Shown here: one piece after another, positions 1 to 64,000 of the stretch
Numbering within the stretch: the first letter of the stretch is position 1
Layout of the letters: every line of letters starts with the position of its first letter
From: Thioalkalivibrio paradoxus ARh 1
Lineage (GTDB): Bacteria; Pseudomonadota; Gammaproteobacteria; Ectothiorhodospirales; Ectothiorhodospiraceae
DNA: 64,000 nucleotides
Assembly: GCF_000227685.2 (NCBI RefSeq)
Contig: NZ_CP007029.1
Location: forward strand, 1,214,501 to 1,278,500
Reading direction: 5' to 3'
Notes under the pieces: model-generated
Seen by the model: only the letters and a program-made list of their open reading frames with translations
Told to the model about the DNA's origin: nothing
The model's database searches: none
Program-made: the position numbers and the translations under genes

Positions 1-1
1 G

Positions 2-505
2 CAGGGTTGCGATGAAGAGAGGCTTGATGCTTGGGCGCTCTACAGCTACTTCGAATGGCAGGAGCGTCAGTCGAAATTCCTCGCAAATGCAGTTCGCGTC
101 TACGAGTTTCATGATTACGATTGGTGGCTTCCTTTATGGGATGTCGCGTTCGTTGGATTTTGGGAGTCAGCGCCTTTGAGTATACGGCGTAATAAAAAGT
201 GGTATTGCGATTACGTCGCAAGCCGGTATTCCGTTTTCGACCCTCAGGCAACGGACTTGGGGAACGCAAGTAAGACGCCTTCTGGGTTTTGGATCGCGGG
301 CTTAAAAAGGCATGCTCCCAAGAGCTATGAACATATGAGGCGGAAGTGGTACAGCATATTGAAGGGGCGCCCCAAATCGGTGCTGGCGTCTGACGGTCGC
401 TATGACGAATGCGAACAGCGACGGCTTCGCGCTCGCGGATTCTCTTCTAATGGCGTGGCCGCATATTTCTTTCTACGTGACGTGTTAGGGAGGAGCTTTG
501 CGTAG
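2..505 (+). CDS. Asparagine-synthase-like protein, C-terminal part (5' end outside window)
   Basis: The reading frame is open from base 2 to the stop at 503-505, so only the last 167 residues are visible. The segment WLPLWDVAFVGFW followed by a basic stretch resembles the C-terminal end of the asparagine synthase domain (AsnB family) found in capsule and exopolysaccharide loci, where such proteins amidate or otherwise modify sugars or side chains. The catalytic N-terminal Ntn domain and the ATP-binding site lie outside the window, so activity cannot be judged. It overlaps the following acetyltransferase by 8 bases, which suggests one operon. The family call rests on motif memory from a partial sequence. 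Confidence 0.55.
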   Translation, partial: QGCDEERLDAWALYSYFEWQERQSKFLANAVRVYEFHDYDWWLPLWDVAFVGFWESAPLSIRRNKKWYCDYVASRYSVFDPQATDLGNASKTPSGFWIAGLKRHAPKSYEHMRRKWYSILKGRPKSVLASDGRYDECEQRRLRARGFSSNGVAAYFFLRDVLGRSFA

Positions 506-1079
506 CTGGATCCAAAAGACCGATAATTTTGGGAAGGCCCTGTCGTTCGTTCGGCGGAATCTGCTTTATGGGCCTCGTATTCAGCGGTGTACGGCCGTGC
601 GGATAAACGGGTTCGTTTTCGCTGGGGTTACCAAGAAACGAGTTCCAGAGGCCATGGATTTCTATCGTTCGCTGCATCAAGGGGGGTCGATTGGGTGGGC
701 CAGGAGGTTGGTCTATACCCTGTTGGCCGATCGTCTGTGTGTAGCGTGCGTCAACGAAGAGACCGCGGAGCTTTGTGGGGTAGGATTCTATTATTTTAAT
801 AGGAGAGATATCGACGAGGGCACGGTTCACGAGGGGTTTAGTGGAGTCAAGGAGAGTTTCCGGGGGAAGGGTTTGGGCACCTTGCTACGAAAGACGGCGA
901 TTGAGCATTTTGGGAGATCCGGCATCATGGGGGTTTCAAGTCGGGTCTCGGCCGACAACCAGCCATCACTTCGAAGTAATCTGAAGTTAGGGTTCAAGAT
1001 TGTAGAAGTGTACTATGACAAAGGTCTTGAGAAAGAACGGTATTATTTGGTAAAGCGTTTCGATGAACGAACCAATTGA
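498..1079 (+). CDS. GNAT-family N-acetyltransferase
   Basis: This 193-residue protein contains the acetyl-CoA pyrophosphate-binding motif RGKGLG inside VKESFRGKGLGTLLRKTA (about residues 118-135), followed by a typical NxxSxxxxxKLGF-like segment near NQPSLRSNLKLGF. GNAT proteins in polysaccharide loci usually acetylate amino sugars. The acceptor cannot be read from the sequence. The start is a TTG at 498 behind GGGAGGAG, and the spacing is short, so the exact start is uncertain. It overlaps the genes on both sides, consistent with translational coupling within the surface-polysaccharide operon. Confidence 0.75.
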   Translation: MRSWIQKTDNFGKALSFVRRNLLYGPRIQRCTAVRINGFVFAGVTKKRVPEAMDFYRSLHQGGSIGWARRLVYTLLADRLCVACVNEETAELCGVGFYYFNRRDIDEGTVHEGFSGVKESFRGKGLGTLLRKTAIEHFGRSGIMGVSSRVSADNQPSLRSNLKLGFKIVEVYYDKGLEKERYYLVKRFDERTN

Positions 1080-1998
1080 AAAAGTGTGTAAGGATCCAAT
1101 GCTGCTGGAAGGCTGGGTTCGGTTCAATGAGAAGCAATGGGGCCTTCGAGCGCATTGGGTAGAACTTGGGCCAGCCAAGGGGAACGCTTGGTCATTGAGA
1201 ACGGTGATGTACGAAAATCGGCGGGGAGTTCTAAAGACGCCGCCGCGGAATCCGTATCTCCCGATCGAGTTCACAAGTCAAGACGGGCGACGCGGTTCGG
1301 TTAACCGGCGTAAACGGGAGGCACTTGAGGGGTTGGCCCGTGTGATGGCCGGCTTTAGGTCCCAAGGTATTATTGCACTGGATCCGTGGGTAGAAGACGC
1401 CAGGCCGTTCCAGTGGAGGGGGCAGTTGGCGGAGCCTCGGTATACGTATCGTCTAGAGTTGCCGGGTTGGAAAGAGCAGGCTGACAAGAACGTGTTGCAG
1501 AAAGCACGAAAAGCTGAGCGTTTGGGCTATGTGGTGGAGCGGTCGACTGACTACCTTGCGGTGCAGAATTGCCTGGAGTCCGTCCAGGCGCGCAAGGGAT
1601 TCGATCACCGGGTGGATGTGGCAGCGCTAGCGTCTGTGGCGGATTCGCTGGGTCCAGAGCATTTTGTGTGTTTCCTGGCGCGCGATAAGGCGGGCGAGCC
1701 AAAAGGAGCATGGGTTCGACTGTATATGCCGGGTGGTCGGGCTTTGGCCTGGTCAGCTGGGGTGAGAACCGAAGCGTTGAGGGATGGTGTGAATAATCTT
1801 CTTGGGGTATATGCAATTCAGTTTTTCGTAGAGGCCGAGTGCAAGAGTTTTGATTTTGTTGGGGCCAATATCCCTCCTGTTGCCGCCATGAAGGAGGCAT
1901 GGGGTGGGCGGCTAGTGCCGAACTTCGTTGTTTATCCCCCAAGTTTTCGCGCTATTGGTAGGCTCTGTCAACGATGGATTCAGGCGAAAAGAAAATGA
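1063..1998 (+). CDS. FemAB-like / GNAT-superfamily protein
   Basis: A 311-residue protein starting at ATG 1063, inside the last codons of the preceding GNAT gene. The region LQKARKAERLGYVVE (about residues 145-160), the aromatic block around LAWSAGVR and the end motif GANIPPVAAMKEAWGG match the FemAB/Acetyltransf_6 fold seen in exopolysaccharide clusters. Related proteins add amino acids or acyl groups to glycans or peptidoglycan using acyl-tRNA or acyl-CoA. The donor here is unknown. It belongs to the same operon as its neighbours by position and overlap. Confidence 0.65.
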   Translation: MNEPIEKVCKDPMLLEGWVRFNEKQWGLRAHWVELGPAKGNAWSLRTVMYENRRGVLKTPPRNPYLPIEFTSQDGRRGSVNRRKREALEGLARVMAGFRSQGIIALDPWVEDARPFQWRGQLAEPRYTYRLELPGWKEQADKNVLQKARKAERLGYVVERSTDYLAVQNCLESVQARKGFDHRVDVAALASVADSLGPEHFVCFLARDKAGEPKGAWVRLYMPGGRALAWSAGVRTEALRDGVNNLLGVYAIQFFVEAECKSFDFVGANIPPVAAMKEAWGGRLVPNFVVYPPSFRAIGRLCQRWIQAKRK

Positions 1999-2168
1999 GC
2001 GGGGTTGGGTCGGTAGGCGGGTATATGGTATCTAGGGATTGGAAAACTGAAAAATGGCTTCGCTTATGTATTTTTTGTTAATGCCGGTGTTTTCTGATTT
2101 GCGATCATGTAATAAGGGCAGGCGCCTGATCGCAATCGGCTTAGTTGTGACGGCAAGAGTTTAAAGTC

Positions 2169-3521
2169 ATGGGTCGAGATATGGGAAACGCAGTTATCCC
2201 GTGGCTGGAGCAGCTGCTGAAGGAACGGTTTTGCCCAGAGCTTCGACTTTCGACGGATTTGGGACGGGTGCGTTTGATGCTTTCGGGTTTGGAAGGGCGA
2301 ATTCTATTTGATCGACGTAACGTCGCGTGCTTGGAAAACGGGTTGGGTTCCGGTTGCGAATCCTGGGACCCTGAAACGGAAGGTTGGGAGTCTGCGATTG
2401 GTCTCACGTTGCCTGCACCAGGGAATGCTAAGCTTGAGGGGCCGTTGATTGAGAGGGACAACAAAGGGTACGTCGTTCACTATGACATTTTGGGCTTAAC
2501 TTACTGGATGCTGTCCCGGATTGAAGAAATCGGCCGTAGGGATCTCGACGCGCATGGACGCTTTCCTGCCACCGCATCCCATGCCTTTCGGCATGAGTAT
2601 CTTGATCGGCCGATCGTAGACGAATGGATGCACATCCTTGGGCAAGTCATTGAGCGGCAATGGCCGCGGGTGAAGCTTAAGGAGAACATCTTCGAAGTAA
2701 AGGTCTCGCACGACGTTGACCGCCCGAGCCGGTATGCATTCGGCGGGCTGGGGCAGCTTGGCCGGCGGATCGCGGGAGATGTGGTCAAGCGGCGCGAACT
2801 GTCGAGCGCTGTTCGGGGTCCGCTGGTACGCTGGCGGACGCGTGACCGTCTGGACGAAGCCGACCCTTACAACAACTTCGAATGGATCATGGAAGTTTCT
2901 GAACGTTACGGGCTCGCGAGCGCGTTCTACTTCATTGCTGGCCGCACGGATCCGCGCAAGGACGGTGATTACGAGGTGGAGGACCCGGCGATCCGTCACC
3001 TGCTGCGCCGGATTCATACCCGAGGCCACGAGATCGGTCTTCATCCGAGCTATGCCACGTATCGCTCCGCCGACTTGGTCGCCCGGGAAGCAGATCGCCT
3101 TCGGCGGGTGTGTGCCGAGGAGGGAATCCGCCAAGAAAAATGGGGAGGGCGGATGCATTACCTTCGGTGGGAACAGCCGACGACCTTGCGTGCCTGGGAG
3201 GCTGCGGGTATGACCTATGACAGCACGATGACGTATGCGGATCACGCTGGCTTCCGTTGCGGGACGTGCTTCGAGTACCCCGCGTTCGACGCTGTCGCAG
3301 GGCAACCGCTGAATCTACGGATAAGGCCCCTGATCGCGATGGAGTGCTCGGTGCTTGGAGACCAATACATGGGGCTCAAGAAGTCCGACGCGCTGGATGA
3401 GTTTGCGAAGCTCAAGGAACGTTGCCGGGCTGTGCGAGGCGCGTTCTCTCTTCTATGGCATAACTCCGAGCTGCGCACGCCGGACGAGCGACTCCTGTAC
3501 GAATCGGTGTTGAGCGTTTAG
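2169..3521 (+). CDS. NodB-type polysaccharide deacetylase family protein
   Basis: A 450-residue protein. The deacetylase fold begins near residue 178 with the metal and catalytic motif VSHDVDRPSR and continues with GHEIGLHPSY (about residue 280), the arginine-containing segment WGGRMHYLRW and the late LLWHN motif. The first 150 or so residues form an N-terminal region typical of the long bacterial variants in exopolysaccharide loci. The expected reaction is removal of N-acetyl groups from an amino-sugar polymer or precursor. Two possible ATG starts lie five codons apart (2169 and 2181). A 170-base A+T-rich gap separates it from the preceding gene, so it may have its own promoter. Confidence 0.8.
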   Translation: MGRDMGNAVIPWLEQLLKERFCPELRLSTDLGRVRLMLSGLEGRILFDRRNVACLENGLGSGCESWDPETEGWESAIGLTLPAPGNAKLEGPLIERDNKGYVVHYDILGLTYWMLSRIEEIGRRDLDAHGRFPATASHAFRHEYLDRPIVDEWMHILGQVIERQWPRVKLKENIFEVKVSHDVDRPSRYAFGGLGQLGRRIAGDVVKRRELSSAVRGPLVRWRTRDRLDEADPYNNFEWIMEVSERYGLASAFYFIAGRTDPRKDGDYEVEDPAIRHLLRRIHTRGHEIGLHPSYATYRSADLVAREADRLRRVCAEEGIRQEKWGGRMHYLRWEQPTTLRAWEAAGMTYDSTMTYADHAGFRCGTCFEYPAFDAVAGQPLNLRIRPLIAMECSVLGDQYMGLKKSDALDEFAKLKERCRAVRGAFSLLWHNSELRTPDERLLYESVLSV

Positions 3522-3560
3522 TGTGGGACTAATTGATGCGTGCACAAGAGTTGAAGAAAC

Positions 3561-4874
3561 GTGAAGCTATCTAAAACCAAGCTTTTGGAGGCCCTAGCGG
3601 GGACCGGGTTTATCATATTGTTCCCTGGATTCCTCCTGTACCACTTGGGTGTTGCGTATCGAATTATTCCAGCATTCGCGGCCGGTCTATTCGGCTATGC
3701 CTCCGTCGCGTTCTTTGCGCTCTTCGTGTTTACGTTTCCGTTCCTCTGGAAGAGAGCCAAAGCCGCCCCGTTTTTCTGGCTCACAATCGTTTTTTTGGCC
3801 TATATCGTGGCACTGTCGGGTTTCTACTATTTTTTGGTTCCGGATGAATTGACACGGATAGCCGCAGTGCAGTCGTTTCAGACCGTCGTTTTCTGGGGTG
3901 CGCTGGTGTTCGTTGGATTCTTTCTGCCGTGGCGATCCCCGTGGCTGGCTTGGAGTCTGTTGGTGTTTGCCACCGCCCTTGTTTTGTACCTTGTGTTTTA
4001 TGTAATCACTACAGGGGCCGTCATGTTCGATGCGCGACGCGTTTTAACGGGAGAGGGTGTAGCAAGCTACCAGGGATTCGCTCGGTCAGCGGTGGTGGTA
4101 TTCCTGTTTCTCGTGGCGGTATATTCTGCGGCCCGCGCTCGGTTACTCCTTGTTGTCACTGGCGCTTTCGCTCTGTTCGTGCTTGGGGCACGTGCCGAGC
4201 TTTACGGGTTTTTGGCGGTGGTATTGATGTTCGCGTTGCTCCGGTCCTTGGCCAGCGTTAAGCAGCTTGTTGGGTTTTCTTTTGGGTTTTTCGTGATCGG
4301 CGTCGCCCTTTTCATGGGTGTCGAATATTGGGAGCAGAGTCGACAGTTTCACGTTTTGGATTTGGGCGCCGCAAGTTCTTGGATTGCAAGAATGGAACTC
4401 CAGGCGTTGGCTGTGGAACAGATTTTGGCGAGTCCGTTCGTCGGTGAGTTCGGCGGGCATGTGCGCTTCGACAGTGTGGGAGGCTATGCGCACAACGCGC
4501 TTTCCGCGTGGGTAAATTATGGATTTCTTGGATTCTTAATTTTCTCATATTTAACGTTCGCCGGCGCGTTGGGGTCCGGCCTGAAAATTTGGCGAGAGAA
4601 AACGGTGCCGGCGTATTGGGAACTGGCGTTTCTGTTTAACGCTTTTTCTCTGGTTCTCGTCGTGGTCGCAAAATCGGTTTTCTGGCCTGTCCCGGCATTG
4701 GGGTGGGCATTCTACGCGATGGCGCTAGTGCATGAGCGAGAGAAGAGGTCGGCAGATATGAAGGTGCCACTGACGCTGGAGCAACCAGTGGTAGAAACCA
4801 CGGCGAGCACGCAGTTAGTGCGGCCCAGAGGGAATCGGCGATGGATTGGGGTGGCGGGATCATTTCGGCGATAG
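3561..4874 (+). CDS. Wzy/O-antigen ligase-like membrane protein
   Basis: A 437-residue protein starting at GTG 3561 and made almost wholly of hydrophobic segments, about ten predicted membrane helices. Between helices near residues 290-325 lies a polar loop containing GGYAHNALSAWVNYGFLGF, the HNxxL...YGxxG pattern of Wzy polymerases and WaaL ligases. The last 50 residues are hydrophilic and probably cytoplasmic. In this setting the likely role is polymerising lipid-linked repeat units in the inner membrane. Polymerase and ligase cannot be told apart by sequence alone. Confidence 0.75.
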   Translation: MKLSKTKLLEALAGTGFIILFPGFLLYHLGVAYRIIPAFAAGLFGYASVAFFALFVFTFPFLWKRAKAAPFFWLTIVFLAYIVALSGFYYFLVPDELTRIAAVQSFQTVVFWGALVFVGFFLPWRSPWLAWSLLVFATALVLYLVFYVITTGAVMFDARRVLTGEGVASYQGFARSAVVVFLFLVAVYSAARARLLLVVTGAFALFVLGARAELYGFLAVVLMFALLRSLASVKQLVGFSFGFFVIGVALFMGVEYWEQSRQFHVLDLGAASSWIARMELQALAVEQILASPFVGEFGGHVRFDSVGGYAHNALSAWVNYGFLGFLIFSYLTFAGALGSGLKIWREKTVPAYWELAFLFNAFSLVLVVVAKSVFWPVPALGWAFYAMALVHEREKRSADMKVPLTLEQPVVETTASTQLVRPRGNRRWIGVAGSFRR

Positions 4875-5288
4875 GAAGTAAACCGCCTCAGGAATTTCGG
4901 AGCCTCTTTCCTGTGAGAGGATCGGATAGAGCAATGAATACTGACGTACGATAGACCAGGTGTTCGGGTTCCGATCCTGGTGGTTGTGTGGCCCGGGTTT
5001 GCACACGGCTACGCCTCGAGATGAAAGAGCAGACACGAGCAACCACGCTCAGTACGGATGATCTGTGCGAAAGCCTGTGTTCTTCCGCGCCCCGTTTCAC
5101 AGGTCGGATCCGTTACGCCTGAGAATATTGCAGAAGCAAGCCTTTGTCGCGGCTTTGAACAATACAAAACGGGCTATTGGTAAAGCCACTTTACAATGGC
5201 CTTGCGCCTACGCATCGGAGAGCGGGAGGTGGCATTTCCAACAGTCGCATTAGTAACTTACCAGCGATCCTTTCTTTAGGCGGTACCA
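4875..5288. other. Intergenic stretch without a recognisable gene
   Basis: About 410 bases separate the Wzy-like gene from the next glycosyltransferase. I see no conserved protein segment on either strand and no strong palindrome. The stretch may carry a promoter for the downstream glycosyltransferase-wecB group, but no convincing -35/-10 pair was found. Confidence 0.4.
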
Positions 5289-6428
5289 ATGATCTGTCAC
5301 ATGACCAATGTTCACCCACGCACGGACATCCGCATTCGGGTGAAAGAGGCTTCGTCGCTTGCGGAGACACTCGGGGTGCCAGTGTCCCTGTTCGTTCAGG
5401 ATGGTCTTGGCGACGAAACAGACGAGAACGGCATGCGCGTCATCGACACCGGTCTCGTGAGCGGCGGGCGGCTGCGTAGGATGAGCGTGGGTGCGTGGCG
5501 GATGTACCGGGCGGTGCACAAGGCGCGCCCGAAAGTCGCGCACTTCCACGACCCAGAGCTGATTCCAGTGGGGCTGGCCCTGAAGTTGTCCGGCATCAAG
5601 GTGGTTTACGACATTCACGAGGATGTGCCCCGGCAGATCCAAAACAAGAAATATCTTCCGGCCCTGATCCGGCACCCGGTGGCTTGGACGGTGGAAGCGG
5701 TGGAATGGGTCGCGGCCCACATTTTCGACGGGTTGGTGCCCGCAACGCCGAGAATCGCAGAGCGGTTTCCGGCTGCAAAGACGGTGGTGGTGCAGAACTT
5801 TCCGTTGCTTTCGGAATGGCCGTCGGTCGTGGAGGCGAACTACGCCCAGCGACCGGAGCACGTCGCCTACGTCGGGGGGATTACCCGAAAGCGGGGTGCA
5901 GTGGAGATGATCCAGGCGCTGGAGGTGATCGCGGAGCGGCAACCGGTTCGTCTGCAGCTTGCGGGGGGCTTTCAACCCTCCGGCCTGGAGGTCGAGTTGA
6001 AGGCGCTTGCTGGTTGGCAGCATGTGGATTACCGGGGCTGGGCGTCAAGGCCAGAGGTCGCGCAGATGCTTGGTCAGGTTCGCGCTGGCCTGGTTGTGCT
6101 CCACCCGACGGCCAACTACCCCGATGCGTATCCCGTGAAGATGTTCGAATACATGGCCGCCGGTCTGCCGGTGATCGCTTCGGACTTCCCGTTGTGGCGG
6201 CAGATCGTGGACGGAGCTGGCTGCGGTTTGTTGGTCGATCCGCTGAATCCCAGGGCCATCGCTGAAGCCATGCAATGGTTGCTGGATCATCCCGAGGAGG
6301 CCGAGGCCATGGGGCGCCGCGGCCGCGAGGCGGTGGAACGGGTGTACCACTGGGAGCCGGAAGCAGAGAAGCTTCTCGACCTGTACCGCCGCCTGCTCGG
6401 CGGAGAAACCCGGGAGGTGATCGGATGA
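5289..6428 (+). CDS. GT4-family glycosyltransferase
   Basis: A 379-residue GT-B glycosyltransferase. The start MICHMTNVHPRTDIRI matches the usual beginning of this subfamily (xxHxTxxHPRxDxRI), which fixes the ATG at 5289. The C-terminal half has YVGGITRKRGAVEMI, then YPVKMFEYMAAGLPVIASDFP (about residues 278-298), the nucleotide-sugar-binding motif with the conserved acidic residue EYMAAG. It would transfer an activated sugar to the growing lipid-linked unit at the cytoplasmic face. Its stop codon overlaps the wecB start in ATGA, so the two are probably coupled. Confidence 0.85.
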   Translation: MICHMTNVHPRTDIRIRVKEASSLAETLGVPVSLFVQDGLGDETDENGMRVIDTGLVSGGRLRRMSVGAWRMYRAVHKARPKVAHFHDPELIPVGLALKLSGIKVVYDIHEDVPRQIQNKKYLPALIRHPVAWTVEAVEWVAAHIFDGLVPATPRIAERFPAAKTVVVQNFPLLSEWPSVVEANYAQRPEHVAYVGGITRKRGAVEMIQALEVIAERQPVRLQLAGGFQPSGLEVELKALAGWQHVDYRGWASRPEVAQMLGQVRAGLVVLHPTANYPDAYPVKMFEYMAAGLPVIASDFPLWRQIVDGAGCGLLVDPLNPRAIAEAMQWLLDHPEEAEAMGRRGREAVERVYHWEPEAEKLLDLYRRLLGGETREVIG

Positions 6429-7504
6429 TTCGGATCCTTACGGTGGTTGGCGCGCGCCCGCAGTTCATCAAGGCGGCCGTCGTATCACGTGCGATTTCCG
6501 TGCGTTCGGTGATAGAGGAGCAGATTCTCCACACGGGGCAGCATTTCGATATCGACATGTCGGCGCGGTTTTTCGAGGAACTCGAAATTCCCGAACCTGC
6601 GTTCAACCTCGGGATCGGCGGCGGATCCCACGGTCAGAATACCGGGCGCATGATCGAGGGAATCGAGCGGGTGCTGCTGGATCAGCGACCGGATTGGCTA
6701 TTGGTCTACGGGGATACCGATTCGACCCTCGCCGGAGCGTTGGCAGCTGTGAAGCTGCATATCCCAGTGGCGCACGTCGAGGCGGGTTTGCGGTCGTTCA
6801 ACCGGCGCATGCCCGAGGAGATAAACCGGGTGTTGACCGACCACGCGGCGACGCGGCTCTTCGCGCCCACAGCGGCGGCCGTGACCAACCCAAGGAACGA
6901 GGGAATTGAGAGCGATGCTGTGGAGCAGGTCGGCGACGTGATGTACGACGCGGCCTTGTTCTATGGCAAGAAGGCCGAGCGCGTGAGCTCGATCCTGCGC
7001 GATCTGAATCTAAACCCGAAAAGCTACGTTCTCGCGACGCTCCACCGGGCCGAAAACACCGACGATCCTGCGCGTCTCGAGGCTATTCTCGATGGGTTCC
7101 GCGCGAGCGGCCAGCGCATCATTCTGCCCCTCCACCCCCGCACGCACAGCCGGTTAACCCGCTTTGGCTTGGTATTGCCCGAGAACGTGCAGGGCATTCC
7201 GCCCGTTGGGTACCTGGATATGGTCCAACTGGAGCGGAATGCCATCCTGATCGCAACCGACTCGGGCGGCGTGCAGAAGGAAGCGTTCTTTCACCAAGTA
7301 CCCTGCGTAACCCTTCGGGACGAGACCGAATGGGTGGAACTCGTCGAGGCGGGGTGGAACCGGCTGGCGCCGGCACTGAGCGGGTTGATCCCTGAGGCAA
7401 TGGAGACCCGGTTGGGCAGCTCCGGATTGAACGTTTCACACTACGGGCAAGGGGACGCGGCTCGGTTGATTGCTGGTTCTTTGACTATCCCTCGGGGCTC
7501 TTGA
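6425..7504 (+). CDS. wecB: UDP-N-acetylglucosamine 2-epimerase (non-hydrolysing)
   Basis: A 359-residue protein that interconverts UDP-GlcNAc and UDP-ManNAc in the cytoplasm, giving the precursor for ManNAc-type or ManNAcA residues. The family start VVGARPQFIKAA lies at residues 6-17. Also visible are LHTGQHFD, VYGDTDSTLAGALAA, HVEAGLRSFNRRMPEEINR and the late DSGGVQKEAF motif with its catalytic acidic and glycine residues. The frame stays open upstream, but the ATG at 6425 overlapping the previous stop (ATGA) gives the standard family N-terminus. It sits between two glycosyltransferases. Confidence 0.93.
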   Translation: MIRILTVVGARPQFIKAAVVSRAISVRSVIEEQILHTGQHFDIDMSARFFEELEIPEPAFNLGIGGGSHGQNTGRMIEGIERVLLDQRPDWLLVYGDTDSTLAGALAAVKLHIPVAHVEAGLRSFNRRMPEEINRVLTDHAATRLFAPTAAAVTNPRNEGIESDAVEQVGDVMYDAALFYGKKAERVSSILRDLNLNPKSYVLATLHRAENTDDPARLEAILDGFRASGQRIILPLHPRTHSRLTRFGLVLPENVQGIPPVGYLDMVQLERNAILIATDSGGVQKEAFFHQVPCVTLRDETEWVELVEAGWNRLAPALSGLIPEAMETRLGSSGLNVSHYGQGDAARLIAGSLTIPRGS

Positions 7505-7531
7505 TCAGTGCCGCAAGGCGTCGGACTCACC

Positions 7532-8833
7532 ATGACTCAAAAACAGACTGGGGCGGTGCGCACCAAGCACGTATGGGTGCTCAACCACTACGCGCGTGGG
7601 CCATCGGAAAGCGGCGGGACCCGTCATTTCCATCTGGCCCAGAAGCTTGTTCCTCTGGGTTGGGTGGCGACCGTATTTACCGCCAGTGTCAATCGAGATG
7701 ATATACGGCAGACGGTTGCCCGAAATGAGGGATACCGGGATGAGCAAATTGAGGGAGTGTCGTTCCGGCGCATCCGCACGCCGGCATACCAAGGTAACGG
7801 GATTGGCCGAATCAAGAATATGCTGGCCTATTTTGGGCGGATGCTTTTGCCCCGATATACGCGAGGAATTCCGGATCCCGAAGTAGTCGTCGGCTCTAGC
7901 GTGCACCCGTTTGCCGCAGTCGCTGCAGCGCTATTGGCGCGGCGTCATAGAGTCCCTTTCGTGTTCGAGGTGCGTGATCTCTGGCCGCAGACATTGATCG
8001 AGATGGGACGGTTAAGAGAAGGGAGCGCTGTCACTTGGCTGATGCGGCGGTTGGAGCTATGGTTGTATCGGTCTGCGGACCGAATCGTGGTTTTGTTGCC
8101 GAAGGCGGTTGAGTACATTGCGCCACTCGGGATCCCAGAAGATCGTGTAAATTGGATCCCGAATGGGGTTGACCTGACGCTGTACTCTCGAAACCGCCCC
8201 CCCCGGGGTCCTTCTTGCCAACCCTTTACTTTCATGTACTTCGGGGCTCATGGACAAGCGAACGGTCTCGAGACGTTGATCGAGGCCATGGGGATTCTGA
8301 AGAGAAGGGGGCGAGCCGATGCGGTACAGCTGCGAATGATTGGTGGGGGTGGCTTGAAGCCGACACTCATCGAGATGAGCCAACAGCTTGGGTTGAGCAA
8401 TATTTCTTTTGAGTCGAGAGTCGAAAAAAGAGAGATTCCAAATCTGGCGGCGCAGGCGGACGCGTTCGTTATTACCGTAAGGGCGCTTCCCGGTCTCTAT
8501 CGGTATGGGATAAGCATGAACAAGCTGTTCGATTACTTGGCGGCTGGTCGTCCAATTGTCATCTCGCTGAGCGCAGCGAACAATCCGGTTGCCGAGGCGG
8601 GTGCGGGGCTTACCGCAGAGCCCGACGATCCAGTGTCCTTGGCTGATGCAATGGAGAAACTAGTCGCGCTTCCCGCCGAGGAGCGATCGGCAATGGGCGA
8701 GTCGGCCCGCAAGTACGTTTCGGAAAACCATCGATTCGAAGTCTTGGCTAAGCGTTTTGCCGACATTCTTGATGATGTGGTTGCCGAGCGCAGTCGGGAG
8801 AGTCGTGCGCTCGGGCCGAGGTTCTGGCGGTGA
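7532..8833 (+). CDS. GT4-family glycosyltransferase (WbuB/WcaI-like)
   Basis: A 433-residue GT-B enzyme. The N-terminus VWVLNHYARGPSESGGTRH places the substrate-binding loop SGGTRHFHLA at residues 27-36. The middle has FVFEVRDLWPQTLIEMG, the signature of the WbuB/WcaI group, and the C-terminal half ends with KLFDYLAAGRPIVISL. Members of this group transfer sugars such as L-fucosamine or similar amino sugars onto lipid-linked intermediates, but the donor is not readable here. The ATG at 7532 fits the family better than the upstream GTG at 7508. It follows wecB directly. Confidence 0.83.
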   Translation: MTQKQTGAVRTKHVWVLNHYARGPSESGGTRHFHLAQKLVPLGWVATVFTASVNRDDIRQTVARNEGYRDEQIEGVSFRRIRTPAYQGNGIGRIKNMLAYFGRMLLPRYTRGIPDPEVVVGSSVHPFAAVAAALLARRHRVPFVFEVRDLWPQTLIEMGRLREGSAVTWLMRRLELWLYRSADRIVVLLPKAVEYIAPLGIPEDRVNWIPNGVDLTLYSRNRPPRGPSCQPFTFMYFGAHGQANGLETLIEAMGILKRRGRADAVQLRMIGGGGLKPTLIEMSQQLGLSNISFESRVEKREIPNLAAQADAFVITVRALPGLYRYGISMNKLFDYLAAGRPIVISLSAANNPVAEAGAGLTAEPDDPVSLADAMEKLVALPAEERSAMGESARKYVSENHRFEVLAKRFADILDDVVAERSRESRALGPRFWR

Positions 8834-9098
8834 GATGTGGCCGTCGCTTGGGAAACGGCGGACAGTGCGATTTGGTATGGAGGATTGCAAAAGTGCCCGC
8901 GCTTTGGCTGCACTTTCGAATAAGCCTATGGCGGGGATTAGACCGCCCCAAGGCCGCGAGTACTTATGCGAGTCTCTATAAGGCTATGTGCTTTAGTGGG
9001 TGGATATCCCACCTGGGTAACCGCTAGCCACGCGCCCAGTATCGAGCCTTGCTGTGCGTCTGGTAACAGCCGTGTAGATGCGTAGGGGTCTCAAGACA

Positions 9099-10298
9099 AT
9101 GCAAACAGTTCTTGTAACCGATGCGTTTGTACGCTCGTCCTACGCCGCCCTGCGGAACCTGACCGACCACGGCATCAGGGTGAGCGTGGCGGACCGTCGC
9201 CGCCTGGGCATGTGTCAGGCGTCGCGCCGCAAGGCGCGTTTTGCGCGGTACCGATCGCATTACGCGGACGAGGCGGGTTTCGTCGCGGACGTGGCCGCGA
9301 TTTGCCAAGCGCATTCGATTGGGCTGGTGCTCCCCTCACACAACGAAACCGAGATCCTGGCCAAGCATCGTGAACGACTGCCACCGGGGCTGGATGCATT
9401 GATTCCGGATGCCGGGCACTGCGCGCTGTTCAACGACAAGGCGCGGGGCTACGAGTTGGCGCGGTCCTGCCAAGTGCCGGTTCCGCTGCGTGTACCGTAC
9501 TCGAATGCCGATGAATTGGCTAAGAGGCTTCGCGAGCAGGGGTTTGAGCGTTGCGTGATCAAGCTCCGCACCGGGAACAGCGCCAAAGGTGTGTTCTATG
9601 CTCACTCGCCCGCCGAGGCGGCGGACATGGTGCGGCGGCTGGTGCGGGAATTCGACTTGCCTGCCGATCGCCTGCCGCAGGTGGAGGAACATGTTTTCGG
9701 CGAGGGCTGGGGCTGTTCGGTGCTCTACTGGAAAGGGAGCCGGGTGGCCATGTTCACGCATCGTCGTGTTCGCGAAAAGATCGCGACCGGCGGCACCAGC
9801 ACGCTGCGCGAGGCGGTGGCGAACGCGGGCCTCGAACAAGCGGCGCAGCGGATCTTCGATGCGATCGGCTGGCACGGGCTGGCCATGAGCGAGTGGAAGG
9901 TGTGTCCCGCCACGGGACGCTTTTGGTTCGTTGAAGTGAACCCGCGGATGTGGGGGTCGATCGCGCTGCCGATCAGCGCCGGAGTGGAATTCCCGTATCT
10001 CGCATGGCTGTGTGCGGTAGAAGGCGAAGAAGTGGCGCGCGCGTATCAGGAAAAGGCGGCGGTGCGGCTGCCGTGGCGGAGCCGCTGGCTGCTGGGGGAT
10101 CTCGCCGTGGGCGCGCGGCAGGTATTGTCCGGCCAGTTGTGCGACGCCTACCGCACGCTGTTTCAGGCGCGCGCCGACGCGCTGGACGACTTCTTCTGGG
10201 ACGATCCGCTGGTGTTCCTGGGCGAGGTGGGCGTGTACCTGGAGAATGCGATCCGGGGGCGGAGCCTCAACCCGGTGGAGAAGGGGATGATCGGGTAG
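9099..10298 (+). CDS. ATP-grasp enzyme, carbamoyl-phosphate-synthase-like
   Basis: A 399-residue protein starting at ATG 9099 (MQTVLVTDAF). Features of the ATP-grasp fold are CVIKLRTGNSAKGVFYAH (the lysine and glycine-rich ATP loop, about residues 150-168), VEEHVFGEGWGCSVLYW and the metal site FVEVNPRMWGSIALP near residue 275. Such enzymes in polysaccharide loci form amide or peptide bonds between a carboxylate and an amine. The partner substrate is unknown. A 265-base gap with no recognised gene precedes it. It is the last intact gene of the first polysaccharide block before the mosaic island begins. Confidence 0.8.
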   Translation: MQTVLVTDAFVRSSYAALRNLTDHGIRVSVADRRRLGMCQASRRKARFARYRSHYADEAGFVADVAAICQAHSIGLVLPSHNETEILAKHRERLPPGLDALIPDAGHCALFNDKARGYELARSCQVPVPLRVPYSNADELAKRLREQGFERCVIKLRTGNSAKGVFYAHSPAEAADMVRRLVREFDLPADRLPQVEEHVFGEGWGCSVLYWKGSRVAMFTHRRVREKIATGGTSTLREAVANAGLEQAAQRIFDAIGWHGLAMSEWKVCPATGRFWFVEVNPRMWGSIALPISAGVEFPYLAWLCAVEGEEVARAYQEKAAVRLPWRSRWLLGDLAVGARQVLSGQLCDAYRTLFQARADALDDFFWDDPLVFLGEVGVYLENAIRGRSLNPVEKGMIG

Positions 10299-10351
10299 CG
10301 GACGTCGTGCTGAGCACGGATCCTCCGAAAGAACGGTCACTCACGAACTCT

Positions 10352-10496
10352 GTCCGTCATTGCGAGCGTAGCGTGGCAATCCAAGCAGCGCGGGCAACAT
10401 CGGCGCGGAATGGATTGCCGCGCCCCGCCACCCGCCACGCTGCGCTCGCGGCTAAAGGCTGCGCGCGCGGCTGAAGGCCGCTGTTCGCGATGACGT
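10352..10496. repeat. Palindromic repeat, divergent single copy at the island edge
   Basis: The left arm CGTCATTGCGAGCGTAGCG and the right arm CGCGATGACG bracket inner inverted pieces GGCAATCCA and TGGATTGCC. This is the same architecture as the arrays further right, with a different inner sequence. It marks the left boundary of the repeat-rich region. Confidence 0.65.
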
Positions 10497-10529
10497 CCTG
10501 CATGGTCTTTTCTGGTCTGCGGGGCATCC

Positions 10530-11353
10530 GTGGTAGTCAGGGTGGACGTGGTGCTGCTCGACTTCGACGGAACGATCACGCGCCGCGATACCACGCGGGT
10601 GCTGGTGTTTGCGTTGCTCCGGGTCGGCGGGCGTGGCGGGTCTTCTCGGTGCTGGTGCCGCTGTTGCGGCTGGCGGTGGGCGGGAACGAAGAACGAATCC
10701 CGCGCGCCAAGGACCGCTGCGTGGCTGGGTCGCTGCGGGGATTGTCCGACGAACAGGTGCGGCCGACCCTGCAACGCTACCGCAACGACGTGGTGCCACT
10801 GATTCGGCCTGAGCTCGCCGATCTGATGCGCGAGCGGGCTGCGGCCGGGCAAACCGTGCTGGTAGTGACCGCCTCGGCGGAACTCGCGGTGCGCGAAGCG
10901 CTGCGGGATTTCCCGGTGACGGTGCTGGGCACGCGGTTCGCGGCGCGGGACGGGCGCTTTACCGGGGCGGTCGAGGGTGCGGGCTGCTACGGGGCCGCGA
11001 AGGTACCGCGGACTCATGCTTGGGTGAACAGGCAGCCGGCCCCGCCGCGGTTCGTGGAAGCCTGGTCGGATGCGTTGAGCGACCTCCCCATGCTGGAACT
11101 CGCGGAGAAACGCGTTTGGGTGTGCCGCGAGGCGCAGGTGGCGCGTATCCGTGAGCGTGACCCGCAGGGCGAGATTGTGTGGGGTAGGGTGTGGGGTGGT
11201 GAGCCCGTCACCGACTGCGAGGAGCCTGTACTCCCTCCGTCACCGCGAGCCCCTGTCATTGCGAGGCCGGAGGCCGTGGCAAAGGCCGCGGCAAACTGGC
11301 GCGGCAGCCCACGCGCCGGCTGGATCGCCACGGGGCTTCGCCCCTCGCGATGA
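10530..11353 (+). pseudogene. HAD-IB (SerB-like) phosphatase, frameshifted
   Basis: The N-terminal part reads from GTG 10530 with the HAD motif I VLLDFDGTIT. The reading then shifts frame near 10630-10640, and the rest of the protein continues in a second frame: WRVFSVLVPLLRL, motif II VLVVTASAE, the lysine motif III region YGAAKV and motif IV WSDALSDLPML. All four HAD motifs are present, so one net frame change has broken an otherwise complete gene, unless the sequence has an error. The 3' end runs without a stop into a palindromic repeat. Scraps of this gene recur at 14151-14206, 22030-22110 and 23650-23676. Confidence 0.7.
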
Positions 11354-11420
11354 CGGTGGGGGCTTTGTGGCCGTCACTGCGAGGCCCTGTCATTGCAATG
11401 ACAGGGCCTCGCGATAACGT
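11248..11420. repeat. Palindromic repeat copy upstream of elyC copy 1
   Basis: It contains CATTGCGAGGCC, a GGATCGCCACGGGG half, CTCGCGATGACGG and a closing CATTGCAATGACAGGG arm. The segment just before the gene, GATAACGTTTCTGTG, is shared with the upstream regions of the elyC copies at 23954 and 32056. Confidence 0.75.
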
Positions 11421-11436
11421 TTCTGTGAGCTGACGC

Positions 11437-12210
11437 ATGCTCGACACCCTCAAACCCCTCGTCGGCGCCTTCGCGGCGCCGTTGGCGCTGGCGACGCTGC
11501 TCGTGCTGTTGGCCGCGCTGGCGCTGTGGCGGGGCCGGCGTGTGCTCGGGCGTCTGCTGCTGGTGCTGGGCCTGTTGCTGATCTTCCTGTCGTCCTGGGC
11601 CCCGGTCGCGAACCGCCTGTTGGCGCCGTTGGAGGGCGCCTATCCGCCGGTGTGGGATCCGCGCGATCAGGGGGACGTGACTGCGGTGGTGGTGCTCGGT
11701 GCCGGGTGGGAGCCTGATTTCGATGCTCCTGCCTCGATCCGGCTAAGCACCCGTTCGTCGGTGCGCCTGATGGAGGGGCTGCGCCTGCTCGAGGCGCTGC
11801 CGGACGCGCGTTTGCTGGTGAGCGGCGCGAGCCGGGACGCGACGCGCCTGCCGGTGGCGCTGGGCTACGCGCAGGCGGCGCAGGCGCTGGGGGTGGAGCC
11901 CGCGCGCCTCGTGGTGCTGGATACCCCGGTCGACACCGCGCAGGAGGCCTACGCGGTGCGGGCGGTGCTGGCGGACGGCGAGCGCTTCTTCCTGGTGACG
12001 TCGGCGTCGCACATGCCACGCGCGGTGCGCCATTTCGAGCGCGCGGGACTGGAACCGATTCCGGCGCCGACGGGATTCAAGACGGGCAGGGAGCGGGTGC
12101 GCACGCTGGGGTACTGGTTGCCGTCGGCCGGAAACCTGCGTAAGACCGAGCGGGCCGTTCACGAGACGCTGGGCCTGCTCGCGCTGGAACTCGATCACCG
12201 CGGGCGGTAG
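11437..12210 (+). CDS. ElyC/YdcF-like DUF218 membrane protein, copy 1
   Basis: A 257-residue protein with two N-terminal hydrophobic segments (about residues 8-30 and 37-55) and a DUF218 domain from about residue 80. Visible DUF218 landmarks are AVVVLGAGW, LLVSGASRD and LDTPVDTAQEA, with the catalytic-looking SASHMPRAV near residue 190. E. coli ElyC acts in envelope and peptidoglycan precursor metabolism; the function of this copy is unknown. It is one of four full or nearly full copies in 21 kb. Residues 1 to about 119 are almost identical to the copy at 23954, while the C-terminal half differs. The start ATG 11437 is supported by conservation among copies. Confidence 0.85.
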   Translation: MLDTLKPLVGAFAAPLALATLLVLLAALALWRGRRVLGRLLLVLGLLLIFLSSWAPVANRLLAPLEGAYPPVWDPRDQGDVTAVVVLGAGWEPDFDAPASIRLSTRSSVRLMEGLRLLEALPDARLLVSGASRDATRLPVALGYAQAAQALGVEPARLVVLDTPVDTAQEAYAVRAVLADGERFFLVTSASHMPRAVRHFERAGLEPIPAPTGFKTGRERVRTLGYWLPSAGNLRKTERAVHETLGLLALELDHRGR

Positions 12211-12352
12211 GCGCGCGCCACGGGTGTCGGCGTTGGCCGCATTCCGGGTGACGGGGAGCGCCGCCCGGTCACGCGTTCGTCCCCCGGTTCGTCGACGGGC
12301 GGCGGGTCGGCTACCGCAATGGGCGTTTGTGCAAGCCCCGCGGAAGCCGTCC
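12206..12352. repeat. Conserved spacer after elyC (tail repeat), copy 1
   Basis: Directly after the stop lies GGCGCGCGCCACGGGTGTCG, then GGCGTTGGCCGCAT, and near its end CGCAATGGGCGTTTGTGCAA. The same tail follows the elyC copy or fragment ending at 17261 and 19659, and its first part follows the fragment ending at 25873. The tail therefore moved together with the elyC 3' end. Confidence 0.75.
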
Positions 12353-12414
12353 GCTGCGCGCGTTCGCGAGCGGGCTCGCTCCCATAGGGTGCGGGGAATG
12401 CCTCGGCTTCAGAA

Positions 12415-12450
12415 TTGTGCAGATTGTAATCCCAACTTACAATCTGCACA
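12415..12450 (+). promoter_or_regulatory. Leaderless promoter covered by a perfect 14-bp inverted repeat
   Basis: The arms TGTGCAGATTGTAA (12416-12429) and TTACAATCTGCACA (12437-12450) are perfect reverse complements separated by 7 bases. A -35-like TTGTGC (12415-12420), a 17-base spacer and a -10-like TACAAT (12438-12443) overlap the palindrome. The expected transcription start falls on the A of the ATG at 12450, so the mRNA would be leaderless. Binding of a dimeric protein to the palindrome would block the whole promoter. Autoregulation is inferred. Confidence 0.65.
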
Positions 12451-13607
12451 TGATCACGAGAGACGCCGCCGTCATCCTCCAGCAGTTGGTCGCCAGTTTC
12501 CCAGTGGTCGCGGTCACGGGGCCACGTCAGTCGGGCAAGAGCACCCTGGTGCGTGCGGTGTTTGCCGATCGCCCGTATGTGTCGCTGGAGGATCCAGATC
12601 GTCGCGAGTTTGCGACCGATGATCCTCGCGGTTTTCTGGAGCAGTACCCCGGGGGCGCGACCCTCGATGAGGTGCAGCGCTGTCCGGAGCTGTTTTCCTA
12701 TCTCCAGACACGGGTCGATGCGTCCGGGCGGCTGGGCGAGTGGATCCTGACCGGATCGCAGCAGTTCGGGATGCTCTCCGCGGTGTCCCAGAGCCTGGCG
12801 GGCCGTGTCGGCATGCTGGCGCTGTTGCCATTCGCTTTGGGTGAGCTGCAGGCAGCGGAGCGGGAACCGGCCAGCGTGAATGACTGGTTGTGGGAGGGTG
12901 CCTACCCACCGGTTCATGACCGGCCCGTGGATCCGCGTCTCTGGTACGGGAGCTACGTACAGACCTATCTTGAACGTGACGTGCGCCAGCTCATCGAGGT
13001 GCGCGATCTTGCCGTGTTCCAGCGCTTTCTGCGGCTGGTGGCGGGTCGCACGGGTCAGTTGTTGAACCAGTCGGCGCTGGGCGAAGAGGTTGGCGTCAGT
13101 CACAACACGATTCGTGAGTGGCTGTCGGTGCTGGAGGCCAGCTACGTCATCCATCGTTTGCCGCCGCACCATCGCAATTTCAACAAGCGGTTGGTCAAGA
13201 CCCCGAAGCTGTACATGCTGGATACGGGCCTTGCCTGCTGGCTGCTGGGCATCGAGAATGCCAGCCAACTGGCCACGCACCCCCTGCGAGGCGCGCTGTT
13301 CGAGACGGCTGTGGTCGGCGAGTTTCTGAAGGCGCGCTGGAACCGGGGATTACCGTCCAACCTCGCTTTCTGGCGGGATCGGGCCGGGCGGGAGGTGGAC
13401 TTGGTCATCGATCGGGCCGGCATATTGCAGCCGGTGGAGATCAAGTCGGGGGCGACCCTCAGCCGTGATGCGTTCCGAGGGCTGGAACGTTGGTGCGCGT
13501 TGGCAGGCGCGGAAGGGTCATCGCCCCTGTTGGTGTACGCCGGGGAAGAGGAACGCGACCAACGCGGCGTCGCGGTCATGCCCTGGACTTCCCTGGGAAG
13601 ACCTTGA
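12450..13607 (+). CDS. AAA ATPase with DUF4143 C-terminal domain
   Basis: A 385-residue protein. The Walker A motif GPRQSGKST is at residues 23-31, and the Walker B-like GATLDEVQRCP near residue 70. TGSQQFGML forms the sensor region, and a DUF4143 domain follows from about residue 180. Near the end, REVDLVID...PVEIKSGAT has the spacing of a PD-(D/E)XK nuclease-like core. These ATPases are common in accessory regions and are often listed near toxin-antitoxin loci, but their role is not established. The start is the ATG inside the palindromic promoter; an upstream in-frame ATG at 12327 would read through the elyC tail repeat. Confidence 0.88.
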   Translation: MITRDAAVILQQLVASFPVVAVTGPRQSGKSTLVRAVFADRPYVSLEDPDRREFATDDPRGFLEQYPGGATLDEVQRCPELFSYLQTRVDASGRLGEWILTGSQQFGMLSAVSQSLAGRVGMLALLPFALGELQAAEREPASVNDWLWEGAYPPVHDRPVDPRLWYGSYVQTYLERDVRQLIEVRDLAVFQRFLRLVAGRTGQLLNQSALGEEVGVSHNTIREWLSVLEASYVIHRLPPHHRNFNKRLVKTPKLYMLDTGLACWLLGIENASQLATHPLRGALFETAVVGEFLKARWNRGLPSNLAFWRDRAGREVDLVIDRAGILQPVEIKSGATLSRDAFRGLERWCALAGAEGSSPLLVYAGEEERDQRGVAVMPWTSLGRP

Positions 13608-13853
13608 CCCGATGCGCGGCAAGCCCCGCCGTTCAGGGCGGGGAAGGATCGCGCGGACGGCGTAGCCGCCCTTGGGTCTTCAGGGTGGTGTCCGCTGCTG
13701 TTCGATGTACTGGCGGATGATCGCTGTGGGCGCACCGTCACCGCTCCCGGCGAAATAGGACGGCGACCAGAGCGTGCCTTGCCAATACCGCGGTTCCAGG
13801 TCGGGCCGCTCCTTGCGCAGCAGGCGGCTGGCTACGCCCTTCAGACGGTTCAC
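13608..13853 (-). pseudogene. IS200/IS605 transposase (TnpA) C-terminal relic with element end
   Basis: On the minus strand, 13853 down to about 13676 encodes VVNRLKGVASRLLRKERP, then LWSPSYFAGS and IIRQYIEQQ before a stop. This is the C-terminal quarter of a Y1 (HUH) TnpA. The N-terminal part with the catalytic tyrosine region is missing. At 13625-13650 the sequence CCCCGCC-GTTCAG-GGCGGGG forms the hairpin typical of IS200/IS605 ends. The relic joins elyC sequence at about 13853, so the element was cut by recombination after insertion. Confidence 0.75.
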
Positions 13854-14010
13854 GACTTCGAGCGCGCGGGGCTTGCGCTGATTCAGGCGCCGACGGGATT
13901 CAAGACGGGGAGCGAGCGGGTGCGGACGCTGTCGTACTGGGTGCCGTCAGCCGGCAACCTGCGCAAGACGGAGCGGGCGATTCACGAGACTTTGGGCCTG
14001 CTGGCACGCG
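13854..14010 (+). pseudogene. elyC fragment, C-terminal piece (fragment A)
   Basis: It encodes FERAGLALIQAPTGFKTGSER and on to SAGNLRKTERAIHETLGLLA, matching roughly the last 55 residues of the full elyC copies. The upstream part is replaced by the IS200/IS605 relic, and the last residues are replaced by unrelated sequence. There is no start codon or N-terminal domain, so it is not functional. Confidence 0.8.
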
Positions 14011-14029
14011 GCTCAACGACAGTTCGGTG

Positions 14030-14206
14030 CATCGCCTGATGGAGGGGCTGCGCCTGCTCGAGGCCCTGCCGGACGCGACGCTGGTGGTCAGTGGCGGCAG
14101 CCGCCGTGCCGACGAGGCGCCGGTGGCGCAGGGCTATGCCGCGGCGGCGCAGGTGGCGCGCATCCGCGAGCGGGATCCGCAGGGGGAGATTGTTCGGGTG
14201 GGGTAG
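14030..14206 (+). pseudogene. Chimeric scrap: elyC middle joined to HAD phosphatase 3' end
   Basis: Bases 14037-14150 encode LMEGLRLLEALPDATLVVSG and on to PVAQGYAAAAQ, the middle of the DUF218 domain in the form found in the copy at 23954. At GCGCAGGTGGCGCG the sequence switches into VARIRERDPQGEIV, the C-terminus of the HAD phosphatase at 11137-11186. The short shared GCGCAGG at the switch looks like a microhomology junction. Confidence 0.75.
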
Positions 14207-14227
14207 GGTTTGGGGTGGTTGGGGCCG

Positions 14228-14440
14228 GCGTGTAGGAGCGTGCCTCGCACGCGAATGGGTATTGGGTGCGGCCCCGACGTTGAGCGCGCCTGCGGCGCGT
14301 TCGCGAGCAGGCTCGCTCCTACGGGGGTGTGGCCTACGTGGCAGTCCATGCGGCGGTTGGATCGCCGCGGGCCTTCGGCCCCCGCGATGACGGTGTGGCC
14401 GTCACTGCGAGCCCCCGCAGGGGGGCGTGATCCAGAACTG
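14228..14440. repeat. Two palindromic repeat types back to back
   Basis: Bases 14231-14322 carry the TAGGAGCG...CGCTCCTA palindrome (TGTAGGAGCGTGCCTCGCA, then GTTCGCGAGCAGGCTCGCTC). Bases 14328-14440 carry a copy of the CACTGCGAG/CGCGATGACG repeat. No gene is visible here. Confidence 0.7.
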
Positions 14441-14496
14441 GCGAACGATCGAGGAGCAGCGGGCATGACCAGATTTTCTGGACCGTTGGGCCGTCG

Positions 14497-14615
14497 AAAG
14501 CCCGGAGAACGCCCGGCTGGTCGCCCAGGAACGTCTCATTACCCGGGTGACCAGAGGCACTCTGGCAGGAAATTGAAGAGGCCGGAGTCAACAAGGCGGA
14601 CCTGGCTGTTTCCCT
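14497..14615 (+). pseudogene. HTH antitoxin N-terminal relic, frameshifted
   Basis: Two frames together spell ENARLVAQERLITRVT, then ALWQEIEEAGVNKADLA, which looks like the start of an XRE/HigA-type antitoxin up to the first helix of its HTH. The frame changes near 14547. The rest of the gene is absent; the next bases belong to the mqsR promoter region. The call relies on family memory from a short piece. Confidence 0.5.
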
Positions 14616-14632
14616 GTTTTTTCCCAAACCAC

Positions 14633-14660
14633 TTGACGTTCCGTAGCCGGTAACCATAAT
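14633..14660 (+). promoter_or_regulatory. Candidate mqsR promoter
   Basis: TTGACG at 14633-14638 and CATAAT at 14655-14660 are separated by 16 bases. The -10 element touches the ATG at 14659, so either translation starts a little further down or transcription starts elsewhere. Confidence 0.4.
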
Positions 14661-15009
14661 GGTGAGTAACGAGCGATTCGCGAGCGCATGCCGGGATACA
14701 CCGAGCTATGCGCTTTCGCGCGTGATCGAACTCGCCAAGACGGGTCGCGTTCGCTACGCGGGGAGCAGGGTGCAACGCGATGTGGAAAATCTGGCTTATC
14801 GACCGGAGGATGTGCATCGATGCCTCGCCTCGTTGAACGCGTGTCACTTCCATCGCTCCGAGCAGTACGAGCCTTCTGGACCCTGGTTTGATGTCTACCA
14901 TGTGCGCTATGCCGGTCCTGCGGATGCCGTTGACGAACTCTACGTGAAGCTGAAGCTCGGACCGAATTGCCTGGTGGTCGTATTGGCCTCCTTTCACAGA
15001 GAACGCTAA
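14659..15009 (+). CDS. mqsR: MqsR-family toxin
   Basis: A 116-residue protein with the MqsR pattern: PSYALSRVIELAKTGRVRY near the start, a central DVHRCLASL followed by HFHRSEQY, then WFDVYHVRY and a C-terminal LYVKLKLG...VVVLASFH. MqsR-type toxins are RelE-fold mRNA interferases. The N-terminus carries about ten residues more than E. coli MqsR, so the start may be slightly downstream of ATG 14659. The stop overlaps the mqsA start in TAATG, giving coupled expression in a toxin-first operon. Confidence 0.85.
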   Translation: MVSNERFASACRDTPSYALSRVIELAKTGRVRYAGSRVQRDVENLAYRPEDVHRCLASLNACHFHRSEQYEPSGPWFDVYHVRYAGPADAVDELYVKLKLGPNCLVVVLASFHRER

Positions 15010-15578
15010 TGACTGAAACCTCTTCGATTTGCCCCGTATGCGAAAGCGGGGCGCTGCAGCCGCACCGCTACAGCGACACGTTCCAGCATCAGGGCAAGAG
15101 CCTGGTGGTGGACGATCTGGAGGGCTATCTGTGTGCGGAGTGCGGAGCGGATCCAGTGTTTGAGGATCAGATCCGTCGCAACCACGCGCGGATCTCCGAT
15201 GCGCGTCGTGAAGCGGATGGGCTTCTCACCGGGGAACAGATCCGGCGCTTGCGCGAGCATTTAGGGCTTAGGCAACGTGATGCGTCCGCGCTCTTTGGTG
15301 GTGGCGCGAACGCGTTCTCCAAGTACGAGCGCGGGGAAGTTATCCAGAGCGTTGCGATGGATCGCCTGTTGCGACTGGTGGGACGCTATCCTGCTTTGCT
15401 GCAAGAGTTGGCCTCACCGCCAGCAGAATCCCTTGGATCCGTGGCGCCCAAGCCCGGTGAATACGTGGGTGGGGATCCCGTTCGTCTGCAGGGTCCGGCG
15501 CGGCACGGACAGGCACAGCGTGCCGACGGATTCGTCGTCGTGAGCCTTGCCAAGTGGACCAAGGACCGTGCAGCGTGA
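15009..15578 (+). CDS. mqsA: MqsA-like antitoxin with long C-terminal extension
   Basis: A 189-residue antitoxin. The N-terminal zinc domain has CPVCESG (from residue 7) and CAECGAD (about residue 38). An XRE helix-turn-helix follows, with LRQRDASALFGGGANAFSKY and ERGEVIQS in the MqsA arrangement, ending about residue 137. A further 50 or so residues, rich in Pro, Gly and Ala and ending in VVVSLAKWTKDRAA, go beyond the usual 131-residue MqsA. Since a SecB-like gene follows with a 4-base overlap, this tail is a good candidate for a chaperone-addiction segment. The start ATG overlaps the mqsR stop. Confidence 0.85.
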   Translation: MTETSSICPVCESGALQPHRYSDTFQHQGKSLVVDDLEGYLCAECGADPVFEDQIRRNHARISDARREADGLLTGEQIRRLREHLGLRQRDASALFGGGANAFSKYERGEVIQSVAMDRLLRLVGRYPALLQELASPPAESLGSVAPKPGEYVGGDPVRLQGPARHGQAQRADGFVVVSLAKWTKDRAA

Positions 15579-16039
15579 GCACGGCGGATTCCACTCTGCT
15601 TCAGCAGGCCGTCGCAGGCCTTCGCCTGCATGACATCGTGCTGTATGAATCCCACTTTGTTCATGGGGAGCCGTTTCCCGAAGCGGAAGAATTGGCTGCT
15701 GTTCAACAGCATAAGCGCGGCGTGAGTTATCGCGTCACGGCATTTGGAAGCGAGGAAGCTGCCGGGAAAAGGCTACAGGTCGTGGTCTCGCTCGGAGAAC
15801 GGCTCGTGGACGATGACAGCAAGGACGAACCCACGATCTATTTTGGTGTGGAAGCCGAGTACATGGTGATCTACGAGCTTGTCACCGACGTGTCCGAGGA
15901 AGCCCTGCATGTTTTCAGCAATCTGAATGCAGTGCACAACGTGTGGCCATTCTGGCGTCAGCATGTCTTCGACCTGATCGGCAAAGCGCGACTGCCACCG
16001 CTTCAAATCCCGCTGTTCTCGGGGGGCGCAGACGGCTAG
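15575..16039 (+). CDS. SecB-like chaperone of a toxin-antitoxin-chaperone module
   Basis: A 154-residue protein starting at GTG 15575, whose GTGA overlaps the mqsA stop. The end of the protein, FWRQHVFDLIGKARLPPLQI, matches the SecB pattern (WPFxRExVxxLxxRAGxPPLxLP), and the middle EYMVIYELVTDVSEE fits a SecB beta-strand region. Known TAC systems, such as M. tuberculosis HigBA with Rv1957 and MqsRA with SecB in other bacteria, use the chaperone to protect the antitoxin. The gene order toxin-antitoxin-chaperone is the same here. It is probably cytosolic and not the housekeeping SecB. Confidence 0.75.
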   Translation: MSTADSTLLQQAVAGLRLHDIVLYESHFVHGEPFPEAEELAAVQQHKRGVSYRVTAFGSEEAAGKRLQVVVSLGERLVDDDSKDEPTIYFGVEAEYMVIYELVTDVSEEALHVFSNLNAVHNVWPFWRQHVFDLIGKARLPPLQIPLFSGGADG

Positions 16040-16487
16040 GGAAGTACTGAACAAAAGGCCCTGTCATTGCGATCGAAGCGCGGCACTATGCGCGTGGTGC
16101 GTTGAATTCAGCAGGTGGGGAACGAAGAAGGCAGTGCCGGCGCTGCCGCCAACAAAGCCTCCGCGTTGGATTCTGCGAGAGCTGGGCGCGTATGGCAAGG
16201 CGGGGCGTTGGAAGCCGTGCCCGGTCAGCCTCGCCTGGAATACGATCACGCGCTGGGTTGGGCATGGCCGGATCTGCCGAAGAACGCCCGGCAGATTGTA
16301 CGTGTCGTCGCGTGCCGGTTCTTGATGCTTCCGTTCTTCCTCGGGGAGGGCATTCAGTGATCCGTGCTCGAGGCGCTGGCGAACGCCGGCGCCGTAATCA
16401 CGCACTTGCAAGAGCGCGAATCGATAGGCCCCGAGTTACAACATTCGGTCGTCGCGCGTTTCCAGCGATTGATCTTCGTCTAACCTC
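16040..16487. other. Gap before elyC copy 2, no recognised gene
   Basis: It begins with a broken repeat arm (CCCTGTCATTGCGATCGAAG). The remaining 400 bases show no conserved protein segment I can name. A frame open at 16115-16360 has unlikely composition and no family match. The upstream GATAACGTTTCTG segment seen before other elyC copies is absent here. Confidence 0.4.
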
Positions 16488-17261
16488 ATGCTCGACGTCC
16501 TCAAACCCCTCGTCGGCGCCCTCGCCGCACCCCTGGCGCTGGCGACCCTGCTCGTCCTTTTCGCCGCGCTCGTGTGGTCGCTCGGCCGACGCGGGCTCGG
16601 GCGCCTGCTGCTGGTGCTGGGCCTGCTGCTGGTCTTCCTGGCGTCCTGGGCCCCGGTCGCGAACCGCCTGCTGGCGCCGCTGGAGGCGACGTATCCTCCT
16701 ATCCTGGATCCCCGCGATCACGGGGACGTGACCGCGGTGGTGGTGCTCGGCGCCGGATGGGATCCGGAGCAGGGGGCGCCGGCCTCGGTGCGGTTGAACA
16801 CGAGTTGGTCGGTGCGCCTGATGGAAGGGCTGCGCCTGCTCGAGGCGTTGCCGGAGGCGCGCTTGCTGGTGAGCGGCGCGAGCCGGGACGCAGCGCGCCT
16901 ACCGGTGGCGCGGGGCTACGCGCAGGCGGCCCAGGCGCTGGGGGTGGATCCCGCGCGCATCGCGGTGCTGGATACGCCGGTCGATACCGCGCAGGAGGCG
17001 TACGCGGTGCGGGCGGTGCTGGCGGACGGCGAGTGCTTCTTCCTGGTGACGTCGGCCTCGCACATGCCGCGCGCGGTGCGGCACTTTGAGCGGGCGGGGC
17101 TTGAACCGATTCCGGCGCCCACAGGGTTCAAGACGGGGAGCGAGCGGGTGCGGACGCTGGGGTACTGGCTGCCGTCGGCCGGGAACCTGCGCAAGACCGA
17201 GCGGGCCGTGCACGAGAAGCTGGGCCTGCTCGCGCTGGAACTCGATCACCGGGGACGGTAG
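16488..17261 (+). CDS. ElyC/YdcF-like DUF218 membrane protein, copy 2
   Basis: 257 residues, the same layout as copy 1: two N-terminal hydrophobic segments and a DUF218 domain with AVVVLGAGWDPEQGAP, LLVSGASRDAARLP and SASHMPRAV. It differs from copy 1 along its whole length, including the membrane part (LVWSLGRRGLG versus LALWRGRRVLG). It is therefore an older duplicate, not a recent copy. It is followed by the conserved tail repeat (17257-17385). Confidence 0.85.
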   Translation: MLDVLKPLVGALAAPLALATLLVLFAALVWSLGRRGLGRLLLVLGLLLVFLASWAPVANRLLAPLEATYPPILDPRDHGDVTAVVVLGAGWDPEQGAPASVRLNTSWSVRLMEGLRLLEALPEARLLVSGASRDAARLPVARGYAQAAQALGVDPARIAVLDTPVDTAQEAYAVRAVLADGECFFLVTSASHMPRAVRHFERAGLEPIPAPTGFKTGSERVRTLGYWLPSAGNLRKTERAVHEKLGLLALELDHRGR

Positions 17262-17385
17262 GCGCGCGTCCCGCGTGTCGGCGTTGGCCGCCGCCCGGTC
17301 ACGCGTCTGTCCCCCGCTTCGTCGACGGGCGGCGGGTCGGCTACCGCAATGGGCGTTTGTGCAAGCCCCGCGGAAGCCGTGCCTG
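17257..17385. repeat. Conserved elyC tail repeat, copy 2
   Basis: GGCGCGCGTCCCGCGTGTCG, the shared GGCGTTGGCCGC and CGCAATGGGCGTTTGTGCAA match the tail after copy 1, with an internal deletion of about 20 bases. Confidence 0.7.
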
Positions 17386-17440
17386 CCGAACGGTCGCGCG
17401 CCCCTCGCCCTCACCGCACGGGGGTGCCTGTCCGCCGCCC

Positions 17441-17562
17441 TGAAATCCCGTGTCGCCATCCTCCTCCATTGGAACGGTTCGTGTGGCGTCTGCTGTTGTT
17501 GCTCGATGTATTGTCGGATGGTTTCGAGGGATGCAACGCGCTGGAGCTGCCACAAACCGGAA
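17441..17562 (-). pseudogene. IS200/IS605-type transposase C-terminal scrap
   Basis: On the minus strand this encodes LETIRQYIEQQQQTPHEPFQ, resembling the extreme C-terminus of Y1 transposases (IIRQYIEQQxTP). Nothing else of the gene remains. It lies in the same position relative to the elyC tail as the relic near 13680, suggesting that both trace back to one insertion next to elyC. Confidence 0.5.
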
Positions 17563-17643
17563 CAGAGGTCTTTCCCATCGGGTTGCGGGTCCCGATTTCA
17601 GGATTCAGGTTTACGGAAAAGCAGTGTTCTAATGGTGTTTCTG

Positions 17644-17649
17644 TATACT
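17644..17649 (+). promoter_or_regulatory. Candidate -10 element of the abiEi-like gene
   Basis: TATACT lies 8 bases before the ATG at 17658, so the transcript would be nearly leaderless. No good -35 element is visible at the usual distance. Confidence 0.35.
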
Positions 17650-17657
17650 TGGGGGCC

Positions 17658-18194
17658 ATGGAGCAGTCTGTTGCGATCAAGACATTGGCCGAGTGGGCCC
17701 GGGCTGGGCGCGTCGTGTTTACCGTGGGGGATCTGGCCAAGCTGTTTCCTGCGGACCAGCGGCGGACCCTGCTGGCTGCGCTCGGGAGGTTGGTGGACGA
17801 GGGCGTGCTGGCGCGGGCGTGCCGCGGTGTGTATGTGTATGTACTGACGGGCGATCCGGGTTCCGATGTGATCGAACGCATTGCTGTGGCCCTGCGCCGC
17901 GGCCACTACAGTTACACCAGCCTGGAATCGGCGCTGTCGGAGTATGGGGCGATTTCACAGATTCCGGTCGATCGCCTGACGGCCATGACGACGGGCCGAT
18001 CGGGCGTGTATCGAACGCCCTGGGGCACCATTGAATTCACCCATACCAAGCGGTCACCGGCCGATATTCTGGAAAATACGCGCCTAGTGGGCCGGCCGCT
18101 ACGCATGGCCACACCGCAAGCGGCCTGGCGTGATCTCAAGCGGGTGGGCCGCAACACCCATCTGGTCGATGCGCGGGCCCTGGCCGATGACTGA
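17658..18194 (+). CDS. AbiEi-like antitoxin of a type IV toxin-antitoxin system
   Basis: A 178-residue protein. The N-terminal winged-helix part (about residues 1-80) has FTVGDLAKLFPADQRRTLLA and a GVLARACRGVYVYV strand pair. The C-terminal part contains HYSYTSLESALSEYGAISQI and ends TPQAAWRDLKRVGRNTHLVD. This layout matches AbiEi-type antitoxins, which repress their own operon and counter the nucleotidyltransferase without direct binding. It overlaps the toxin start by 8 bases. The ATG at 17658 follows the -10 element; the frame is open further upstream through the transposase scrap but without family resemblance. Confidence 0.8.
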   Translation: MEQSVAIKTLAEWARAGRVVFTVGDLAKLFPADQRRTLLAALGRLVDEGVLARACRGVYVYVLTGDPGSDVIERIAVALRRGHYSYTSLESALSEYGAISQIPVDRLTAMTTGRSGVYRTPWGTIEFTHTKRSPADILENTRLVGRPLRMATPQAAWRDLKRVGRNTHLVDARALADD

Positions 18195-19083
18195 CCGGGT
18201 CGATTTCGCCGCGCTGACGGCTCGGGCGATGGCGCAGTCGGGTCGTGGCCACATGCGCCCGGTGATCGAAAAGGAACTGCTGCACTACGACATCCTGTTC
18301 GGGCTCGACCGCGACGGGCTGCTCGATGAGTTGACGTTTCAGGGCGGGACGGCGCTTCGTCTCTGCTACGGCTCACCCCGTTTCAGCGAGGATCTGGACT
18401 TTGCCGGCGGGCGAGACTTTTCGCGCGCGCGGGTCGACGGCATCAGGGCCGCACTGGAAGCCTACATCGGCCAGCGCTATGGCCTCGAGGTGATCGTGCG
18501 TGAGCCGGTCGAGCTCGTCGATGATCCGGGCCACCGCGGCATTCATGTCGGCACCTGGCAGATCGCGATCATCACCGCACCCATAGGGCCTGATATTCCG
18601 CGGCAGCGGATCAAGCTCGAAATCGCCAATGTCGAGGCCTATTCTCGACAGCCGCGCAGCCTCCGTCTCAACTATGACTTTCTGCCCGATGGCTACGGCG
18701 ATACGCTGGTGTTGGCCGAATCGCTGGATGAGATCATGGCCGACAAGCTGGTGTCGCTGGTCAATAATCAGCGCTACGTGCGCCATCGGGATATCTGGGA
18801 TTTGCGCTGGCTCAAGCAGCAGGGGGCGGCGGTCAATCCGGGGTGGGTCGCAAGCAAGATCGAGGACTACCGCATCACCGACTACCGCGACCGGCTGGAC
18901 GACCTGCGCGCCAGACTGCCTGCCATCGTCCGTAGCGCTGCCTTTGCCCAGGAAATGAACCGCTTTCTGCCGGTTGACGTGCAGCAACGAACCCTTGCAA
19001 AACCCAAGTTCCTGGATTTTCTTGCCAGCGAGATTGATGGTCTGCTGACAACGGTTCGGAGCGCGCTACAGTCTGGGCGATGA
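18187..19083 (+). CDS. AbiEii-like nucleotidyltransferase toxin
   Basis: A 298-residue protein with the AbiEii/DUF1814 core. The motif FQGGTALRLCYGSPRFSEDL followed by DF (residues about 45-66) is the GG(T)xL...R(F)SxDxDF signature of the nucleotidyltransferase active site. ESLDEIMADKLVSL and RDIWDLRWL form the later helices typical of the family. Relatives transfer nucleotides to tRNA or other acceptors and stop growth. The start ATG 18187 lies within the antitoxin's last codons. The 3' end and the 30 bases after it are duplicated as a scrap at 29528-29670. Confidence 0.87.
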   Translation: MTDRVDFAALTARAMAQSGRGHMRPVIEKELLHYDILFGLDRDGLLDELTFQGGTALRLCYGSPRFSEDLDFAGGRDFSRARVDGIRAALEAYIGQRYGLEVIVREPVELVDDPGHRGIHVGTWQIAIITAPIGPDIPRQRIKLEIANVEAYSRQPRSLRLNYDFLPDGYGDTLVLAESLDEIMADKLVSLVNNQRYVRHRDIWDLRWLKQQGAAVNPGWVASKIEDYRITDYRDRLDDLRARLPAIVRSAAFAQEMNRFLPVDVQQRTLAKPKFLDFLASEIDGLLTTVRSALQSGR

Positions 19084-19221
19084 AATGCGATGTCGACAAG
19101 GACGATCAGCAGAACCGGTCCGGCGGATGCCGCGCAATCGGCCTCGGGCTCCAGGCCGGTTTCGCGGGTGTAGCGGGCGCGCAATTGCCGGGCAGGTCAC
19201 CTGTTCGCCACCCTGAAATCC

Positions 19222-19659
19222 TTGGTCGCGACCCTCCTGATGCCGCTCCCGGACCTCACGCTGGTGGTCAGTGGCGGCAGCCGCCGTACGGGCGTCAAGC
19301 CGGTGGCGCAGGGTTACGCGCAGGCGGCGCAGGCACTCGGGGTGCCGGCCGAGCGCATCGTGGTGCTGGACACGCCCACGGATACGGCACAGGAGGCGTA
19401 CGCGGTGCGGGACGCGCTGGCCGACGGCGAGCGTTTCTTTCTGGTGACGTCCGCCTCGCGCATGCGGCACGCGGTGCGGCACTTCGAGCGGGCCGGCTTG
19501 CAGCCCATCCCGGCGCCGACGGGATTCAAGACGGGGAGCGCGCGGGTGCGGACGCTGGCGTACTGGTTGCCTTCGGCTGGGAATCTGCGCAAGACGGAGC
19601 GGGTGGTGCACGAGACGCTGGGGTTGTGGGCGTTGGATTGGGATCACCGCGGGCGGTAG
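19222..19659 (+). pseudogene. elyC fragment, C-terminal two thirds (fragment B)
   Basis: It encodes LTLVVSGGSRRTGVKPVAQG through VLDTPTDTAQEAYAVRD to WALDWDHRGR, covering roughly residues 115-257 of the full gene. The membrane segments and the first DUF218 strand are missing. The mixed sequence combines the SGGSRR type seen at 23954 with the PAPTGFKTG type of copy 1. The conserved tail repeat follows (19655-19790). Confidence 0.85.
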
Positions 19660-19812
19660 GCGCACGCCACGGGTGTCGGCGTTGGCCGCATCCCGGGTGG
19701 CGGGCGGCGGGTCGGGTACCGCAATGGGCGTTTGCGCAAGCCCCGCGGAAGCCGTGTCTGCCGAACGGTCGCGAGCCCCGCGCCCGCACCGCATGGTGGT
19801 TCATGTAGCGCA

Positions 19813-20105
19813 ACGGGGTCAGACCTTGCCTTATGCCTCGTCGATGCATAGTGGGCTTTCCAGGGATGGACGCAGGGGGCCCGAGGGGGGCTCGACCGTC
19901 ACGTGCGGAGTATCCATGGACGCTGGATCACGTGACGGCGCGTGGTAACCGGCGAGGCCGGATCTACCTTGACGAAGCGGATCATCGGCGGTTCGTCGAG
20001 ACCTGGCGCAAGCGGTGCAGCGGTTCAACCAAGTGCTCTCGGCGTACTGCCTGATGGGCCACCACTACCAGGTGCTGGTGGCGAAATCTGACCCCATGGG
20101 TGACC
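19813..20105 (+). pseudogene. REP-associated tyrosine transposase (RAYT-like) relic
   Basis: Across frames one reads SRAEYPWTLDHVTARGNRRG, then RIYLDEADHRRFVETW, then QRFNQVLSAYCLMGHHYQVL. This is the N-terminal third of a Y1 transposase of the RAYT group (usually RIEYPGALYHVTARGNRR ... YCLMxNHYHLL). The HUH-type pair HYH is degraded to HYQ. GGGGTCAGACC at 19814 and TCTGACCCC at 20088 form inverted ends. RAYTs mobilise REP-like palindromes, so this relic may be linked to the palindrome arrays of the island. Confidence 0.65.
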
Positions 20106-20117
20106 CCATGGGCTGTG

Positions 20118-20549
20118 TCAGTGCTTGCCTGGTTCAGCCACGAAGGGGTTGACGATCTCTACGCCGGCAAACCGGCGCCCTGCCTGCATGTTTTCGGAAA
20201 ACAGGACGGCACAATCGGCCTGGATCGCCATCTGAACGATCATCCCATCCCAGAAAGAAAGCTGGTGTTCGATAGACAACCGCGCCGCCGATACCACGTC
20301 ATTGGTCCGAGGCGTCATCACATCGGCGCGAGCAAACAACATCAGCTTTTCGGTCGCAATACCGGGGTCGACACCCAGCTTGCGGGTTGCGGCCCAGAAA
20401 TACTCCTGCAGCACCTGGATCGAGATCACCGCACGCCCCTGGCTTCTATGCTCCTGCCACAGCGACAAGGCGCGGTCCTGCTTTTCCGGCGCATCCAGGT
20501 CGTCGGTGTAAACCAGCAGGTTGGTATCGAAAAAGCTACGAGCGCTCAT
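20118..20549 (-). CDS. PIN-domain toxin, VapC-like
   Basis: A 143-residue PIN protein. FFDTNLLVYTDD holds the first acidic residue, VLQEYFWAATRK the second and SFWDGMIV the third. At the fourth position the usual SEDLQHG motif reads SENMQAG, so an Asn replaces the Asp. The Glu next to it may compensate; otherwise activity could be reduced. PIN toxins cleave RNA. The ATG at 20549 overlaps the antitoxin's end by 14 bases; the frame could also start at 20561. Confidence 0.85.
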   Translation of the reverse strand: MSARSFFDTNLLVYTDDLDAPEKQDRALSLWQEHRSQGRAVISIQVLQEYFWAATRKLGVDPGIATEKLMLFARADVMTPRTNDVVSAARLSIEHQLSFWDGMIVQMAIQADCAVLFSENMQAGRRFAGVEIVNPFVAEPGKH

Positions 20550-20766
20550 GCACTTCGTCACGGTTGAAGCGCCAGTCTCCGCGCCGGCCCTGCGATAGCT
20601 TGCTCAATTCGCGCAGACGTTCGAATTCTTGGCTCGGCTCGCGCTGACCGGCAAGTTCCTCGAGGTAGTCGCGAATCAACTGGTTCAGACTCTTGCCCCG
20701 GCGGGCCGCCTCGGCCCTTGCCCTCTCGATCAACCTTTCTTCGGCCGACAGCGTGATGTTCTTCAT
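20536..20766 (-). CDS. VapB-like antitoxin (ribbon-helix-helix)
   Basis: A 76-residue protein. MKNITLSAEERLIERARAEA is the N-terminal beta strand and first helix of a ribbon-helix-helix fold, followed by RGKSLNQLIRDYLEELAG. The hydrophilic C-terminal tail would wrap the toxin. It precedes and overlaps the PIN gene, the normal antitoxin-toxin order, and faces the divergent DUF1778 operon across a 213-base gap containing two operator-like palindromes. Confidence 0.85.
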   Translation of the reverse strand: MKNITLSAEERLIERARAEAARRGKSLNQLIRDYLEELAGQREPSQEFERLRELSKLSQGRRGDWRFNRDEVHERS

Positions 20767-20776
20767 GATCCATCAT

Positions 20777-20790
20777 CCTGTGCACACAGG
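20777..20790. promoter_or_regulatory. Candidate vapBC operator
   Basis: CCTGTG-CA-CACAGG is a perfect 6-bp inverted repeat 11 bases upstream of the vapB ATG, downstream of a -10-like TATTCT on the minus strand. Autoregulation by VapB is inferred. Confidence 0.4.
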
Positions 20791-20908
20791 CACACAGAAT
20801 AGCATAGGGATCGGTCCACAGGGGCCAGCGGCATCGATGCGTTGCGTATATGCCGCCGGCCCTTTTTTTCCTGATTCCTCAGCAGCGCGAAGTGATGCGT
20901 TTGAGCGG

Positions 20909-20941
20909 TTGACATTTTTTTCGTGTGTGCCATTCTGGCAC
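20909..20941 (+). promoter_or_regulatory. Promoter/operator of the DUF1778-GNAT operon
   Basis: TTGACA at 20909-20914 is a perfect -35 element. At the -10 position lies the inverted repeat GTGCCA-TTC-TGGCAC (20927-20941), where a ribbon-helix-helix antitoxin would block RNA polymerase. Confidence 0.5.
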
Positions 20942-20979
20942 CAGCTACACGGAGGCTTGGCAACGAGAGGGGTGTCGCA

Positions 20980-21315
20980 ATGACAGCGGCAACGGGAAGA
21001 GAGCAGGAAAAGCGGTTGGTCGCCCGCGCGAGTGCCGAGATTCATCAAAAGATCCAGGAGGCGGCAGAGCTGCAGGGATCGACTGTTTCCCAGTTCCTGC
21101 TGGATGCAGCGCTGGAACGAGCCAGCGAGGTCACCGAGCGGGCTACGCGGATCAACACGAGCCGCGAGGCCTTCGAGAACATGATGGTGGCGCTGGATCA
21201 GCCTGCACGTCCCTTGCCCCGCCTGCGGCAGGCAGCGCGACGTTACAAGGAAGAGGTTCATGCCACGGATCCGGAAGGAGCAGCTGAGCAGAAATCACCA
21301 CCGCGCGGGCTTTGA
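20980..21315 (+). CDS. DUF1778 (TacA-like) antitoxin
   Basis: A 111-residue protein. EKRLVARASAEIHQKIQEAA, then ELQGSTVSQFLLDAALERA, is the ribbon-helix-helix core of DUF1778 antitoxins. The C-terminal extension through about residue 111 probably covers the GNAT active site. The ATG at 20980 has GAGAGGGG 7 bases upstream. It overlaps the GNAT gene by 56 bases. Confidence 0.85.
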   Translation: MTAATGREQEKRLVARASAEIHQKIQEAAELQGSTVSQFLLDAALERASEVTERATRINTSREAFENMMVALDQPARPLPRLRQAARRYKEEVHATDPEGAAEQKSPPRGL

Positions 21316-21775
21316 CTGCGGGGTCGAGGAGCTCAATACGTTCATTCGGAATACGGCCCGGCGACAGGACGAGCGCCATCTCGTGCGGACCACGGTGTTG
21401 GTCGATGTCGATCACCCCGAGCGCATCCTTGCATACTACTCTACGGCCCCCTGCGAGATCGCACCGCCGCCAGGGGTGCGGGCCTGGAGGAACGATCCTC
21501 ACCCGGTGCCCTTCCTGCGGATGGCGCGGCTCGCTTCGGATCTAAGCGTTCGGGGGCGTGGCTTCGGTGAACTCGCGCTGCTTGCCGCCATTGAGGATGC
21601 CGCGACCATCTCCCGGGGATTTACCGCGATTGGTGGGCTGGTAGTGGATGCGAAGGATCAGCACGCGGCCGTTTTTTACGAGCGGTTCGGCTTTGTCAGG
21701 ATCGAAAAAGCTGGACTCCAGCTCTTCATGCCCATTCAGGACTGCGTTTCCCTCATGGATGAGCCGGGGGCGTGA
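21260..21775 (+). CDS. GNAT toxin (TacT/AtaT-like)
   Basis: A 171-residue acetyltransferase paired with a DUF1778 antitoxin. The start RNHHRAGFDCGVEELNTFI is characteristic of this toxin group. The acetyl-CoA loop is at SVRGRGFGELALLAAIE (about residues 95-112), and the late AVFYERFGF carries the conserved tyrosine. Known relatives acetylate the amino acid on charged tRNA and block translation. The second gene of a two-gene operon, followed by gene scraps. Confidence 0.88.
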   Translation: MPRIRKEQLSRNHHRAGFDCGVEELNTFIRNTARRQDERHLVRTTVLVDVDHPERILAYYSTAPCEIAPPPGVRAWRNDPHPVPFLRMARLASDLSVRGRGFGELALLAAIEDAATISRGFTAIGGLVVDAKDQHAAVFYERFGFVRIEKAGLQLFMPIQDCVSLMDEPGA

Positions 21776-21778
21776 TGA

Positions 21779-22036
21779 ACATCGTCCCGCCTGGGGGCTC
21801 GGGTGGGGAGCGTGCCGCGCATGCCCTACGCCTGCGGCGTGGTCGTGCATTTGACCAGCGCGCTGATCGTGCGCGACTGGCTGAGCCGGTACTTCGCAGT
21901 GGACGCGTCGCCGATGAAGCACCTGGTGATGCTGGCACCGGCCAGCTTCGGGTCGTCGCTCGCGCATATGGGGCGGTCGGTGCTGGGGCGGGCGATGAAG
22001 GGCTTCGTGCGCCGCCAGGAGGGGCAGGGGCGCTGA
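21779..22036 (+). pseudogene. Alpha/beta-hydrolase (lipase-like) internal fragment
   Basis: It encodes VVVHLTSALIVRDWLSRYF, then MKHLVMLAPASFGSSLAHMG. This resembles the region around the nucleophile of PGAP1/lipase-like hydrolases (VVHSTGGLVVRDWL ... HLVMLAPANFGSPLA). The STGG nucleophile elbow appears altered to LTSA, and both ends of the gene are missing. The identification is from memory of the family. Confidence 0.5.
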
Positions 22037-22110
22037 TGCGCGAGCGGGCTGCGGCCGGGCAAACCGTGCTGGTAGTGACCGCCTCGGCGGAACTCGCGGT
22101 GCGTGAGGCG
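22030..22110 (+). pseudogene. HAD phosphatase scrap
   Basis: GATGCGCGAGCGGGCTGCGG onwards to GTGAGGCGCTGCGG repeats the stretch 10826-10906 of the broken HAD gene almost base for base. It encodes MRERAAAGQTVLVVTASAE. It then passes straight into a palindromic repeat. Confidence 0.85.
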
Positions 22111-22375
22111 CTGCGGCTGGATCGCCACGGGGCTTCGCCCCTCGCGATGACGGTGGGGGTTGGGGGCCGTCACTGCGAGCCCCGCAGGGGCGTGGCAGTC
22201 CACGCGGCGGCTGGATCGCCACGGGCCTTCGGCCCTCGCGATGACGGTGGGGGGTGATGCCGTCACTGCGAGCCCCTGTCATTGCGAGGCCGAAGGCTGC
22301 GGCAAACTGGCGCGGCAGTCCACGCGCCGGCTGGATCGCCACGGGGCTTCGCACCTCGCGATGACGGTGGGTTTG
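22107..22375. repeat. Three consecutive palindromic repeat copies
   Basis: Right arms ending CTCGCGATGACGGTGGG occur at about 22141, 22236 and 22356, with CACTGCGAGCCCC left arms between them. This fills the gap before brnT. Confidence 0.8.
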
Positions 22376-22415
22376 TGTCTGCCTATTGTTGTAACTACGG
22401 AAAACCAGATACGAT

Positions 22416-22691
22416 ATGGACATCAGCTTCGATCCAGCCAAACGGGAACTGACGCTTGTGGAACGCGGCCTGGATTTTGAGGATGCCACTCAGGTGTTTG
22501 CTGGTGTGACGGTCGAAATGGAGGATCTTCGTCGGGATTATGGCGAACAGCGGATTCTCTGTTACGGCCTGTTGGCAGGGCGTTTGATCGTGATTGGGTA
22601 CACGCCGCGTGGAAGCGTGCGCCATGTTTTCAGCATGAGGAAGGCCAATGACCGGGAAAAAAGGCGGCTCGGGCCGCTCCTTGGGCTCTGA
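22416..22691 (+). CDS. brnT: BrnT-family toxin
   Basis: A 91-residue RNase-type toxin. ISFDPAKRELTLVERGLDFE is the usual BrnT N-terminus (FDxxKxxxNxxxHGxxFE), although the HG is replaced by RG. The middle has YGEQRILCYG, then RLIVIGYTPRG, and the end RHVFSMRKANDREKRR carries the conserved basic helix. It overlaps the antitoxin start by 44 bases. A BrnT toxin cleaves RNA and is repressed by BrnA. Confidence 0.85.
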   Translation: MDISFDPAKRELTLVERGLDFEDATQVFAGVTVEMEDLRRDYGEQRILCYGLLAGRLIVIGYTPRGSVRHVFSMRKANDREKRRLGPLLGL

Positions 22692-22923
22692 CCTGGAGCG
22701 GGTGGATGCGCACGTGATTCAGGACTCCGAGTATGAGGACTTGCCTGAGTTGACGGACGCGATGATCGGTCGTGCGACGGTGCGGAAAGCGGGTCGTCCA
22801 GTCGCTAACAACCCGCGCCTGCAAGTGACCATTCGCCTCCCCGCTGATGTCCTCGCGCGCTGGAAGGCCACCGGGCCAGGCTGGCAGACGCGCATGGCCA
22901 AACGCCTCGAAAAGGTCGAGTAG
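22648..22923 (+). CDS. brnA: BrnA-family antitoxin
   Basis: A 91-residue antitoxin. The C-terminal half contains GRPVANNPRLQVTIRLPADV, then RWKATGPGWQTRMAKRLEKV, the BrnA ribbon-helix-helix with its GPGWQTRM helix-two signature. The acidic N-terminal half ending in ELTDAMIGRATVRKAG would bind the toxin. ATG 22648 is followed by a lysine- and glycine-rich stretch. Confidence 0.85.
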   Translation: MTGKKGGSGRSLGSDLERVDAHVIQDSEYEDLPELTDAMIGRATVRKAGRPVANNPRLQVTIRLPADVLARWKATGPGWQTRMAKRLEKVE

Positions 22924-23025
22924 AAACGAGGTCGGCTTCCGCTGCGCCGGTGTTCGCCCACGGGCTTGCTCGCGAAGCTTCCTGTCAATGAGCCGCTTTC
23001 TACAGATTCGCCCCCCCCGGGGCGA

Positions 23026-23292
23026 TCATCGTTTCTGAACATCCTCCGCGAGCCATGCCTTGATCAGGGACTGATAGGGCATGTCCCGCCGATTCGCCTT
23101 GATCTTGATCCTCTCGAGCAAGGCGATGGGCAGGCGCAGGGAAATGGTCTTGGTCGAGGGCTTGAGATTCGGGAGGCTGACGTTTTGTGCCGCATCCCAG
23201 TCAACGTATTCGCTGGAATCGTGGCTCTCCCAGAAGGCGCGCTCGTCTGCCTCCGTTCGAAACTCAGGTCTGGCTTTCGGATGTTTGGTCAT
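23026..23292 (-). CDS. BrnA/CopG-type antitoxin (second type)
   Basis: An 88-residue protein. The N-terminal part has DERAFWESHDSSEYVDWDAA, and the DNA-binding part STKTISLRLPIALLERIKI followed by RRDMPYQSLIKAWLAEDV, a pattern common for antitoxins of BrnT-like toxins. It is the second gene of the operon and overlaps the toxin end by 29 bases. Its last 55 bases are duplicated as a scrap at 28363-28421. Confidence 0.85.
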   Translation of the reverse strand: MTKHPKARPEFRTEADERAFWESHDSSEYVDWDAAQNVSLPNLKPSTKTISLRLPIALLERIKIKANRRDMPYQSLIKAWLAEDVQKR

Positions 23293-23578
23293 GGATGGCT
23301 CTCTCTTTGCGATGCATGTCTCGGGCGGAAATCACGCGGATCAGGGTGTTCGCAGCGCGCAGGGTGAAGCTGACGTGGAGCCTCCGTCCGTCGTCGGTGA
23401 TGCCCAGTGCGTGATAACGCGGATCCAGCGCGCTGTGTTTCGGGTCGGCGACCACGAGTAGCGGTTGGTTGAAGGAGACCTGCTCGGCCTCCGCCTGGCT
23501 TACGCTGTGCTTGTCGACGCTCTTGCGGGAATTCCCTTCATCCCAGTCGAATCCCCTGACATCGGCCCAATCGATCAT
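23264..23578 (-). CDS. BrnT-like toxin (second type)
   Basis: A 104-residue protein starting at ATG 23578. GFDWDEGNSRKSVDKHSVSQ matches the BrnT start (FxWDxxNxxKxxxKHxVxxxEAE). DPRYHALGITDDGRRLHVSF and a final VISARDMHRKERAIH follow the family. It is convergent with the first brnTA pair, so two different BrnT systems lie end to end. Confidence 0.87.
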   Translation of the reverse strand: MIDWADVRGFDWDEGNSRKSVDKHSVSQAEAEQVSFNQPLLVVADPKHSALDPRYHALGITDDGRRLHVSFTLRAANTLIRVISARDMHRKERAIHDQTSESQT

Positions 23579-23582
23579 CAGC

Positions 23583-23603
23583 TGTATATTGCCACCATAT
23601 ACA
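23583..23603 (-). promoter_or_regulatory. Candidate operator of the second brnT operon
   Basis: TGTATAT-TGCCACC-ATATACA is a perfect 7-bp inverted repeat just upstream of the toxin ATG, in the position of the core promoter. Confidence 0.5.
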
Positions 23604-23639
23604 CATGAAGCCAAAGACGGGAAACCGGGGCCGATTCAT

Positions 23640-23940
23640 TTCCGGCCGGCTAATGACCGCCTCGGCGGAACCCGCGGTGCCCCTCGCGATGACGGTGGGG
23701 GCTTTGTGGCCGTCACTGCGAGCCCCGCACGGGCGTGGCAGTCCATGCGCCGTGTGGATCGCCGCGGGCCTTCGGCCCTCGCGATGACGGTGGGGGCTTT
23801 GTGGCCGTCACTGCGAGCCCGGTACCACCCCCGTCACTGCGAGCCCCGGAGGGGCGCGGCAGTCCATGCGGCGGCTGGATCGCCGCGGGCCTTTGCCACG
23901 GCCTTCGGCCTTGCAATGACAGGCCTCGCGATAACGTTTC
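23640..23940. repeat. Palindromic repeat copies with a HAD scrap
   Basis: GACCGCCTCGGCGGAACCCG at 23653 is a 27-base scrap of the HAD gene, directly joined to a repeat right arm. Three right arms ending ATGACGGTGGGG or a variant and two or more left arms follow. The stretch ends with GATAACGTTTCTGTG, shared with other elyC upstream regions. Confidence 0.75.
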
Positions 23941-23953
23941 TGTGCGCTGACGC

Positions 23954-24727
23954 ATGCTCGACACCCTCAAACCCCTCGTCGGCGCCTTCGCGGCGCCGTT
24001 GGCGCTGGCGACGCTGCTCGTGCTGTTGGCCGCGCTGGCGCTGTGGCGGGGCCGGCGCGTGCTCGGGCGTCTGCTGCTGGTGCTGGGCCTGTTGCTGATC
24101 TTCCTGTCGTCCTGGGCCCCGGTCGCGAACCGCCTGTTGGCGCCGTTGGAGGGCGCCTATCCGCCGGTGTGGGATCCGCGCGATCACGGGGACGTGACTG
24201 CGGTGGTGGTGCTCGGTGCCGGGTGGGAGCCTGATTTCGATGCTCCTGCCTCGATCCGGCTAAGCACCAGTTCGTCGGTGCGCCTGATGGAGGGGCTGCG
24301 CCTGCTTGAGGCACTGCCGGAGGCGAAACTGGTCGTCAGTGGCGGTAGCCGCCGTGCCGACGAGGCGCCGGTGGCGCAGGGCTATGCTGCGGCCGCGCAG
24401 GCACTCGGGGTGCCGGCCGAACGCATCGTGGTGCTGGACACGCCCACGGACACCGCGCAGGAGGCGTACGCGGTGCGGGAGCTGCTGGGGACCGAGGCGC
24501 GGTTTCTGCTGGTGACGTCGGCCTCGCACATGCCACGCTCGGTGCGGCATTTCGAGCGGGTGGGGCTCGCGCCGATTGCGTCGCCGACGCATTACCTGAC
24601 GGGGCGCGACGGGCCGCACCGGCTGGGGTACTGGGTGCCGTCGTCGGACGCACTGCGCAAGACGGAACGCGCGGTGTACGAGTACCTGGGACTGCGGGCG
24701 CTGGAGTGGGATCATCGGGGGCGCTGA
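23954..24727 (+). CDS. ElyC/YdcF-like DUF218 membrane protein, copy 3
   Basis: 257 residues with two N-terminal hydrophobic segments and a DUF218 domain. Residues 1 to about 119 match copy 1 with only one or two changes (for example PRDHGD versus PRDQGD). From LVVSGGSRRADEAPVAQG on, the sequence belongs to a different allele, with LGTEARFLLVTSASHMPRSV and the end SSDALRKTERAVYEYLGLRA. The gene is therefore a mosaic of two parents with a switch near base 24320. The upstream region is also shared with copy 1. Confidence 0.87.
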   Translation: MLDTLKPLVGAFAAPLALATLLVLLAALALWRGRRVLGRLLLVLGLLLIFLSSWAPVANRLLAPLEGAYPPVWDPRDHGDVTAVVVLGAGWEPDFDAPASIRLSTSSSVRLMEGLRLLEALPEAKLVVSGGSRRADEAPVAQGYAAAAQALGVPAERIVVLDTPTDTAQEAYAVRELLGTEARFLLVTSASHMPRSVRHFERVGLAPIASPTHYLTGRDGPHRLGYWVPSSDALRKTERAVYEYLGLRALEWDHRGR

Positions 24728-24785
24728 CCCGATGCGCGGCAAGGCCCGCCCTGAACCACGGGGCTTGCCGCGCACCGGGTTAATT
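24728..24785. repeat. Hairpin after elyC copy 3
   Basis: ACCCGATGCGCGGCAAG and CTTGCCGCGCACCGGGT form a nearly perfect inverted repeat around CCCGCCCTGAACCACGGGG. The first arm, GACCCGATGCGCGGCAAG, also begins the IS200/IS605 end near 13609. It may act as a terminator, but there is no T-run. Confidence 0.5.
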
Positions 24786-24817
24786 GTCGTGTTCCGGTAC
24801 CGAGACGACACTGGTAC

Positions 24818-25258
24818 TCACCTTGACTCCAACCGGGTCTGAAACCGCGCGGGCTCCATCACGGGGACCGAAAGCGCTTCCCGCAGGGCAAGGATGTCTT
24901 GGTCGCCGCTGACCAGCACGTCGGCCTCCGCCTGTCGCGCCAAAGCAATGAACATCGCGTCCGCCGGGTCACGGAGACCGGGGGGCGAAGGTTCATCACC
25001 CGTAGTGAAGGTTTCGGCATACGGAAGGTAATCGGCGAGCAGCGCCTCGCGTTCGCCAGGGTCCAGCTTGAACTTGGGGTAGGCCAGCACGCGAATCAGT
25101 TCCGCGGCCGTGCCACGGCTGACCAGCGGAACGACCCGTCCGGACTGCCAGGCCCGTCGCAACCAAGCGAGACGTCCGCGCGAGAACAGCAGGGCCGATA
25201 CGACGCAGTTGGTGTCGAGTACGACCCGCGGCGGTCCGGTCAGCGACCTCTTGCCCAT
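24818..25258 (-). CDS. PIN-domain toxin
   Basis: A 146-residue protein. VVLDTNCVVSALLFSRGRLA opens the PIN fold, and TAAELIRVLAYPKF supplies the second acidic residue. RDPADAMFIALA and LVSGDQDILAL carry the remaining ones, so all four catalytic positions are present. It belongs to the PIN group annotated as a putative toxin component and paired with AbrB-type antitoxins. It overlaps the antitoxin by 19 bases. Confidence 0.87.
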   Translation of the reverse strand: MGKRSLTGPPRVVLDTNCVVSALLFSRGRLAWLRRAWQSGRVVPLVSRGTAAELIRVLAYPKFKLDPGEREALLADYLPYAETFTTGDEPSPPGLRDPADAMFIALARQAEADVLVSGDQDILALREALSVPVMEPARFQTRLESR

Positions 25259-25461
25259 TGGATGGCATCTCGCGCGTCGTCTTCCGTGATCCCGAGAGCT
25301 TCGAGTTTCTTGCGCACGGCGTCCGCGTCCTGCGGGCGCACCGGGGTCAGCACAATGCGTCCATCTTCAGCCGACACGTCGAAATAGGTGGCATCGCCCA
25401 CGGCTTTCAGGATCGCCTTCGGCAGCGTCAACTGGTTCTTGGAGGTTTTCTTGGCAAGCAT
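25240..25461 (-). CDS. AbrB/SpoVT-type antitoxin
   Basis: A 73-residue protein. SKNQLTLPKAILKAVG is the swapped-hairpin AbrB motif (xxNQxTLPKxIxxA), and DVSAEDGRIVLTPV its second strand pair. A C-terminal helix with LGITEDDARDAIQWARGR would bind the toxin. It starts the operon, with the PIN gene next. Confidence 0.85.
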   Translation of the reverse strand: MLAKKTSKNQLTLPKAILKAVGDATYFDVSAEDGRIVLTPVRPQDADAVRKKLEALGITEDDARDAIQWARGR

Positions 25462-25624
25462 CGCGGCCCTGCGGCAGAACCATCAAAGTAAGGATTCCTT
25501 ATTGTAGCTGAACGGCCTCGCGTCGGCCAACGCGATCCGGGGCGAATGGCAACGATGAGAGGGATCCGGAAAAGGAGCTGTCCGCGAGCGCGGACCTTCT
25601 CGCCATCCACGTACATCCCGCGCC

Positions 25625-25873
25625 ACATTCCTGGGCACGGAGGCGCGCTTCGCGCTGGTCACGTTGGCCTCGCACGGGGGGCGCGCGGTGCAGCAATGCG
25701 AGCGGGCGCGGCTCGCGCCGATTGCGGCGCCGACGGGGTTCAAGACGGGGAGCGAGCGGGTGCGGACGCTGGCGTACTGGGTGCCCTCGGCTGGGAACCT
25801 GCGCACGACCGAGCGGGCCGTGCACGAGACCCTGGGCCTGCTGGCGCTGGAACTCGATCACCGGGGGCGGTAG
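25625..25873 (+). pseudogene. elyC fragment, C-terminal third (fragment C)
   Basis: It encodes FLGTEARFALVTLASHGGRA and on to TGFKTGSERVRTLAYWVPSA and LELDHRGR, covering roughly the last 80 residues. SASHMPRSV has decayed to LASHGGRAV. The first bases of the conserved tail follow (25869-25920). It lies directly upstream of the AbrB-PIN operon's promoter side. Confidence 0.8.
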
Positions 25874-26182
25874 GCGCGCGCCACGCGTGTCGGCGTTGGC
25901 CGCATCCCCGGTGGCGGGCGCCGGAAGCCGAATCGCCTATGCAGGACCGTCCAGAATGATGTCAAGCGCGTCGTGGGCCCAGTGCCGAGCATTCAGCTTC
26001 GTGCTGTGCTGCAAGCTGCCATCGCGGCAGCCACTTTCCATAATCGAGGGCGTTGCACAACGACCCTGAGCGGGCACCGGAGCGCTGCCCGCAGATGGCA
26101 GGTCATCGACGAATGACGGACACTGACTTAGGGTGCACCTGATCGATGGGCCGAAGCATCGGGCGCGACGGGTAACTGCATG
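25874..26182. other. Gap with elyC tail and unassigned sequence
   Basis: The first 50 bases are the conserved elyC tail (GGCGCGCGCCACGCGTGTCG). The remaining 250 bases have no repeat and no family I recognise. On the minus strand one short frame reads ALDYGKWLPRWQLAAQHEAE, which may be a decayed gene. Confidence 0.4.
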
Positions 26183-26503
26183 TCAGATGATCGCTTCCAA
26201 TCCCTTGCGCTCGACCAGGTTCAGTAACTTCAGAGAAGGCCCGCTCGGCTTCTTGTCGCCGACCTCCCACTTTTGCACTGTCGACACGCTGGTGTTCAGC
26301 ACAGCGGCAAACACCGCTTGGCTTACATGCGCCTGTTCCCGTAAGGCTTTGATGTTCTCAGGCGTCATCTCTTGGACATCCAGGTGACAAAGGGCGTCGA
26401 ACTCGCCCATGCGCCGCTTGCTGATCAGACCCACCCGGTGCAGCCCGCGTGCGGTTTCATGCATTTCGTCCAGAATTCGGCTCTTACGTCGGTTTGTTGC
26501 CAT
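26183..26503 (-). CDS. HTH antitoxin, NadS/HigA-like
   Basis: A 106-residue XRE-family protein. The HTH runs from MTPENIKALREQAHVSQAVF to TSVSTVQKWEVGDKKPSGPS (about residues 46-85), ending in LKLLNLVERKGLEAI. This form pairs with RelE-type toxins of the HigB-2 group. The ATG at 26503 (MATNRRKS) overlaps the toxin's end by 20 bases, in toxin-first order. Confidence 0.87.
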   Translation of the reverse strand: MATNRRKSRILDEMHETARGLHRVGLISKRRMGEFDALCHLDVQEMTPENIKALREQAHVSQAVFAAVLNTSVSTVQKWEVGDKKPSGPSLKLLNLVERKGLEAII

Positions 26504-26870
26504 GGCATAACTCCATAATCTCACCAGCGCTCAGCGCAGTGGCCAATTGTTGATCATCGAGCCCGTGAAGCTCCTTCGCCACTTCCTGCAGCATTTTCAG
26601 CTCGTCCCGATCAATGCTGGCGCGCTCATTCTTGCGAAATCCGTAAAGAAAGAACCAATGACCCTCGATCTTCGTCGCCACAATGGTCCTTGCCCCACCA
26701 CGCTTGCCTTGCCCAGGCAACGCGATCCGCTTCTTGATCACACCTCCGCCCAAGTCTGCATCAACCAGCCCTCGGGTCATCTCCGACACGGCATCGCAGA
26801 GTGCATCCTCCGGCAGGCCCGTCTTCTGCATCCAGCGGTTAAAAGCTCGCGTTTGGAAGACTCTTCGCAC
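26484..26870 (-). CDS. RelE/HigB-type toxin (toxin-first operon)
   Basis: A 128-residue protein. VFQTRAFNRWMQKTGLPEDA, then LCDAVSEMTRGLVDADLGGG, and KKRIALPGQGKRGGARTIVA are highly typical of the RelE-like toxins encoded upstream of NadS-type HTH antitoxins. FFLYGFRKNERASI closes the fold. The GTG at 26870 gives the usual family start; a frame open to 26906 adds unlikely residues. On the minus strand TTGGTG, 18 bases and TATAGT end 6 bases before the GTG, so the mRNA leader would be very short. Confidence 0.87.
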   Translation of the reverse strand: MRRVFQTRAFNRWMQKTGLPEDALCDAVSEMTRGLVDADLGGGVIKKRIALPGQGKRGGARTIVATKIEGHWFFLYGFRKNERASIDRDELKMLQEVAKELHGLDDQQLATALSAGEIMELCHGNKPT

Positions 26871-26927
26871 GTCCGTACTATACCACTTAGTGCAACTTGG
26901 CACCAAGCCACGACTGAACTCGCTACG

Positions 26928-26995
26928 TGGTCGCTGGGCAGTGCGTCTTGCGCTACGACAACGAGGCCGGGAAGGGAGACCACCGGCACCGGCGC
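26928..26995 (+). pseudogene. tumE-like gene scrap
   Basis: GTGCGTCTTGCGCTACGACA and the bases around it repeat 39640-39703 of the intact tumE-like gene with a single visible difference. It encodes QCVLRYDNEAGKGDHRH. Nothing else of that gene is here, and the sequence switches at once into the relic of another antitoxin. Confidence 0.8.
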
Positions 26996-27136
26996 TCGAC
27001 GTACTGTTGGATGGCTTCGAGCATGATCCAGTGCGGCGAGCGACGGCGCTGACTGGCCAGTTGCTGGACGCGCGCTTTCAGTGTGTCGTCGATCTTGAGA
27101 GACGTGGCCGTGGAGGACCTCTTATCGCGTAGTAAT
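26996..27136 (-). pseudogene. Ribbon-helix-helix antitoxin relic
   Basis: On the minus strand one reads TATSLKIDDTLKARVQQLAS, then RRRSPHWIMLEAIQQYVER, the N-terminal half of a CopG/ParD-like antitoxin (SLKLDDxLKxRVQxLAxxRxRSPHWIMxEAI). The C-terminal half has been replaced by the tumE scrap at about 27000. No partner toxin is present. Confidence 0.7.
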
Positions 27137-27418
27137 ACCTTTCGATACGCTAGCGCCTTAAGGCCTTCGAATCCATCGCGGCGCGGTTCCGGATCGCGTT
27201 CCATGTCCGCGCGCCGATGCGCGCAGGCGCGCACTCAAGGATGGGCGGCCCAGGGCGGCGAGCGGGACTCGCACCCCTCAGTCACTGCGAGCCCGTACCG
27301 CCGATCCGTCTGTGGTCGGATTCCACCGAGGCCCTTGAGGGACTTACGGTGCGGGATCAAGGGACAGGCCAGGTAGCCTGACACTGGGGCTTGGAACGAC
27401 CCAGAAGGTTCAGATCCG
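27137..27418. other. Gap with no recognised gene
   Basis: Only a broken repeat arm (TCACTGCGAGCCCG at 27281) stands out. The rest shows no conserved protein segment. Confidence 0.4.
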
Positions 27419-27452
27419 TTGACACGAATCTGGTGTTGCACTAATTTCGTGT
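27419..27452 (+). promoter_or_regulatory. Leaderless vapB promoter with operator
   Basis: TTGACA (27419-27424), a 17-base spacer and TAATTT (27442-27447) place the transcription start at about the ATG 27455. The inverted repeat ACACGAA (27422-27428) and TTCGTGT (27446-27452) spans both promoter elements. Confidence 0.6.
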
Positions 27453-27454
27453 TC

Positions 27455-27697
27455 ATGAAAAACATCACCATCACGTTGGACGAGGAAACAGCGCGCTGGG
27501 CCCGAATCGAGGCTGCGAAGCGTGATACCAGCGTTTCACGGCTCGTTGGCGAGATGCTTCGGGAGCGTCGGGAAAAGGAATCCGAGCGCCGCGCGGCCTT
27601 GGAACGGTACATGGCCAGGCCGCGAGTGGCATTGAAGGATGCCGACTCGGGTTATCCCTCCAGGGAGCAGTTGTATGACCGACCGGTACTTCGTTGA
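27455..27697 (+). CDS. Ribbon-helix-helix antitoxin, VapB/CopG-like
   Basis: An 80-residue protein starting at ATG 27455. MKNITITLDEETARWARIEA, then RDTSVSRLVGEMLRER, is a ribbon-helix-helix fold. The C-terminal tail ending GYPSREQLYDR is typical of antitoxins paired with PIN toxins of the following type. It overlaps vapC by 23 bases. The in-frame ATG count and the promoter fit favour 27455 over upstream codons. Confidence 0.87.
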   Translation: MKNITITLDEETARWARIEAAKRDTSVSRLVGEMLRERREKESERRAALERYMARPRVALKDADSGYPSREQLYDRPVLR

Positions 27698-28109
27698 CAC
27701 CAACGTACTGGTCTATGCGCGGGATGCGAGCGAACCCCACAAGCATGCGCTGGCCGTCGAGTGGATACACACCCTCTGGAACCGGGGCGCAGGGCGGCTC
27801 AGCTTTCAAGTGCTTCAGGAGTATTACCAGGTCGTGACGCGCCGTCTCTCGCCCGGTCTCGATCCGGAGATGGCTCGGGCCGATATCCGCGATCTGCTCA
27901 CATGGCAGCCGGTACCGATCGATTCAGTGGTACTCGAGGCCGCCTGGTCAATCGAAAAGCGATTCGGCCTCTCCTGGTGGGACGCGCTGATCGTCGGCGC
28001 GGCAGGCGTCGCGGAATGCCATTACCTCCTCTCGGAAGATCTTCAGCACGGCCAGGATCTGAACGGGATTATCGTGCTGAATCCCTTCGAAACGGACCGG
28101 CCCTCGTAG
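27675..28109 (+). CDS. PIN-domain toxin, VapC-like
   Basis: A 144-residue protein. YFVDTNVLVYARD, FQVLQEYYQVVTRR, LSWWDALIVGAA and LLSEDLQHGQ supply all four acidic positions of the PIN active site. It is closely related in plan to the PIN toxin at 20118, but that one has an Asn at the fourth site. The start at ATG 27675 lies inside the antitoxin. The stop is followed by about 250 bases of unassigned sequence. Confidence 0.9.
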   Translation: MTDRYFVDTNVLVYARDASEPHKHALAVEWIHTLWNRGAGRLSFQVLQEYYQVVTRRLSPGLDPEMARADIRDLLTWQPVPIDSVVLEAAWSIEKRFGLSWWDALIVGAAGVAECHYLLSEDLQHGQDLNGIIVLNPFETDRPS

Positions 28110-28362
28110 TCGGCTCCTCCCAACGCCCCAAGTACATCCGATACCCAATCGCCCATAGGCCGCCAGGAGGGTGGCCTCGAGTGGTGGGAGCGGCTTCCGG
28201 CCGCGATGCCGCGTCGCGCGATGCCCAGCTCCCACCGCGATGGCCAGACGCCGCTCCACCGGCAGTTTGTGCCGGCGCCTTGAAAAAGGGCTCCGACGGT
28301 GAAGCGGGTTGGGCATGGCTACGGGAACCGGGTCCTCGGGGTCGCGCCGTCGGGTCACATTC
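28110..28362. other. Unassigned gap after vapC
   Basis: No conserved protein segment is visible. The stretch is G+C-rich and not built from the known repeats. Confidence 0.35.
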
Positions 28363-28421
28363 ATCGTTTCTGAACATCCTCCGCGAGCCATGCCTTGATC
28401 AGGGACTGATAGGGCATGTCC
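28363..28421 (-). pseudogene. BrnA/CopG antitoxin 3' scrap
   Basis: ATCGTTTCTGAACATCCTCC through GATAGGGCATGTCC repeats 23029-23083, the 3' end of the antitoxin at 23026-23292, without change. It carries the same stop codon and the last 15 or so codons. It lies directly next to the 88-base inverted-repeat element. Confidence 0.85.
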
Positions 28422-28890
28422 TGTATGCGCCGATCACAGCGCCGTCCCCCCGGCCGCGTCTCCTTGCAGGTCCGCGGCAAATAACCGCGGGTTTTCGTCG
28501 GCGCATACACGGGGTGATGGCCGGTACTGGGGAGTCCCGGAAGTCGCGCACGTTTCGGGTGACGACGGCATCACAGCCGGCTGACTCGGCAGCGGCCGCT
28601 ACAACCGCGTCTTCGAAATCGGGCCAGCCGAGTGTGTGAGCCCGCATCAGCTCGGCCTTGCCAACGGTTGCGACGTTGAACCAGTCCAGCAGCCATCCAA
28701 TGACCTTGGAGGCCGTCGCCTGATCCAGATGGCGGCTCACGATGAAGTGGATGGTCGTCATCGCATGGGCGGGTAAGGCTGCAGCGATCTGCCGCCGGAC
28801 GATTCGATCCAGAACGGTCGCTGAGGCCTGGTAATGGGGTTGCCGCTTCTGGATGACATCCAGAACGATGTTGGTATCCAGCAGAATCAT
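28399..28890 (-). CDS. PIN-domain toxin with replaced C-terminal tail
   Basis: The 163-residue frame begins MILLDTNIVLDVIQKRQPHY; WPDFEDAVVAAAAES and VVTRNVRDFRDSPVPAITP complete the PIN domain by about residue 126. The last 37 residues are arginine-rich and come from the 88-base inverted-repeat element and the antitoxin scrap. The original 3' end was therefore probably lost, but the catalytic positions are intact. It overlaps the antitoxin stop at 28887-28890. Confidence 0.8.
   Translation of the reverse strand: MILLDTNIVLDVIQKRQPHYQASATVLDRIVRRQIAAALPAHAMTTIHFIVSRHLDQATASKVIGWLLDWFNVATVGKAELMRAHTLGWPDFEDAVVAAAAESAGCDAVVTRNVRDFRDSPVPAITPCMRRRKPAVICRGPARRRGRGDGAVIGAYRTCPISP
28422..28509. repeat. 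88-base element with perfect 12-bp inverted ends
   Basis: TGTATGCGCCGA (28422-28433) and TCGGCGCATACA (28498-28509) are perfect reverse complements. Inside, CCGCGG-CAAATAA-CCGCGG is a second hairpin followed by GTTTTC. The element disrupts the expected end of the PIN gene on the minus strand. It may be a small non-autonomous element or a terminator structure. Confidence 0.5.
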
Positions 28891-29129
28891 CGATGCTTGG
28901 ATTCCAGGTGCCGTCGATATTCCGCCTTGGCATCAACATCCGCTGGCGCCAGGGCCGTCAGGAACTCGACCTCTGGCGAAAGTGCCTGCGGTTCCCGCGA
29001 ACGCATCCGACGCAGGTAGCGATCGATCACCTCGGTGACCGTGAGGCCATGGGCCCTGGCATACGCCTTGGCGAACTCCACGTCTTGCTTGGGCAGGCGC
29101 ACGGTCAGTTTGGCGGTTTCGCCTTCCAT
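28887..29129 (-). CDS. DUF6364-like antitoxin
   Basis: An 80-residue protein from ATG 29129. ETAKLTVRLPKQDVEFAKAY, then HGLTVTEVIDRYLRRMR, is a ribbon-helix-helix fold, followed by an acidic tail with EVEFLTALAPADVDAKAEYR that would hold the PIN toxin. The longer frame upstream of the ATG reads through elyC sequence and is not part of the gene. It overlaps the toxin by 4 bases (ATGA). Confidence 0.82.
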   Translation of the reverse strand: MEGETAKLTVRLPKQDVEFAKAYARAHGLTVTEVIDRYLRRMRSREPQALSPEVEFLTALAPADVDAKAEYRRHLESKHR

Positions 29130-29253
29130 GTGGGGCTTCCTCGGGTACGGCTGGTTCCAAAAAATTGTACGGCAGGCGATGCGGTCGTGCACCCGGACTG
29201 CCCACCAAGGCAGTGCTGGAACGTGCCTTGTGCGCGAATGGGGAGCGGTGGCC

Positions 29254-29522
29254 GGTGGATACCGCGCAGGAGGCGTACGCGGTGCGGGAGTTCCTGGGCA
29301 CGGAGACGCGCTTCTTCCTGGTGACGTCGGCCTCGCACATGCCACGCTCGGTGCGGCATTTCGAGCGGGTGGGGCTGGCGCCGATTCCGGCGCCGACGGG
29401 GTTCAAGACGGGCAGCGAGCGGGTGCGGACGCTGGCGTATTGGGTGCCTTCGGCTGGGAACCTGGGCAAGACGGAGCGGGTGGTGCACGAGTATCTCGGA
29501 CTGCTGACGTTGGAGCTCGATT
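29254..29522 (+). pseudogene. elyC fragment, C-terminal third joined to abiEii scrap (fragment D)
   Basis: It encodes DTAQEAYAVREFLGTETRFF, then SASHMPRSVRHFERVGLAPI, and SAGNLGKTERVVHEYLGLLT, about the last 90 residues of elyC, in the allele type of copy 3. At about 29522 the final residues are replaced by the 3' part of the abiEii gene. Confidence 0.82.
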
Positions 29523-29527
29523 TGAAG

Positions 29528-29670
29528 TGCAGCAACGAACCCTTGCAAAACCCAAATTCCTGGATTTTCTTGCCAGCGAGATCGATGGTCTGCTGACAAC
29601 AGTTCGGAGCGCGCTGCAGTCTGGGTGATGAAATTCGATGTCGACAAGGACGATCAGCGGAGCCGGTCCT
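29528..29670 (+). pseudogene. abiEii 3' end and flank, duplicated scrap
   Basis: The bases CAGCAACGAACCCTTGCAAA onward repeat 18982-19118 with few changes, covering the last 34 codons of the abiEii gene and about 35 bases beyond its stop (GATGTCGACAAGGACGATCA). In the original copy this flank leads to elyC fragment B; here it leads to repeat array A. Confidence 0.85.
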
Positions 29671-29742
29671 GCAGATGCCGTTGACGGTCCCCAAGGGGCG
29701 GAGGCCATTTTGGGCGATGACAGAGCCTCGCGATGACGGTAG

Positions 29743-30272
29743 GGGCTTGATGACCGTCACTGCGAGCCCCTGTCATTGCGAGGCCGAAGGCCGCGGCAAA
29801 CTGGCGTGGCAGTCCACACGCCGGCTGGATCGCCACGGGCCTTCGGCCCTCGCGATGACGGTGGGGGTTGGTGCCGTCACTGCGAGCCCCTGTCATTGCG
29901 AGGCCGAAGGCTGCGGCAAACTGGCGCGGCAGTCCATGCGGCGGTTGGATCGCCACGGGCCTTTGGCCCTCGCGATGACGGTGGGGGGTAGGGCCCGTCA
30001 CTGCGAGCCCCTGTCATTGCGAGGCCGAAGGCTGCGGCAAACTGGCGTGGCAGTCCATGCGCCGGCTGGATCGCCACGGGCCTTTGGCCCTCGCGATGAC
30101 GGTGGGGGTTGGTGGCCCGTCACTGCGAGTCCCGAAAGGGCGTGGCAGTCCATGCGGCGGCTGGATCGCCACGGGCCTTCGGCCCTCGCGATGACGGGTG
30201 GGGGTTGGGGGCCGTCACTGCATGCCCCGCAGGGGCGCGGCAGTCCAATTGCAGCAATGGGCCAAGGAGGGC
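29743..30272. repeat. Palindromic repeat array A
   Basis: Four full units of about 120 bases and a fifth cut by the GIY-YIG gene. A unit reads CGTCACTGCGAGCCCCTGTC, ATTGCGAGGCCGAAGGC, GGCAGTCCA, then GGATCGCCACGGGCC and CTCGCGATGACGGTGGG. The outer arms CGTCACTGCGAG and CTCGCGATGACG are inverted, and GGGCCTTCGGCCC is an inner hairpin. The left half holds a nested second arm, making these units longer than those in arrays B and C. Confidence 0.85.
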
Positions 30273-30276
30273 CGGT

Positions 30277-30564
30277 ATGAAGCAGCCATGCGTGTACATG
30301 ATGACGAACCGCCGAAACGGCACGCTGTACGTTGGGGTTACCAGCAACCTAGTACAGCGGGTCTGGCAGCACAAGTCCGGGGTCGTTGAAGGTTTCACGA
30401 AACAATATTCTCTGCACCGGCTGGCTTGGTTCGAGGTACACGAGACGATGGAATCCGCCATCTCCCGCGAGAAGCAACTTAAGGCCGGGAACCGGAAACG
30501 GAAACTGCGGCTCATCGAGGCGCTGAATCCGGACTGGCGAGACCTGTACGCCGACATCCTTTGA
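30277..30564 (+). CDS. Small GIY-YIG nuclease-domain protein
   Basis: A 95-residue protein starting at ATG 30277 behind GGAGG. CVYMMTNRRNGTLYVGVTSN contains the VYM...LYVGVT core (GIY-YIG equivalents), then VQRVWQHKSG with the conserved Arg, and the late glutamate helix AISREKQLKAGNRKRKLRLI with N-P-DW close by. It belongs to the widespread small UvrC-N-terminal-like group. It is the only intact gene within the repeat arrays and interrupts a repeat unit on both sides: the left ends at GGCAGTCCAATT and the right resumes at GCCCCGCAGGGGCG. Confidence 0.9.
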   Translation: MKQPCVYMMTNRRNGTLYVGVTSNLVQRVWQHKSGVVEGFTKQYSLHRLAWFEVHETMESAISREKQLKAGNRKRKLRLIEALNPDWRDLYADIL

Positions 30565-30569
30565 ATGGT

Positions 30570-31147
30570 GGTGTCAGCCCCGCAGGGGCGCGGCAGTCCA
30601 TGCGGCGGCTGGATCGCCACGGGCCTTTGGCCCTCGCGATGACGGGTGGGGGCTAAGGCCCGTCACTGCGAGCCCCGCAGGGGCGCGGCAGTCCATCCGC
30701 CGGCTGGATCGCGGCGGGCCATTGGCCCTCGCGATGACGGTGGGGGGTAGGGCCCGTCACTGCGAGCCCCGCAGGGGCGCGGCAGTCCATGCGGCGGCTG
30801 GATCGCCACGGGCCTTTGGCCCTCGCGATGACGGGTGGGGGCTAAGGCCCGTCACTGCGAGCCCCGCAGGGGCGCGGCAGTCCATCCGCCGGCTGGATCC
30901 CCACGGGCCTTTGGCCCTCGCGATGACGGTGGGGGCTAAGGCCCGTCACTGCGAGCCCCGCAGGGGTGTGGCAGTCCATGCGCCGTGTGGATCGCCACGG
31001 GCCTTTGGCCCTCGCGATGACGGTGGGGGCTTTGTGGCCGTCACTGCGAGCCCCGCAGGGGCGCGGCAGTCCATGCGCCGGCTGGATCGCCGCGGGCCTT
31101 CGGCCCTCGCGATGACGGTGGGGCTCCGCCTCTCGCGATGACGCGTG
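30570..31147. repeat. Palindromic repeat array B
   Basis: Units of about 92-97 bases start near 30575 (partial), 30661, 30758, 30849, 30945 and 31040. They share CACTGCGAGCCCCGCAGGGG, CGGCAGTCCA, GGCTGGATCGCCACGGGCC and CTCGCGATGACGGTGGGG. Inner hairpins are GCCCCGCAGGGGC and GGGCCTTTGGCCC. Spacers between units are only 8-15 bases. Confidence 0.88.
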
Positions 31148-31167
31148 AGGTCGGGCGGCCATCCCGA

Positions 31168-31590
31168 CTACAGTTCGGATTGGAGCTTGCCGACTGCCTG
31201 ATTGGCCGTGAGAATCGGAATACCTTGGAAGTTTTCGAGAATGAGCAGATCGGCATCACCGGAGACAATGGCGGCGACTTGGGCGGTGATTGCACAGGCC
31301 AGCACTTCATCGTCGTCGGGATCACGTGAGACCGGTACCGGAGGGACATCGGGCTCGATTACATGCACGATAGCCGCGTAGTCCTCCACCAGGGCCTTGG
31401 CGGACAATCCGGCGCGCAGGATGCGAGCAGAAAACTTGTCGCGCGCCAACACCTCGGCCAGTTCCGCAAGTAATGCCGGGCTGGTGACGAGGGTCAGCTT
31501 CTGCGCCCGGCAGGCGTCAATCAGCTGGCGTGGTGCTCCCTGCCAGAGCAGGCCGGATATGACGGTGTTGGTGTCAGCGATGATCCGCAC
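31168..31590 (-). CDS. PIN-domain toxin
   Basis: A 140-residue protein. MRIIADTNTVISGLLWQGAP, LLAELAEVLARDKF, SRDPDDDEVLACAI and IVSGDADLLIL supply the PIN acidic positions. It belongs to the same broad group as the toxin at 24818 but pairs with a different antitoxin. It overlaps the antitoxin end by 17 bases. Confidence 0.88.
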   Translation of the reverse strand: MRIIADTNTVISGLLWQGAPRQLIDACRAQKLTLVTSPALLAELAEVLARDKFSARILRAGLSAKALVEDYAAIVHVIEPDVPPVPVSRDPDDDEVLACAITAQVAAIVSGDADLLILENFQGIPILTANQAVGKLQSEL

Positions 31591-31831
31591 GGCGAGCGTT
31601 GCGGCGTTCCCTGCGTGCGGCCTCGATTTCCGCTTGCACTTCTTCGGAGGTCAATGGCGGCAGATCCAAGGCGTCGAGGCGAGACATCGCCTCGCCGAGT
31701 CGGCGACTGGCCGCCCTCTGCGCGCGCTCGTCGCGATTCTTGAGGAAGTCCACGAAGTCCTCGACTTCGGAGAGCCGTTGCGGCGGAAGGTCTTTCAGCT
31801 TTTCGAGCAGGTGTTCAGGAGAGGTGCTCAT
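31574..31831 (-). CDS. DUF2281-like antitoxin
   Basis: An 85-residue protein from ATG 31831. EHLLEKLKDLPPQRLSEVED, then FVDFLKNRDERAQ, is the pattern of short antitoxin-like proteins that start with a helical LxxLPxxxxxEVxDFVxFL segment. The rest is charged and helical. An upstream ATG at 31858 is also possible. It is paired with the PIN toxin by overlap. Confidence 0.75.
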   Translation of the reverse strand: MSTSPEHLLEKLKDLPPQRLSEVEDFVDFLKNRDERAQRAASRRLGEAMSRLDALDLPPLTSEEVQAEIEAARRERRNARRADHR

Positions 31832-31924
31832 CGAAGGCCTCGTGACGGATCGACGCATGATTCGCGTTGGTCATCTTGCCAAATGCGTAACCGGAACATT
31901 AGCACAGCCATGTACTACCCGCTC

Positions 31925-32045
31925 GCACCCCCGTCACTGCGAGCCCCGCAGGGGCGTGGCAGTCCATGCGGCGGTTGAATCGCCGCAGGGCTTTGACACG
32001 GCCTGCGGCCTCGCAAATGACAGGCCCTCTCGATGACGTTTCTGT
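31925..32045. repeat. Palindromic repeat copy upstream of elyC copy 4
   Basis: CACTGCGAGCCCCGCAGGGG and GGCAGTCCATGCGGCGG are followed by TGACAGGCCCTCTCGATGACGTTTCTGTGAG, i.e. the upstream block also seen before copies 1 and 3. Confidence 0.75.
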
Positions 32046-32055
32046 GAGTTGACGC

Positions 32056-32815
32056 ATGTTCGACATCATCAAACCCCTCGTTGGCGCGTTCGCGGCGCCG
32101 TTGGCGCTGGCGACGCTGCTCGTGCTGTTGGCCGCGCTGGCGCTGTGGCGGGGGCGGCGCGTGCTCGGGCGTCTGCTGTTAGTGCTGGGCCTGCTGCTGG
32201 TCTTTCTGTCGTCGTGGGCGCCGGTGTCCAATCGGCTGCTGGCGCCGCTGAAGTGGGCGTATCCACCAGTGTGGGATCCGCGCGATCACGGGGATGTGAC
32301 CGCGGTGGTGGTGCTCGGGGCTGGGTGGGTGTCTGATCTCGATGTTCCTGCCTCGATCCGGCTAAGCACCAGTGCGTCCGTGCGCCTGATGGAGGGACTG
32401 CGCTTGCTCGAGGCGCTGCCAGACGCGCGCTTGCTGGTGAGCGGCGCGAGCCGGGACGCGGAGCGCCTGCCGGTGGCGCTGGGCTACGCGCAGGCGGCGC
32501 AGGCGCTGGGGATAGATCCCGCGCGCATCGTGGCGCTGGACACGCCGGTCGATACCGCGCAGGAGGCGTACGCGGTACGGGCGGTGCTGGCGGACGGCGA
32601 GCGCTTCTTCCTGGTGACGTCGGCGTCGCACATGCGGCGCGCGGTGCGGCATTTCGAGCGGGCGGGGCTCACGCCGATTCCGGCGCCGACGGGGTTCAAG
32701 ACGGGCGGGGGTCGGGTGCGGACGCTGGCGTATTGGGTGCCTTCGGCCGACAACCTGCGCAAGACGGAGCGGGTGGTGCACGAGTATTTGGGGTGGTGGG
32801 CGTTGGGGCTTGATC
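32056..32815 (+). CDS. ElyC/YdcF-like DUF218 membrane protein, copy 4, altered 3' end
   Basis: The elyC part covers about 253 residues: two hydrophobic N-terminal segments, AVVVLGAGWVSDLDVPASIR, LLVSGASRDAERLPVALG, SASHMRRAVRHFERAG and VVHEYLGWWALGLDH. At about 32815 the usual DHRGR end is lost and the frame runs on to a stop at 33055-33057, adding about 80 residues encoded out of frame over a PIN gene relic. The protein could still be made as a fusion of 333 residues. The DUF218 core is complete, so it may be functional. Confidence 0.75.
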
Positions 32816-33025
32816 ATTATCGCCTCGTGGCGCTGGACTCAGGCGTGTTCGAGCGAGCCGCAGCAGTGGCTGCTCACGCGTCGTACCCGCCTGAGGACGC
32901 TGGACGCCCTGCATCTGGCCTGCGCCGAGGCCAGCGAAGCGCCCTTGCTGACCCTCGATCAGGAACTCCTGGCGTCAGCGGAGTTTTTCGGCGTCGCTAC
33001 GTTTTCCGATTTCAAGCCCGAGTAG
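32816..33025 (+). pseudogene. PIN-domain toxin 3' relic
   Basis: In the frame ending at 33025 one reads RRTRLRTLDALHLACAEASE, then PLLTLDQELLASAEFFGVAT, the last third of a PIN domain (LRTLDALHLA ... LLTxDxxLxxAAxxxGV). The N-terminal part with the first acidic residues is missing, replaced by elyC copy 4. Confidence 0.75.
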
Positions 33026-33295
33026 CGTTCGCGAGCAGGGCTCGCTCCTGTCCGTAATCTCGTCCCGAGCATGGCTCAGCCAATGAGCGGATTCCGCTCA
33101 GAATGACGAGGAACCCAGGATATTCTGTCCAGGGGTCGTTGGTTTTTTCTACAGATCTCCGGGCGACGTCGATTTCGAGCTGGAAGCAGCCTGAATCGCC
33201 CGGCCAGGGGTCAGACTCCCGGTGCGCACATGGATGTTGGGCGAATGGGACGATGGCATCTAGTTCTCGCACATGCTGACCGGCGCGGTCGGCTG
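33026..33295. other. Gap with tumA-like scrap and broken repeats
   Basis: CGTTCGCGAGCAGGGCTCGC at 33027 is a half palindrome of the TAGGAGCG family. At 33166-33222 GTCGATTTCGAGCTGGAAGC and the following CGCCCGGCCAGGGGTCAGAC repeat 40109-40160, the 3' end of the tumA-like gene and its flank. No gene is complete. Confidence 0.65.
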
Positions 33296-34230
33296 GCGCG
33301 GCCCGTCACTGCGAGCCCCGTCCCACCCGCGTCACTGCGAGCCCCCCACCGCCTCCGTCACTGCGAGCCCCGCAGGGGCGCGGCAGTCCACGCGCCGGCT
33401 GGATCGCCACGGGCCTTCGGCCCTCGCGATGACGGTGGGGCATTGTGGCCGTCACTGCGAGCCCCGCAGGGGCGCGGCAGTCCGCGCGCCGGCTGGATCG
33501 CCGCGGGCCTTTGGCCCTCGCGATGACGGTGGGGCTTTGTGGCCGTCACTGCGAGCCCCGCAGGGGCGCGGCAGTCCACGCGCCGGCTGGATCGCCACGG
33601 GCCTTTGGCCCTCGCGATGACGGTGGGGGTTGGTGGCCCGTCACTGCGAGTCCCGAAAGGGCGTGGCAGTCCATGCGGCGGCTGGATCGCCACGGGCCTT
33701 CGGCCCTCGCGATGACGGTGGGGGTAGGGCCCGTCCACTGCGAGCCCCGAACCGCCTCCGTCACTGCGAGCCCCGAACCGCCTCCGTCACTGCGAGCCCG
33801 GAGGGGCGTGGCAGTCCATGCGCCGCTGGATCGCCACGGGCCTTGGGCCCTCGCGATGACGGTGGGGGTGGGGTCCGTCCAATGCGAGTCCCGAACCGCC
33901 TCCGTCACTGCGAGCCCCGCAGGGGCGTGGCAGTCCATCCGCCGGCTGGATCGCCACGGGCCTTCGGCCCTCGCGATGACGGTGGGGGTAGGGCCCGTCC
34001 ACTGCGAGCCCCGAACCGCCTCCGTCACTGCGAGCCCCGCAGGGGCGTGGCAGTCCATCCGCCGGCTGGATCGCCACGGGCCTTCGGCCCTCGCGATGAC
34101 GGTGGGGGTAGGGCCCGTCCACTGCGAGCCCCGAACCGCCTCCGTCACTGCGAGCCCCGGAGGGGCGTGGCAGTCCATGCGCCGCTGGATCGCCACGGGC
34201 CTTCGGCCCTCGCGATGACGGTGTGCCAGC
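33296..34230. repeat. Palindromic repeat array C
   Basis: Eight full units start near 33356, 33450, 33543, 33640, 33787, 33900, 34021 and 34141. Between them lie short left-arm-only units of about 26 bases (CACTGCGAGCCCCGAACCGC) at 33304, 33330, 33733, 33757, 33867, 33989 and 34109. The block from about 33900 to 34140 contains two nearly identical 121-base composite units (full unit plus short unit), so part of the array grew by tandem duplication. Confidence 0.88.
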
Positions 34231-34310
34231 TGGCGGATGACGGCCTTCGGCCTTTTCCGCCCTGCGCCTCTTTCATCATCGGGGGTGGCCACATAGGCCA
34301 TGGAAGTTAA
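34226..34310. repeat. GTAGGGCGG-family element, right half
   Basis: GCCAGCTGGCGGATGACGGC, CTTCGGCCTTTTCCGCCCTG and TCTTTCATCATCGGGGGTGG match the right half of the 195-base units at 37451-37840. It abuts array C directly. Confidence 0.75.
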
Positions 34311-34551
34311 CCCAGGAAGGCGCTTGGGGCGCAGGCACACCACTGCGGGAGTTGGCGGTGGCCCAGGCGTCCCGGTACCCTCAGCGCCGGATGGCGCATG
34401 GCGTTTTTCGGCCTTCGCCGTCTTTCGTCGTCGGGGGGCTCGGTTGGTGTTGAACAGCGGAGCTTGCGTGCGAGAGGATGCCCGGCGTTGTTTCGGCCTG
34501 GAATCGGGCCATGTGTTTCTTCGGCATTTCGTCCTGCGACAGGGTGGTTTC

Positions 34552-35724
34552 GTGGATGACCTGAACCCCGTTTTTCCCGCGTTGCTGGCGGAAGTCCGCG
34601 CCATCTACGGCGCCGGTGCGATTCCGCTGCACCGGCCGGTGTTCGACGGGCCGGAGCGGCAGTTTCTCGTGGATGTTGTCGATTCGAACTTTGTTTCGTC
34701 GGTGGGGCGCCGGGTGGACGAGTTCGAGCAGCGGGTCGCGGCATTCACCGGGGCCGGATTCGCGGTCGCCACCGTGAACGGTACTGCAGCGTTGCACGTG
34801 GCGCTGGAACTCGCGGGTGTGAAACCCGGCGACGAGGTGCTGACCCAGGCCCTGACTTTCGTGGCCACCTGCAACGCGGTCCGCTATCTGGGTGCTCGGC
34901 CGGTGTTCGTGGACGTCGACCGGGACACGCTTGGGCTGAGTCCGGATGCGCTGCGCCGCTATCTGGAACAGGAGACCGAGTTGCGCCACGGCCGCTGCGT
35001 GAACCGCCGCACCGGGGCGCGGATCGCGGCCTGCGTGCCGATGCATACCTTCGGGTTTCCGTGCCGGATCGCCGAGATCGTGGCGCTGTGCGAAAGCTAC
35101 GCGATTCCTGTGGTCGAGGATGCGGCGGAGTCGCTGGGTAGCTGGGTCGATGGACGGCACACGGGTATCTTCGGCCGGCTCGGTACGCTGAGCTTCAACG
35201 GTAACAAGGTGATCACGACCGGCGGCGGCGGGATGATCCTCACCGACGACGAGACCCTGGCGCGGCGCGCGAAGCATCTGACGACGACCGCGAAGCAGCC
35301 CCATGCGTGGGAGTTCGTGCACGACGCGGTGGGCTACAACTACCGCATGCCGAACCTGAACGCCGCGCTCGGCTGCGCACAGATGGAGCGGCTGGAGGAG
35401 ATGCTGGAGGCGAAGCGTGCGGTGGCCCGGCGCTATGCCGCCTTTGCGGCGGAACATGGGCTAGAGTGGGTCTGTGAGCGCGAAGGGACGCGTGCGAACT
35501 TCTGGCTGAATGCGCTGGTGCTCGGTGCGCGTGAAGAGCGGGATGCTTTGCTCGAATATACGAACGCTGCCGGGGTGATGACGCGGCCGGTCTGGCGCCT
35601 GATGAACCGGCTCGCAACGTTCAATGACTGCCAGACCGACGGCCTGGAGAACTCGCGCTGGCTGGAGGAGCGGGTGGTGAACCTGCCGTCCAGCGTGCCG
35701 GATGGGGCGATGAAGCCGATGTAG
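34552..35724 (+). CDS. LegC/PerA-type sugar aminotransferase (DegT family)
   Basis: A 390-residue PLP enzyme from GTG 34552. IPLHRPVFDG and SNFVSSVGRRVDEFE open the fold. VATVNGTAALHVALELAG, VVEDAAESLGSWVDG (the acidic PLP contact) and LGTLSFNGNKVITTGGGGM (the PLP lysine at about residue 221) follow, then YNYRMPNLNAALGCAQMERL. The VPMHTFGFP and TTTAKQPHAWEF segments are typical of the LegC group, which aminates a 4-keto-6-deoxy nucleotide sugar at C4. The frame is open further upstream through the repeat half-element, but family alignment favours GTG 34552. It acts with the dehydratase that follows. Confidence 0.87.
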   Translation: MDDLNPVFPALLAEVRAIYGAGAIPLHRPVFDGPERQFLVDVVDSNFVSSVGRRVDEFEQRVAAFTGAGFAVATVNGTAALHVALELAGVKPGDEVLTQALTFVATCNAVRYLGARPVFVDVDRDTLGLSPDALRRYLEQETELRHGRCVNRRTGARIAACVPMHTFGFPCRIAEIVALCESYAIPVVEDAAESLGSWVDGRHTGIFGRLGTLSFNGNKVITTGGGGMILTDDETLARRAKHLTTTAKQPHAWEFVHDAVGYNYRMPNLNAALGCAQMERLEEMLEAKRAVARRYAAFAAEHGLEWVCEREGTRANFWLNALVLGAREERDALLEYTNAAGVMTRPVWRLMNRLATFNDCQTDGLENSRWLEERVVNLPSSVPDGAMKPM

Positions 35725-35784
35725 CCTGGATTGCCACGGGCGTTGACAACGTTTGTATCGGTGTTGGAGGCCACCCCTGACCAG

Positions 35785-35930
35785 AAAAATGCCCCTGTAG
35801 GAGCGGGCCTTGCACGCGAACCGGATGCCCCTGTAGGAGCGTGCCTTGCACGCGAACCGGCGTTTGGGTGGAGTTCCGGCGCCAGGCGCGCCTGCGGCGC
35901 GTTCGCGAGCAGGCTCGCTCCTACTGGGTT
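35785..35930. repeat. TAGGAGCG palindrome group
   Basis: CCTGTAGGAGCGGGCCTTGC and CCTGTAGGAGCGTGCCTTGC are two left arms 36 bases apart. GTTCGCGAGCAGGCTCGCTC followed by CTAC is the inverted right arm. Similar elements occur at 14231-14322 and 57483-57580. Confidence 0.8.
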
Positions 35931-35991
35931 GCGGCCCCGCGGTGACTGACTTTTGCGATGCGGTTGGACCCCATCAATTGGAGACCTGTCC

Positions 35992-37179
35992 ATGAACGTT
36001 CTTGATCTGATCGGCCGTTCCGAGCCGCTGTTCGATGCCGACGTGAGCCGTTTCGAGGCCGAGCTCTCCGAGCGCGTGCAGGGCGGGCGGTTCCTGGTGA
36101 TCGGCGGTGCCGGTTCCATCGGCCAGGCGGTAGCGCGGGAAATCTTCCGGCGCCGGCCGAAGGTGCTGCACGTGGTCGACATCAGCGAAAACAATATGGT
36201 CGAGCTGGTGCGCGATATCCGCAGTACGCTGGGCTACATCGACGGTGATTTCCGCACCTTCGCGATCGACTGCGGCTCGGTGGAATTCGATGCGCTGATG
36301 CGCTGGAGCGGCGGCTACGATTACATCCTGAACCTCTCCGCGCTGAAGCATGTGCGCAGCGAGAAGGACCCGTTCACGCTGATGCGCATGGTCGACGTGA
36401 ACATCCTGAACACGAACCGCACGCTGGAATTCGCGCGCGCGCAGGGCAGCCGGAAGTACTTCTGCGTGTCCACCGACAAGGCCGCGAACCCGGTGAACAT
36501 GATGGGCGCGAGCAAGCGCATCATGGAGATGTTCCTGATGCGCGCGAGCCTGGAGTTGCCGATTTCGACCGCGCGCTTCGCCAACGTCGCGTTCTCCGAC
36601 GGCAGCCTGCTGCACGGCTTCAACCAGCGCTTTGCGAAGCGCCAGCCGATCTCGGCACCGCGCGATGTGCGCCGCTACTTCGTGACCCCGCGGGAGTCCG
36701 GCGAACTGTGCCTGATGTCCTGCCTGCTCGGTGAGAACCGCGACATCTTTTTCCCGAAGCTCTCGGAGAAGCTGCACCTGATCACGTTTTCGGAGATCGC
36801 GGTGCGCTACCTCGCGGCGCTGGGTTTCGAGGCACATGTCTGCGCGACCGAGGACGAGGCGCGGGTGCGGGCAGACGAGCTGATCGCGGCCAAACGCTGG
36901 CCCTGCTACTTCTTCGACAGCGACACCACCGGGGAGAAGGACTTCGAGGAGTTCTTTACCGATAATGAGGTGTTGGACATGGAGCGTTTCGAAAGCATCG
37001 GCGTGATCCGCAACGAGCCGGTGTTCGATCCCGCCCGGCTGGAGCGGTTCGTTGCCCGCATCGCCGAGTTGAAGGCGGGCGGTGTGTGGGACAAGCCCGA
37101 TCTGGTGGCTCTGTTCCACGAGATGATCCCCGGTTTCGCGCACAAGGAAACCGGCAAGTACCTCGATTCGCGCATGTAG
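35992..37179 (+). CDS. Nucleotide-sugar 4,6-dehydratase (CapD/PseB/LegB-like)
   Basis: A 395-residue short-chain dehydrogenase/reductase. FLVIGGAGSIGQAVAREIF is the NAD(P)-binding glycine motif (about residues 36-54), then NLSALKHVRSEKDPF and CVSTDKAANPVNMMGASKRI, where the catalytic Tyr of classical SDRs is replaced by Met as is usual in this family and the Lys is retained. It probably converts UDP-GlcNAc to a 4-keto-6-deoxy sugar, the substrate of the aminotransferase. ATG 35992 has GGAG at the right distance. The last 100 residues form an extra domain typical of the longer family members. Confidence 0.85.
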   Translation: MNVLDLIGRSEPLFDADVSRFEAELSERVQGGRFLVIGGAGSIGQAVAREIFRRRPKVLHVVDISENNMVELVRDIRSTLGYIDGDFRTFAIDCGSVEFDALMRWSGGYDYILNLSALKHVRSEKDPFTLMRMVDVNILNTNRTLEFARAQGSRKYFCVSTDKAANPVNMMGASKRIMEMFLMRASLELPISTARFANVAFSDGSLLHGFNQRFAKRQPISAPRDVRRYFVTPRESGELCLMSCLLGENRDIFFPKLSEKLHLITFSEIAVRYLAALGFEAHVCATEDEARVRADELIAAKRWPCYFFDSDTTGEKDFEEFFTDNEVLDMERFESIGVIRNEPVFDPARLERFVARIAELKAGGVWDKPDLVALFHEMIPGFAHKETGKYLDSRM

Positions 37180-37321
37180 CCGGCGCATTCCAACCGCGCG
37201 GCACAGGATCGTTGGACGCCTGCCGCCGGATTGCATGAATCGCGGGGAAAGACGCAGCGCCCCGTCCCCAAGCCGGCCCAGCGTGGGGCACGGTCGCTTG
37301 CGGAGCGCCGGCTCGATTAGC

Positions 37322-37413
37322 GTGAAATGACAGCCACGGATTGACACGGATGAACACGGATGTTTGTTGATTGAAGCCCTATCCGTGTATATCCGTGTGT
37401 ATCCGTGGCAGGG
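37322..37413. repeat. CACGGAT repeat with inverted arms, copy 1
   Basis: GCCACGGATTGACACGGATG and AACACGGATG are answered by ATCCGTGTATATCCGTGTGT and ATCCGTGGC. Direct and inverted CACGGAT units make a long hairpin-forming stretch in the gap between the dehydratase and the sugar transferase. Confidence 0.75.
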
Positions 37414-37450
37414 AGACTTTCATGGGCGGGGGTGGCAGAGCGCCATGACA

Positions 37451-37840
37451 GTTAGCGTGAAAGTCACGGCCTGTCTCGTGTCCCGGGCGACCCGTAGGGC
37501 GGAAGAGCGCAGCGTCATCCGCCGCTCGGCGTTTGCGCCTCCCCGGCGCCCGCGGCAACCCCGGCGCCAGCTGGCGGATGACGGCCTTCGGCCTTTTCCG
37601 CCCTACGCGTCTTTCATTATCGGGGGGTGGCCGCTGGCCATGGAAGTTAGCGTGAAAGTCACGGCCTGTCTCGTGTCCCGGGCGACCCGTAGGGCGGAAG
37701 AGCGCAGCGTCATCCGCCGTACGGCGTTTGCGCCTCCCCGGCGCCCGCGGCAACCCCGGCGCCAGCTGGCGGATGACGGCCTTCGGCCTTTTCCGCCCTA
37801 CGCCTCTTTCATCATCGGGGGTGCTCCCCCCGAGGGCATG
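37451..37840. repeat. Two tandem 195-base units of the GTAGGGCGG family
   Basis: Each unit starts GTTAGCGTGAAAGTCACGGC, contains CGTAGGGCGGAAGAGCGCAG and CGTCATCCGCCG, then the inverted CGGATGACGGCCTTCGGCC and TTTTCCGCCCTACG, and ends near TTTCATTATCGGGGG. Unit starts are at 37451 and 37646. The copies differ at few positions, so the duplication is recent. Confidence 0.88.
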
Positions 37841-37847
37841 AAAGTTA

Positions 37848-37955
37848 ACGTGAAATGACAGCCACAGAAGGACACGGAAATCACGGAATATGAAACAAAT
37901 CAAGCCTTTTTTCGTGTCTGTCCGTGCCTTCCGTGACTCGCGTTTTCGTTTCGCA
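37848..37955. repeat. CACGGA repeat with inverted arms, copy 2
   Basis: GTGAAATGACAGCCACAGAA, GGACACGGAAATCACGGAA, then TTTTTTCGTGTCTGTCCGTG and CCTTCCGTGACTCGCG form an imperfect inverted repeat. It begins with the same GTGAAATGACAGCCAC as copy 1. Confidence 0.7.
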
Positions 37956-38030
37956 GAGGCAGCCCGCACCATGAGGGTTTGAAGCAGTTCCGTGGCAGTA
38001 TGTTGGGCATTCGTTCAAGGAGCAGATCTG

Positions 38031-38714
38031 ATGCAAAGATTCTTCGATATCGTGTTCTCCGGGCTCGCTGTGCTGGTGCTCTTGCCGGTGTTGCTGCCGA
38101 TCATGCTCGTGCTGCGCCTGACTGGCGAGGGCGAGATCTTTTTCCGGCAGCAACGCATCGGCAAGGACGGCAGGCCCTTCGGCCTGCTGAAGTTTGCGAC
38201 CATGCTAAAGGACAGCCCGACCATGGGTACCGGCACGGTCACGGTGAAGGGTGACCCGCGCATCCTCCCGGTCGGGCGGTTCCTGCGCAAGACGAAAATC
38301 AACGAGTTGCCGCAGTTGTTCAACATTCTCAAGGGCGACATGAGCATCGTGGGCCCGCGCCCGCAGGAACGGCGCTGCTTCGACGCTTTTGGGCCCGAGG
38401 TGCAGATGCAGTTGATCCGGGTACGCCCGGGGCTTTCTGGCGTCGGCTCGATCGTGTTCCGCGACGAGGAATCGATCCTGGGCCTGGTCGATGACCCGGT
38501 GCGCTTCTACGATGACGTGATCGCGCCGTACAAGGGGGCGGTCGAACGCTGGTACATCGACCACCAGACGCTGCGCAATTATTTCCTGGTGATCGCCGTG
38601 ACCGCCTGGGTAGTGATCTTCCCGCGAAGCCCGATTGTCTGGCGCGTGTTCGACCTCCCGGCACCGCCGCCCGAACTCGAGCGAAACCTGATGGCCGCCA
38701 GCACGGCAGGCTGA
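38031..38714 (+). CDS. Initiating sugar transferase (PglC/WbaP C-terminal type)
   Basis: A 227-residue protein from ATG 38031 with AAGGAG upstream. One N-terminal membrane segment (residues 8-28) is followed by EIFFRQQRIGKDGRPFGLLK, FATMLKDSP, VGRFLRKTKINELPQLFNIL and KGDMSIVGPRPQE, the bacterial sugar transferase signature with its DE-like catalytic pair region. It would move a sugar-1-phosphate from UDP to undecaprenyl phosphate, starting repeat-unit synthesis. The size and the neighbouring dehydratase and aminotransferase resemble the PglF-E-C set for amino sugars. A second hydrophobic stretch lies near residues 190-205. Confidence 0.88.
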   Translation: MQRFFDIVFSGLAVLVLLPVLLPIMLVLRLTGEGEIFFRQQRIGKDGRPFGLLKFATMLKDSPTMGTGTVTVKGDPRILPVGRFLRKTKINELPQLFNILKGDMSIVGPRPQERRCFDAFGPEVQMQLIRVRPGLSGVGSIVFRDEESILGLVDDPVRFYDDVIAPYKGAVERWYIDHQTLRNYFLVIAVTAWVVIFPRSPIVWRVFDLPAPPPELERNLMAASTAG

Positions 38715-38828
38715 TCATGCCGGCGGCGGATCGCCGTAGAGCCAAGACGCAGCGGGTTGGAATGCGGTTGCCAGGCAGTGCGGGAACCGAACAGGATCCA
38801 ATCCTGCTGCGTCGTGTGCGGAACTCCC

Positions 38829-39101
38829 ATGCGCAGCACGCAGCAACTCAGCATTACCCTGCCGATCGAGTTGACCAATGCGGTCAAGGCGAGGGTAGCC
38901 TCAGGCACGTACGCCAGCGAAAGCGAAGTGATTCGCGAAGGTCTGCGCGCGTTGATGGAACGCGATCGGGCGGTGGAAAGCTGGCTTCGGGAGGAGGTTG
39001 CGGCGGCCTACGATGCGCTGAGGGCAGACCCGGCCCGAGGCATCGCGAGCGATTCGGTCCGGGTCCGACTCGATGCCGAGCACAAGCTGAAGTCTGGCTG
39101 A
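38829..39101 (+). CDS. parD: ParD-family antitoxin
   Basis: A 90-residue protein starting at ATG 38829. QQLSITLPIELTNAVKARVA, then SGTYASESEVIREGLRALME, is the ParD/CC2985-type ribbon-helix-helix. The tail AYDALRADPARGIASDSVRV is the typical toxin-binding end. The partner parE directly downstream is broken, so this may be an orphan antitoxin. Without a toxin it might counter related toxins elsewhere. Confidence 0.88.
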   Translation: MRSTQQLSITLPIELTNAVKARVASGTYASESEVIREGLRALMERDRAVESWLREEVAAAYDALRADPARGIASDSVRVRLDAEHKLKSG

Positions 39102-39103
39102 AC

Positions 39104-39190
39104 ATGCGGGTCTAGGTAGTTTTCACGCCGGAGGCCGAGGCCCAGCTGCTTTCTCATTACCGGTTCATCGCCGGGCGCGACGCCAGCCAT
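39104..39190 (+). pseudogene. ParE toxin, broken
   Basis: The frame from ATG 39104 reads MRV, then a TAG stop at 39113-39115, then VVFTPEAEAQLLSHYRFIAG, the N-terminal helix pair of ParE (VxxTPEAEAQLxxLYxYIA). After about 39190 the similarity ends in a TAGGAGCG-like repeat half. Both the early stop and the missing C-terminus inactivate the toxin. Confidence 0.8.
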
Positions 39191-39473
39191 GCGGGCGTTC
39201 GCGGGCTGGTCCCGTTCCTACGGGGATGGGGTGGTTTTGATAGGGGTCGGGGAGGGTCACCCCTTCCCGACCCCTATCGGGGGCGCAACCGGCGTGGCAG
39301 TCCATGCGCCGCTGGATCGCCACGGGGCTTCGCCCCTCGCGATGACGGGTGGGGGCTTCGCACCTCGCGATGACGGGTGGGGGCTTCGCACCTCGCGATG
39401 ACGGTGGTGGGGGGCGCTCCCGATGCCGGGAGGATGCGGGTTTGAGGGGCGGGGCTTCTGGGCGTTGGTGTGA
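39191..39473. repeat. Broken palindromic repeats
   Basis: One repeat unit runs from GGCGTGGCAGTCCATGCGCC (39290) to CTCGCGATGACGGGTGGG, followed by two extra right arms (GGGGCTTCGCACCTCGCGAT, twice). GGTCGGGGAGGGTCACCCCT around 39250 is a separate short palindrome. No gene is visible. Confidence 0.7.
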
Positions 39474-39514
39474 TTGACAACGGAAGTCGAATGTTGGAGC
39501 ATTTTACAACATTC
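39474..39514 (+). promoter_or_regulatory. Promoter/operator of the tumE-tumA operon
   Basis: TTGACA at 39474-39479 is a perfect -35 element. Downstream, GAATGTTG (39489-39496) and CAACATTC (39507-39514) are perfect inverted arms with a 10-base spacer that contains the likely -10 region (CATTTTA). Repression by the HTH antitoxin is inferred. Confidence 0.5.
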
Positions 39515-39522
39515 CTGCGGAA

Positions 39523-39795
39523 TTGCTGCTCCATGAGCGCCACCAGATCAGCCAGGATTCCTTCGCGGAGCTACGCGTCTGGCGGGTTCCCTCTCCGGTA
39601 CGCGGTTCCGCTCATGTGTACAAGTACAGCCTCGCCTACGTGGTCGCCGGGCAGTGCGTCTTGCGCTACGACAACGAGGCCGGGAAGGGAGACCACCGGC
39701 ACCTTGGGCCGAACGAGGTTGCTTATTCCTTCCGTGACCCAGCGCAGTTGTTGAACGATTTCTGGTCCGATGTCGATCGATGGAGGGCGCGATGA
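39523..39795 (+). CDS. TumE-like toxin (DUF6516)
   Basis: A 90-residue protein. LLHERHQISQDSFAELRVWR, then SAHVYKYSLAYVVAGQCVLR and YDNEAGKGDHRHLGPNEVAY match the DUF6516/TumE group (RVWxVPxPVxGSxHxxKYxL ... YDNExGKGDHRH). Only a TTG (39523) is available as a start in this frame after the upstream stop at 39475, which suggests either a weak start or a truncated N-terminus. It overlaps the HTH gene by 4 bases. Part of it is duplicated as a scrap at 26928. Confidence 0.75.
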   Translation: MLLHERHQISQDSFAELRVWRVPSPVRGSAHVYKYSLAYVVAGQCVLRYDNEAGKGDHRHLGPNEVAYSFRDPAQLLNDFWSDVDRWRAR

Positions 39796-40136
39796 TGAAC
39801 AAGGTAACGCTGACGGTCTCGTCCCGCGAGGCCGTGACCAACCGGACGCTGGCGGCCTTTCATGGGGAACCGCAGGGTGCCGTGATTTCCTTTGCATCGC
39901 CGGAACTGCTCTGGCAGACGTTGACCCGCAAGCGCTGGGAGTTGCTCAAGGCCATGACGGGTCGTGGCCCGATGACGATCCGCGCGCTGTCTCGTGAGCT
40001 AGGCCGGGATGTGAAGGGCGTGCACGGAGACGTGCATGCGCTCCTTGATGCGGGTGTTCTGGATCGAACCGAGGAGGGGCGGATCCTGTTCCCTTACGAT
40101 GCCGTGCGCGTCGATTTCGAGCTGGAAGCAGCCTGA
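39792..40136 (+). CDS. HTH antitoxin of the HVO_A0114 family (TumA-like)
   Basis: A 114-residue protein from ATG 39792. VISFASPELLWQTLTRKRWE, then LLKAMTGRGPMTIRALSREL and GRDVKGVHGDVHALLDAGVL, is a winged helix-turn-helix with the GRDVKxVHxDVxxLxxxGL signature. It regularly follows TumE-type genes and serves as antitoxin and repressor. The end VRVDFELEAA and its flank recur as a scrap at 33166-33222. Confidence 0.85.
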   Translation: MMNKVTLTVSSREAVTNRTLAAFHGEPQGAVISFASPELLWQTLTRKRWELLKAMTGRGPMTIRALSRELGRDVKGVHGDVHALLDAGVLDRTEEGRILFPYDAVRVDFELEAA

Positions 40137-40174
40137 ATCGCCCGGCCACGGGTCAGACTCCGGTTCGAAGCCCC

Positions 40175-40513
40175 TCAGCCCGGAGAGTGTGTCTTGAGCC
40201 AATCGCGCAATGCCGCGTTCATGCGCGTTTGCCAACCGGGACCGCTGGCACGGAAAGCGGCGGCGATTTTCTGATCCAATCGTATGGTGGTCGACGTTTT
40301 CCGGCTACCCGCCGGGCGTCCGCGTCATCTGCGGTCGGCCGCGATTCCGGCCTTCATCGCTTCGGCGGTGAGCGGTCGGTCGTCGTCGTTCGTGCCGTCC
40401 CATACATAGGGCGTTTGGGCGCGGACTTTCTCGAGGTCGGTCCGGCTTTCGCCACGCTGAATCGCAGCGCGCATTTCGTCAGGAGTTGTCGTAGTCATTT
40501 TCGAGCCAGCCAT
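40175..40513 (-). pseudogene. BrnA antitoxin interrupted by an in-frame TGA
   Basis: From ATG 40513 (or 40498) the frame reads MTTTTPDEMRAAIQRGESRT and LTAEAMKAGIAADRR, then a TGA at 40325-40327. It continues in the same frame as RGRPAGSRKTSTTIRLDQKI, then AFRASGPGWQTRMNAALRDW and a stop at 40175. The DNA-binding half, with the GPGWQTR signature, is thus separated from the toxin-binding half by one stop codon. Either the gene is dead, or the N-terminal half alone neutralises the toxin. Confidence 0.85.
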
Positions 40514-40778
40514 GGTAGGCGCTCCTCTCTTCCTGGCTCGCTGTACGGCAGCTAACGATCCGAAGCGCGCTGCCGCGCGCGGAGTGGACCACCGTGAGTA
40601 CGGCGAGCAGATCGAAAACGTATGCGAACGATTGTGTTCGCTTCTCTCCACATCGGACGCTTTGGACATCCAAACGGTAGGGGCTTTCCAACACGATCAC
40701 GGCATCGAGGAAGTCCAGTCCATGTTTGCGAAGGTTGGCCTGCCGCTTCGCCTCGTCCCAGAGAATGCGCGTCTCCAC
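40479..40778 (-). CDS. brnT: BrnT-family toxin (third copy)
   Basis: A 99-residue protein from GTG 40778. ILWDEAKRQANLRKHGLDFL is the canonical BrnT start (FxWDxxKxxxNxxKHGxxF), followed by LAVLTVVHSARGSALRIVSC and a final SQEERSAYHGWLEND. The frame is open upstream, but there it reads through a GTAGGGCGG repeat, so the GTG is preferred. It overlaps the interrupted brnA by 35 bases. An intact toxin beside a broken antitoxin is unusual. Confidence 0.85.
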   Translation of the reverse strand: METRILWDEAKRQANLRKHGLDFLDAVIVLESPYRLDVQSVRCGEKRTQSFAYVFDLLAVLTVVHSARGSALRIVSCRTASQEERSAYHGWLENDYDNS

Positions 40779-41089
40779 GCACCCGTACGCCGTTCGGCGG
40801 ATGACGCTGGCGCTCTTCCGCCCTACCCGTGCTCGCGATGGATCGTGGAACCAGCGGGAATCGTGCGCGGCCGCCCCGTAGGGCGGAAAAGGCCGAAGGC
40901 CGTCATCCGCCATCCGGCGCCAGGGTGGCCGCAGGCCCCCGGGGCCGCGCGCCACGTTCTTTCACGTCAATCCTCGTGGCCCTCCTCTTCCCCAGAGGGG
41001 AGGGGGGCTGCACGCATACCACTGCGAGTCCCGGAGGGGCGCGGCAGTCCATTGCGGGGCGCGCACCATGCTGCGCTTGAGGGAGTGTT
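40779..41089. repeat. GTAGGGCGG-family element and repeat scrap
   Basis: CGTACGCCGTTCGGCGGATG, ACGCTGGCGCTCTTCCGCCC, TACCCGTGCTCGCGATGGAT and TGCGCGGCCGCCCCGTAGGG match, in reverse orientation, the 93-base units at 48273-48512. The stretch 41022-41052 is a broken unit of the array repeat (CACTGCGAGTCCCGGAGGGG). Confidence 0.8.
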
Positions 41090-41165
41090 TGGAGCCGGCG
41101 ACAGGATTCGAACCCGCGACCCTCTGATTACAAATCAGATGCTCTACCAGCTGAGCTACACCGGC
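41090..41165 (-). tRNA. tRNA-Thr (anticodon TGT)
   Basis: Read on the minus strand, the acceptor stem GCCGGTG pairs with CGCCGGC. The anticodon arm is TCTGA-TTTGTAA-TCAGA, giving anticodon TGT. The T arm has GGTTCGAATCC, and the discriminator T is followed by an encoded CCA. 76 bases. Confidence 0.95.
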
Positions 41166-41482
41166 CGGACCTGGTGGGCGCCATCGGCGTTTGCAGCGGC
41201 ACGGGTGGCGTGCGTCGCGGCTGCCGCTGTGGGCCATTTGCCCCTTGCATGATAATCGCCGGTGGGTCCGGGTGCCAGATGACCCGGCCTGCTTGGCGCT
41301 ACGCCCTCACGTCTGTCACGAGGTTCTGTCGAGGCGCATGGGTGATGCCCGTGTCGATGCCTTGCGGTACCGGCCGGCGGCTTGGCGAGGCTCGGTTCGA
41401 CGATGGCGTTCTGAAGGCCGGTTCCGGCGGGGGCAGGGGGGATGCGCCAGCGCCAGAAACGGTCGGCGCTGGCCGTGTTCAG
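41166..41482. other. Spacer between two tRNA genes
   Basis: 317 bases without repeats or a recognised gene. It presumably holds the tRNA-Thr promoter; GATTATCATGC on the minus strand around 41250 is a weak -10 candidate. Confidence 0.4.
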
Positions 41483-41569
41483 TGGTGCCGGGAGCGAGAA
41501 TCGAACTCGCACTCTGTTGCCAGAACCGGATTTTGAGTCCGGCGCGTCTACCAGTTCCGCCATCCCGGC
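41483..41569 (-). tRNA. tRNA-Leu (anticodon CAA)
   Basis: Read on the minus strand, the acceptor GCCGGGA pairs with TCCCGGC, the anticodon arm CCGGA-CTCAAAA-TCCGG gives CAA, and a long variable arm follows. The T arm has GAGTTCGATTCTC and CCA is encoded. 87 bases, as expected for a class II tRNA. Confidence 0.95.
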
Positions 41570-41781
41570 GCGGGCCCGGAAGTGTACCGCAAAATCGGGC
41601 GCTGCAGTGATCCGGCCATCGCGGTTGGGCGGTGCTGCCGGCCGGCAACCCGAACCAGGGCGGTGGCCATCGGCCGCGGCAGGCCGGTTCGCGTTGCCGG
41701 CTGTGGCCGATCGCCGAACTCGGCCCACAGGTGCATATGGACGGGCGTATGGACCGCGGGGCCGTGGTAGCATCGCGCGCC

Positions 41782-43954
<2,173 letters not shown>

Positions 43955-44125
43955 TTCGGCCCGTCTTGAATCGCTGCCGGCTCCGAGAGCCTGCTCGAGC
44001 CCCGCGAGTTTCCCTTGCGGCGTGCCCGCAGCGGCGTCTCTCGGGCCGAAATCTGCATAGCGCGTGGCGCGCGGTTCGGCCGGTGGCGCGAAATCCATTC
44101 CGACCCTTTCGAACGGAGTAACCAG

Positions 44126-44455
44126 ATGGACTTTCTCATTTCCGCAGCCCATGCGCAGGAGGGCGGCGCCGCCGGTGGCGGCATGATCGAGTTCCTGATC
44201 ATGATCGCGATCTTCTTCGCGATCATGTACTTTCTGATCATCCGCCCGCAGAGCAAGCGGGCCAAGGAGCACCGCGCGATGGTCGAGGCCCTGTCGAAGG
44301 GCGACGAGATCGTGACCAACGGCGGTCTGCTCGCGAAAATCACCGAGGTGGGCGAGAACTTCGTGAAGGCCGACGTGGCCGATGGCGTCAACGTCATCAT
44401 CCAGCGCCAGTCGGTCGCCGCCGTTATGCCGAAAGGCACCATGAAAGACGTGTAA
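44126..44455 (+). CDS. yajC: Preprotein translocase subunit YajC
   Basis: A 109-residue membrane protein. A single transmembrane segment (EFLIMIAIFFAIMYFLII, about residues 23-40) precedes RPQSKRAKEHRAMVEALSKG, then DEIVTNGGLLAKITEVGENF, the YajC signature. It starts at ATG 44126 with CGGAGT upstream. It associates with SecDF, encoded directly downstream with a 9-base gap. Confidence 0.95.
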   Translation: MDFLISAAHAQEGGAAGGGMIEFLIMIAIFFAIMYFLIIRPQSKRAKEHRAMVEALSKGDEIVTNGGLLAKITEVGENFVKADVADGVNVIIQRQSVAAVMPKGTMKDV

Positions 44456-44464
44456 AGAACGCCG

Positions 44465-46330
44465 ATGCGCAACGCCTATCCTGTCTGGGTCTACGCCCTG
44501 ATCGTCCTGGCCATCTTCACGGGCGGCCTGTATGCATTGCCGAACATTTTCCCGGAAGACCCGGCAGTGCAGGTCGCCAATTCCCGGACCGGTGTGGTCG
44601 ACGAGAACGTCGCTTCGATCATCGATGTGATCCTCGGTGCCCAGGGGCTGACGCCGCACCAGATCGAGGAGCGCGATGGGCAGAAACTGCTGCGTTTCGA
44701 CAGCGCCGAGCGGCAGCTGCGCGCGGCCGACGTCCTGCGCGGTGCGCTGGATGACGACCATGTCGTGGCGTTGAGCCTGGCCCCGGCAACGCCGGAGTGG
44801 TTGCGCGCGATCAACGGCCGGCCGATGGCATTGGGGCTGGACCTGCGGGGCGGGGTGCACTTCCTGATGGAGGTGGATCTGAACGCGGTGATCGGAACGG
44901 CGATGGAACGCTACACCAACGAGTTCCGCGGCCGGCTGCGCGAGGAGCGCCTGTCGTTCGAGGAGATCGAACGCGGCGCCCGCGACCTCAGGATCCGCTT
45001 CGCCTCCGAACAGGATCGTGCGCAGGCGCTGACCTGGCTGCGCCGGAACTACCGCGGCGAACTCGAGTTCGTCGAGCGCGGCCAGGGCGCCGACAGCAGC
45101 CTCGAAGCTACGCTGGACGGCGAGCATCTGACCGAGTTGCGGCGTCTGGCGCTGCAGCAGAACATCTCGACGCTGCGCAAGCGCGTCGACGAGCTGGGGG
45201 TTGCCGAACCGATCATCGCGCAACAGGGCGAGAGCCGCATCGTGGTGCAGCTTCCCGGGGTGCAGGATACCGCCCGGGCGAAGGAAATCCTGGGTGCCAC
45301 CGCCACACTCGAGTTCCGCATGGTTGCGGAGGGTGAGGATGCCCGGGCGGCGGCCGAAACGGGCCGGGTTCCCACCGGCGCACGGCTCTATTACGAGCGT
45401 GACGGGGCGCCTGTGTTGCTGCAGCGGCGCGTGATGCTGACCGGGGACTACATCACCGGAGCCTCGTCCGGAATCGCTCAGGATACCGGCGGGCCGGCGG
45501 TGTTCATCAACCTGGACGGGCAGGGCGCGCGGATCTTTTCCCGGGTCACGGCCGAGAACGTCGGGCGGCTGATGGCCACGGTCTTCATCGAAACCCGCAC
45601 CGAGACCACCGAGGAGGACGGCGAGCTCGTGCGGCGGACCTCGCGCAGCGAAGAGGTCATCAACATCGCCCGCATCAACGAGCCTCTCGGCCGGCGGTTC
45701 CAGATCACGGGCCTCGAAAGCACGCGCGAGGCGCATAACCTCGCGTTGCTGTTGCGGGCCGGCGCGCTGGCGGCGCCGATGTCGATCGTGGAAGAACGCA
45801 CGGTGGGGCCGAGCCTCGGGCAGGAGAACATCGACCGGGGCATGCAGTCGGTGATCATCGGCTTCATCGCGGTAATGCTGTTCATGATTCTCTACTACCG
45901 CGTGTTCGGGCTGATCGCGAACTTCGCGCTGGCCTTGAACCTCGTGTTCATCGTGTCGATTCTGTCGATGCTCCAGGCCACGCTGACGCTTCCTGGAATC
46001 GCCGGTATCGTGCTGGTCGTCGGTATTGCGGTGGATGCTAACGTGCTGATTTTTGAGCGAATACGCGAGGAGCTGCGCAATGGGATGTCGCCGAAGGCGG
46101 CGATCTCCGGCGGCTACGAGCGGGCGTTCTCGACCATCGCGGATGCGAACGTGACTACCCTGATCGCCGCGGTGGTGCTGTTCCTGTTCGGCACCGGCCC
46201 GATCAAGGGATTCGCGATCACGCTGTCGATCGGGGTCGTGGTGTCGATGTTCACCGCGATCGTGGTCACGCGCGCCATCGTCAACCTGACCTACGGTCGC
46301 CAGCGGCGCATCACGCGGCTGGCGATCTAG
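44465..46330 (+). CDS. secD: Protein translocase subunit SecD
   Basis: A 621-residue inner-membrane protein that uses the proton gradient to help pull proteins through SecYEG. There is one N-terminal membrane segment, then the large periplasmic domain starting with MALGLDLRGGVHFLMEVDLN, containing QNISTLRKRVDELGVAEPII and AKEILGATATLEFRM. Five C-terminal membrane segments include LVVGIAVDANVLIFERIREE and the FLFGTGPIKGFAITLSIGV end. Length and order yajC-secD-secF are normal. Confidence 0.97.
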   Translation: MRNAYPVWVYALIVLAIFTGGLYALPNIFPEDPAVQVANSRTGVVDENVASIIDVILGAQGLTPHQIEERDGQKLLRFDSAERQLRAADVLRGALDDDHVVALSLAPATPEWLRAINGRPMALGLDLRGGVHFLMEVDLNAVIGTAMERYTNEFRGRLREERLSFEEIERGARDLRIRFASEQDRAQALTWLRRNYRGELEFVERGQGADSSLEATLDGEHLTELRRLALQQNISTLRKRVDELGVAEPIIAQQGESRIVVQLPGVQDTARAKEILGATATLEFRMVAEGEDARAAAETGRVPTGARLYYERDGAPVLLQRRVMLTGDYITGASSGIAQDTGGPAVFINLDGQGARIFSRVTAENVGRLMATVFIETRTETTEEDGELVRRTSRSEEVINIARINEPLGRRFQITGLESTREAHNLALLLRAGALAAPMSIVEERTVGPSLGQENIDRGMQSVIIGFIAVMLFMILYYRVFGLIANFALALNLVFIVSILSMLQATLTLPGIAGIVLVVGIAVDANVLIFERIREELRNGMSPKAAISGGYERAFSTIADANVTTLIAAVVLFLFGTGPIKGFAITLSIGVVVSMFTAIVVTRAIVNLTYGRQRRITRLAI

Positions 46331-46345
46331 TCCCGGAATCTATCC

Positions 46346-47293
46346 ATGCTGCCACATCTCAATTTCGCCGAATCGAACATCAACTTTCTGGGGCGCCGCA
46401 AGATCGCGATCGCCTTTTCGATCGTTCTGATCCTCGCGTCGGTGCTGCTGCTGGCCACGCGGGGCCTGAATTTCGGCATCGACTTCACCGGCGGCACGCT
46501 GGTCGAGGTCGGGTATCCCGACGCGGTGGAACTGGATCCGATCCGGCAGCAACTGGACGAAGGCGGCTTCGAGCGCGCGACGGTGGTGTATTTCGGCACG
46601 TCGCGGGACGTGCTGATTCGGTTGCCGCCGCGGGCCGACGATCCGGACCAGGCCGAACTGTCGAACCAGGTGCTGCGCGCGCTGGAAGCGGGTGGCCCCG
46701 ACGGCGTCGAACTGCGCCGGGTGGAATTCGTCGGCCCGGCGGTCGGCGAGGAACTGCGCGAGCAGGGCGGCCTGGCGATGATCTATGCGCTGTTCGGGAT
46801 CCTGATCTACGTGGCAGTGCGTTTCGAGTGGCGCTTCGCGGTGGGTTCGGTGCTGGCACTGGTGCACGACGTGACGCTGACGCTCGGTTTCTTCGCATTG
46901 ACGCAGATGGAGTTCGATCTCGCGGTGCTTGCGGCGGTACTCGCGGTAATCGGCTATTCGCTGAACGACACCATCGTCGTCTATGACCGAATACGCGAGA
47001 ACTTCCGGATATTGCGCAAGGAAGGCACCGAATTCGTGATGAACAACGCGGTAAACAAGACGCTGGCGCGGACCATCGTCACCAGTACCACCACCTTGCT
47101 GGTGCTGCTGGCGCTGTTCGTGCTCGGCGGTGCCGCGTTGAACAACTTCGCGATCGCGCTGATCGTTGGCGTGCTGGTCGGAACCTACTCGTCGATCTTC
47201 ATCGCCGCGGCGGCCGCGCTGATGCTCGGCGTCGACCGCAAGGTCCTGCTGCCGGTGAAGAAAGAAGGGGCCGAGCAGGAAGAGACGCCCTGA
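46346..47293 (+). CDS. secF: Protein translocase subunit SecF
   Basis: A 315-residue partner of SecD. INFLGRRKIAIAFSIVLILA is the first membrane segment, then FGIDFTGGTLVEVGYPDAVE, VEFVGPAVGEELREQG and VIGYSLNDTIVVYDRIRENF, with the conserved loop after NKTLARTIVTSTTTLLVLLA. The gene follows secD by 15 bases, so both are in one transcript with yajC. Confidence 0.97.
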   Translation: MLPHLNFAESNINFLGRRKIAIAFSIVLILASVLLLATRGLNFGIDFTGGTLVEVGYPDAVELDPIRQQLDEGGFERATVVYFGTSRDVLIRLPPRADDPDQAELSNQVLRALEAGGPDGVELRRVEFVGPAVGEELREQGGLAMIYALFGILIYVAVRFEWRFAVGSVLALVHDVTLTLGFFALTQMEFDLAVLAAVLAVIGYSLNDTIVVYDRIRENFRILRKEGTEFVMNNAVNKTLARTIVTSTTTLLVLLALFVLGGAALNNFAIALIVGVLVGTYSSIFIAAAAALMLGVDRKVLLPVKKEGAEQEETP

Positions 47294-47303
47294 TCGAAGG
47301 GCG
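47286..47303. terminator. Weak hairpin at the end of secF
   Basis: CGCCCT-GATCGA-AGGGCG overlaps the secF stop, between the convergent secF and suhB genes. There is no T-run, so termination here is uncertain. Confidence 0.3.
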
Positions 47304-47317
47304 CCGGCGCAATCGCG

Positions 47318-48124
47318 TCAGGAACCGGCGGTCGCGGTGTCGGCCGCCAGCGCCGCGCGCAGGCGCTGCAGCATGGCCTTCAGCACCTTCGGGTTTCCGG
47401 CGACCACGTCCCCGCGCCGGAACACATCGGGTTTGCCTTCCCAGTCGCTGACCAGGCCGCCGGCTTCCTGCACCAGCAGCACGCCGGCCGCGATGTCCCA
47501 GTCGCGCAGCCCCATCTCCCAGAAGCCGTCGAAGCGCCCGGCGGCGACGTAGGCCAGGTCCAGCGCGGCCGATCCCGGCCGGCGCACGCCCGCCGTGTCC
47601 GGGATCAGCGCGCGCAGCGTGGCCAGGTAACGGTCGAGGTTCTGCTCGTCCCGAAACGGGATTCCGGTGCCGAGCAGGGCGCCGTGAAGGTCCGCGCGCT
47701 GACCGACGCGGATGCGGCGGTCGTTCAGGAACGCGCCGCCGCCACGGCTTGCGGTAAACAGCTCCTCGCCGATCGGGTTGTAGACCACCGCCTGTTCCAG
47801 CCGGCCGCGATGCCGCAGTGCGATCGAGATCGCGAAATGCGGGACGCTGTGCAGGAAGTTGGTGGTGCCGTCCAGCGGGTCGATCACCCAGACGTAGTCG
47901 TCCCCGGCCTGGTGGCCGCCTTCCTCGGCGAGGATGCCGTGGTCGGGATAGGCCTGGCGCAGGATCTGCACGATCGTCTGCTCGGCCTGCAGGTCGACCT
48001 CGGTGACGAAGTCGTTGCGGGTCTTTTCGCGGATGCTGACCTTGTCCGGGCGGTCCCAGGCGCGCGTGGTCACGCGGCCCGCCGCGCGCGCGGCCTTGAT
48101 CGCGGTGTTCAGCATCGGATGCAT
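47318..48124 (-). CDS. suhB: Inositol-1-monophosphatase family protein
   Basis: A 268-residue protein from ATG 48124 (MHPMLNTAIKAARAAG). The metal-binding motifs EEGG, WVIDPLDGTTNFLHSVPHFA and the second metal site LRDWDIAAGVLLVQEAGG are intact, and GSAALDLAYVAAGRFDGFWE is typical of the SuhB group. It hydrolyses inositol phosphate or related substrates; SuhB also affects ribosomal RNA transcription in E. coli. It is convergent with secF. The longer frame upstream reads into a repeat region. Confidence 0.93.
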   Translation of the reverse strand: MHPMLNTAIKAARAAGRVTTRAWDRPDKVSIREKTRNDFVTEVDLQAEQTIVQILRQAYPDHGILAEEGGHQAGDDYVWVIDPLDGTTNFLHSVPHFAISIALRHRGRLEQAVVYNPIGEELFTASRGGGAFLNDRRIRVGQRADLHGALLGTGIPFRDEQNLDRYLATLRALIPDTAGVRRPGSAALDLAYVAAGRFDGFWEMGLRDWDIAAGVLLVQEAGGLVSDWEGKPDVFRRGDVVAGNPKVLKAMLQRLRAALAADTATAGS

Positions 48125-48205
48125 GGGCACATCTCCGGTACGGCAGCAGGGATCGGGCCGCGAACGATACACAAGCCCGCCCGGAAGGGAAAGCGGCCCG
48201 CGCAT

Positions 48206-48512
48206 CGCCGGAATGGCGGATGACGGCCTTCGGCCTCTTCCGCCCTACGGGACTGGTTCCACGATCCATCGCGAGCACGGGTAGGGCGGAAGAGCGCCAA
48301 CGTCATCCGCCGAACGGCGTACGGGGCGGCCGCGCACGATTCCCGGTGGTTCCACGATCCATGGCGAGCACGGGTAGGGCGGAAGAGCGCCAGCGTCATC
48401 CGCCGAACGGCGTCCGGGGCGGCCGCGCACGATTCCCGGTGGTTCCACGATCCATCGCGAGCACGGGTAGGGCGGAAGAGCGCCAGCGTCATCCGCCGAA
48501 CGGCGTATGAGG
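48206..48512. repeat. Tandem 93-base units of the GTAGGGCGG family
   Basis: Three direct repeats begin at GAGCACGGGTAGGGCGGAAG, at 48273, 48366 and 48459. Each unit contains AGCGTCATCCGCCGAACGGC, GGGGCGGCCGCGCACGATTC and GGTGGTTCCACGATCCAT. An inverted half (GGCGGATGACGGCCTTCGGC, CTCTTCCGCCCTAC) precedes them at 48212. This fills the gap between suhB and the following gene. Confidence 0.88.
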
Positions 48513-48559
48513 CGGCCGTGCGGCGGGTCCGACGCAGTACGCTCATCGTGACTGAGGCG

Positions 48560-51500
48560 TCAGAGCAGCACCTTCTCGATGCCGCCGGCACGGGCCTGGG
48601 CGATGAAGTCCTGCTGCCAGGTATCGCCGAGCTGGCGTTTCGCGAGTTCGACCACGATGTAGTCGGAGTCCAGCCCGGTGTCCTCGCGGTAGCGCGACAG
48701 CCCCTGCTGGCAGGCTGGGCAGGAGGTCAGGATCTTCACGTTCCCGTCGTGCGCACGCTCGGTGCCGGTCAGCGCGCGGATCCCCTGGTGCAGTTCTTCC
48801 TGCTTGCGGAAGCGCACCTGGCTGGCGATGTCGGGGCGGCTGATCGCGAAGGTGCCGGCCTCGCCACAGCAGCGGTCGGAGGGCAACACCGGCTGGCCGA
48901 GCAGCGCGTTCGCGACGGTGGTCGGTGCGTGGGTCTTCATCGGCGAGTGACAGGGGTCGTGGTACAGGTACTGCACTCCGGGAACGCCCTCGGTCTGCAC
49001 GCCTTTTTCCATCAGGAACTCGTGGATGTCGAGCAGCCGGCAGCCGGGGAAGATGCGCTCGAATTCGTATTTCAGCATCTGGTCCATGCAGGTGCCGCAG
49101 GAAACGACCACGGTCTTGATGTCGAGGTAGTTCAGCGTGTTCGCCACACGGTGGAACAGCACGCGGTTTTCGGTGGTGATCGCCTGACCCTTCGCGGTGT
49201 CGCCGTTGCCGAGCTGCGGGTAGCCACAGCAGAGGTACCCGGGCGGCAGTACCGTCTGCACGCCGGCATCGAACAGCATCGCCAGCGTCGCGAGCCCGAC
49301 CTGGCTGAACAGGCGCTCGGAACCGCAGCCGGGGAAGTAGAACACCGCCTCGGAGTCGATGTCGGTCTTCACCGGGTCGCGCAATACCGGGACGTAGCGG
49401 GCGTCCTCCAGCCCCAGCATCGCGCGGGTGGTCTGCGCGGGCAGGCCGGCCGGCATCGGCTTCTTCACGAAGTGGATCACCTGCGCCGGAATCTTCATCT
49501 TGCCGGTGGTCGCGCCCGGCGGCTTCTGCTCGTTCAGCAATCTCAGCTTGCGGAAGGTCATGTGGCCGAGACGCTGCGCGGCGTAGCCCCACTGGATCAG
49601 CCCCTTGCGCATCGCCTTGATCGTGGTCGGGTCCTTCACGTTCAGGAATGCCATCGACGCGGCGGTGGCCGGCTTGAAGTGGCGCTGGCCGCGGCTTTTC
49701 AGGATCGCGCGCATGTGCATGGTCACATCGCCGAAGTCGATGTTCACCGGACAGGGGCTCAGGCACTTGTGGCAGATCGTGCAGTGGTCGGCGACGTCGT
49801 TCATTTCGTCGAAATGCTGCAGCGACAGCCCGCGCCGCGTCTGCTCCTCGTACAGGAAGGCCTCGACGATCAGGCCGGTCGCGAGGATCTTGTTGCGCGG
49901 CGAGTACAGCAGGTTCGCGCGCGGCACGTGGGTATTGCAGACGGGCTTGCACTTGCCGCAGCGCAGGCAGTCCTTGATCTCGTCGTTCAGCGCGCCGAGC
50001 GCGCTCTCCTCCAGAATCAATGCTTCCTGCTCGACCAGCCGCAGCGACGGCGTGTAGGCGTTCGCGAGGCCCGAGCCCGGCAGCAATTTGCCGGCGTTGA
50101 ACACCCCTTGCGGGTCGGTCCGGCGCTTGTATTCGGCGAAGGCCTCGATCCGTTCGGGCTCGAGGAACTGCATCTTGGTGATGCCGATCCCGTGTTCGCC
50201 CGAGATCACGCCGCCGAGATCGCGGGCCAGCTTCATCACGGCATCGACCAGTCGCTCTGCGGCCTGCATCATCGGATAGTCGTTCGAGTTCACCGGGATG
50301 TTGGTGTGCACGTTGCCGTCGCCGGCGTGCATGTGCAGCGCGATGAACAGGCGGCTGGTCAGGATGCGGTCGTGGATGGCATTGATCCGCTTGCGCACGG
50401 ATTCGAGCTGATGCCCGTCGAAGATCTCGAACAGCGGCCGCTCGACCTCGCGCCGGTAGGAGATGCGCAGGCTGCGCCGCAGCAGCAGGTCGATGATCCG
50501 GTCGCCCGGGCGCAGGTCGGCGCGGGCGGTGTCGTCCAGCCATGGGTCGCAATCGGTCGCGGCGCTGACGAAGTGCGCGTCGATCGCGGCCCACCGGCGT
50601 TGCACCGCTTCCAGCACTTCGACTGCCCGGGCGCGTTTGGCGTCGAACCAGTCCCAGCCCTCGCTGCCGCTCTCGCCCAGCAGTTCGCGCAACTCGGGAT
50701 GTTCGCCGCGCAGGCAATCCAGGATCTCGTCGATCATCGCGCGCTTGTTCTTCAGCGATTCGCGCACGTTCAGCGTTTCGATGCCCTCGGTGTATTCGGC
50801 GAGCCGCTCCAGCGGGATCACCACGTCCTCGTTGATCTTGAAGGCGTTGGTGTGGGCGGCGATCGCGGCGGTGCGCGCGCGGTCGGCCCAGAACCGCTTG
50901 CGCGCTTCGGGGCTGATGGCGATGAAACCGTCGCCGTTGCGCGCATTGGCGGCGCGCACCATCGCCGCGGCACGGCGCGCGAGCGCGTCCTCGTCGTCGG
51001 AGACGATGTCGGCGATCAGGATCATCTTCGGCGCCTCGCCACGGGCGCCCTTGGGCGTGTACTTCACCGCCTTCACGTAGCGTTCGTCGAGGTGCTCGAG
51101 CCCGGCGAGCAGCACGTCGGGGTCGTGGTCCACCGCGTTCTTGCTCTCGACGATCGCCGGCACCGCCTGGTGCAGGTCGCTGCCGTAGAACTCGAGGCAG
51201 ACGGTGCGGACGTGCTCGGGCATCCGGTGCAGGATGAACTCGGCCGAGGTGATCAGGCCGTCACAGCCCTCCTTCTGGATGCCGGGCAGGCCCATCAGCG
51301 CCTTGTCGGTCACGTCCTTGCCGAGCCCGGCCTTGCGGAACGCCGGGCCGGGAAGTTCCAGGATCTCGGGTTCGCCGCTGGGCGTCTCGCCGTCGGGCTC
51401 GTAGCGCGTGATGCGGAAGCGGACGGTCGCCGCGTCGTGGATCTTGCCCAGGTTGTGCTCGAGCCGTTCCACCTGCAGCCAGTGGGCCTGCGGCGTGACC

Positions 51501-52402
51501 ATGCGCCAGGACGCAAGGTTGTCCAGCGCCGTGCCCCACAGCACCGCCTTCTTGCCGCCGGCGTTCATCGCGATGTTGCCGCCGATCGTGGAGGCGTCCT
51601 GCGAAGTGGGGTCGACGGCGAACACGAGCCCGTTCTCGGCCGCGAGCTCGGAAACCCGGCGGGTGACGACGCCGGCTTCGACGCGGACGGTTGCGACCTC
51701 CCGATCGACGCCGGGCAGGCGCCGGTGCTGCACCGGACCGATCGCCTCGAGCTTCTCGGTGTTGATCACCGCCGCGCGCGGGGTCAGCGGTACGGCGCTG
51801 CCGGTGTAGCCGGTGCCGCCGCCGCGGGGAATCACGGTGAGCCCGAGTTCGATGCAGGCGGCGACCAGTCGGCCCATCTCGGCCTCGGAATCGGGGGTCA
51901 ACACCACGAAGGGCAGTTCCACGCGCCAGTCGGTGGCGTCGGTCACATGCGAGACCCGGGCCAGCCCGCCGAAGCCGATGTTGTCGCGATGGGTCAGGCC
52001 GGACAGACGCCTGCGCACCCGTTCGCGCAGATTGGCGGTGTCGCGAAACGACGCGGCGAAGCTGGCGACCGCTGCCTCGGCCCGGCGCGCGAGCTTCAGC
52101 GCCTTCTCGTTGCCGTCGGCGCGCGCGACGATCTGCTCGATGCGCTGGCGCATCGCGTCGATCAGCGCATGCCGGCGCTTGCGGTCGCCGAGCAGGTCGT
52201 CCTGGATGTAGGGGTTGCGGGAGACGACCCAGAGGTCGCCGAGCACCTCGAACAGCATCCGCGCGGATACCCCGGTGCGCCGCTCGCCGCGCAGCTCGTT
52301 CAGGAGATCCCAGTAGGCCGAGCCGAGGAAGCGGATCACGATCTCGCGATCGGAGAACGACGTGTAGTTGTAGGGGATCTCGCGGATGCGTTCGGCAGTC
52401 AT
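48560..52402 (-). CDS. Giant FAD-linked oxidase fused to Fe-S/CCG domains
   Basis: A 1280-residue protein starting [16 protein letters not shown] at ATG 52402. About 120 N-terminal residues (DUF3683-like) precede an FAD-binding PCMH domain with [19 protein letters not shown] and [21 protein letters not shown] vanillyl-alcohol-oxidase-type C-terminal domain follows, with [18 protein letters not shown] and [20 protein letters not shown]. Two 4Fe-4S clusters ([13 protein letters not shown] and CHKCLSPCP) and two CCG modules (FPGCGSERL ... CCGYP; HDPCHSP ... CCGEAG) end the protein. This is GlcD plus GlcF-like chemistry in one chain, so a 2-hydroxyacid (D-lactate or glycolate type) dehydrogenase feeding quinones is likely. 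Confidence 0.85.
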
Positions 52403-52505
52403 GAAGGCGGGGTCCGGATGCGGGGAGGGCGCTACAGGGTACCGGCCGCTGGCGGCAAAATCACGAACGCCCATGGCTTTTCCGTGAAGCCCTTCCGCGC
52501 CCGCG

Positions 52506-54305
52506 TCATTGCGGGTGCGGGAAGCGGATCTGGCTCGAATAGGGGAACACGTCACCGTGGACGCCGTCGCGGATGTCCTGCTGACGGGCGCGCCAGTAGC
52601 GGTAGTCGAACAGCTCCGGGTGGGTATCGTTCAGGATCTGCCGGACTTCCGGGTCTTGGCACAGAAACGTCGGAAACTCTTCGGGAAAGATGTCGTGCGG
52701 GCCGACCGAGAACCAGGGCTCGGCGCTCAGTTCATCCTCGGGCGTCATCGCTGCGGGGATCCGGCGAAAGTTGCAGTCGGTCAGATAGGCGATCTCGTCG
52801 TAGTCGTAGAACACGACCTTGCCCAGGCAGTTCACGCCGAAGTTCTTGAACAGCAGGTCGCCAGGGAAGATGTTCACCGCCATCAGCTGCTTGATCGCCA
52901 GTCCCCAGTCGTCCAGCACCGCTTCGCGTTCCTCGAAGTCGGCTTCGTCCAGGAACAGGTTCAGCGGCAGCATCCGCCGCTCGATATACAGGTGCTTGAT
53001 CACCAGTGCGTCGCCGTCGAACTCCAGCAGCGAGGGGATTTCTGCCCGGAGCTCGGCGAGCAGCTCCGGCGGGAAGCGATCCAGCGGGAACGCGACATCC
53101 GAGAATTCCAGCGTGTCGGCCATGCGCCCGACGCGGTCGTGCAGCTTCACCTGCTGGTAGCGCTGCTTCACCTGCTCGTGGGTCACGTCCTTCGGCGGCG
53201 GGAAACGGTCGCGGATCACCTTGAACACGTAGCCATAGGAGGGCAGCGTGAACACCAGCATCACCATGCCCGGCGTGCCTTCGGCCAGCTTGAATTCGTC
53301 GCCGCTCTGCGCCAGATGGGCCAGGAAATCGCGGTAGAACTCGTTCTTCGCCTGCTTCTGGAAGCCGATGCTCATGTACAGCTCGGCCAGCGGCTTGTCG
53401 GGCATCAGCGTTTGCAGGAACGCGACCGTGGCTGCGGGGACTGGCGTCTTCGCCATGAAATAGGCGCGCGCGAAGTTGAACACCGCCTCCATCTGCTCCC
53501 GCGTGGTCAGCAGTGTGTCGGCGCGGATCGCGCCCTGCTCGGTGTTGATCAGCGGGATCACGAACGGCTCCACCTCCTCGTCCCAGGTCACCCTGCCGAT
53601 CAGGTACGCGGCCTTGTTCCGGAAGAACGGCGATTCCAGCACGTCGATGCGCAGTTCCTCCATGCGCGCGGCAGCCTGCGGTGCACGCTCGCGGAATGCC
53701 TCGGCGATGCGCTGTACGTCGCGGTCGATGTCCTCGTAGGGGATGCTGAAGTAGAACGCCGACAGGATTTCCCAGATGCATTGCTCGAGCCCGGCTGCCC
53801 GCGGATGGAAGGACATGCAGACCCGGTAATGCGCCGCCAGCTCGGTGCGGTCGATCGTCGACTCCACGAAGATGTTGTCGTTGTGGTAGTACTTGCGCGC
53901 AAACAGCTGGCAGAACACCGAGTTGAAGAACGTTTCCGCCAGTTCGGGCCGGCTGTGATGGCGCAGCAGGTCGGTATAGAGGCGCTTCACTTCCTGCCAG
54001 AGCGGCTCGTCCAGACAATCGATCTCGAAGGTCGAGTGCAGCTTCGCGATCGTTTCGCGCACGCGGTCGTCGTAAAAGCTGATGCGCTGGGCCGAGGCCT
54101 CGCGCACCGCATCCCAGTCCGCGCGTTCGAAACGCTGCCGGGCGTCGCTGGTGATCTCCGCGAAGAACGAGTAGTGGCGTTCGAAACCGGTCAGGATCGC
54201 GCGCGCCAGCTGCGATGCGCGCCGGTGGCGCCCCCTGCGCGAGGCGAGGGTGTCGGGGCCTTCGCGTTCCGGGCAGGTGGCCAGTTGTTCGCGTGCTGTC
54301 GCCAT
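52506..54305 (-). CDS. aceK: Isocitrate dehydrogenase kinase/phosphatase
   Basis: A 599-residue protein that phosphorylates and dephosphorylates isocitrate dehydrogenase, controlling flow into the glyoxylate bypass. Recognisable segments are [80 protein letters not shown] (nucleotide-binding lysine) and [12 protein letters not shown]...[15 protein letters not shown] (the kinase aspartates). The ATG at 54305 ([10 protein letters not shown]) is preferred over an open extension. It is divergent from aceA, unlike the aceBAK operon of E. coli. Confidence 0.95.
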
Positions 54306-54351
54306 GCTTCCTCGGATGTTCCGCTTTACGAGACGCGGGATTTGGACTATT

Positions 54352-54377
54352 TTGCTGCAATGCACAAGCTGCAGCAA
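54352..54377. promoter_or_regulatory. Palindrome between divergent aceK and aceA
   Basis: TTGCTGCA (54352-54359) and TGCAGCAA (54370-54377) are perfect inverted arms 10 bases apart. The 161-base gap must hold both promoters, so this is a candidate operator for joint control. The regulator is unknown. Confidence 0.45.
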
Positions 54378-54466
54378 CTTCCGGTTGGGAGACGCCCGGC
54401 TTGCCTGTAGTGGACAACGCCAGAGTTCAGATTGCGCCGTTTCACGGCCGCTTCGGAGGACTTGAA

Positions 54467-55789
54467 ATGCCCCATACCGACATCCCAAGCCGCGAGCAGC
54501 AGATCCATGCCCTGGAGCAGGAATGGGCCGAGCAGCCCCGCTGGCAGGGGGTTCGCCGCGGTTACTCGGCCGCCGACGTGGTCCGGCTACGGGGTTCGGT
54601 TCGCCCCGAGTACAGCTATGCGCGGATGGGCGCGGAAAAACTCTGGCAGCGCTTGCACGGCGGGGCGCGCAAGGGCTACGTGAACGCGCTCGGCACGCTG
54701 ACTGGCGGCCAGGCGTTGCAGCAGGCGCGGGCCGGGCTCGAGGCGATCTACCTGTCGGGCTGGCAGGTCGCGGCCGACGGCAACACCTCGGAGACGATGT
54801 ATCCCGATCAGTCGCTGTACGCCTACGACTCGGTGCCGGCGATGGTGCGGCGGATCAACAATGCCTTCCAGCGCGGCGACGAGATCCAGTGGTCGCGCGG
54901 CATCGGCCCCGGCGACGATGGCTACGTCGATTACTTCCTGCCGATCGTCGCCGACGCCGAGGCGGGTTTCGGCGGCGTGCTGAACGCCTTCGAACTGATG
55001 AAGAACATGATCGTCGCCGGGGCCGCCGGCGTGCATTTCGAGGACCAGCTCGCGGCGGTGAAGAAGTGCGGCCACATGGGCGGCAAGGTGCTGGTGCCGA
55101 CGCAGGAGGCGGTGCAGAAGTTGATCGCGGCGCGGCTCGCGGCCGACGTGATGGGGGTGCCGACGATCCTGCTCGCGCGCACCGACGCCGAGGCGGCGAA
55201 TCTGCTGACCAGCGACGTCGACGACAATGACCGGCCGTTTCTGACCGGCCAGCGTACCTCCGAGGGCTTCTTCCGAGTGCGGAATGGCCTCGAGCAGGCG
55301 ATCAGCCGCGGCGTCGCGTATGCGCCGTACGCGGACCTGGTCTGGTGCGAGACCGGCACGCCGGATCTCGGTTTCGCGCGCGAGTTCGCGCAGGCGGTGC
55401 GCGCGGAGAACCCGAACCAGCTGCTGGCGTACAACTGCTCGCCGTCATTCAACTGGAAGAAGAACCTGACCGACGCGCAGATCGCGAGTTTCCAGGACGA
55501 GCTGTCCACGCTGGGGTACAAGTACCAGTTCATCACGCTGGCGGGGATCCACAGCATGTGGTTCAACATGTTCGACCTCGCCCACGACTACGCGCGAGGG
55601 GAGGGGATGCGCCACTACGTGGAGAAGGTGCAGCAGCCCGAATTCGCGGCGCGCGAGCGCGGCTACACCTTCGTTTCGCACCAGCAGGAAGTCGGCGCCG
55701 GCTATTTCGACGACGTGACGACCGTGATCCAGGGCGGCGGCTCCTCGGTCACCGCGCTGAAGGGCTCGACCGAGGAAGAGCAGTTCTGA
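54467..55789 (+). CDS. aceA: Isocitrate lyase
   Basis: A 440-residue enzyme splitting isocitrate into glyoxylate and succinate. ATG 54467 has GGAGG upstream. Landmarks are [50 protein letters not shown], the active-site [20 protein letters not shown] (catalytic Cys), [10 protein letters not shown] and [20 protein letters not shown]. The end [12 protein letters not shown] is typical. It is transcribed away from aceK. Confidence 0.97.
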
Positions 55790-55835
55790 CGAACGGCGCC
55801 CGGGCCCGCGCCGGCCCGTCCATGCCGGGCGGGAT

Positions 55836-55985
55836 AGCATGGGTAGGGCGGAAGAGGCCGAAGGCCGTCATCCGCCGTTCCCACGTCTGGGTTGCCGCGG
55901 ACCCGCGCTGGCCCGTCCTTGTCGGGCGGGATAGGATGGGTAGGGCGGAAGAGGCCGAAGGCCGTCATCCGCCGTTCCCAGGCCG
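55836..55985. repeat. Two direct units of the GTAGGGCGG family
   Basis: GGGTAGGGCGGAAGAGGCCG, AAGGCCGTCATCCGCCGTTC and CGCGGACCCGCGCTGGCCCG occur twice with a period of 97 bases (55841 and 55938). The gap holds no gene. Confidence 0.85.
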
Positions 55986-56067
55986 GGGTTGCCGCGGACC
56001 CGCGCTGGCCCGTCCTTGTCGGCCGGGATAGACTTCAGGTCGAGGCATCCGGAACGGAGGGATCGCC

Positions 56068-56661
56068 ATGGGACTGGCGCGGCGCGACAGCATTCATCAT
56101 ACCTACGGCGACTACCTCGGCTGGCCCGAGGATGTACGCTACGAACTGATCGATGGCGAGGCCTTCCTGATGGCGCCGGGCCCGGACCTGGAACATCAGG
56201 ATATCGCCGGGGAGATTTTTCGCCAGTTGGCGAATGCCCTCGACGGCAGAAACTGCCGCCCCTACATCGCCCCCCTCGACGTCCGCCTGCCCAAGGCCAA
56301 CGAAGCGGACGAGCAGATCGACACGGTCGTGCAACCCGACGTGCTGGTTGTCTGCGATCCCGCCCGGCTCGACCGGCGCGGCGTGCGTGGTGCTCCCGAC
56401 CTGGTGGTCGAGGTGCAGTCGCCGTCCACCGCCGCCCACGATCACGTGCGCAAGCGGCGGGTGTACGAGCGCGCCGGGGTCAAGGAATACTGGCTGGTGC
56501 ACCCCACCGACCGGATGGTCACGATCTACCGGCTCGCCGATGGCGAGTACGGCAAGCCGGAGATTCAGGAGCTGCAGGGCGAGACGGCCGTGGCGGTGCT
56601 GCCGGGGGTCGCGATCGCCTGGGACGCACTGATCGCAAGGCTGCCCCCGGTCGAGCCTTGA
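56068..56661 (+). CDS. Uma2-family (DUF820) putative endonuclease
   Basis: A 197-residue protein. YELIDGEAFLMAPGP (E in the first strand), VVQPDVLVVCDPARLDRRGV and GAPDLVVEVQSPSTAAHD, with YERAGVKEYWLVHPTDRMVT, follow the Uma2 plan: a PD-(D/E)XK fold with the D and ExQ/K pair at PDLVVEVQS. In most members this reads EVLS. The biological role of these proteins is not established. It stands alone between repeats and a methyltransferase. Confidence 0.85.
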   Translation: MGLARRDSIHHTYGDYLGWPEDVRYELIDGEAFLMAPGPDLEHQDIAGEIFRQLANALDGRNCRPYIAPLDVRLPKANEADEQIDTVVQPDVLVVCDPARLDRRGVRGAPDLVVEVQSPSTAAHDHVRKRRVYERAGVKEYWLVHPTDRMVTIYRLADGEYGKPEIQELQGETAVAVLPGVAIAWDALIARLPPVEP

Positions 56662-56743
56662 TCCGGCAATTCGCGTACCCGACGCGGGCACGCCCTGGCC
56701 GATGCCGGCATCATGGGGCGGTGAGCGATACCGGGGAATGGAC

Positions 56744-57325
56744 ATGAACGACGAGATCCGCAGCAAGTGGGATGCGCGCCACGCCGAAGGCGACGTGGCC
56801 GCCGCACGGCCCTGCGCGGTGCTCGAGGCCTACGCGAACCTGCTCCCACGCGCCGGGACGGCGCTGGACCTCGCTTGCGGGCTCGGCGGCAATGCCCAGT
56901 GGCTCGCGAGCCGGGGCCTGGAAACCACCGCCTGGGATATCTCCCCGGTGGCCATCGGCCGGCTCGGTCAGTACGCGGGGGAGCGGGGGCTGCCGATCCG
57001 GGCCGAGGTCCGCGACGTGGAACGGGCGCCACCGGAGCCGGAGCGTTTCGACGTGATCGTGGTGTCCTACTTCCTCGACTGCGAGCTGGCACCCGCGCTG
57101 GTACGGGCGCTGCGCCCCGGCGGGCTGCTGTTCTACCAGACCTGGACGCAGGAGGCGGTCGACGCCCGTGGCCCGGAAAACCCCGCGTTTCGTCTCGCAC
57201 CGAACGAACTGCTCGAGCTGTTCGCCGACCTGCGCCTGATCGCCTACCGCGAGGAAGGCGTCGTCGGTGACCCGGGGCAGGGCTTACGCAACGAGGCCTG
57301 GCTGGTCGCGACCCGGAATCCCTAG
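56744..57325 (+). CDS. Class I SAM-dependent methyltransferase (TehB-like)
   Basis: A 193-residue protein. ALDLACGLGGNAQWLASRGL is the SAM-binding motif I (about residues 38-57), ETTAWDISPVAIGRL follows with the ribose-binding Asp, and FDVIVVSYFLDCELAPALVR is the motif IV region. The start may be ATG 56744 or ATG 56738; GGGGA fits the former. It resembles TehB/thiol methyltransferases. The substrate is unknown. Confidence 0.82.
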   Translation: MNDEIRSKWDARHAEGDVAAARPCAVLEAYANLLPRAGTALDLACGLGGNAQWLASRGLETTAWDISPVAIGRLGQYAGERGLPIRAEVRDVERAPPEPERFDVIVVSYFLDCELAPALVRALRPGGLLFYQTWTQEAVDARGPENPAFRLAPNELLELFADLRLIAYREEGVVGDPGQGLRNEAWLVATRNP

Positions 57326-57625
57326 CCCCCACAGCGGATCCGGGCGGCCACTTCCCGACCAAGGAGTACGTGTAGGGCGGAAGAGGCCGAAGGCCGTCAT
57401 CCGCCATCCGGCGCCGGGGAGGCGCGAACGCCGAGCGGCGGATGACGCTGCGCTTTTCCGCCCTACAGGTCTGTAATCCACCGTGTGGGAGCGAGCTTCG
57501 CTCGCGAAACGGCGTTGGGGTGGGTCGCCAGCGCCAGGCGCGCCTGCGGCGCGTTCGCGTGCAAGGCACGCTCCCACAGAGGCCCGGGCATGGTCGCGGC
57601 TTTGCCGGTGCCGCGGCGGCGGCTG
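57326..57625. repeat. GTAGGGCGG and TAGGAGCG palindromes
   Basis: Bases 57372-57470 contain GTAGGGCGGAAGAGGCCGAA and its inverted partner GGATGACGCTGCGCTTTTCC followed by GCCCTAC. Bases 57483-57580 contain GTGGGAGCGAGCTTCGCTCG, GCCTGCGGCGCGTTCGCGTG and CAAGGCACGCTCCCAC. No gene is present. Confidence 0.82.
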
Positions 57626-58327
57626 CTACGCCGGGTTCCGCAGCAGCGCCACGTTCCGAGCCGGGAACTCGCAGTGCCAGCCGTGGCGGCGCGCGATCGC
57701 GGCGAAGCTGCGTTTGCGGTAGAACACGACATGCGTCGGGTCGCGGCGGTAGTTCCAGCGCGCGAACGCGGCGTCGTCGGTCTGGAAACAGGTCTGGATC
57801 GCAAGCCAGCCGCCCGGACGGAGCAGCGCCGCCAGCCGGTCGAACTCCCGGGCGGGGTGGTGGAAATGCTCGGCCACCTCGGTGCAGGTCACGAAGTCGT
57901 AGCGCCGCTCCAGCGCCTCGGGATCGCGGTGGAAGAACGGGTCGTACAGCCTGACCCGGTGCCCGGCTTCCTCGAATATCGCGGCGAGCGCCGGGGCAGG
58001 ACCGCAGCCGTAGTCGAGCCCATGCCGCCGCGGTTTCAGACGCGCGAGCAGCGGTTGTGCCAACTGCCCGAGAAACTCGCGGTATGCGCGGTCATCCACG
58101 CGATTGCGATGGAGGCGGTACTCGGCAATTTCCACCTCCGGAGTCGGGAGCTGGTCACGGCACAGGAACGTCGCTTCGCAGGCTCCGCAGCGCAGGTAAT
58201 CCCGTTCGCCGATGGTCGCGAACAGGCGGCTCGACTCGGCAAGGCAGACCGGGCATCGTCTTTGGCTCCGAAAGCCACCCGAGACCTCGCCGGCTGCAAA
58301 GCGGGCATCACCGATGGCTGCCGCCAT
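57626..58327 (-). CDS. Zinc-ribbon class I methyltransferase
   Basis: A 233-residue protein. CPVCLAESSRLF and YLRCGACEATFL (residues about 25-52) form a zinc ribbon. The methyltransferase domain has HGLDYGCGPAPALAAIFEEA, then VRLYDPFFHRDPEAL and FVTCTEVAEHFHHPAREFDR. LLRPGGWLAIQTCF matches the usual later strand. It lies next to egtB in the same direction with a 15-base gap, so the pair may be co-transcribed, but it is not EgtD. Confidence 0.82.
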   Translation of the reverse strand: MAAAIGDARFAAGEVSGGFRSQRRCPVCLAESSRLFATIGERDYLRCGACEATFLCRDQLPTPEVEIAEYRLHRNRVDDRAYREFLGQLAQPLLARLKPRRHGLDYGCGPAPALAAIFEEAGHRVRLYDPFFHRDPEALERRYDFVTCTEVAEHFHHPAREFDRLAALLRPGGWLAIQTCFQTDDAAFARWNYRRDPTHVVFYRKRSFAAIARRHGWHCEFPARNVALLRNPA

Positions 58328-58342
58328 GGCCGTGACAATCGT

Positions 58343-59611
58343 TCAGGGCGTGTCCGAAGCGAGACGGAACCCCAGCATCTGCCAGCGCTGGTGCGGGTAG
58401 AAGAAGCTGCGGTAGCTCGCGCGGATGTGGTCGGTGGACGTCAGGCAGGATCCGCCGCGCACGCTGATCTGGTTGCACATGAACTTGCCGTTGTACTCGC
58501 CCAGTGAGCCGGCAAGGGGCCGGAATCCCGGATAGGCGACGTAGGGCGAACCGGTCCACTCCCAGGCGTCGCCGAAGAGCTGCGTGAGCCCCGGCTGCGT
58601 GGCTGGGACGGTCCGCAGCCAGCCGGACTCGAGCAAATTGCCGTGTATCGGGCCGGCTGCGGCCGCTGCCTCCCATTCCGCCTCGAGCGGCAACCGCGCC
58701 CCGGCCCAGCGCGCGAAGGCATCGGCCTCGTAGAAGGACACGTGGCACACCGGAGCACTGGGCAGTATCGGCTGCCAGCCACCCAGCGTGAACTCCTGCG
58801 CAAGATCCTCCGACCAGTACAGCGGCCGTTGCCATCGTTCGCCCTGGACGTGTGCCCAACCGTCCGCCAGCCACAGGGCCGCATCCTCGTAGCCGCCGTC
58901 GTCGATGAAGTCGCGAAAATCCGCGTTCGTCACCAGCCGGTTGGCGAGACGATGAGGCGGCAGCCGAACCTGGTGGCGCGGGGTCTCATTGTCGAAGTGA
59001 AACCCCACATTCCCCGCACCGATCTCGACCTCACCGCCCGCGCAGGAGACGAACTCAAGGCCGGGCGCCTCGACCCCGGGCGGCCGTTCGAGTTGGGCGT
59101 CGTACGCAGGTCCCAGCGGGTTGGTCCAGAAGACGTGCTTGATGTCGGTGAGCAGCAGTTCCTGGTGTTGCTGTTCGTGATGCAGGCCCAGCGTCACCCT
59201 CGTGGCGACGTCGGGATCGTCGGCCGAGCGTGCCAACAGCCGCTGCATCGCGTCGTCGACATGGGCGCGGAACGCGAGTATTTCCGACACCGTGGGCCGC
59301 GTCAGCAGGCCGCGCTCAGGCCGCGGGTGCATGGCGCCGACGGTGTAGTAGTACGAATTGAAGAGATAGTGCCAGCGCTCGTCGAAGGGCCGGTAACCGG
59401 GCAGATACGGCTGCAGCACGAAGTGCTCGAAAAACCAGGTCACGTGCGCGAGATGCCATTTCGTCGGGCTCACGTCCGGCATCGTCTGGACGACCTGGTC
59501 CTCGGGCATCAGCGTTCGGGCGAGGTGCTCGGAGAGTGCGCGCACGCGCCCGTAGGTTTCCAGGAGCGGGGATTCCGGAAGACTTTGTGCAGCGGCTGAG
59601 GCGGGGGGCAT
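58343..59611 (-). CDS. egtB: Ergothioneine biosynthesis protein EgtB
   Basis: A 422-residue iron enzyme that joins a thiol (gamma-glutamylcysteine or cysteine) to hercynine with oxygen. The DinB-like N-terminal part has SPTKWHLAHVTWFFEHFVLQ and the metal motif GLHHEQQHQELLLTDIKHVF (HxxxHxE). The C-terminal FGE-sulfatase domain has FVSCAGGEVEIGAG, FDNETPRHQVRLPPHRLANR, ARLPLEAEWEAAA and EWTGSPYVAYPGF. The start ATG 59611 gives the normal length. The histidine methyltransferase egtD that makes hercynine is not within the window. Confidence 0.93.
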   Translation of the reverse strand: MPPASAAAQSLPESPLLETYGRVRALSEHLARTLMPEDQVVQTMPDVSPTKWHLAHVTWFFEHFVLQPYLPGYRPFDERWHYLFNSYYYTVGAMHPRPERGLLTRPTVSEILAFRAHVDDAMQRLLARSADDPDVATRVTLGLHHEQQHQELLLTDIKHVFWTNPLGPAYDAQLERPPGVEAPGLEFVSCAGGEVEIGAGNVGFHFDNETPRHQVRLPPHRLANRLVTNADFRDFIDDGGYEDAALWLADGWAHVQGERWQRPLYWSEDLAQEFTLGGWQPILPSAPVCHVSFYEADAFARWAGARLPLEAEWEAAAAAGPIHGNLLESGWLRTVPATQPGLTQLFGDAWEWTGSPYVAYPGFRPLAGSLGEYNGKFMCNQISVRGGSCLTSTDHIRASYRSFFYPHQRWQMLGFRLASDTP

Positions 59612-59809
59612 GTGAGAGCCTCCTCGGTACCGGGAAGTCGCCGCCGGCAGGGGGCCGACGACCGGGGCCCCACGGTGCCCCATCGGCGGGTCAGGAATCA
59701 AGTTCGCATGCCCGCGCGGATCGGACAACGGGGACTCGCACGAGGTACGCCGGCGATACCCCGGGGCCACGGCCCGGCGGGGCACGAGCCCCTGTTCCGG
59801 GTGGCAGTC

Positions 59810-60754
59810 CTAGTCCGCGATCGTCATCTGCCGCAGGCTGTCGCGCAGCACCCCGGCGGATGCCTCCAGCCCGCGGCGCTCGGCGTCGTCGACCTCGGGC
59901 GCGAGCCGGTACTCCACCCCGTGGGCACCGATCACGCAGGGCACGCTGAAGCACACGTCGCGCTGGCCGTAGTCGCCCTCGGGGTTCACCGATACCGGGA
60001 GCACGCTGCGCTGGTCCTCGAGGATCACTCGGACCAGGTAGGCGATCACCAGGCCGATCGCGGTGTTCGTGTAGCCCTTGCGCGAGATGATGTCGAACGC
60101 CGCGGTGCGCACACGCTGGAACAGCGTTTCCATCGCTTCCGGGTCGAAACGCTGGCCGTTGATCACGTGGTTCATCACCGACAGGCCGCCGATCATCGCG
60201 CCGCTCCAGATCGGCACCTCGGAATCGCCGTGTTCGCCGAGAATGTAGGCGTGGACCGAGCGGGGGTTGACCTGGTACCAGTCGCCGAGCAGCGAGCGAA
60301 AGCGCGAGGTGTCGAGCATCGTGCCGGTGCCGATCACCCTGCGCGTCGGACGGCGGCTCAGCTGCTGCATCACGTGGGTCAGGATGTCGACCGGGTTGGT
60401 CGCGATCACCAGCACCGCGTCGGGCGCATGGCGGTCGAGTTCCGCGGCGACCTCGCGGAAGACCGCGGCGTTTCGATTCAGCAGGTCGAGCCGGGATTCT
60501 CCCGGTTTCTGGTTGACCCCGGCCGTGATCACGATTACCTGGCAGCCGGCGAGAGCGTCGTAGTCGGCCGCGCGGACCGTCACCCGGCCGACCAGCGGCT
60601 GGCCGTGCATCAGGTCCATCGCTTCGCCCTCGGCGCGCTGGCGGTTCTTGTCGACGAGCACGATCTCGCTCGCCAGCTGGCGCTGGAAGATCGCGTACGC
60701 CGCCGCAATGCCCACGTTGCCGGTGCCGATGATGCCTACGGACGATCTCGCCAT
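59810..60754 (-). CDS. ldh: L-lactate dehydrogenase
   Basis: A 314-residue NAD-dependent enzyme starting at ATG 60754. VGIIGTGNVGIAAAYAI is the NAD fold. ITAGVNQKPGESRLDLLNRN holds Gln at the specificity position (malate dehydrogenases have Arg), supporting lactate/pyruvate. VIATNPVDILTHVMQQLS, RRVIGTGTMLDTSRFRSLLG and the catalytic HGDSEVPIWS follow the LDH plan. It lies beside genes for glycolate and glyoxylate use. A malate dehydrogenase role is less likely. Confidence 0.88.
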   Translation of the reverse strand: MARSSVGIIGTGNVGIAAAYAIFQRQLASEIVLVDKNRQRAEGEAMDLMHGQPLVGRVTVRAADYDALAGCQVIVITAGVNQKPGESRLDLLNRNAAVFREVAAELDRHAPDAVLVIATNPVDILTHVMQQLSRRPTRRVIGTGTMLDTSRFRSLLGDWYQVNPRSVHAYILGEHGDSEVPIWSGAMIGGLSVMNHVINGQRFDPEAMETLFQRVRTAAFDIISRKGYTNTAIGLVIAYLVRVILEDQRSVLPVSVNPEGDYGQRDVCFSVPCVIGAHGVEYRLAPEVDDAERRGLEASAGVLRDSLRQMTIAD

Positions 60755-61046
60755 GGAGCTGCTCCTGGTGGAAGCGCTGCGTGAAGCCTGTTCCGGTGCT
60801 GCCGGCGCGGACAGTCTGGCGAGACGCCCGGCATGGTTCAAGAAACAGACACCCCGGGAGTGGGCACCGCTCCCTTAAGGAAACGCTGATTGATCCGTCA
60901 TCGCGAGGAGCGAAGCCTTACTGTGAAAGAACCCGTGTCGCGCCCCGGGTGTTCCGTGTGGTGGATGACGCTGCGCTATTCCGCCCTACGGGTCGTCAGG
61001 GACACGAGACAGGCCGTGACTTTCATGCCAAAGCGTGCCGTTGCGT
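60755..61046. repeat. Short GTAGGGCGG-family remnant
   Basis: GATGACGCTGCGCTATTCCG, CCCTACGGGTCGTCAGGGAC and ACGAGACAGGCCGTGACTTT match the left half of the 195-base units at 37451 in reverse orientation. GTCATCGCGAGGAGCGAAGC at 60898 is a repeat arm of another type. Confidence 0.7.
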
Positions 61047-63239
61047 TCAGGCTCCCTGCCGCTCGGCTTTCTGCACCGCGCGCCAGTGATGCAGCAGCGG
61101 CTCGGTGTAGCCCGAGGGTTGCTCGCGGCCCTTGAAGATCAGGTCGGAGGCGGCGCGGAACGCGATCGATGCGTCGAAGTCGGCGGCCATCGGCTGATAC
61201 AGGGGGTCGTCCCGGTTCTGCTCGTCGACCACGGCCGCCATGCGCTGCAGCGTCGCATGCACCCGGCCGGCGTCGACCACGCCGTGGTGCAGCCAGTTGG
61301 CGATGTGCTGGCTGGAGATGCGCAGCGTTGCGCGGTCCTCCATCAGGCCGACGTCGTGGATGTCCGGGACCTTCGAGCAGCCGATCCCCTGCTGCACCCA
61401 GCGCACCACGTAGCCGAGGATGCCCTGACAGTTGTTGTCGAGCTCCTGCTGGATCTCCTCGTCCGACCACTGCGCGCGTTCCACCACCGGCACCTCGAGC
61501 AGGTCGTCGAGCAGCTGTCGCTCCATCTCCGGCTCGAGGCCGGCCTCCATCTCCCGCTGGATCGCGGCGACGTCGGCCTCGTGGTAGTGCAGTGCGTGCA
61601 GCACGGCCGCGGTGGGCGAGGGCACCCAGGCGGTGTTGGCGCCGGCCTTCGGATGGCCGATCTTCTGTTCGAGCATTGCCGCCATCCTGTCCGGCATCGC
61701 CCACATGCCCTTGCCGATCTGCGCGCGCCCGCGCAGGCCGCAGGCGAGGCCGACCACGACGTTGTTGCGCTCGTAGGCGGCGATCCACTTCGCACCCTTC
61801 ATGTCGCCCTTGCGCAGCACCGGGCCGGCCTCCATCGCGGTGTGGATCTCGTCGCCGGTGCGGTCGAGAAAGCCGGTGTTGATGAACACCACGCGCGCGG
61901 CCGCGGCGGCGATGCAGGCCTTCAGGTTCACCGAGCTGCGGCGTTCCTCGTCCATGATGCCCATCTTCAGGGTGTTGCGCGGCAGACGCAGCAGGTCCTC
62001 GATATGGTTGAACAGCGTGCAGGCGAATGCGACCTCGTCGGGGCCGTGCATCTTCGGCTTCACGATGTAGACGGAGCCGGTGCGGGAGTTGCCGGCATCC
62101 TTGCGCTTCAGGTCGTGCAATGCGAGCAGGCTGGTGACGATGCCGTCGAGAATGCCTTCGGGCACCTCGTTGCCGTCGGCGTCGAGTAGCGCGGGCGTGG
62201 TCATCAGATGGCCGACGTTGCGCACGAACATCAGCGAACGGCCGGGCAGGCGGAGCGTGCCGCCGTCCGGGGCGGTGTACTCGCGGTCGGGGTTCAAGCG
62301 CCGAGTGATTACCTTGCCGCCCTTCTGGAACGAGGCTTCGAGATCGCCCTGCATCAGCCCGAGCCAGTTGCGGTATACGCCGACCTTGTCCTCGGCATCG
62401 ACCGCGGCCACCGAGTCCTCGCAGTCCATGATCGTGGTCACCGCCGCCTCGACCAGAATGTCCTTGATGCTGGCTGCGTCCTCGCGCCCGATCGGATGGG
62501 TGGGGTCGAACTGGATCTCGAGGTGCAGGCCGTGGTTTTTCAGCAGCACCGCCGAGGGCTTCGTGGTCTCCCCCTGGTAGCCAGCGAACCGTGCCGGATC
62601 TTCGAGCACGGTCTCGTCGTCGTTGTCCAGGTTCACGATCAGCCGGCCTTCGTCGATCATGTAGCCGACCGCGTCGTGGTGGGATCCGGACTGGAGCGGC
62701 GCCACGCGGTCGAGCAGGTCGCGCGCGTAGGCGACGACCTTCCGGCCCCGAGCCGGATTGTAGTCGGTGCGGCGTTCGGCGCCGTCGTCGTCGGGTATCG
62801 CGTCGGTGCCGTAGAGGGCATCGTACAGGCTGCCCCAGCGCGCGTTCGCCGCGTTCAGCGCATAGCGGGCGTTGCTGACCGGCACGACGAGCTGCGGTCC
62901 TGCCTGCACCGCGATTTCGGGATCGACGTTGGCGGTGCGGACGGCGACGCCGGCAGGCGCTTCGACCAGGTAGCCGATTTCTTCCAGGAATTCGCGGTAG
63001 GCAGCCAGGTCGTGGACCGGCCCGGCGTGTTCGCGATGCCATGCATCGATCTGCTGCTGCAGCCGGTCACGTCGTTCGAGGATCTCCCGGTTGCGCGGAG
63101 CCAGCTCGCCGACCAGCGCATCGACACCAGCCCAGAACGCCTCGGGTTCGATGCCCGTGCCCGGGAGGGCTTCGCCGGCGATGAAACGGTCGAGTTCGGC
63201 GGCCACTTGCAGCCGCTCACGGGTCACGTAGTGGGTCAT
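61047..63239 (-). CDS. glcB: Malate synthase G
   Basis: A 730-residue enzyme condensing glyoxylate and acetyl-CoA. ATG 63239 ([19 protein letters not shown]). Landmarks are [110 protein letters not shown] (active-site region), [20 protein letters not shown] and [20 protein letters not shown]. The single-chain G form is the type linked to glycolate use. It lies next to glcF. Confidence 0.97.
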
Positions 63240-63355
63240 GATGGCTCGCCCTTGGTTGTGTGGGTACGTTCGGCACGGCTGCGCCGCCGGGCCGGATCCG
63301 GACCATGATGCCACGCCCGGCGGGTCGGAAGTGCCGCTTTACCGCATGCGGCGCG

Positions 63356-64000
63356 TCAGGATGTTTCCTGGTGCTGCAGCGCCGAGTCGACGGCCTCGAT
63401 CCAATGGCGGACGGGGGTACGGCGGGCGGAGGCAAGGTGAACCTGGCAGCCGATGTTCGCGGTGACGATCCGTTCGGGATTGCCGGCCTCCAGCGCCCGC
63501 ATCTTCCGGTCCCGCAGCCGGCGCGCGAGGGTCGGTTGGGTGATCGAGTTCGTGCCACCGGACCCGCAGCAGAGATGGGCATCGGCCACCGGGGTCAGCC
63601 GGAAACCGAGGCGGGACAGCACCGTTTCGACCGCGCCGCCGAGCCCTTGGGCATGCTGCAGCGTGCAGGGGCAGTGGAACGCGAGCGATTCAGCACCTTG
63701 TAGCTCGAGCCGTTCCAGCGGTTCCTTCTGCAGCACTTCGACCAGATCGCGTGCGCGCCGGCTGACCGTTGCCGCCTTCTCTGCATAGGCGGGGTCGTCG
63801 GCCAGCAATCGACCGTATTCCTTCACGAAGGCGCCGCAGCCGCTTGCGGTCTGCACGATGGCTTCGGCGCCGGCCTCGATCTCCGGCCACCAGGCGTCGA
63901 TGTTGGCACGGGCCCGGTCCAGCCCGCTCCGCTGCGCGTTCAGGTGGTAATCCAATGCACCGCAGCAGCCTGCGGCCGCCGCCGGCTGGAGGTCGATCCC
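63356..64000 (-). CDS. glcF: Glycolate oxidase iron-sulfur subunit, C-terminal part (5' end outside window)
   Basis: The frame is open to the window end, so about 214 residues are visible. CCG modules are seen: AGCCGALDYHLNA near the edge and, later, QTASGCGAFVKEYG, then FHCPCTLQHAQGLGG and DAHLCCGSGGTNSITQP. CCG modules bind Fe-S centres or FAD-linked partners in GlcF. The two N-terminal 4Fe-4S motifs lie outside. Together with glcB it suggests oxidation of glycolate to glyoxylate and on to malate. Confidence 0.9.
   Translation of the reverse strand, partial: GIDLQPAAAAGCCGALDYHLNAQRSGLDRARANIDAWWPEIEAGAEAIVQTASGCGAFVKEYGRLLADDPAYAEKAATVSRRARDLVEVLQKEPLERLELQGAESLAFHCPCTLQHAQGLGGAVETVLSRLGFRLTPVADAHLCCGSGGTNSITQPTLARRLRDRKMRALEAGNPERIVTANIGCQVHLASARRTPVRHWIEAVDSALQHQETS

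Follow-up and report, generated by a model that had tools for sequence, protein, structure and literature searches.

Toxin–antitoxin gene scraps in a DUF218 repeat array of Thioalkalivibrio paradoxus ARh 1 as probable remnants of duplicated cassettes

Introduction

Chromosomal toxin–antitoxin (TA) genes can lose their function or some of their parts and persist as remnants, and passages of one account (PMC2654758) give ccdO157 of E. coli as an example of such a decaying chromosomal TA locus. If a TA remnant is taken to be a piece with homology to an intact TA gene and a broken coding sequence, then the scraps which we describe here are TA remnants as well. They differ from decay of the ccdO157 type in two respects: one repeat array contains, directly adjoining each other, remnants of several TA families that are unrelated, and one of these remnants can be traced to a second copy which a sister species has kept. 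A second likeness is to the TA cassettes of superintegrons and the stabilisation model built on them, in which many TA modules lie among repeats in one plastic chromosomal region (same passages of PMC2654758). In our case, however, the integron-type integrase lies 1.1 Mb away, a simple scan detected no attC-like sites, the joints do not resemble those of integrons, and the repeats are copies of a DUF218 gene together with a palindromic element. Finally, homology-facilitated illegitimate recombination likewise gives low-homology joints beside long blocks of homology, but in PMC3240628 it is described for incoming DNA, whereas the best-documented scrap of the present locus is a resident remnant.

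The stretch analysed here, called the window throughout, comprises the 64,000 nucleotides at positions 1214501-1278500 of contig C1 in the closed 3,756,729-base genome of the soda-lake bacterium T. paradoxus ARh 1 (G000 in our genome set). Among the matches listed for the open-licence PMC literature, no report of a TA array of this kind in Thioalkalivibrio was found, and the word "toxin" does not occur in the main text of PMC5328954, as far as the available part of that text goes.

Results and Discussion

DUF218 copies alternate with TA modules in two sister genomes

From 11437 to 32816, the plus strand of the window carries an array in which copies of a DUF218 (PF02698) gene, some of them fragmentary, take turns with TA modules. 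All nine DUF218 matches of the genome are placed on the plus strand at 11.4-32.8 kb of the window, four of them being full or nearly full copies and five being fragments. Every fragment examined, in the window as well as in the closed sister genome G010 (4,002,350 bp), lacks the 5' part of the gene, and none among them keeps the 5' end while bearing a long 3' truncation. The named record nearest to the local DUF218 protein comes from a Thioalkalivibrio MAG (72%). Between or beside the DUF218 copies, and up to 40.1 kb, Pfam searches recognised a lone ParD and twelve TA-like pairs, namely MqsRA, AbiE, PIN/DUF6364, TacA/GNAT, two BrnT modules, MazE-like/PIN_3, RelE/HTH, a PIN pair, PIN_3/DUF6364, PIN_3/DUF2281-like and TumE/TumA (the MazE-like, DUF2281 and one DUF6364 match being below Pfam's cut-off). 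Two cassettes located among the scraps, at 27390-28163 and 28510-29220, have relatives in another member of the genus, G027.

The sister genome carries 17 DUF218 matches at 655-712 kb, again all on the plus strand. Its main syntenic blocks with the window are 0.8-7.6 kb long, 95-99% identical and collinear; between them, cassettes present in one genome are absent from the other, and the CopG/BrnT block occupies a different place in G010 than in the window. Direct duplicates are found in G010 as well: 2865 bp (MqsRA and DUF218), 767 bp (PIN/DUF6364), 1101 bp (part of AbiE) and 2129 bp, the last having both ends in DUF218 pieces and no match to the TA proteins of the window. Of the other 28 genus genomes searched, 20 gave a DUF218 match, and these were distant (30-37%), with closer exceptions in G014 (72%) and G023 (64%). 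A general association of DUF218 with TA genes was considered and rejected: when 28 window proteins (DUF218 plus 27 TA or neighbouring proteins, the PIN fragment described below not being among them) were used as tblastn queries, six named loci from other organisms, L043-L048, matched DUF218 alone. The same 28 proteins found no match by tblastn in six control regions of the ARh 1 genome.

Two further elements of the region should be mentioned. The palindromic repeat, about 90 bp long, forms dense runs at 29726-31123 and 33300-34223 and is present in high copy in both genomes. A short open frame at 19833-20054 has no Pfam match; we take it to resemble the start of a REP-associated transposase.

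Four scraps match intact TA modules of the window

Comparison of the window with itself, followed by alignment, confirmed the four pairs of scrap and intact gene which the initial annotation had named. A scrap of a tumE-like toxin gene (26919-26990, plus strand) is an internal piece covering codons about 37-60, with neither gene end kept, and aligns with 39631-39703 over 73 columns at 97.3% identity (E 2.5e-27). A scrap of a tumA-like antitoxin gene (33159-33219, plus strand) consists of the last 35 nt of the gene and 25 nt of its 3' flank, and is 95.1% identical to 40102-40161 (E 3.5e-19). The counterpart of both is one intact module of TumE and an HVO_A0114-type, TumA-like protein, assigned by Pfam, at 39523-40136 on the plus strand. 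On the minus strand, a CopG antitoxin scrap (28361-28421), made of the stop codon and 58 nt, is 100% identical over its 61 bp to 23026-23086 (E 1.3e-24), within an intact BrnT toxin/CopG antitoxin module (23026-23614, minus strand, Pfam). The longest scrap, of abiEii (29522-29680, plus strand), holds 110 nt of the 3' end of the gene and 49 nt of flank and matches 18974-19132 over 159 bp at 93.1% (E 1.3e-62); the intact AbiEi/AbiEii module to which it is related lies at 17661-19083 on the plus strand (AbiEi_4 and AbiEii in Pfam). With lengths of 61-159 bp, identities of 93-100% and E values from 1e-19 to 1e-62, these pairs are far beyond chance, and all four scraps are direct (plus/plus), that is, in the orientation of their intact counterparts.

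It had also been proposed that each scrap keeps the 3' end or flank of its source. This is true of the CopG, tumA and abiEii scraps; as a rule it had to be abandoned, being contradicted by the internal tumE piece and by the RHH antitoxin piece described below, which keeps a 5' half and the upstream region instead.

At the DNA level, the genome holds three matches to the TumE/TumA cassette, two to the CopG cassette and two to the AbiE cassette, in each case only the intact module and its scraps, and no extra copies of these cassettes were found elsewhere in it. The same kind of search in G010 returned one match each for tumE, tumA and CopG, this being the cassette itself, and no counterpart of the scraps. 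The tumE scrap is tied, at 97.3% to both the window copy and the G010 copy; the tumA scrap is 95% identical to the window copy and 90% to that of G010, and the CopG scrap 100% to the window copy, 98% to G008 and 96.7% to G010. These three scraps diverge by 0-5%, much as the two species do in their main syntenic blocks (1-5%), and their divergence gives no date. Dating by shared derived sites resolved abiEii alone: the CopG differences are private to G010 or to G008, those of tumA are non-informative, and tumE is tied.

A second AbiE of the sister genome is orthologous to the abiEii scrap

The abiEii scrap follows directly upon a DUF218 fragment (29252-29521, plus strand, gene positions 490-759), to which it is fused. 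A DNA search of G010 found three copies of AbiE, at 669.7-671.4, 692.0-693.1 and 710.2-711.8 kb, one of them being a full copy additional to the 1101-bp direct duplicate; a fourth match to the query, of 51 bp, falls in the query stretch just before the DUF218 piece. The 692-kb locus keeps AbiEi residues 125-177 and 296 of the 297 AbiEii residues (about 1.1 kb of AbiE). The alignment of the scrap with this copy does not end with the scrap but extends to about 30152, window 29522-30152 being 92.9% identical to G010 692991-693594 over 632 bp, downstream flank included. Farther downstream, the window has a GIY-YIG gene (30277-30564, plus strand) in synteny with G010, where the GIY-YIG gene beside the 692-kb AbiE copy shows 99.4% DNA identity to it over 335 bp; a second GIY-YIG copy, at 715.6 kb of G010, shows 97.3%.

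Single sites point the same way. The scrap shares 155 of 160 sites with the 692-kb copy, 152 of 160 with the 711-kb copy and 148 of 159 with the window's own abiEii, and the latter is identical to its G010 ortholog at 159 of 159 sites. Because of this last identity, the 11 differences between the scrap and the window gene must predate the split of the two species. As the scrap is nearer to the 692-kb copy and shares its flank, it is to be regarded as a remnant of an older, second AbiE and not as a copy of the window gene, which is its paralogue and not its parent. Judged from these alignments, the abiEii scrap is what a deletion left of the second AbiE copy, joined to the DUF218 fragment.

Two earlier expectations have to be revised here. 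One was that the intact sources of the scraps all lie in the window; the abiEii scrap is not descended from the window abiEii. The other was that a scrap closer to cassettes of other genomes than to those of the window would imply independent import. The abiEii scrap is indeed closer to two G010 copies (97.7% and 96.3% over 219 bp, against 93.1% to the window), yet it does not speak for import, being an ortholog of a copy that G010 still largely has. As for the remaining scraps, tumE is equally close to both, and those of tumA and CopG have their nearer match in the window, though over about 60 bp. The case is a warning that the parent of a scrap may be another copy than the one which matches it best within a window.

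An orphan antitoxin half adjoins the tumE piece

The tumE scrap had been reported to be fused to half of an unrelated antitoxin, and this proved correct: its partner, on the minus strand at 26992-27182 (the end being approximate), comprises the upstream region and the N-terminal half of a gene for an RHH antitoxin, in which the RHH_1 domain is still complete (E 6.5e-7) while the start codon and the C-terminal half are lost. At the DNA level it is 98% identical to G018 over 123 bp and 89% to G016 over 149 bp, and it was matched in seven genus genomes (G002, G004, G007, G016, G018, G021 and G022), in all of which the homology starts at 26992 or 26993. In the two relatives that were read through (G018 and G021), an antitoxin of 90 aa is followed by a ParE-type toxin (ParE_toxin E 3.6e-13 and 1.2e-11). 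A DNA search found no intact RHH source in the ARh 1 genome, which is a second exception to the supposed presence of all sources in the window, and the piece is therefore debris of a module seemingly without another copy here.

A similar orphan is the rear part of a PIN-domain gene (32817-33040, plus strand), which adjoins the tumA scrap and is joined to a DUF218 copy close to the 3' end of the latter. Its PIN domain (E 9.5e-5) is just under Pfam's cut-off; an intact relative of 144 aa occurs in G005. At the DNA level it is 92% identical to G010 661014-661236 (92-95% in G010), and a further DNA match lies in L043, about 6 kb from the DUF218 gene of that locus. A DNA search with its first 208 bases gave no second match, and no intact source, in its own genome. 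Immediately downstream, at 33042-33116, there is a 74-bp element that occurs also at 1805608 and 3569241 of the same genome and in other genus members.

The joints show little or no homology

Joints were inspected by eye and scored only where both parents are known, which gave six in the window, one in G016 and one in G010, eight in all; three of the nine window joints (left of tumE, left of CopG and right of tumA) and the joint of a tumE deletion in G015 were left out, a parent being missing or unclear. No overlap was seen at the DUF218/AbiEii and DUF218/PIN joints, nor at the tumE/RHH joint and the joint after the PIN fragment, the latter two having one extra base each. Overlaps of 3 bp and 5 bp were found at the CopG/repeat joint and at the left end of tumA, of 3 bp at an AbiEi/TumE fusion in G016, and of 2 bp at the left end of the truncated AbiE in G010. 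Thus, four of eight joints overlap by at least 2 bp, for which a simple random-join model gives a chance of about 0.025; this is a weak excess of microhomology in a sample that was not blindly chosen and in which some parents have diverged.

End joining by Ku was rejected as a source of such joints: none of the 30 genus genomes has a Ku match over the cut-off, with two weak sub-threshold matches in G027 and G028, in a search whose controls comprised 14 genomes with B. subtilis positive. Taken together, the joints and the lack of Ku matches over the cut-off speak for a process that involves hardly any homology or none, either illegitimate deletion or template switching.

Other members of the genus, too, carry the TA modules dealt with here in broken form. 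In G016 (L103, contig C128, 817-1549), an N-terminal part of AbiEi is fused to the rear of tumE, which is followed by tumA, the joint being the same kind of chimera in another species. In G027 (L099, contig C108, 796-3302), abiEi is split by about 2.2 kb which contains a 158-bp piece of the tumA downstream region and whose ends bear hairpins, presumably akin to IS200/IS605 ends. In G015 (L104, contig C7, 1544-2257), a stretch of 154 bp resembling window 37844-37996 interrupts tumE, in which there is a further internal deletion.

The scraps are probably remnants of extra cassettes

We consider it likely that the scraps are remnants of extra TA cassettes, which were duplicated and then eroded by illegitimate deletion within the DUF218 array. 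In such a course, direct duplicates of TA cassettes would arise, recombination between direct DUF218 repeats being the most likely way; the redundant copy would be dispensable and could be worn down by deletions and joinings for which hardly any homology or none (0-5 bp) suffices and no Ku is required. Such deletions and joinings would place the ends of unrelated cassettes side by side. A direct "before" state exists for one scrap, abiEii, for which loss from a longer copy at the same place is seen; the tumE, tumA and CopG scraps are without a sister counterpart, and they, the RHH half and the PIN fragment may have followed the same course of duplication and erosion. That DUF218 repeats drive the duplication is suggested by the ends of one block, the 2129-bp duplicate of G010. 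The direct orientation of all DUF218 pieces of both genomes, and of all four scraps, supports the reading of duplication followed by erosion. The initial annotation had placed the copying or deletion within this same region; local duplication and deletion are indeed favoured by the direct orientation of the scraps, by the DNA searches, which found no further copies of the cassettes elsewhere, and by the duplicated cassettes of the sister array, while the source assigned to one of the four scraps, abiEii, was wrong.

Another explanation is that short pieces were copied directly, by template switching or as filler DNA during break repair, so that no whole extra cassette was ever there. Three scraps would suit it: CopG, tumE and tumA are 61-73 bp long, are cut at both ends and have no G010 counterpart, the CopG scrap is 100% identical to the window copy, and the joints show little homology. 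On the other hand, the sole scrap with a comparable sister locus, abiEii, is a deletion remnant; direct copying would give both orientations, yet all four scraps are direct; and duplicated cassettes are common in the sister array. We thus hold this explanation to be unlikely, though the strongest competitor of duplication followed by erosion.

Separate import on foreign DNA, by recombination with homology on one side and a random join on the other, is a good deal less probable. It would account for the RHH half and the PIN fragment, which are related only to other genomes (98% to G018 and 92-95% to G010, respectively), as well as for the G027 relatives of the cassettes at 27390-28163 and 28510-29220 and for the different TA content of the two closed genomes. 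It agrees poorly with the tumA and CopG scraps, which are closest to copies in the window, and with the abiEii scrap, an old resident in synteny.

It is very improbable that the scraps are functional, as they would be if, for instance, the RHH half acted as an orphan repressor that binds DNA or the CopG tail were active as a small peptide. The RHH half does keep its complete domain, and the CopG scrap contains an in-frame ATG followed by 18 residues; however, the RHH start codon is lost, the other scraps yield short peptides only, and the tumE, tumA and CopG pieces are absent from the sister. Probably the scraps do nothing.

A site-specific cassette system of the integron type, with the scraps marking its recombination sites, can practically be dismissed, since the genome has an integrase-type gene (2413512-2414454, the single integrase_gron match over the cut-off, with 10 weaker matches also outside the window) but this gene is remote from the array, neither GTT nor AAC occurs in the 8 bases around any of the nine window joints, several joints lie inside genes, and a simple scan found no attC-like site in the window (nor any near the integrase, so that it had no positive control). 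The integrase gene itself is apparently in two frame pieces.

The window is only modestly enriched in dispersed repeats

Counted strictly, with the surroundings of DUF218 masked and the abiEii pair consequently dropped, dispersed low-copy repeat pairs of at least 40 bp number 10 in the first 60 kb of the window. Six control regions of 60 kb each from the same genome have 7, 5, 3, 5, 3 and 2, and the G010 stretch, divided into two halves of 60 kb, has 17 and 1. When DUF218 copies and tandem repeats were kept, the looser count was 27 in the window against 12, 4, 0, 14, 0 and 2 in the controls, and 45 and 2 in the G010 stretch. The strict density is about twice the control mean (10 vs 4.2), a modest enrichment, and the idea of a scrap "hot spot" was rejected on this ground.

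What the scraps may tell about TA arrays

A further reading concerns the array as a whole. It could be an integrase-free array in which TA modules placed between direct DUF218 repeats punish deletion of their own segment, so that erosion needs a second copy of the antitoxin; since each module would punish the loss of its segment, the DUF218 repeats would persist. We put this forward as a rather doubtful proposal. It agrees with the presence of intact AbiE, TumE/TumA and BrnT/CopG modules in the window. The RHH half and the PIN fragment, of which the searches gave no intact copy, run counter to it, except if in their case the toxin had been lost beforehand. The agreement is biased, since comparing a sequence with itself can reveal a scrap only where its intact counterpart is also there. 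If the proposal were true, the scraps would record which locks were opened by duplication.

What we describe is genome erosion of an ordinary kind, well preserved in a plastic region with many TA genes, and gene debris of this sort is in itself nothing unusual. The value of the case lies in the two closed sister genomes, which hold the "before" and the "after" of one TA locus, so that one can follow in them how a duplicated cassette turned into a scrap. It thereby becomes possible to test whether a TA module can be deleted as soon as there is a second copy of its antitoxin.
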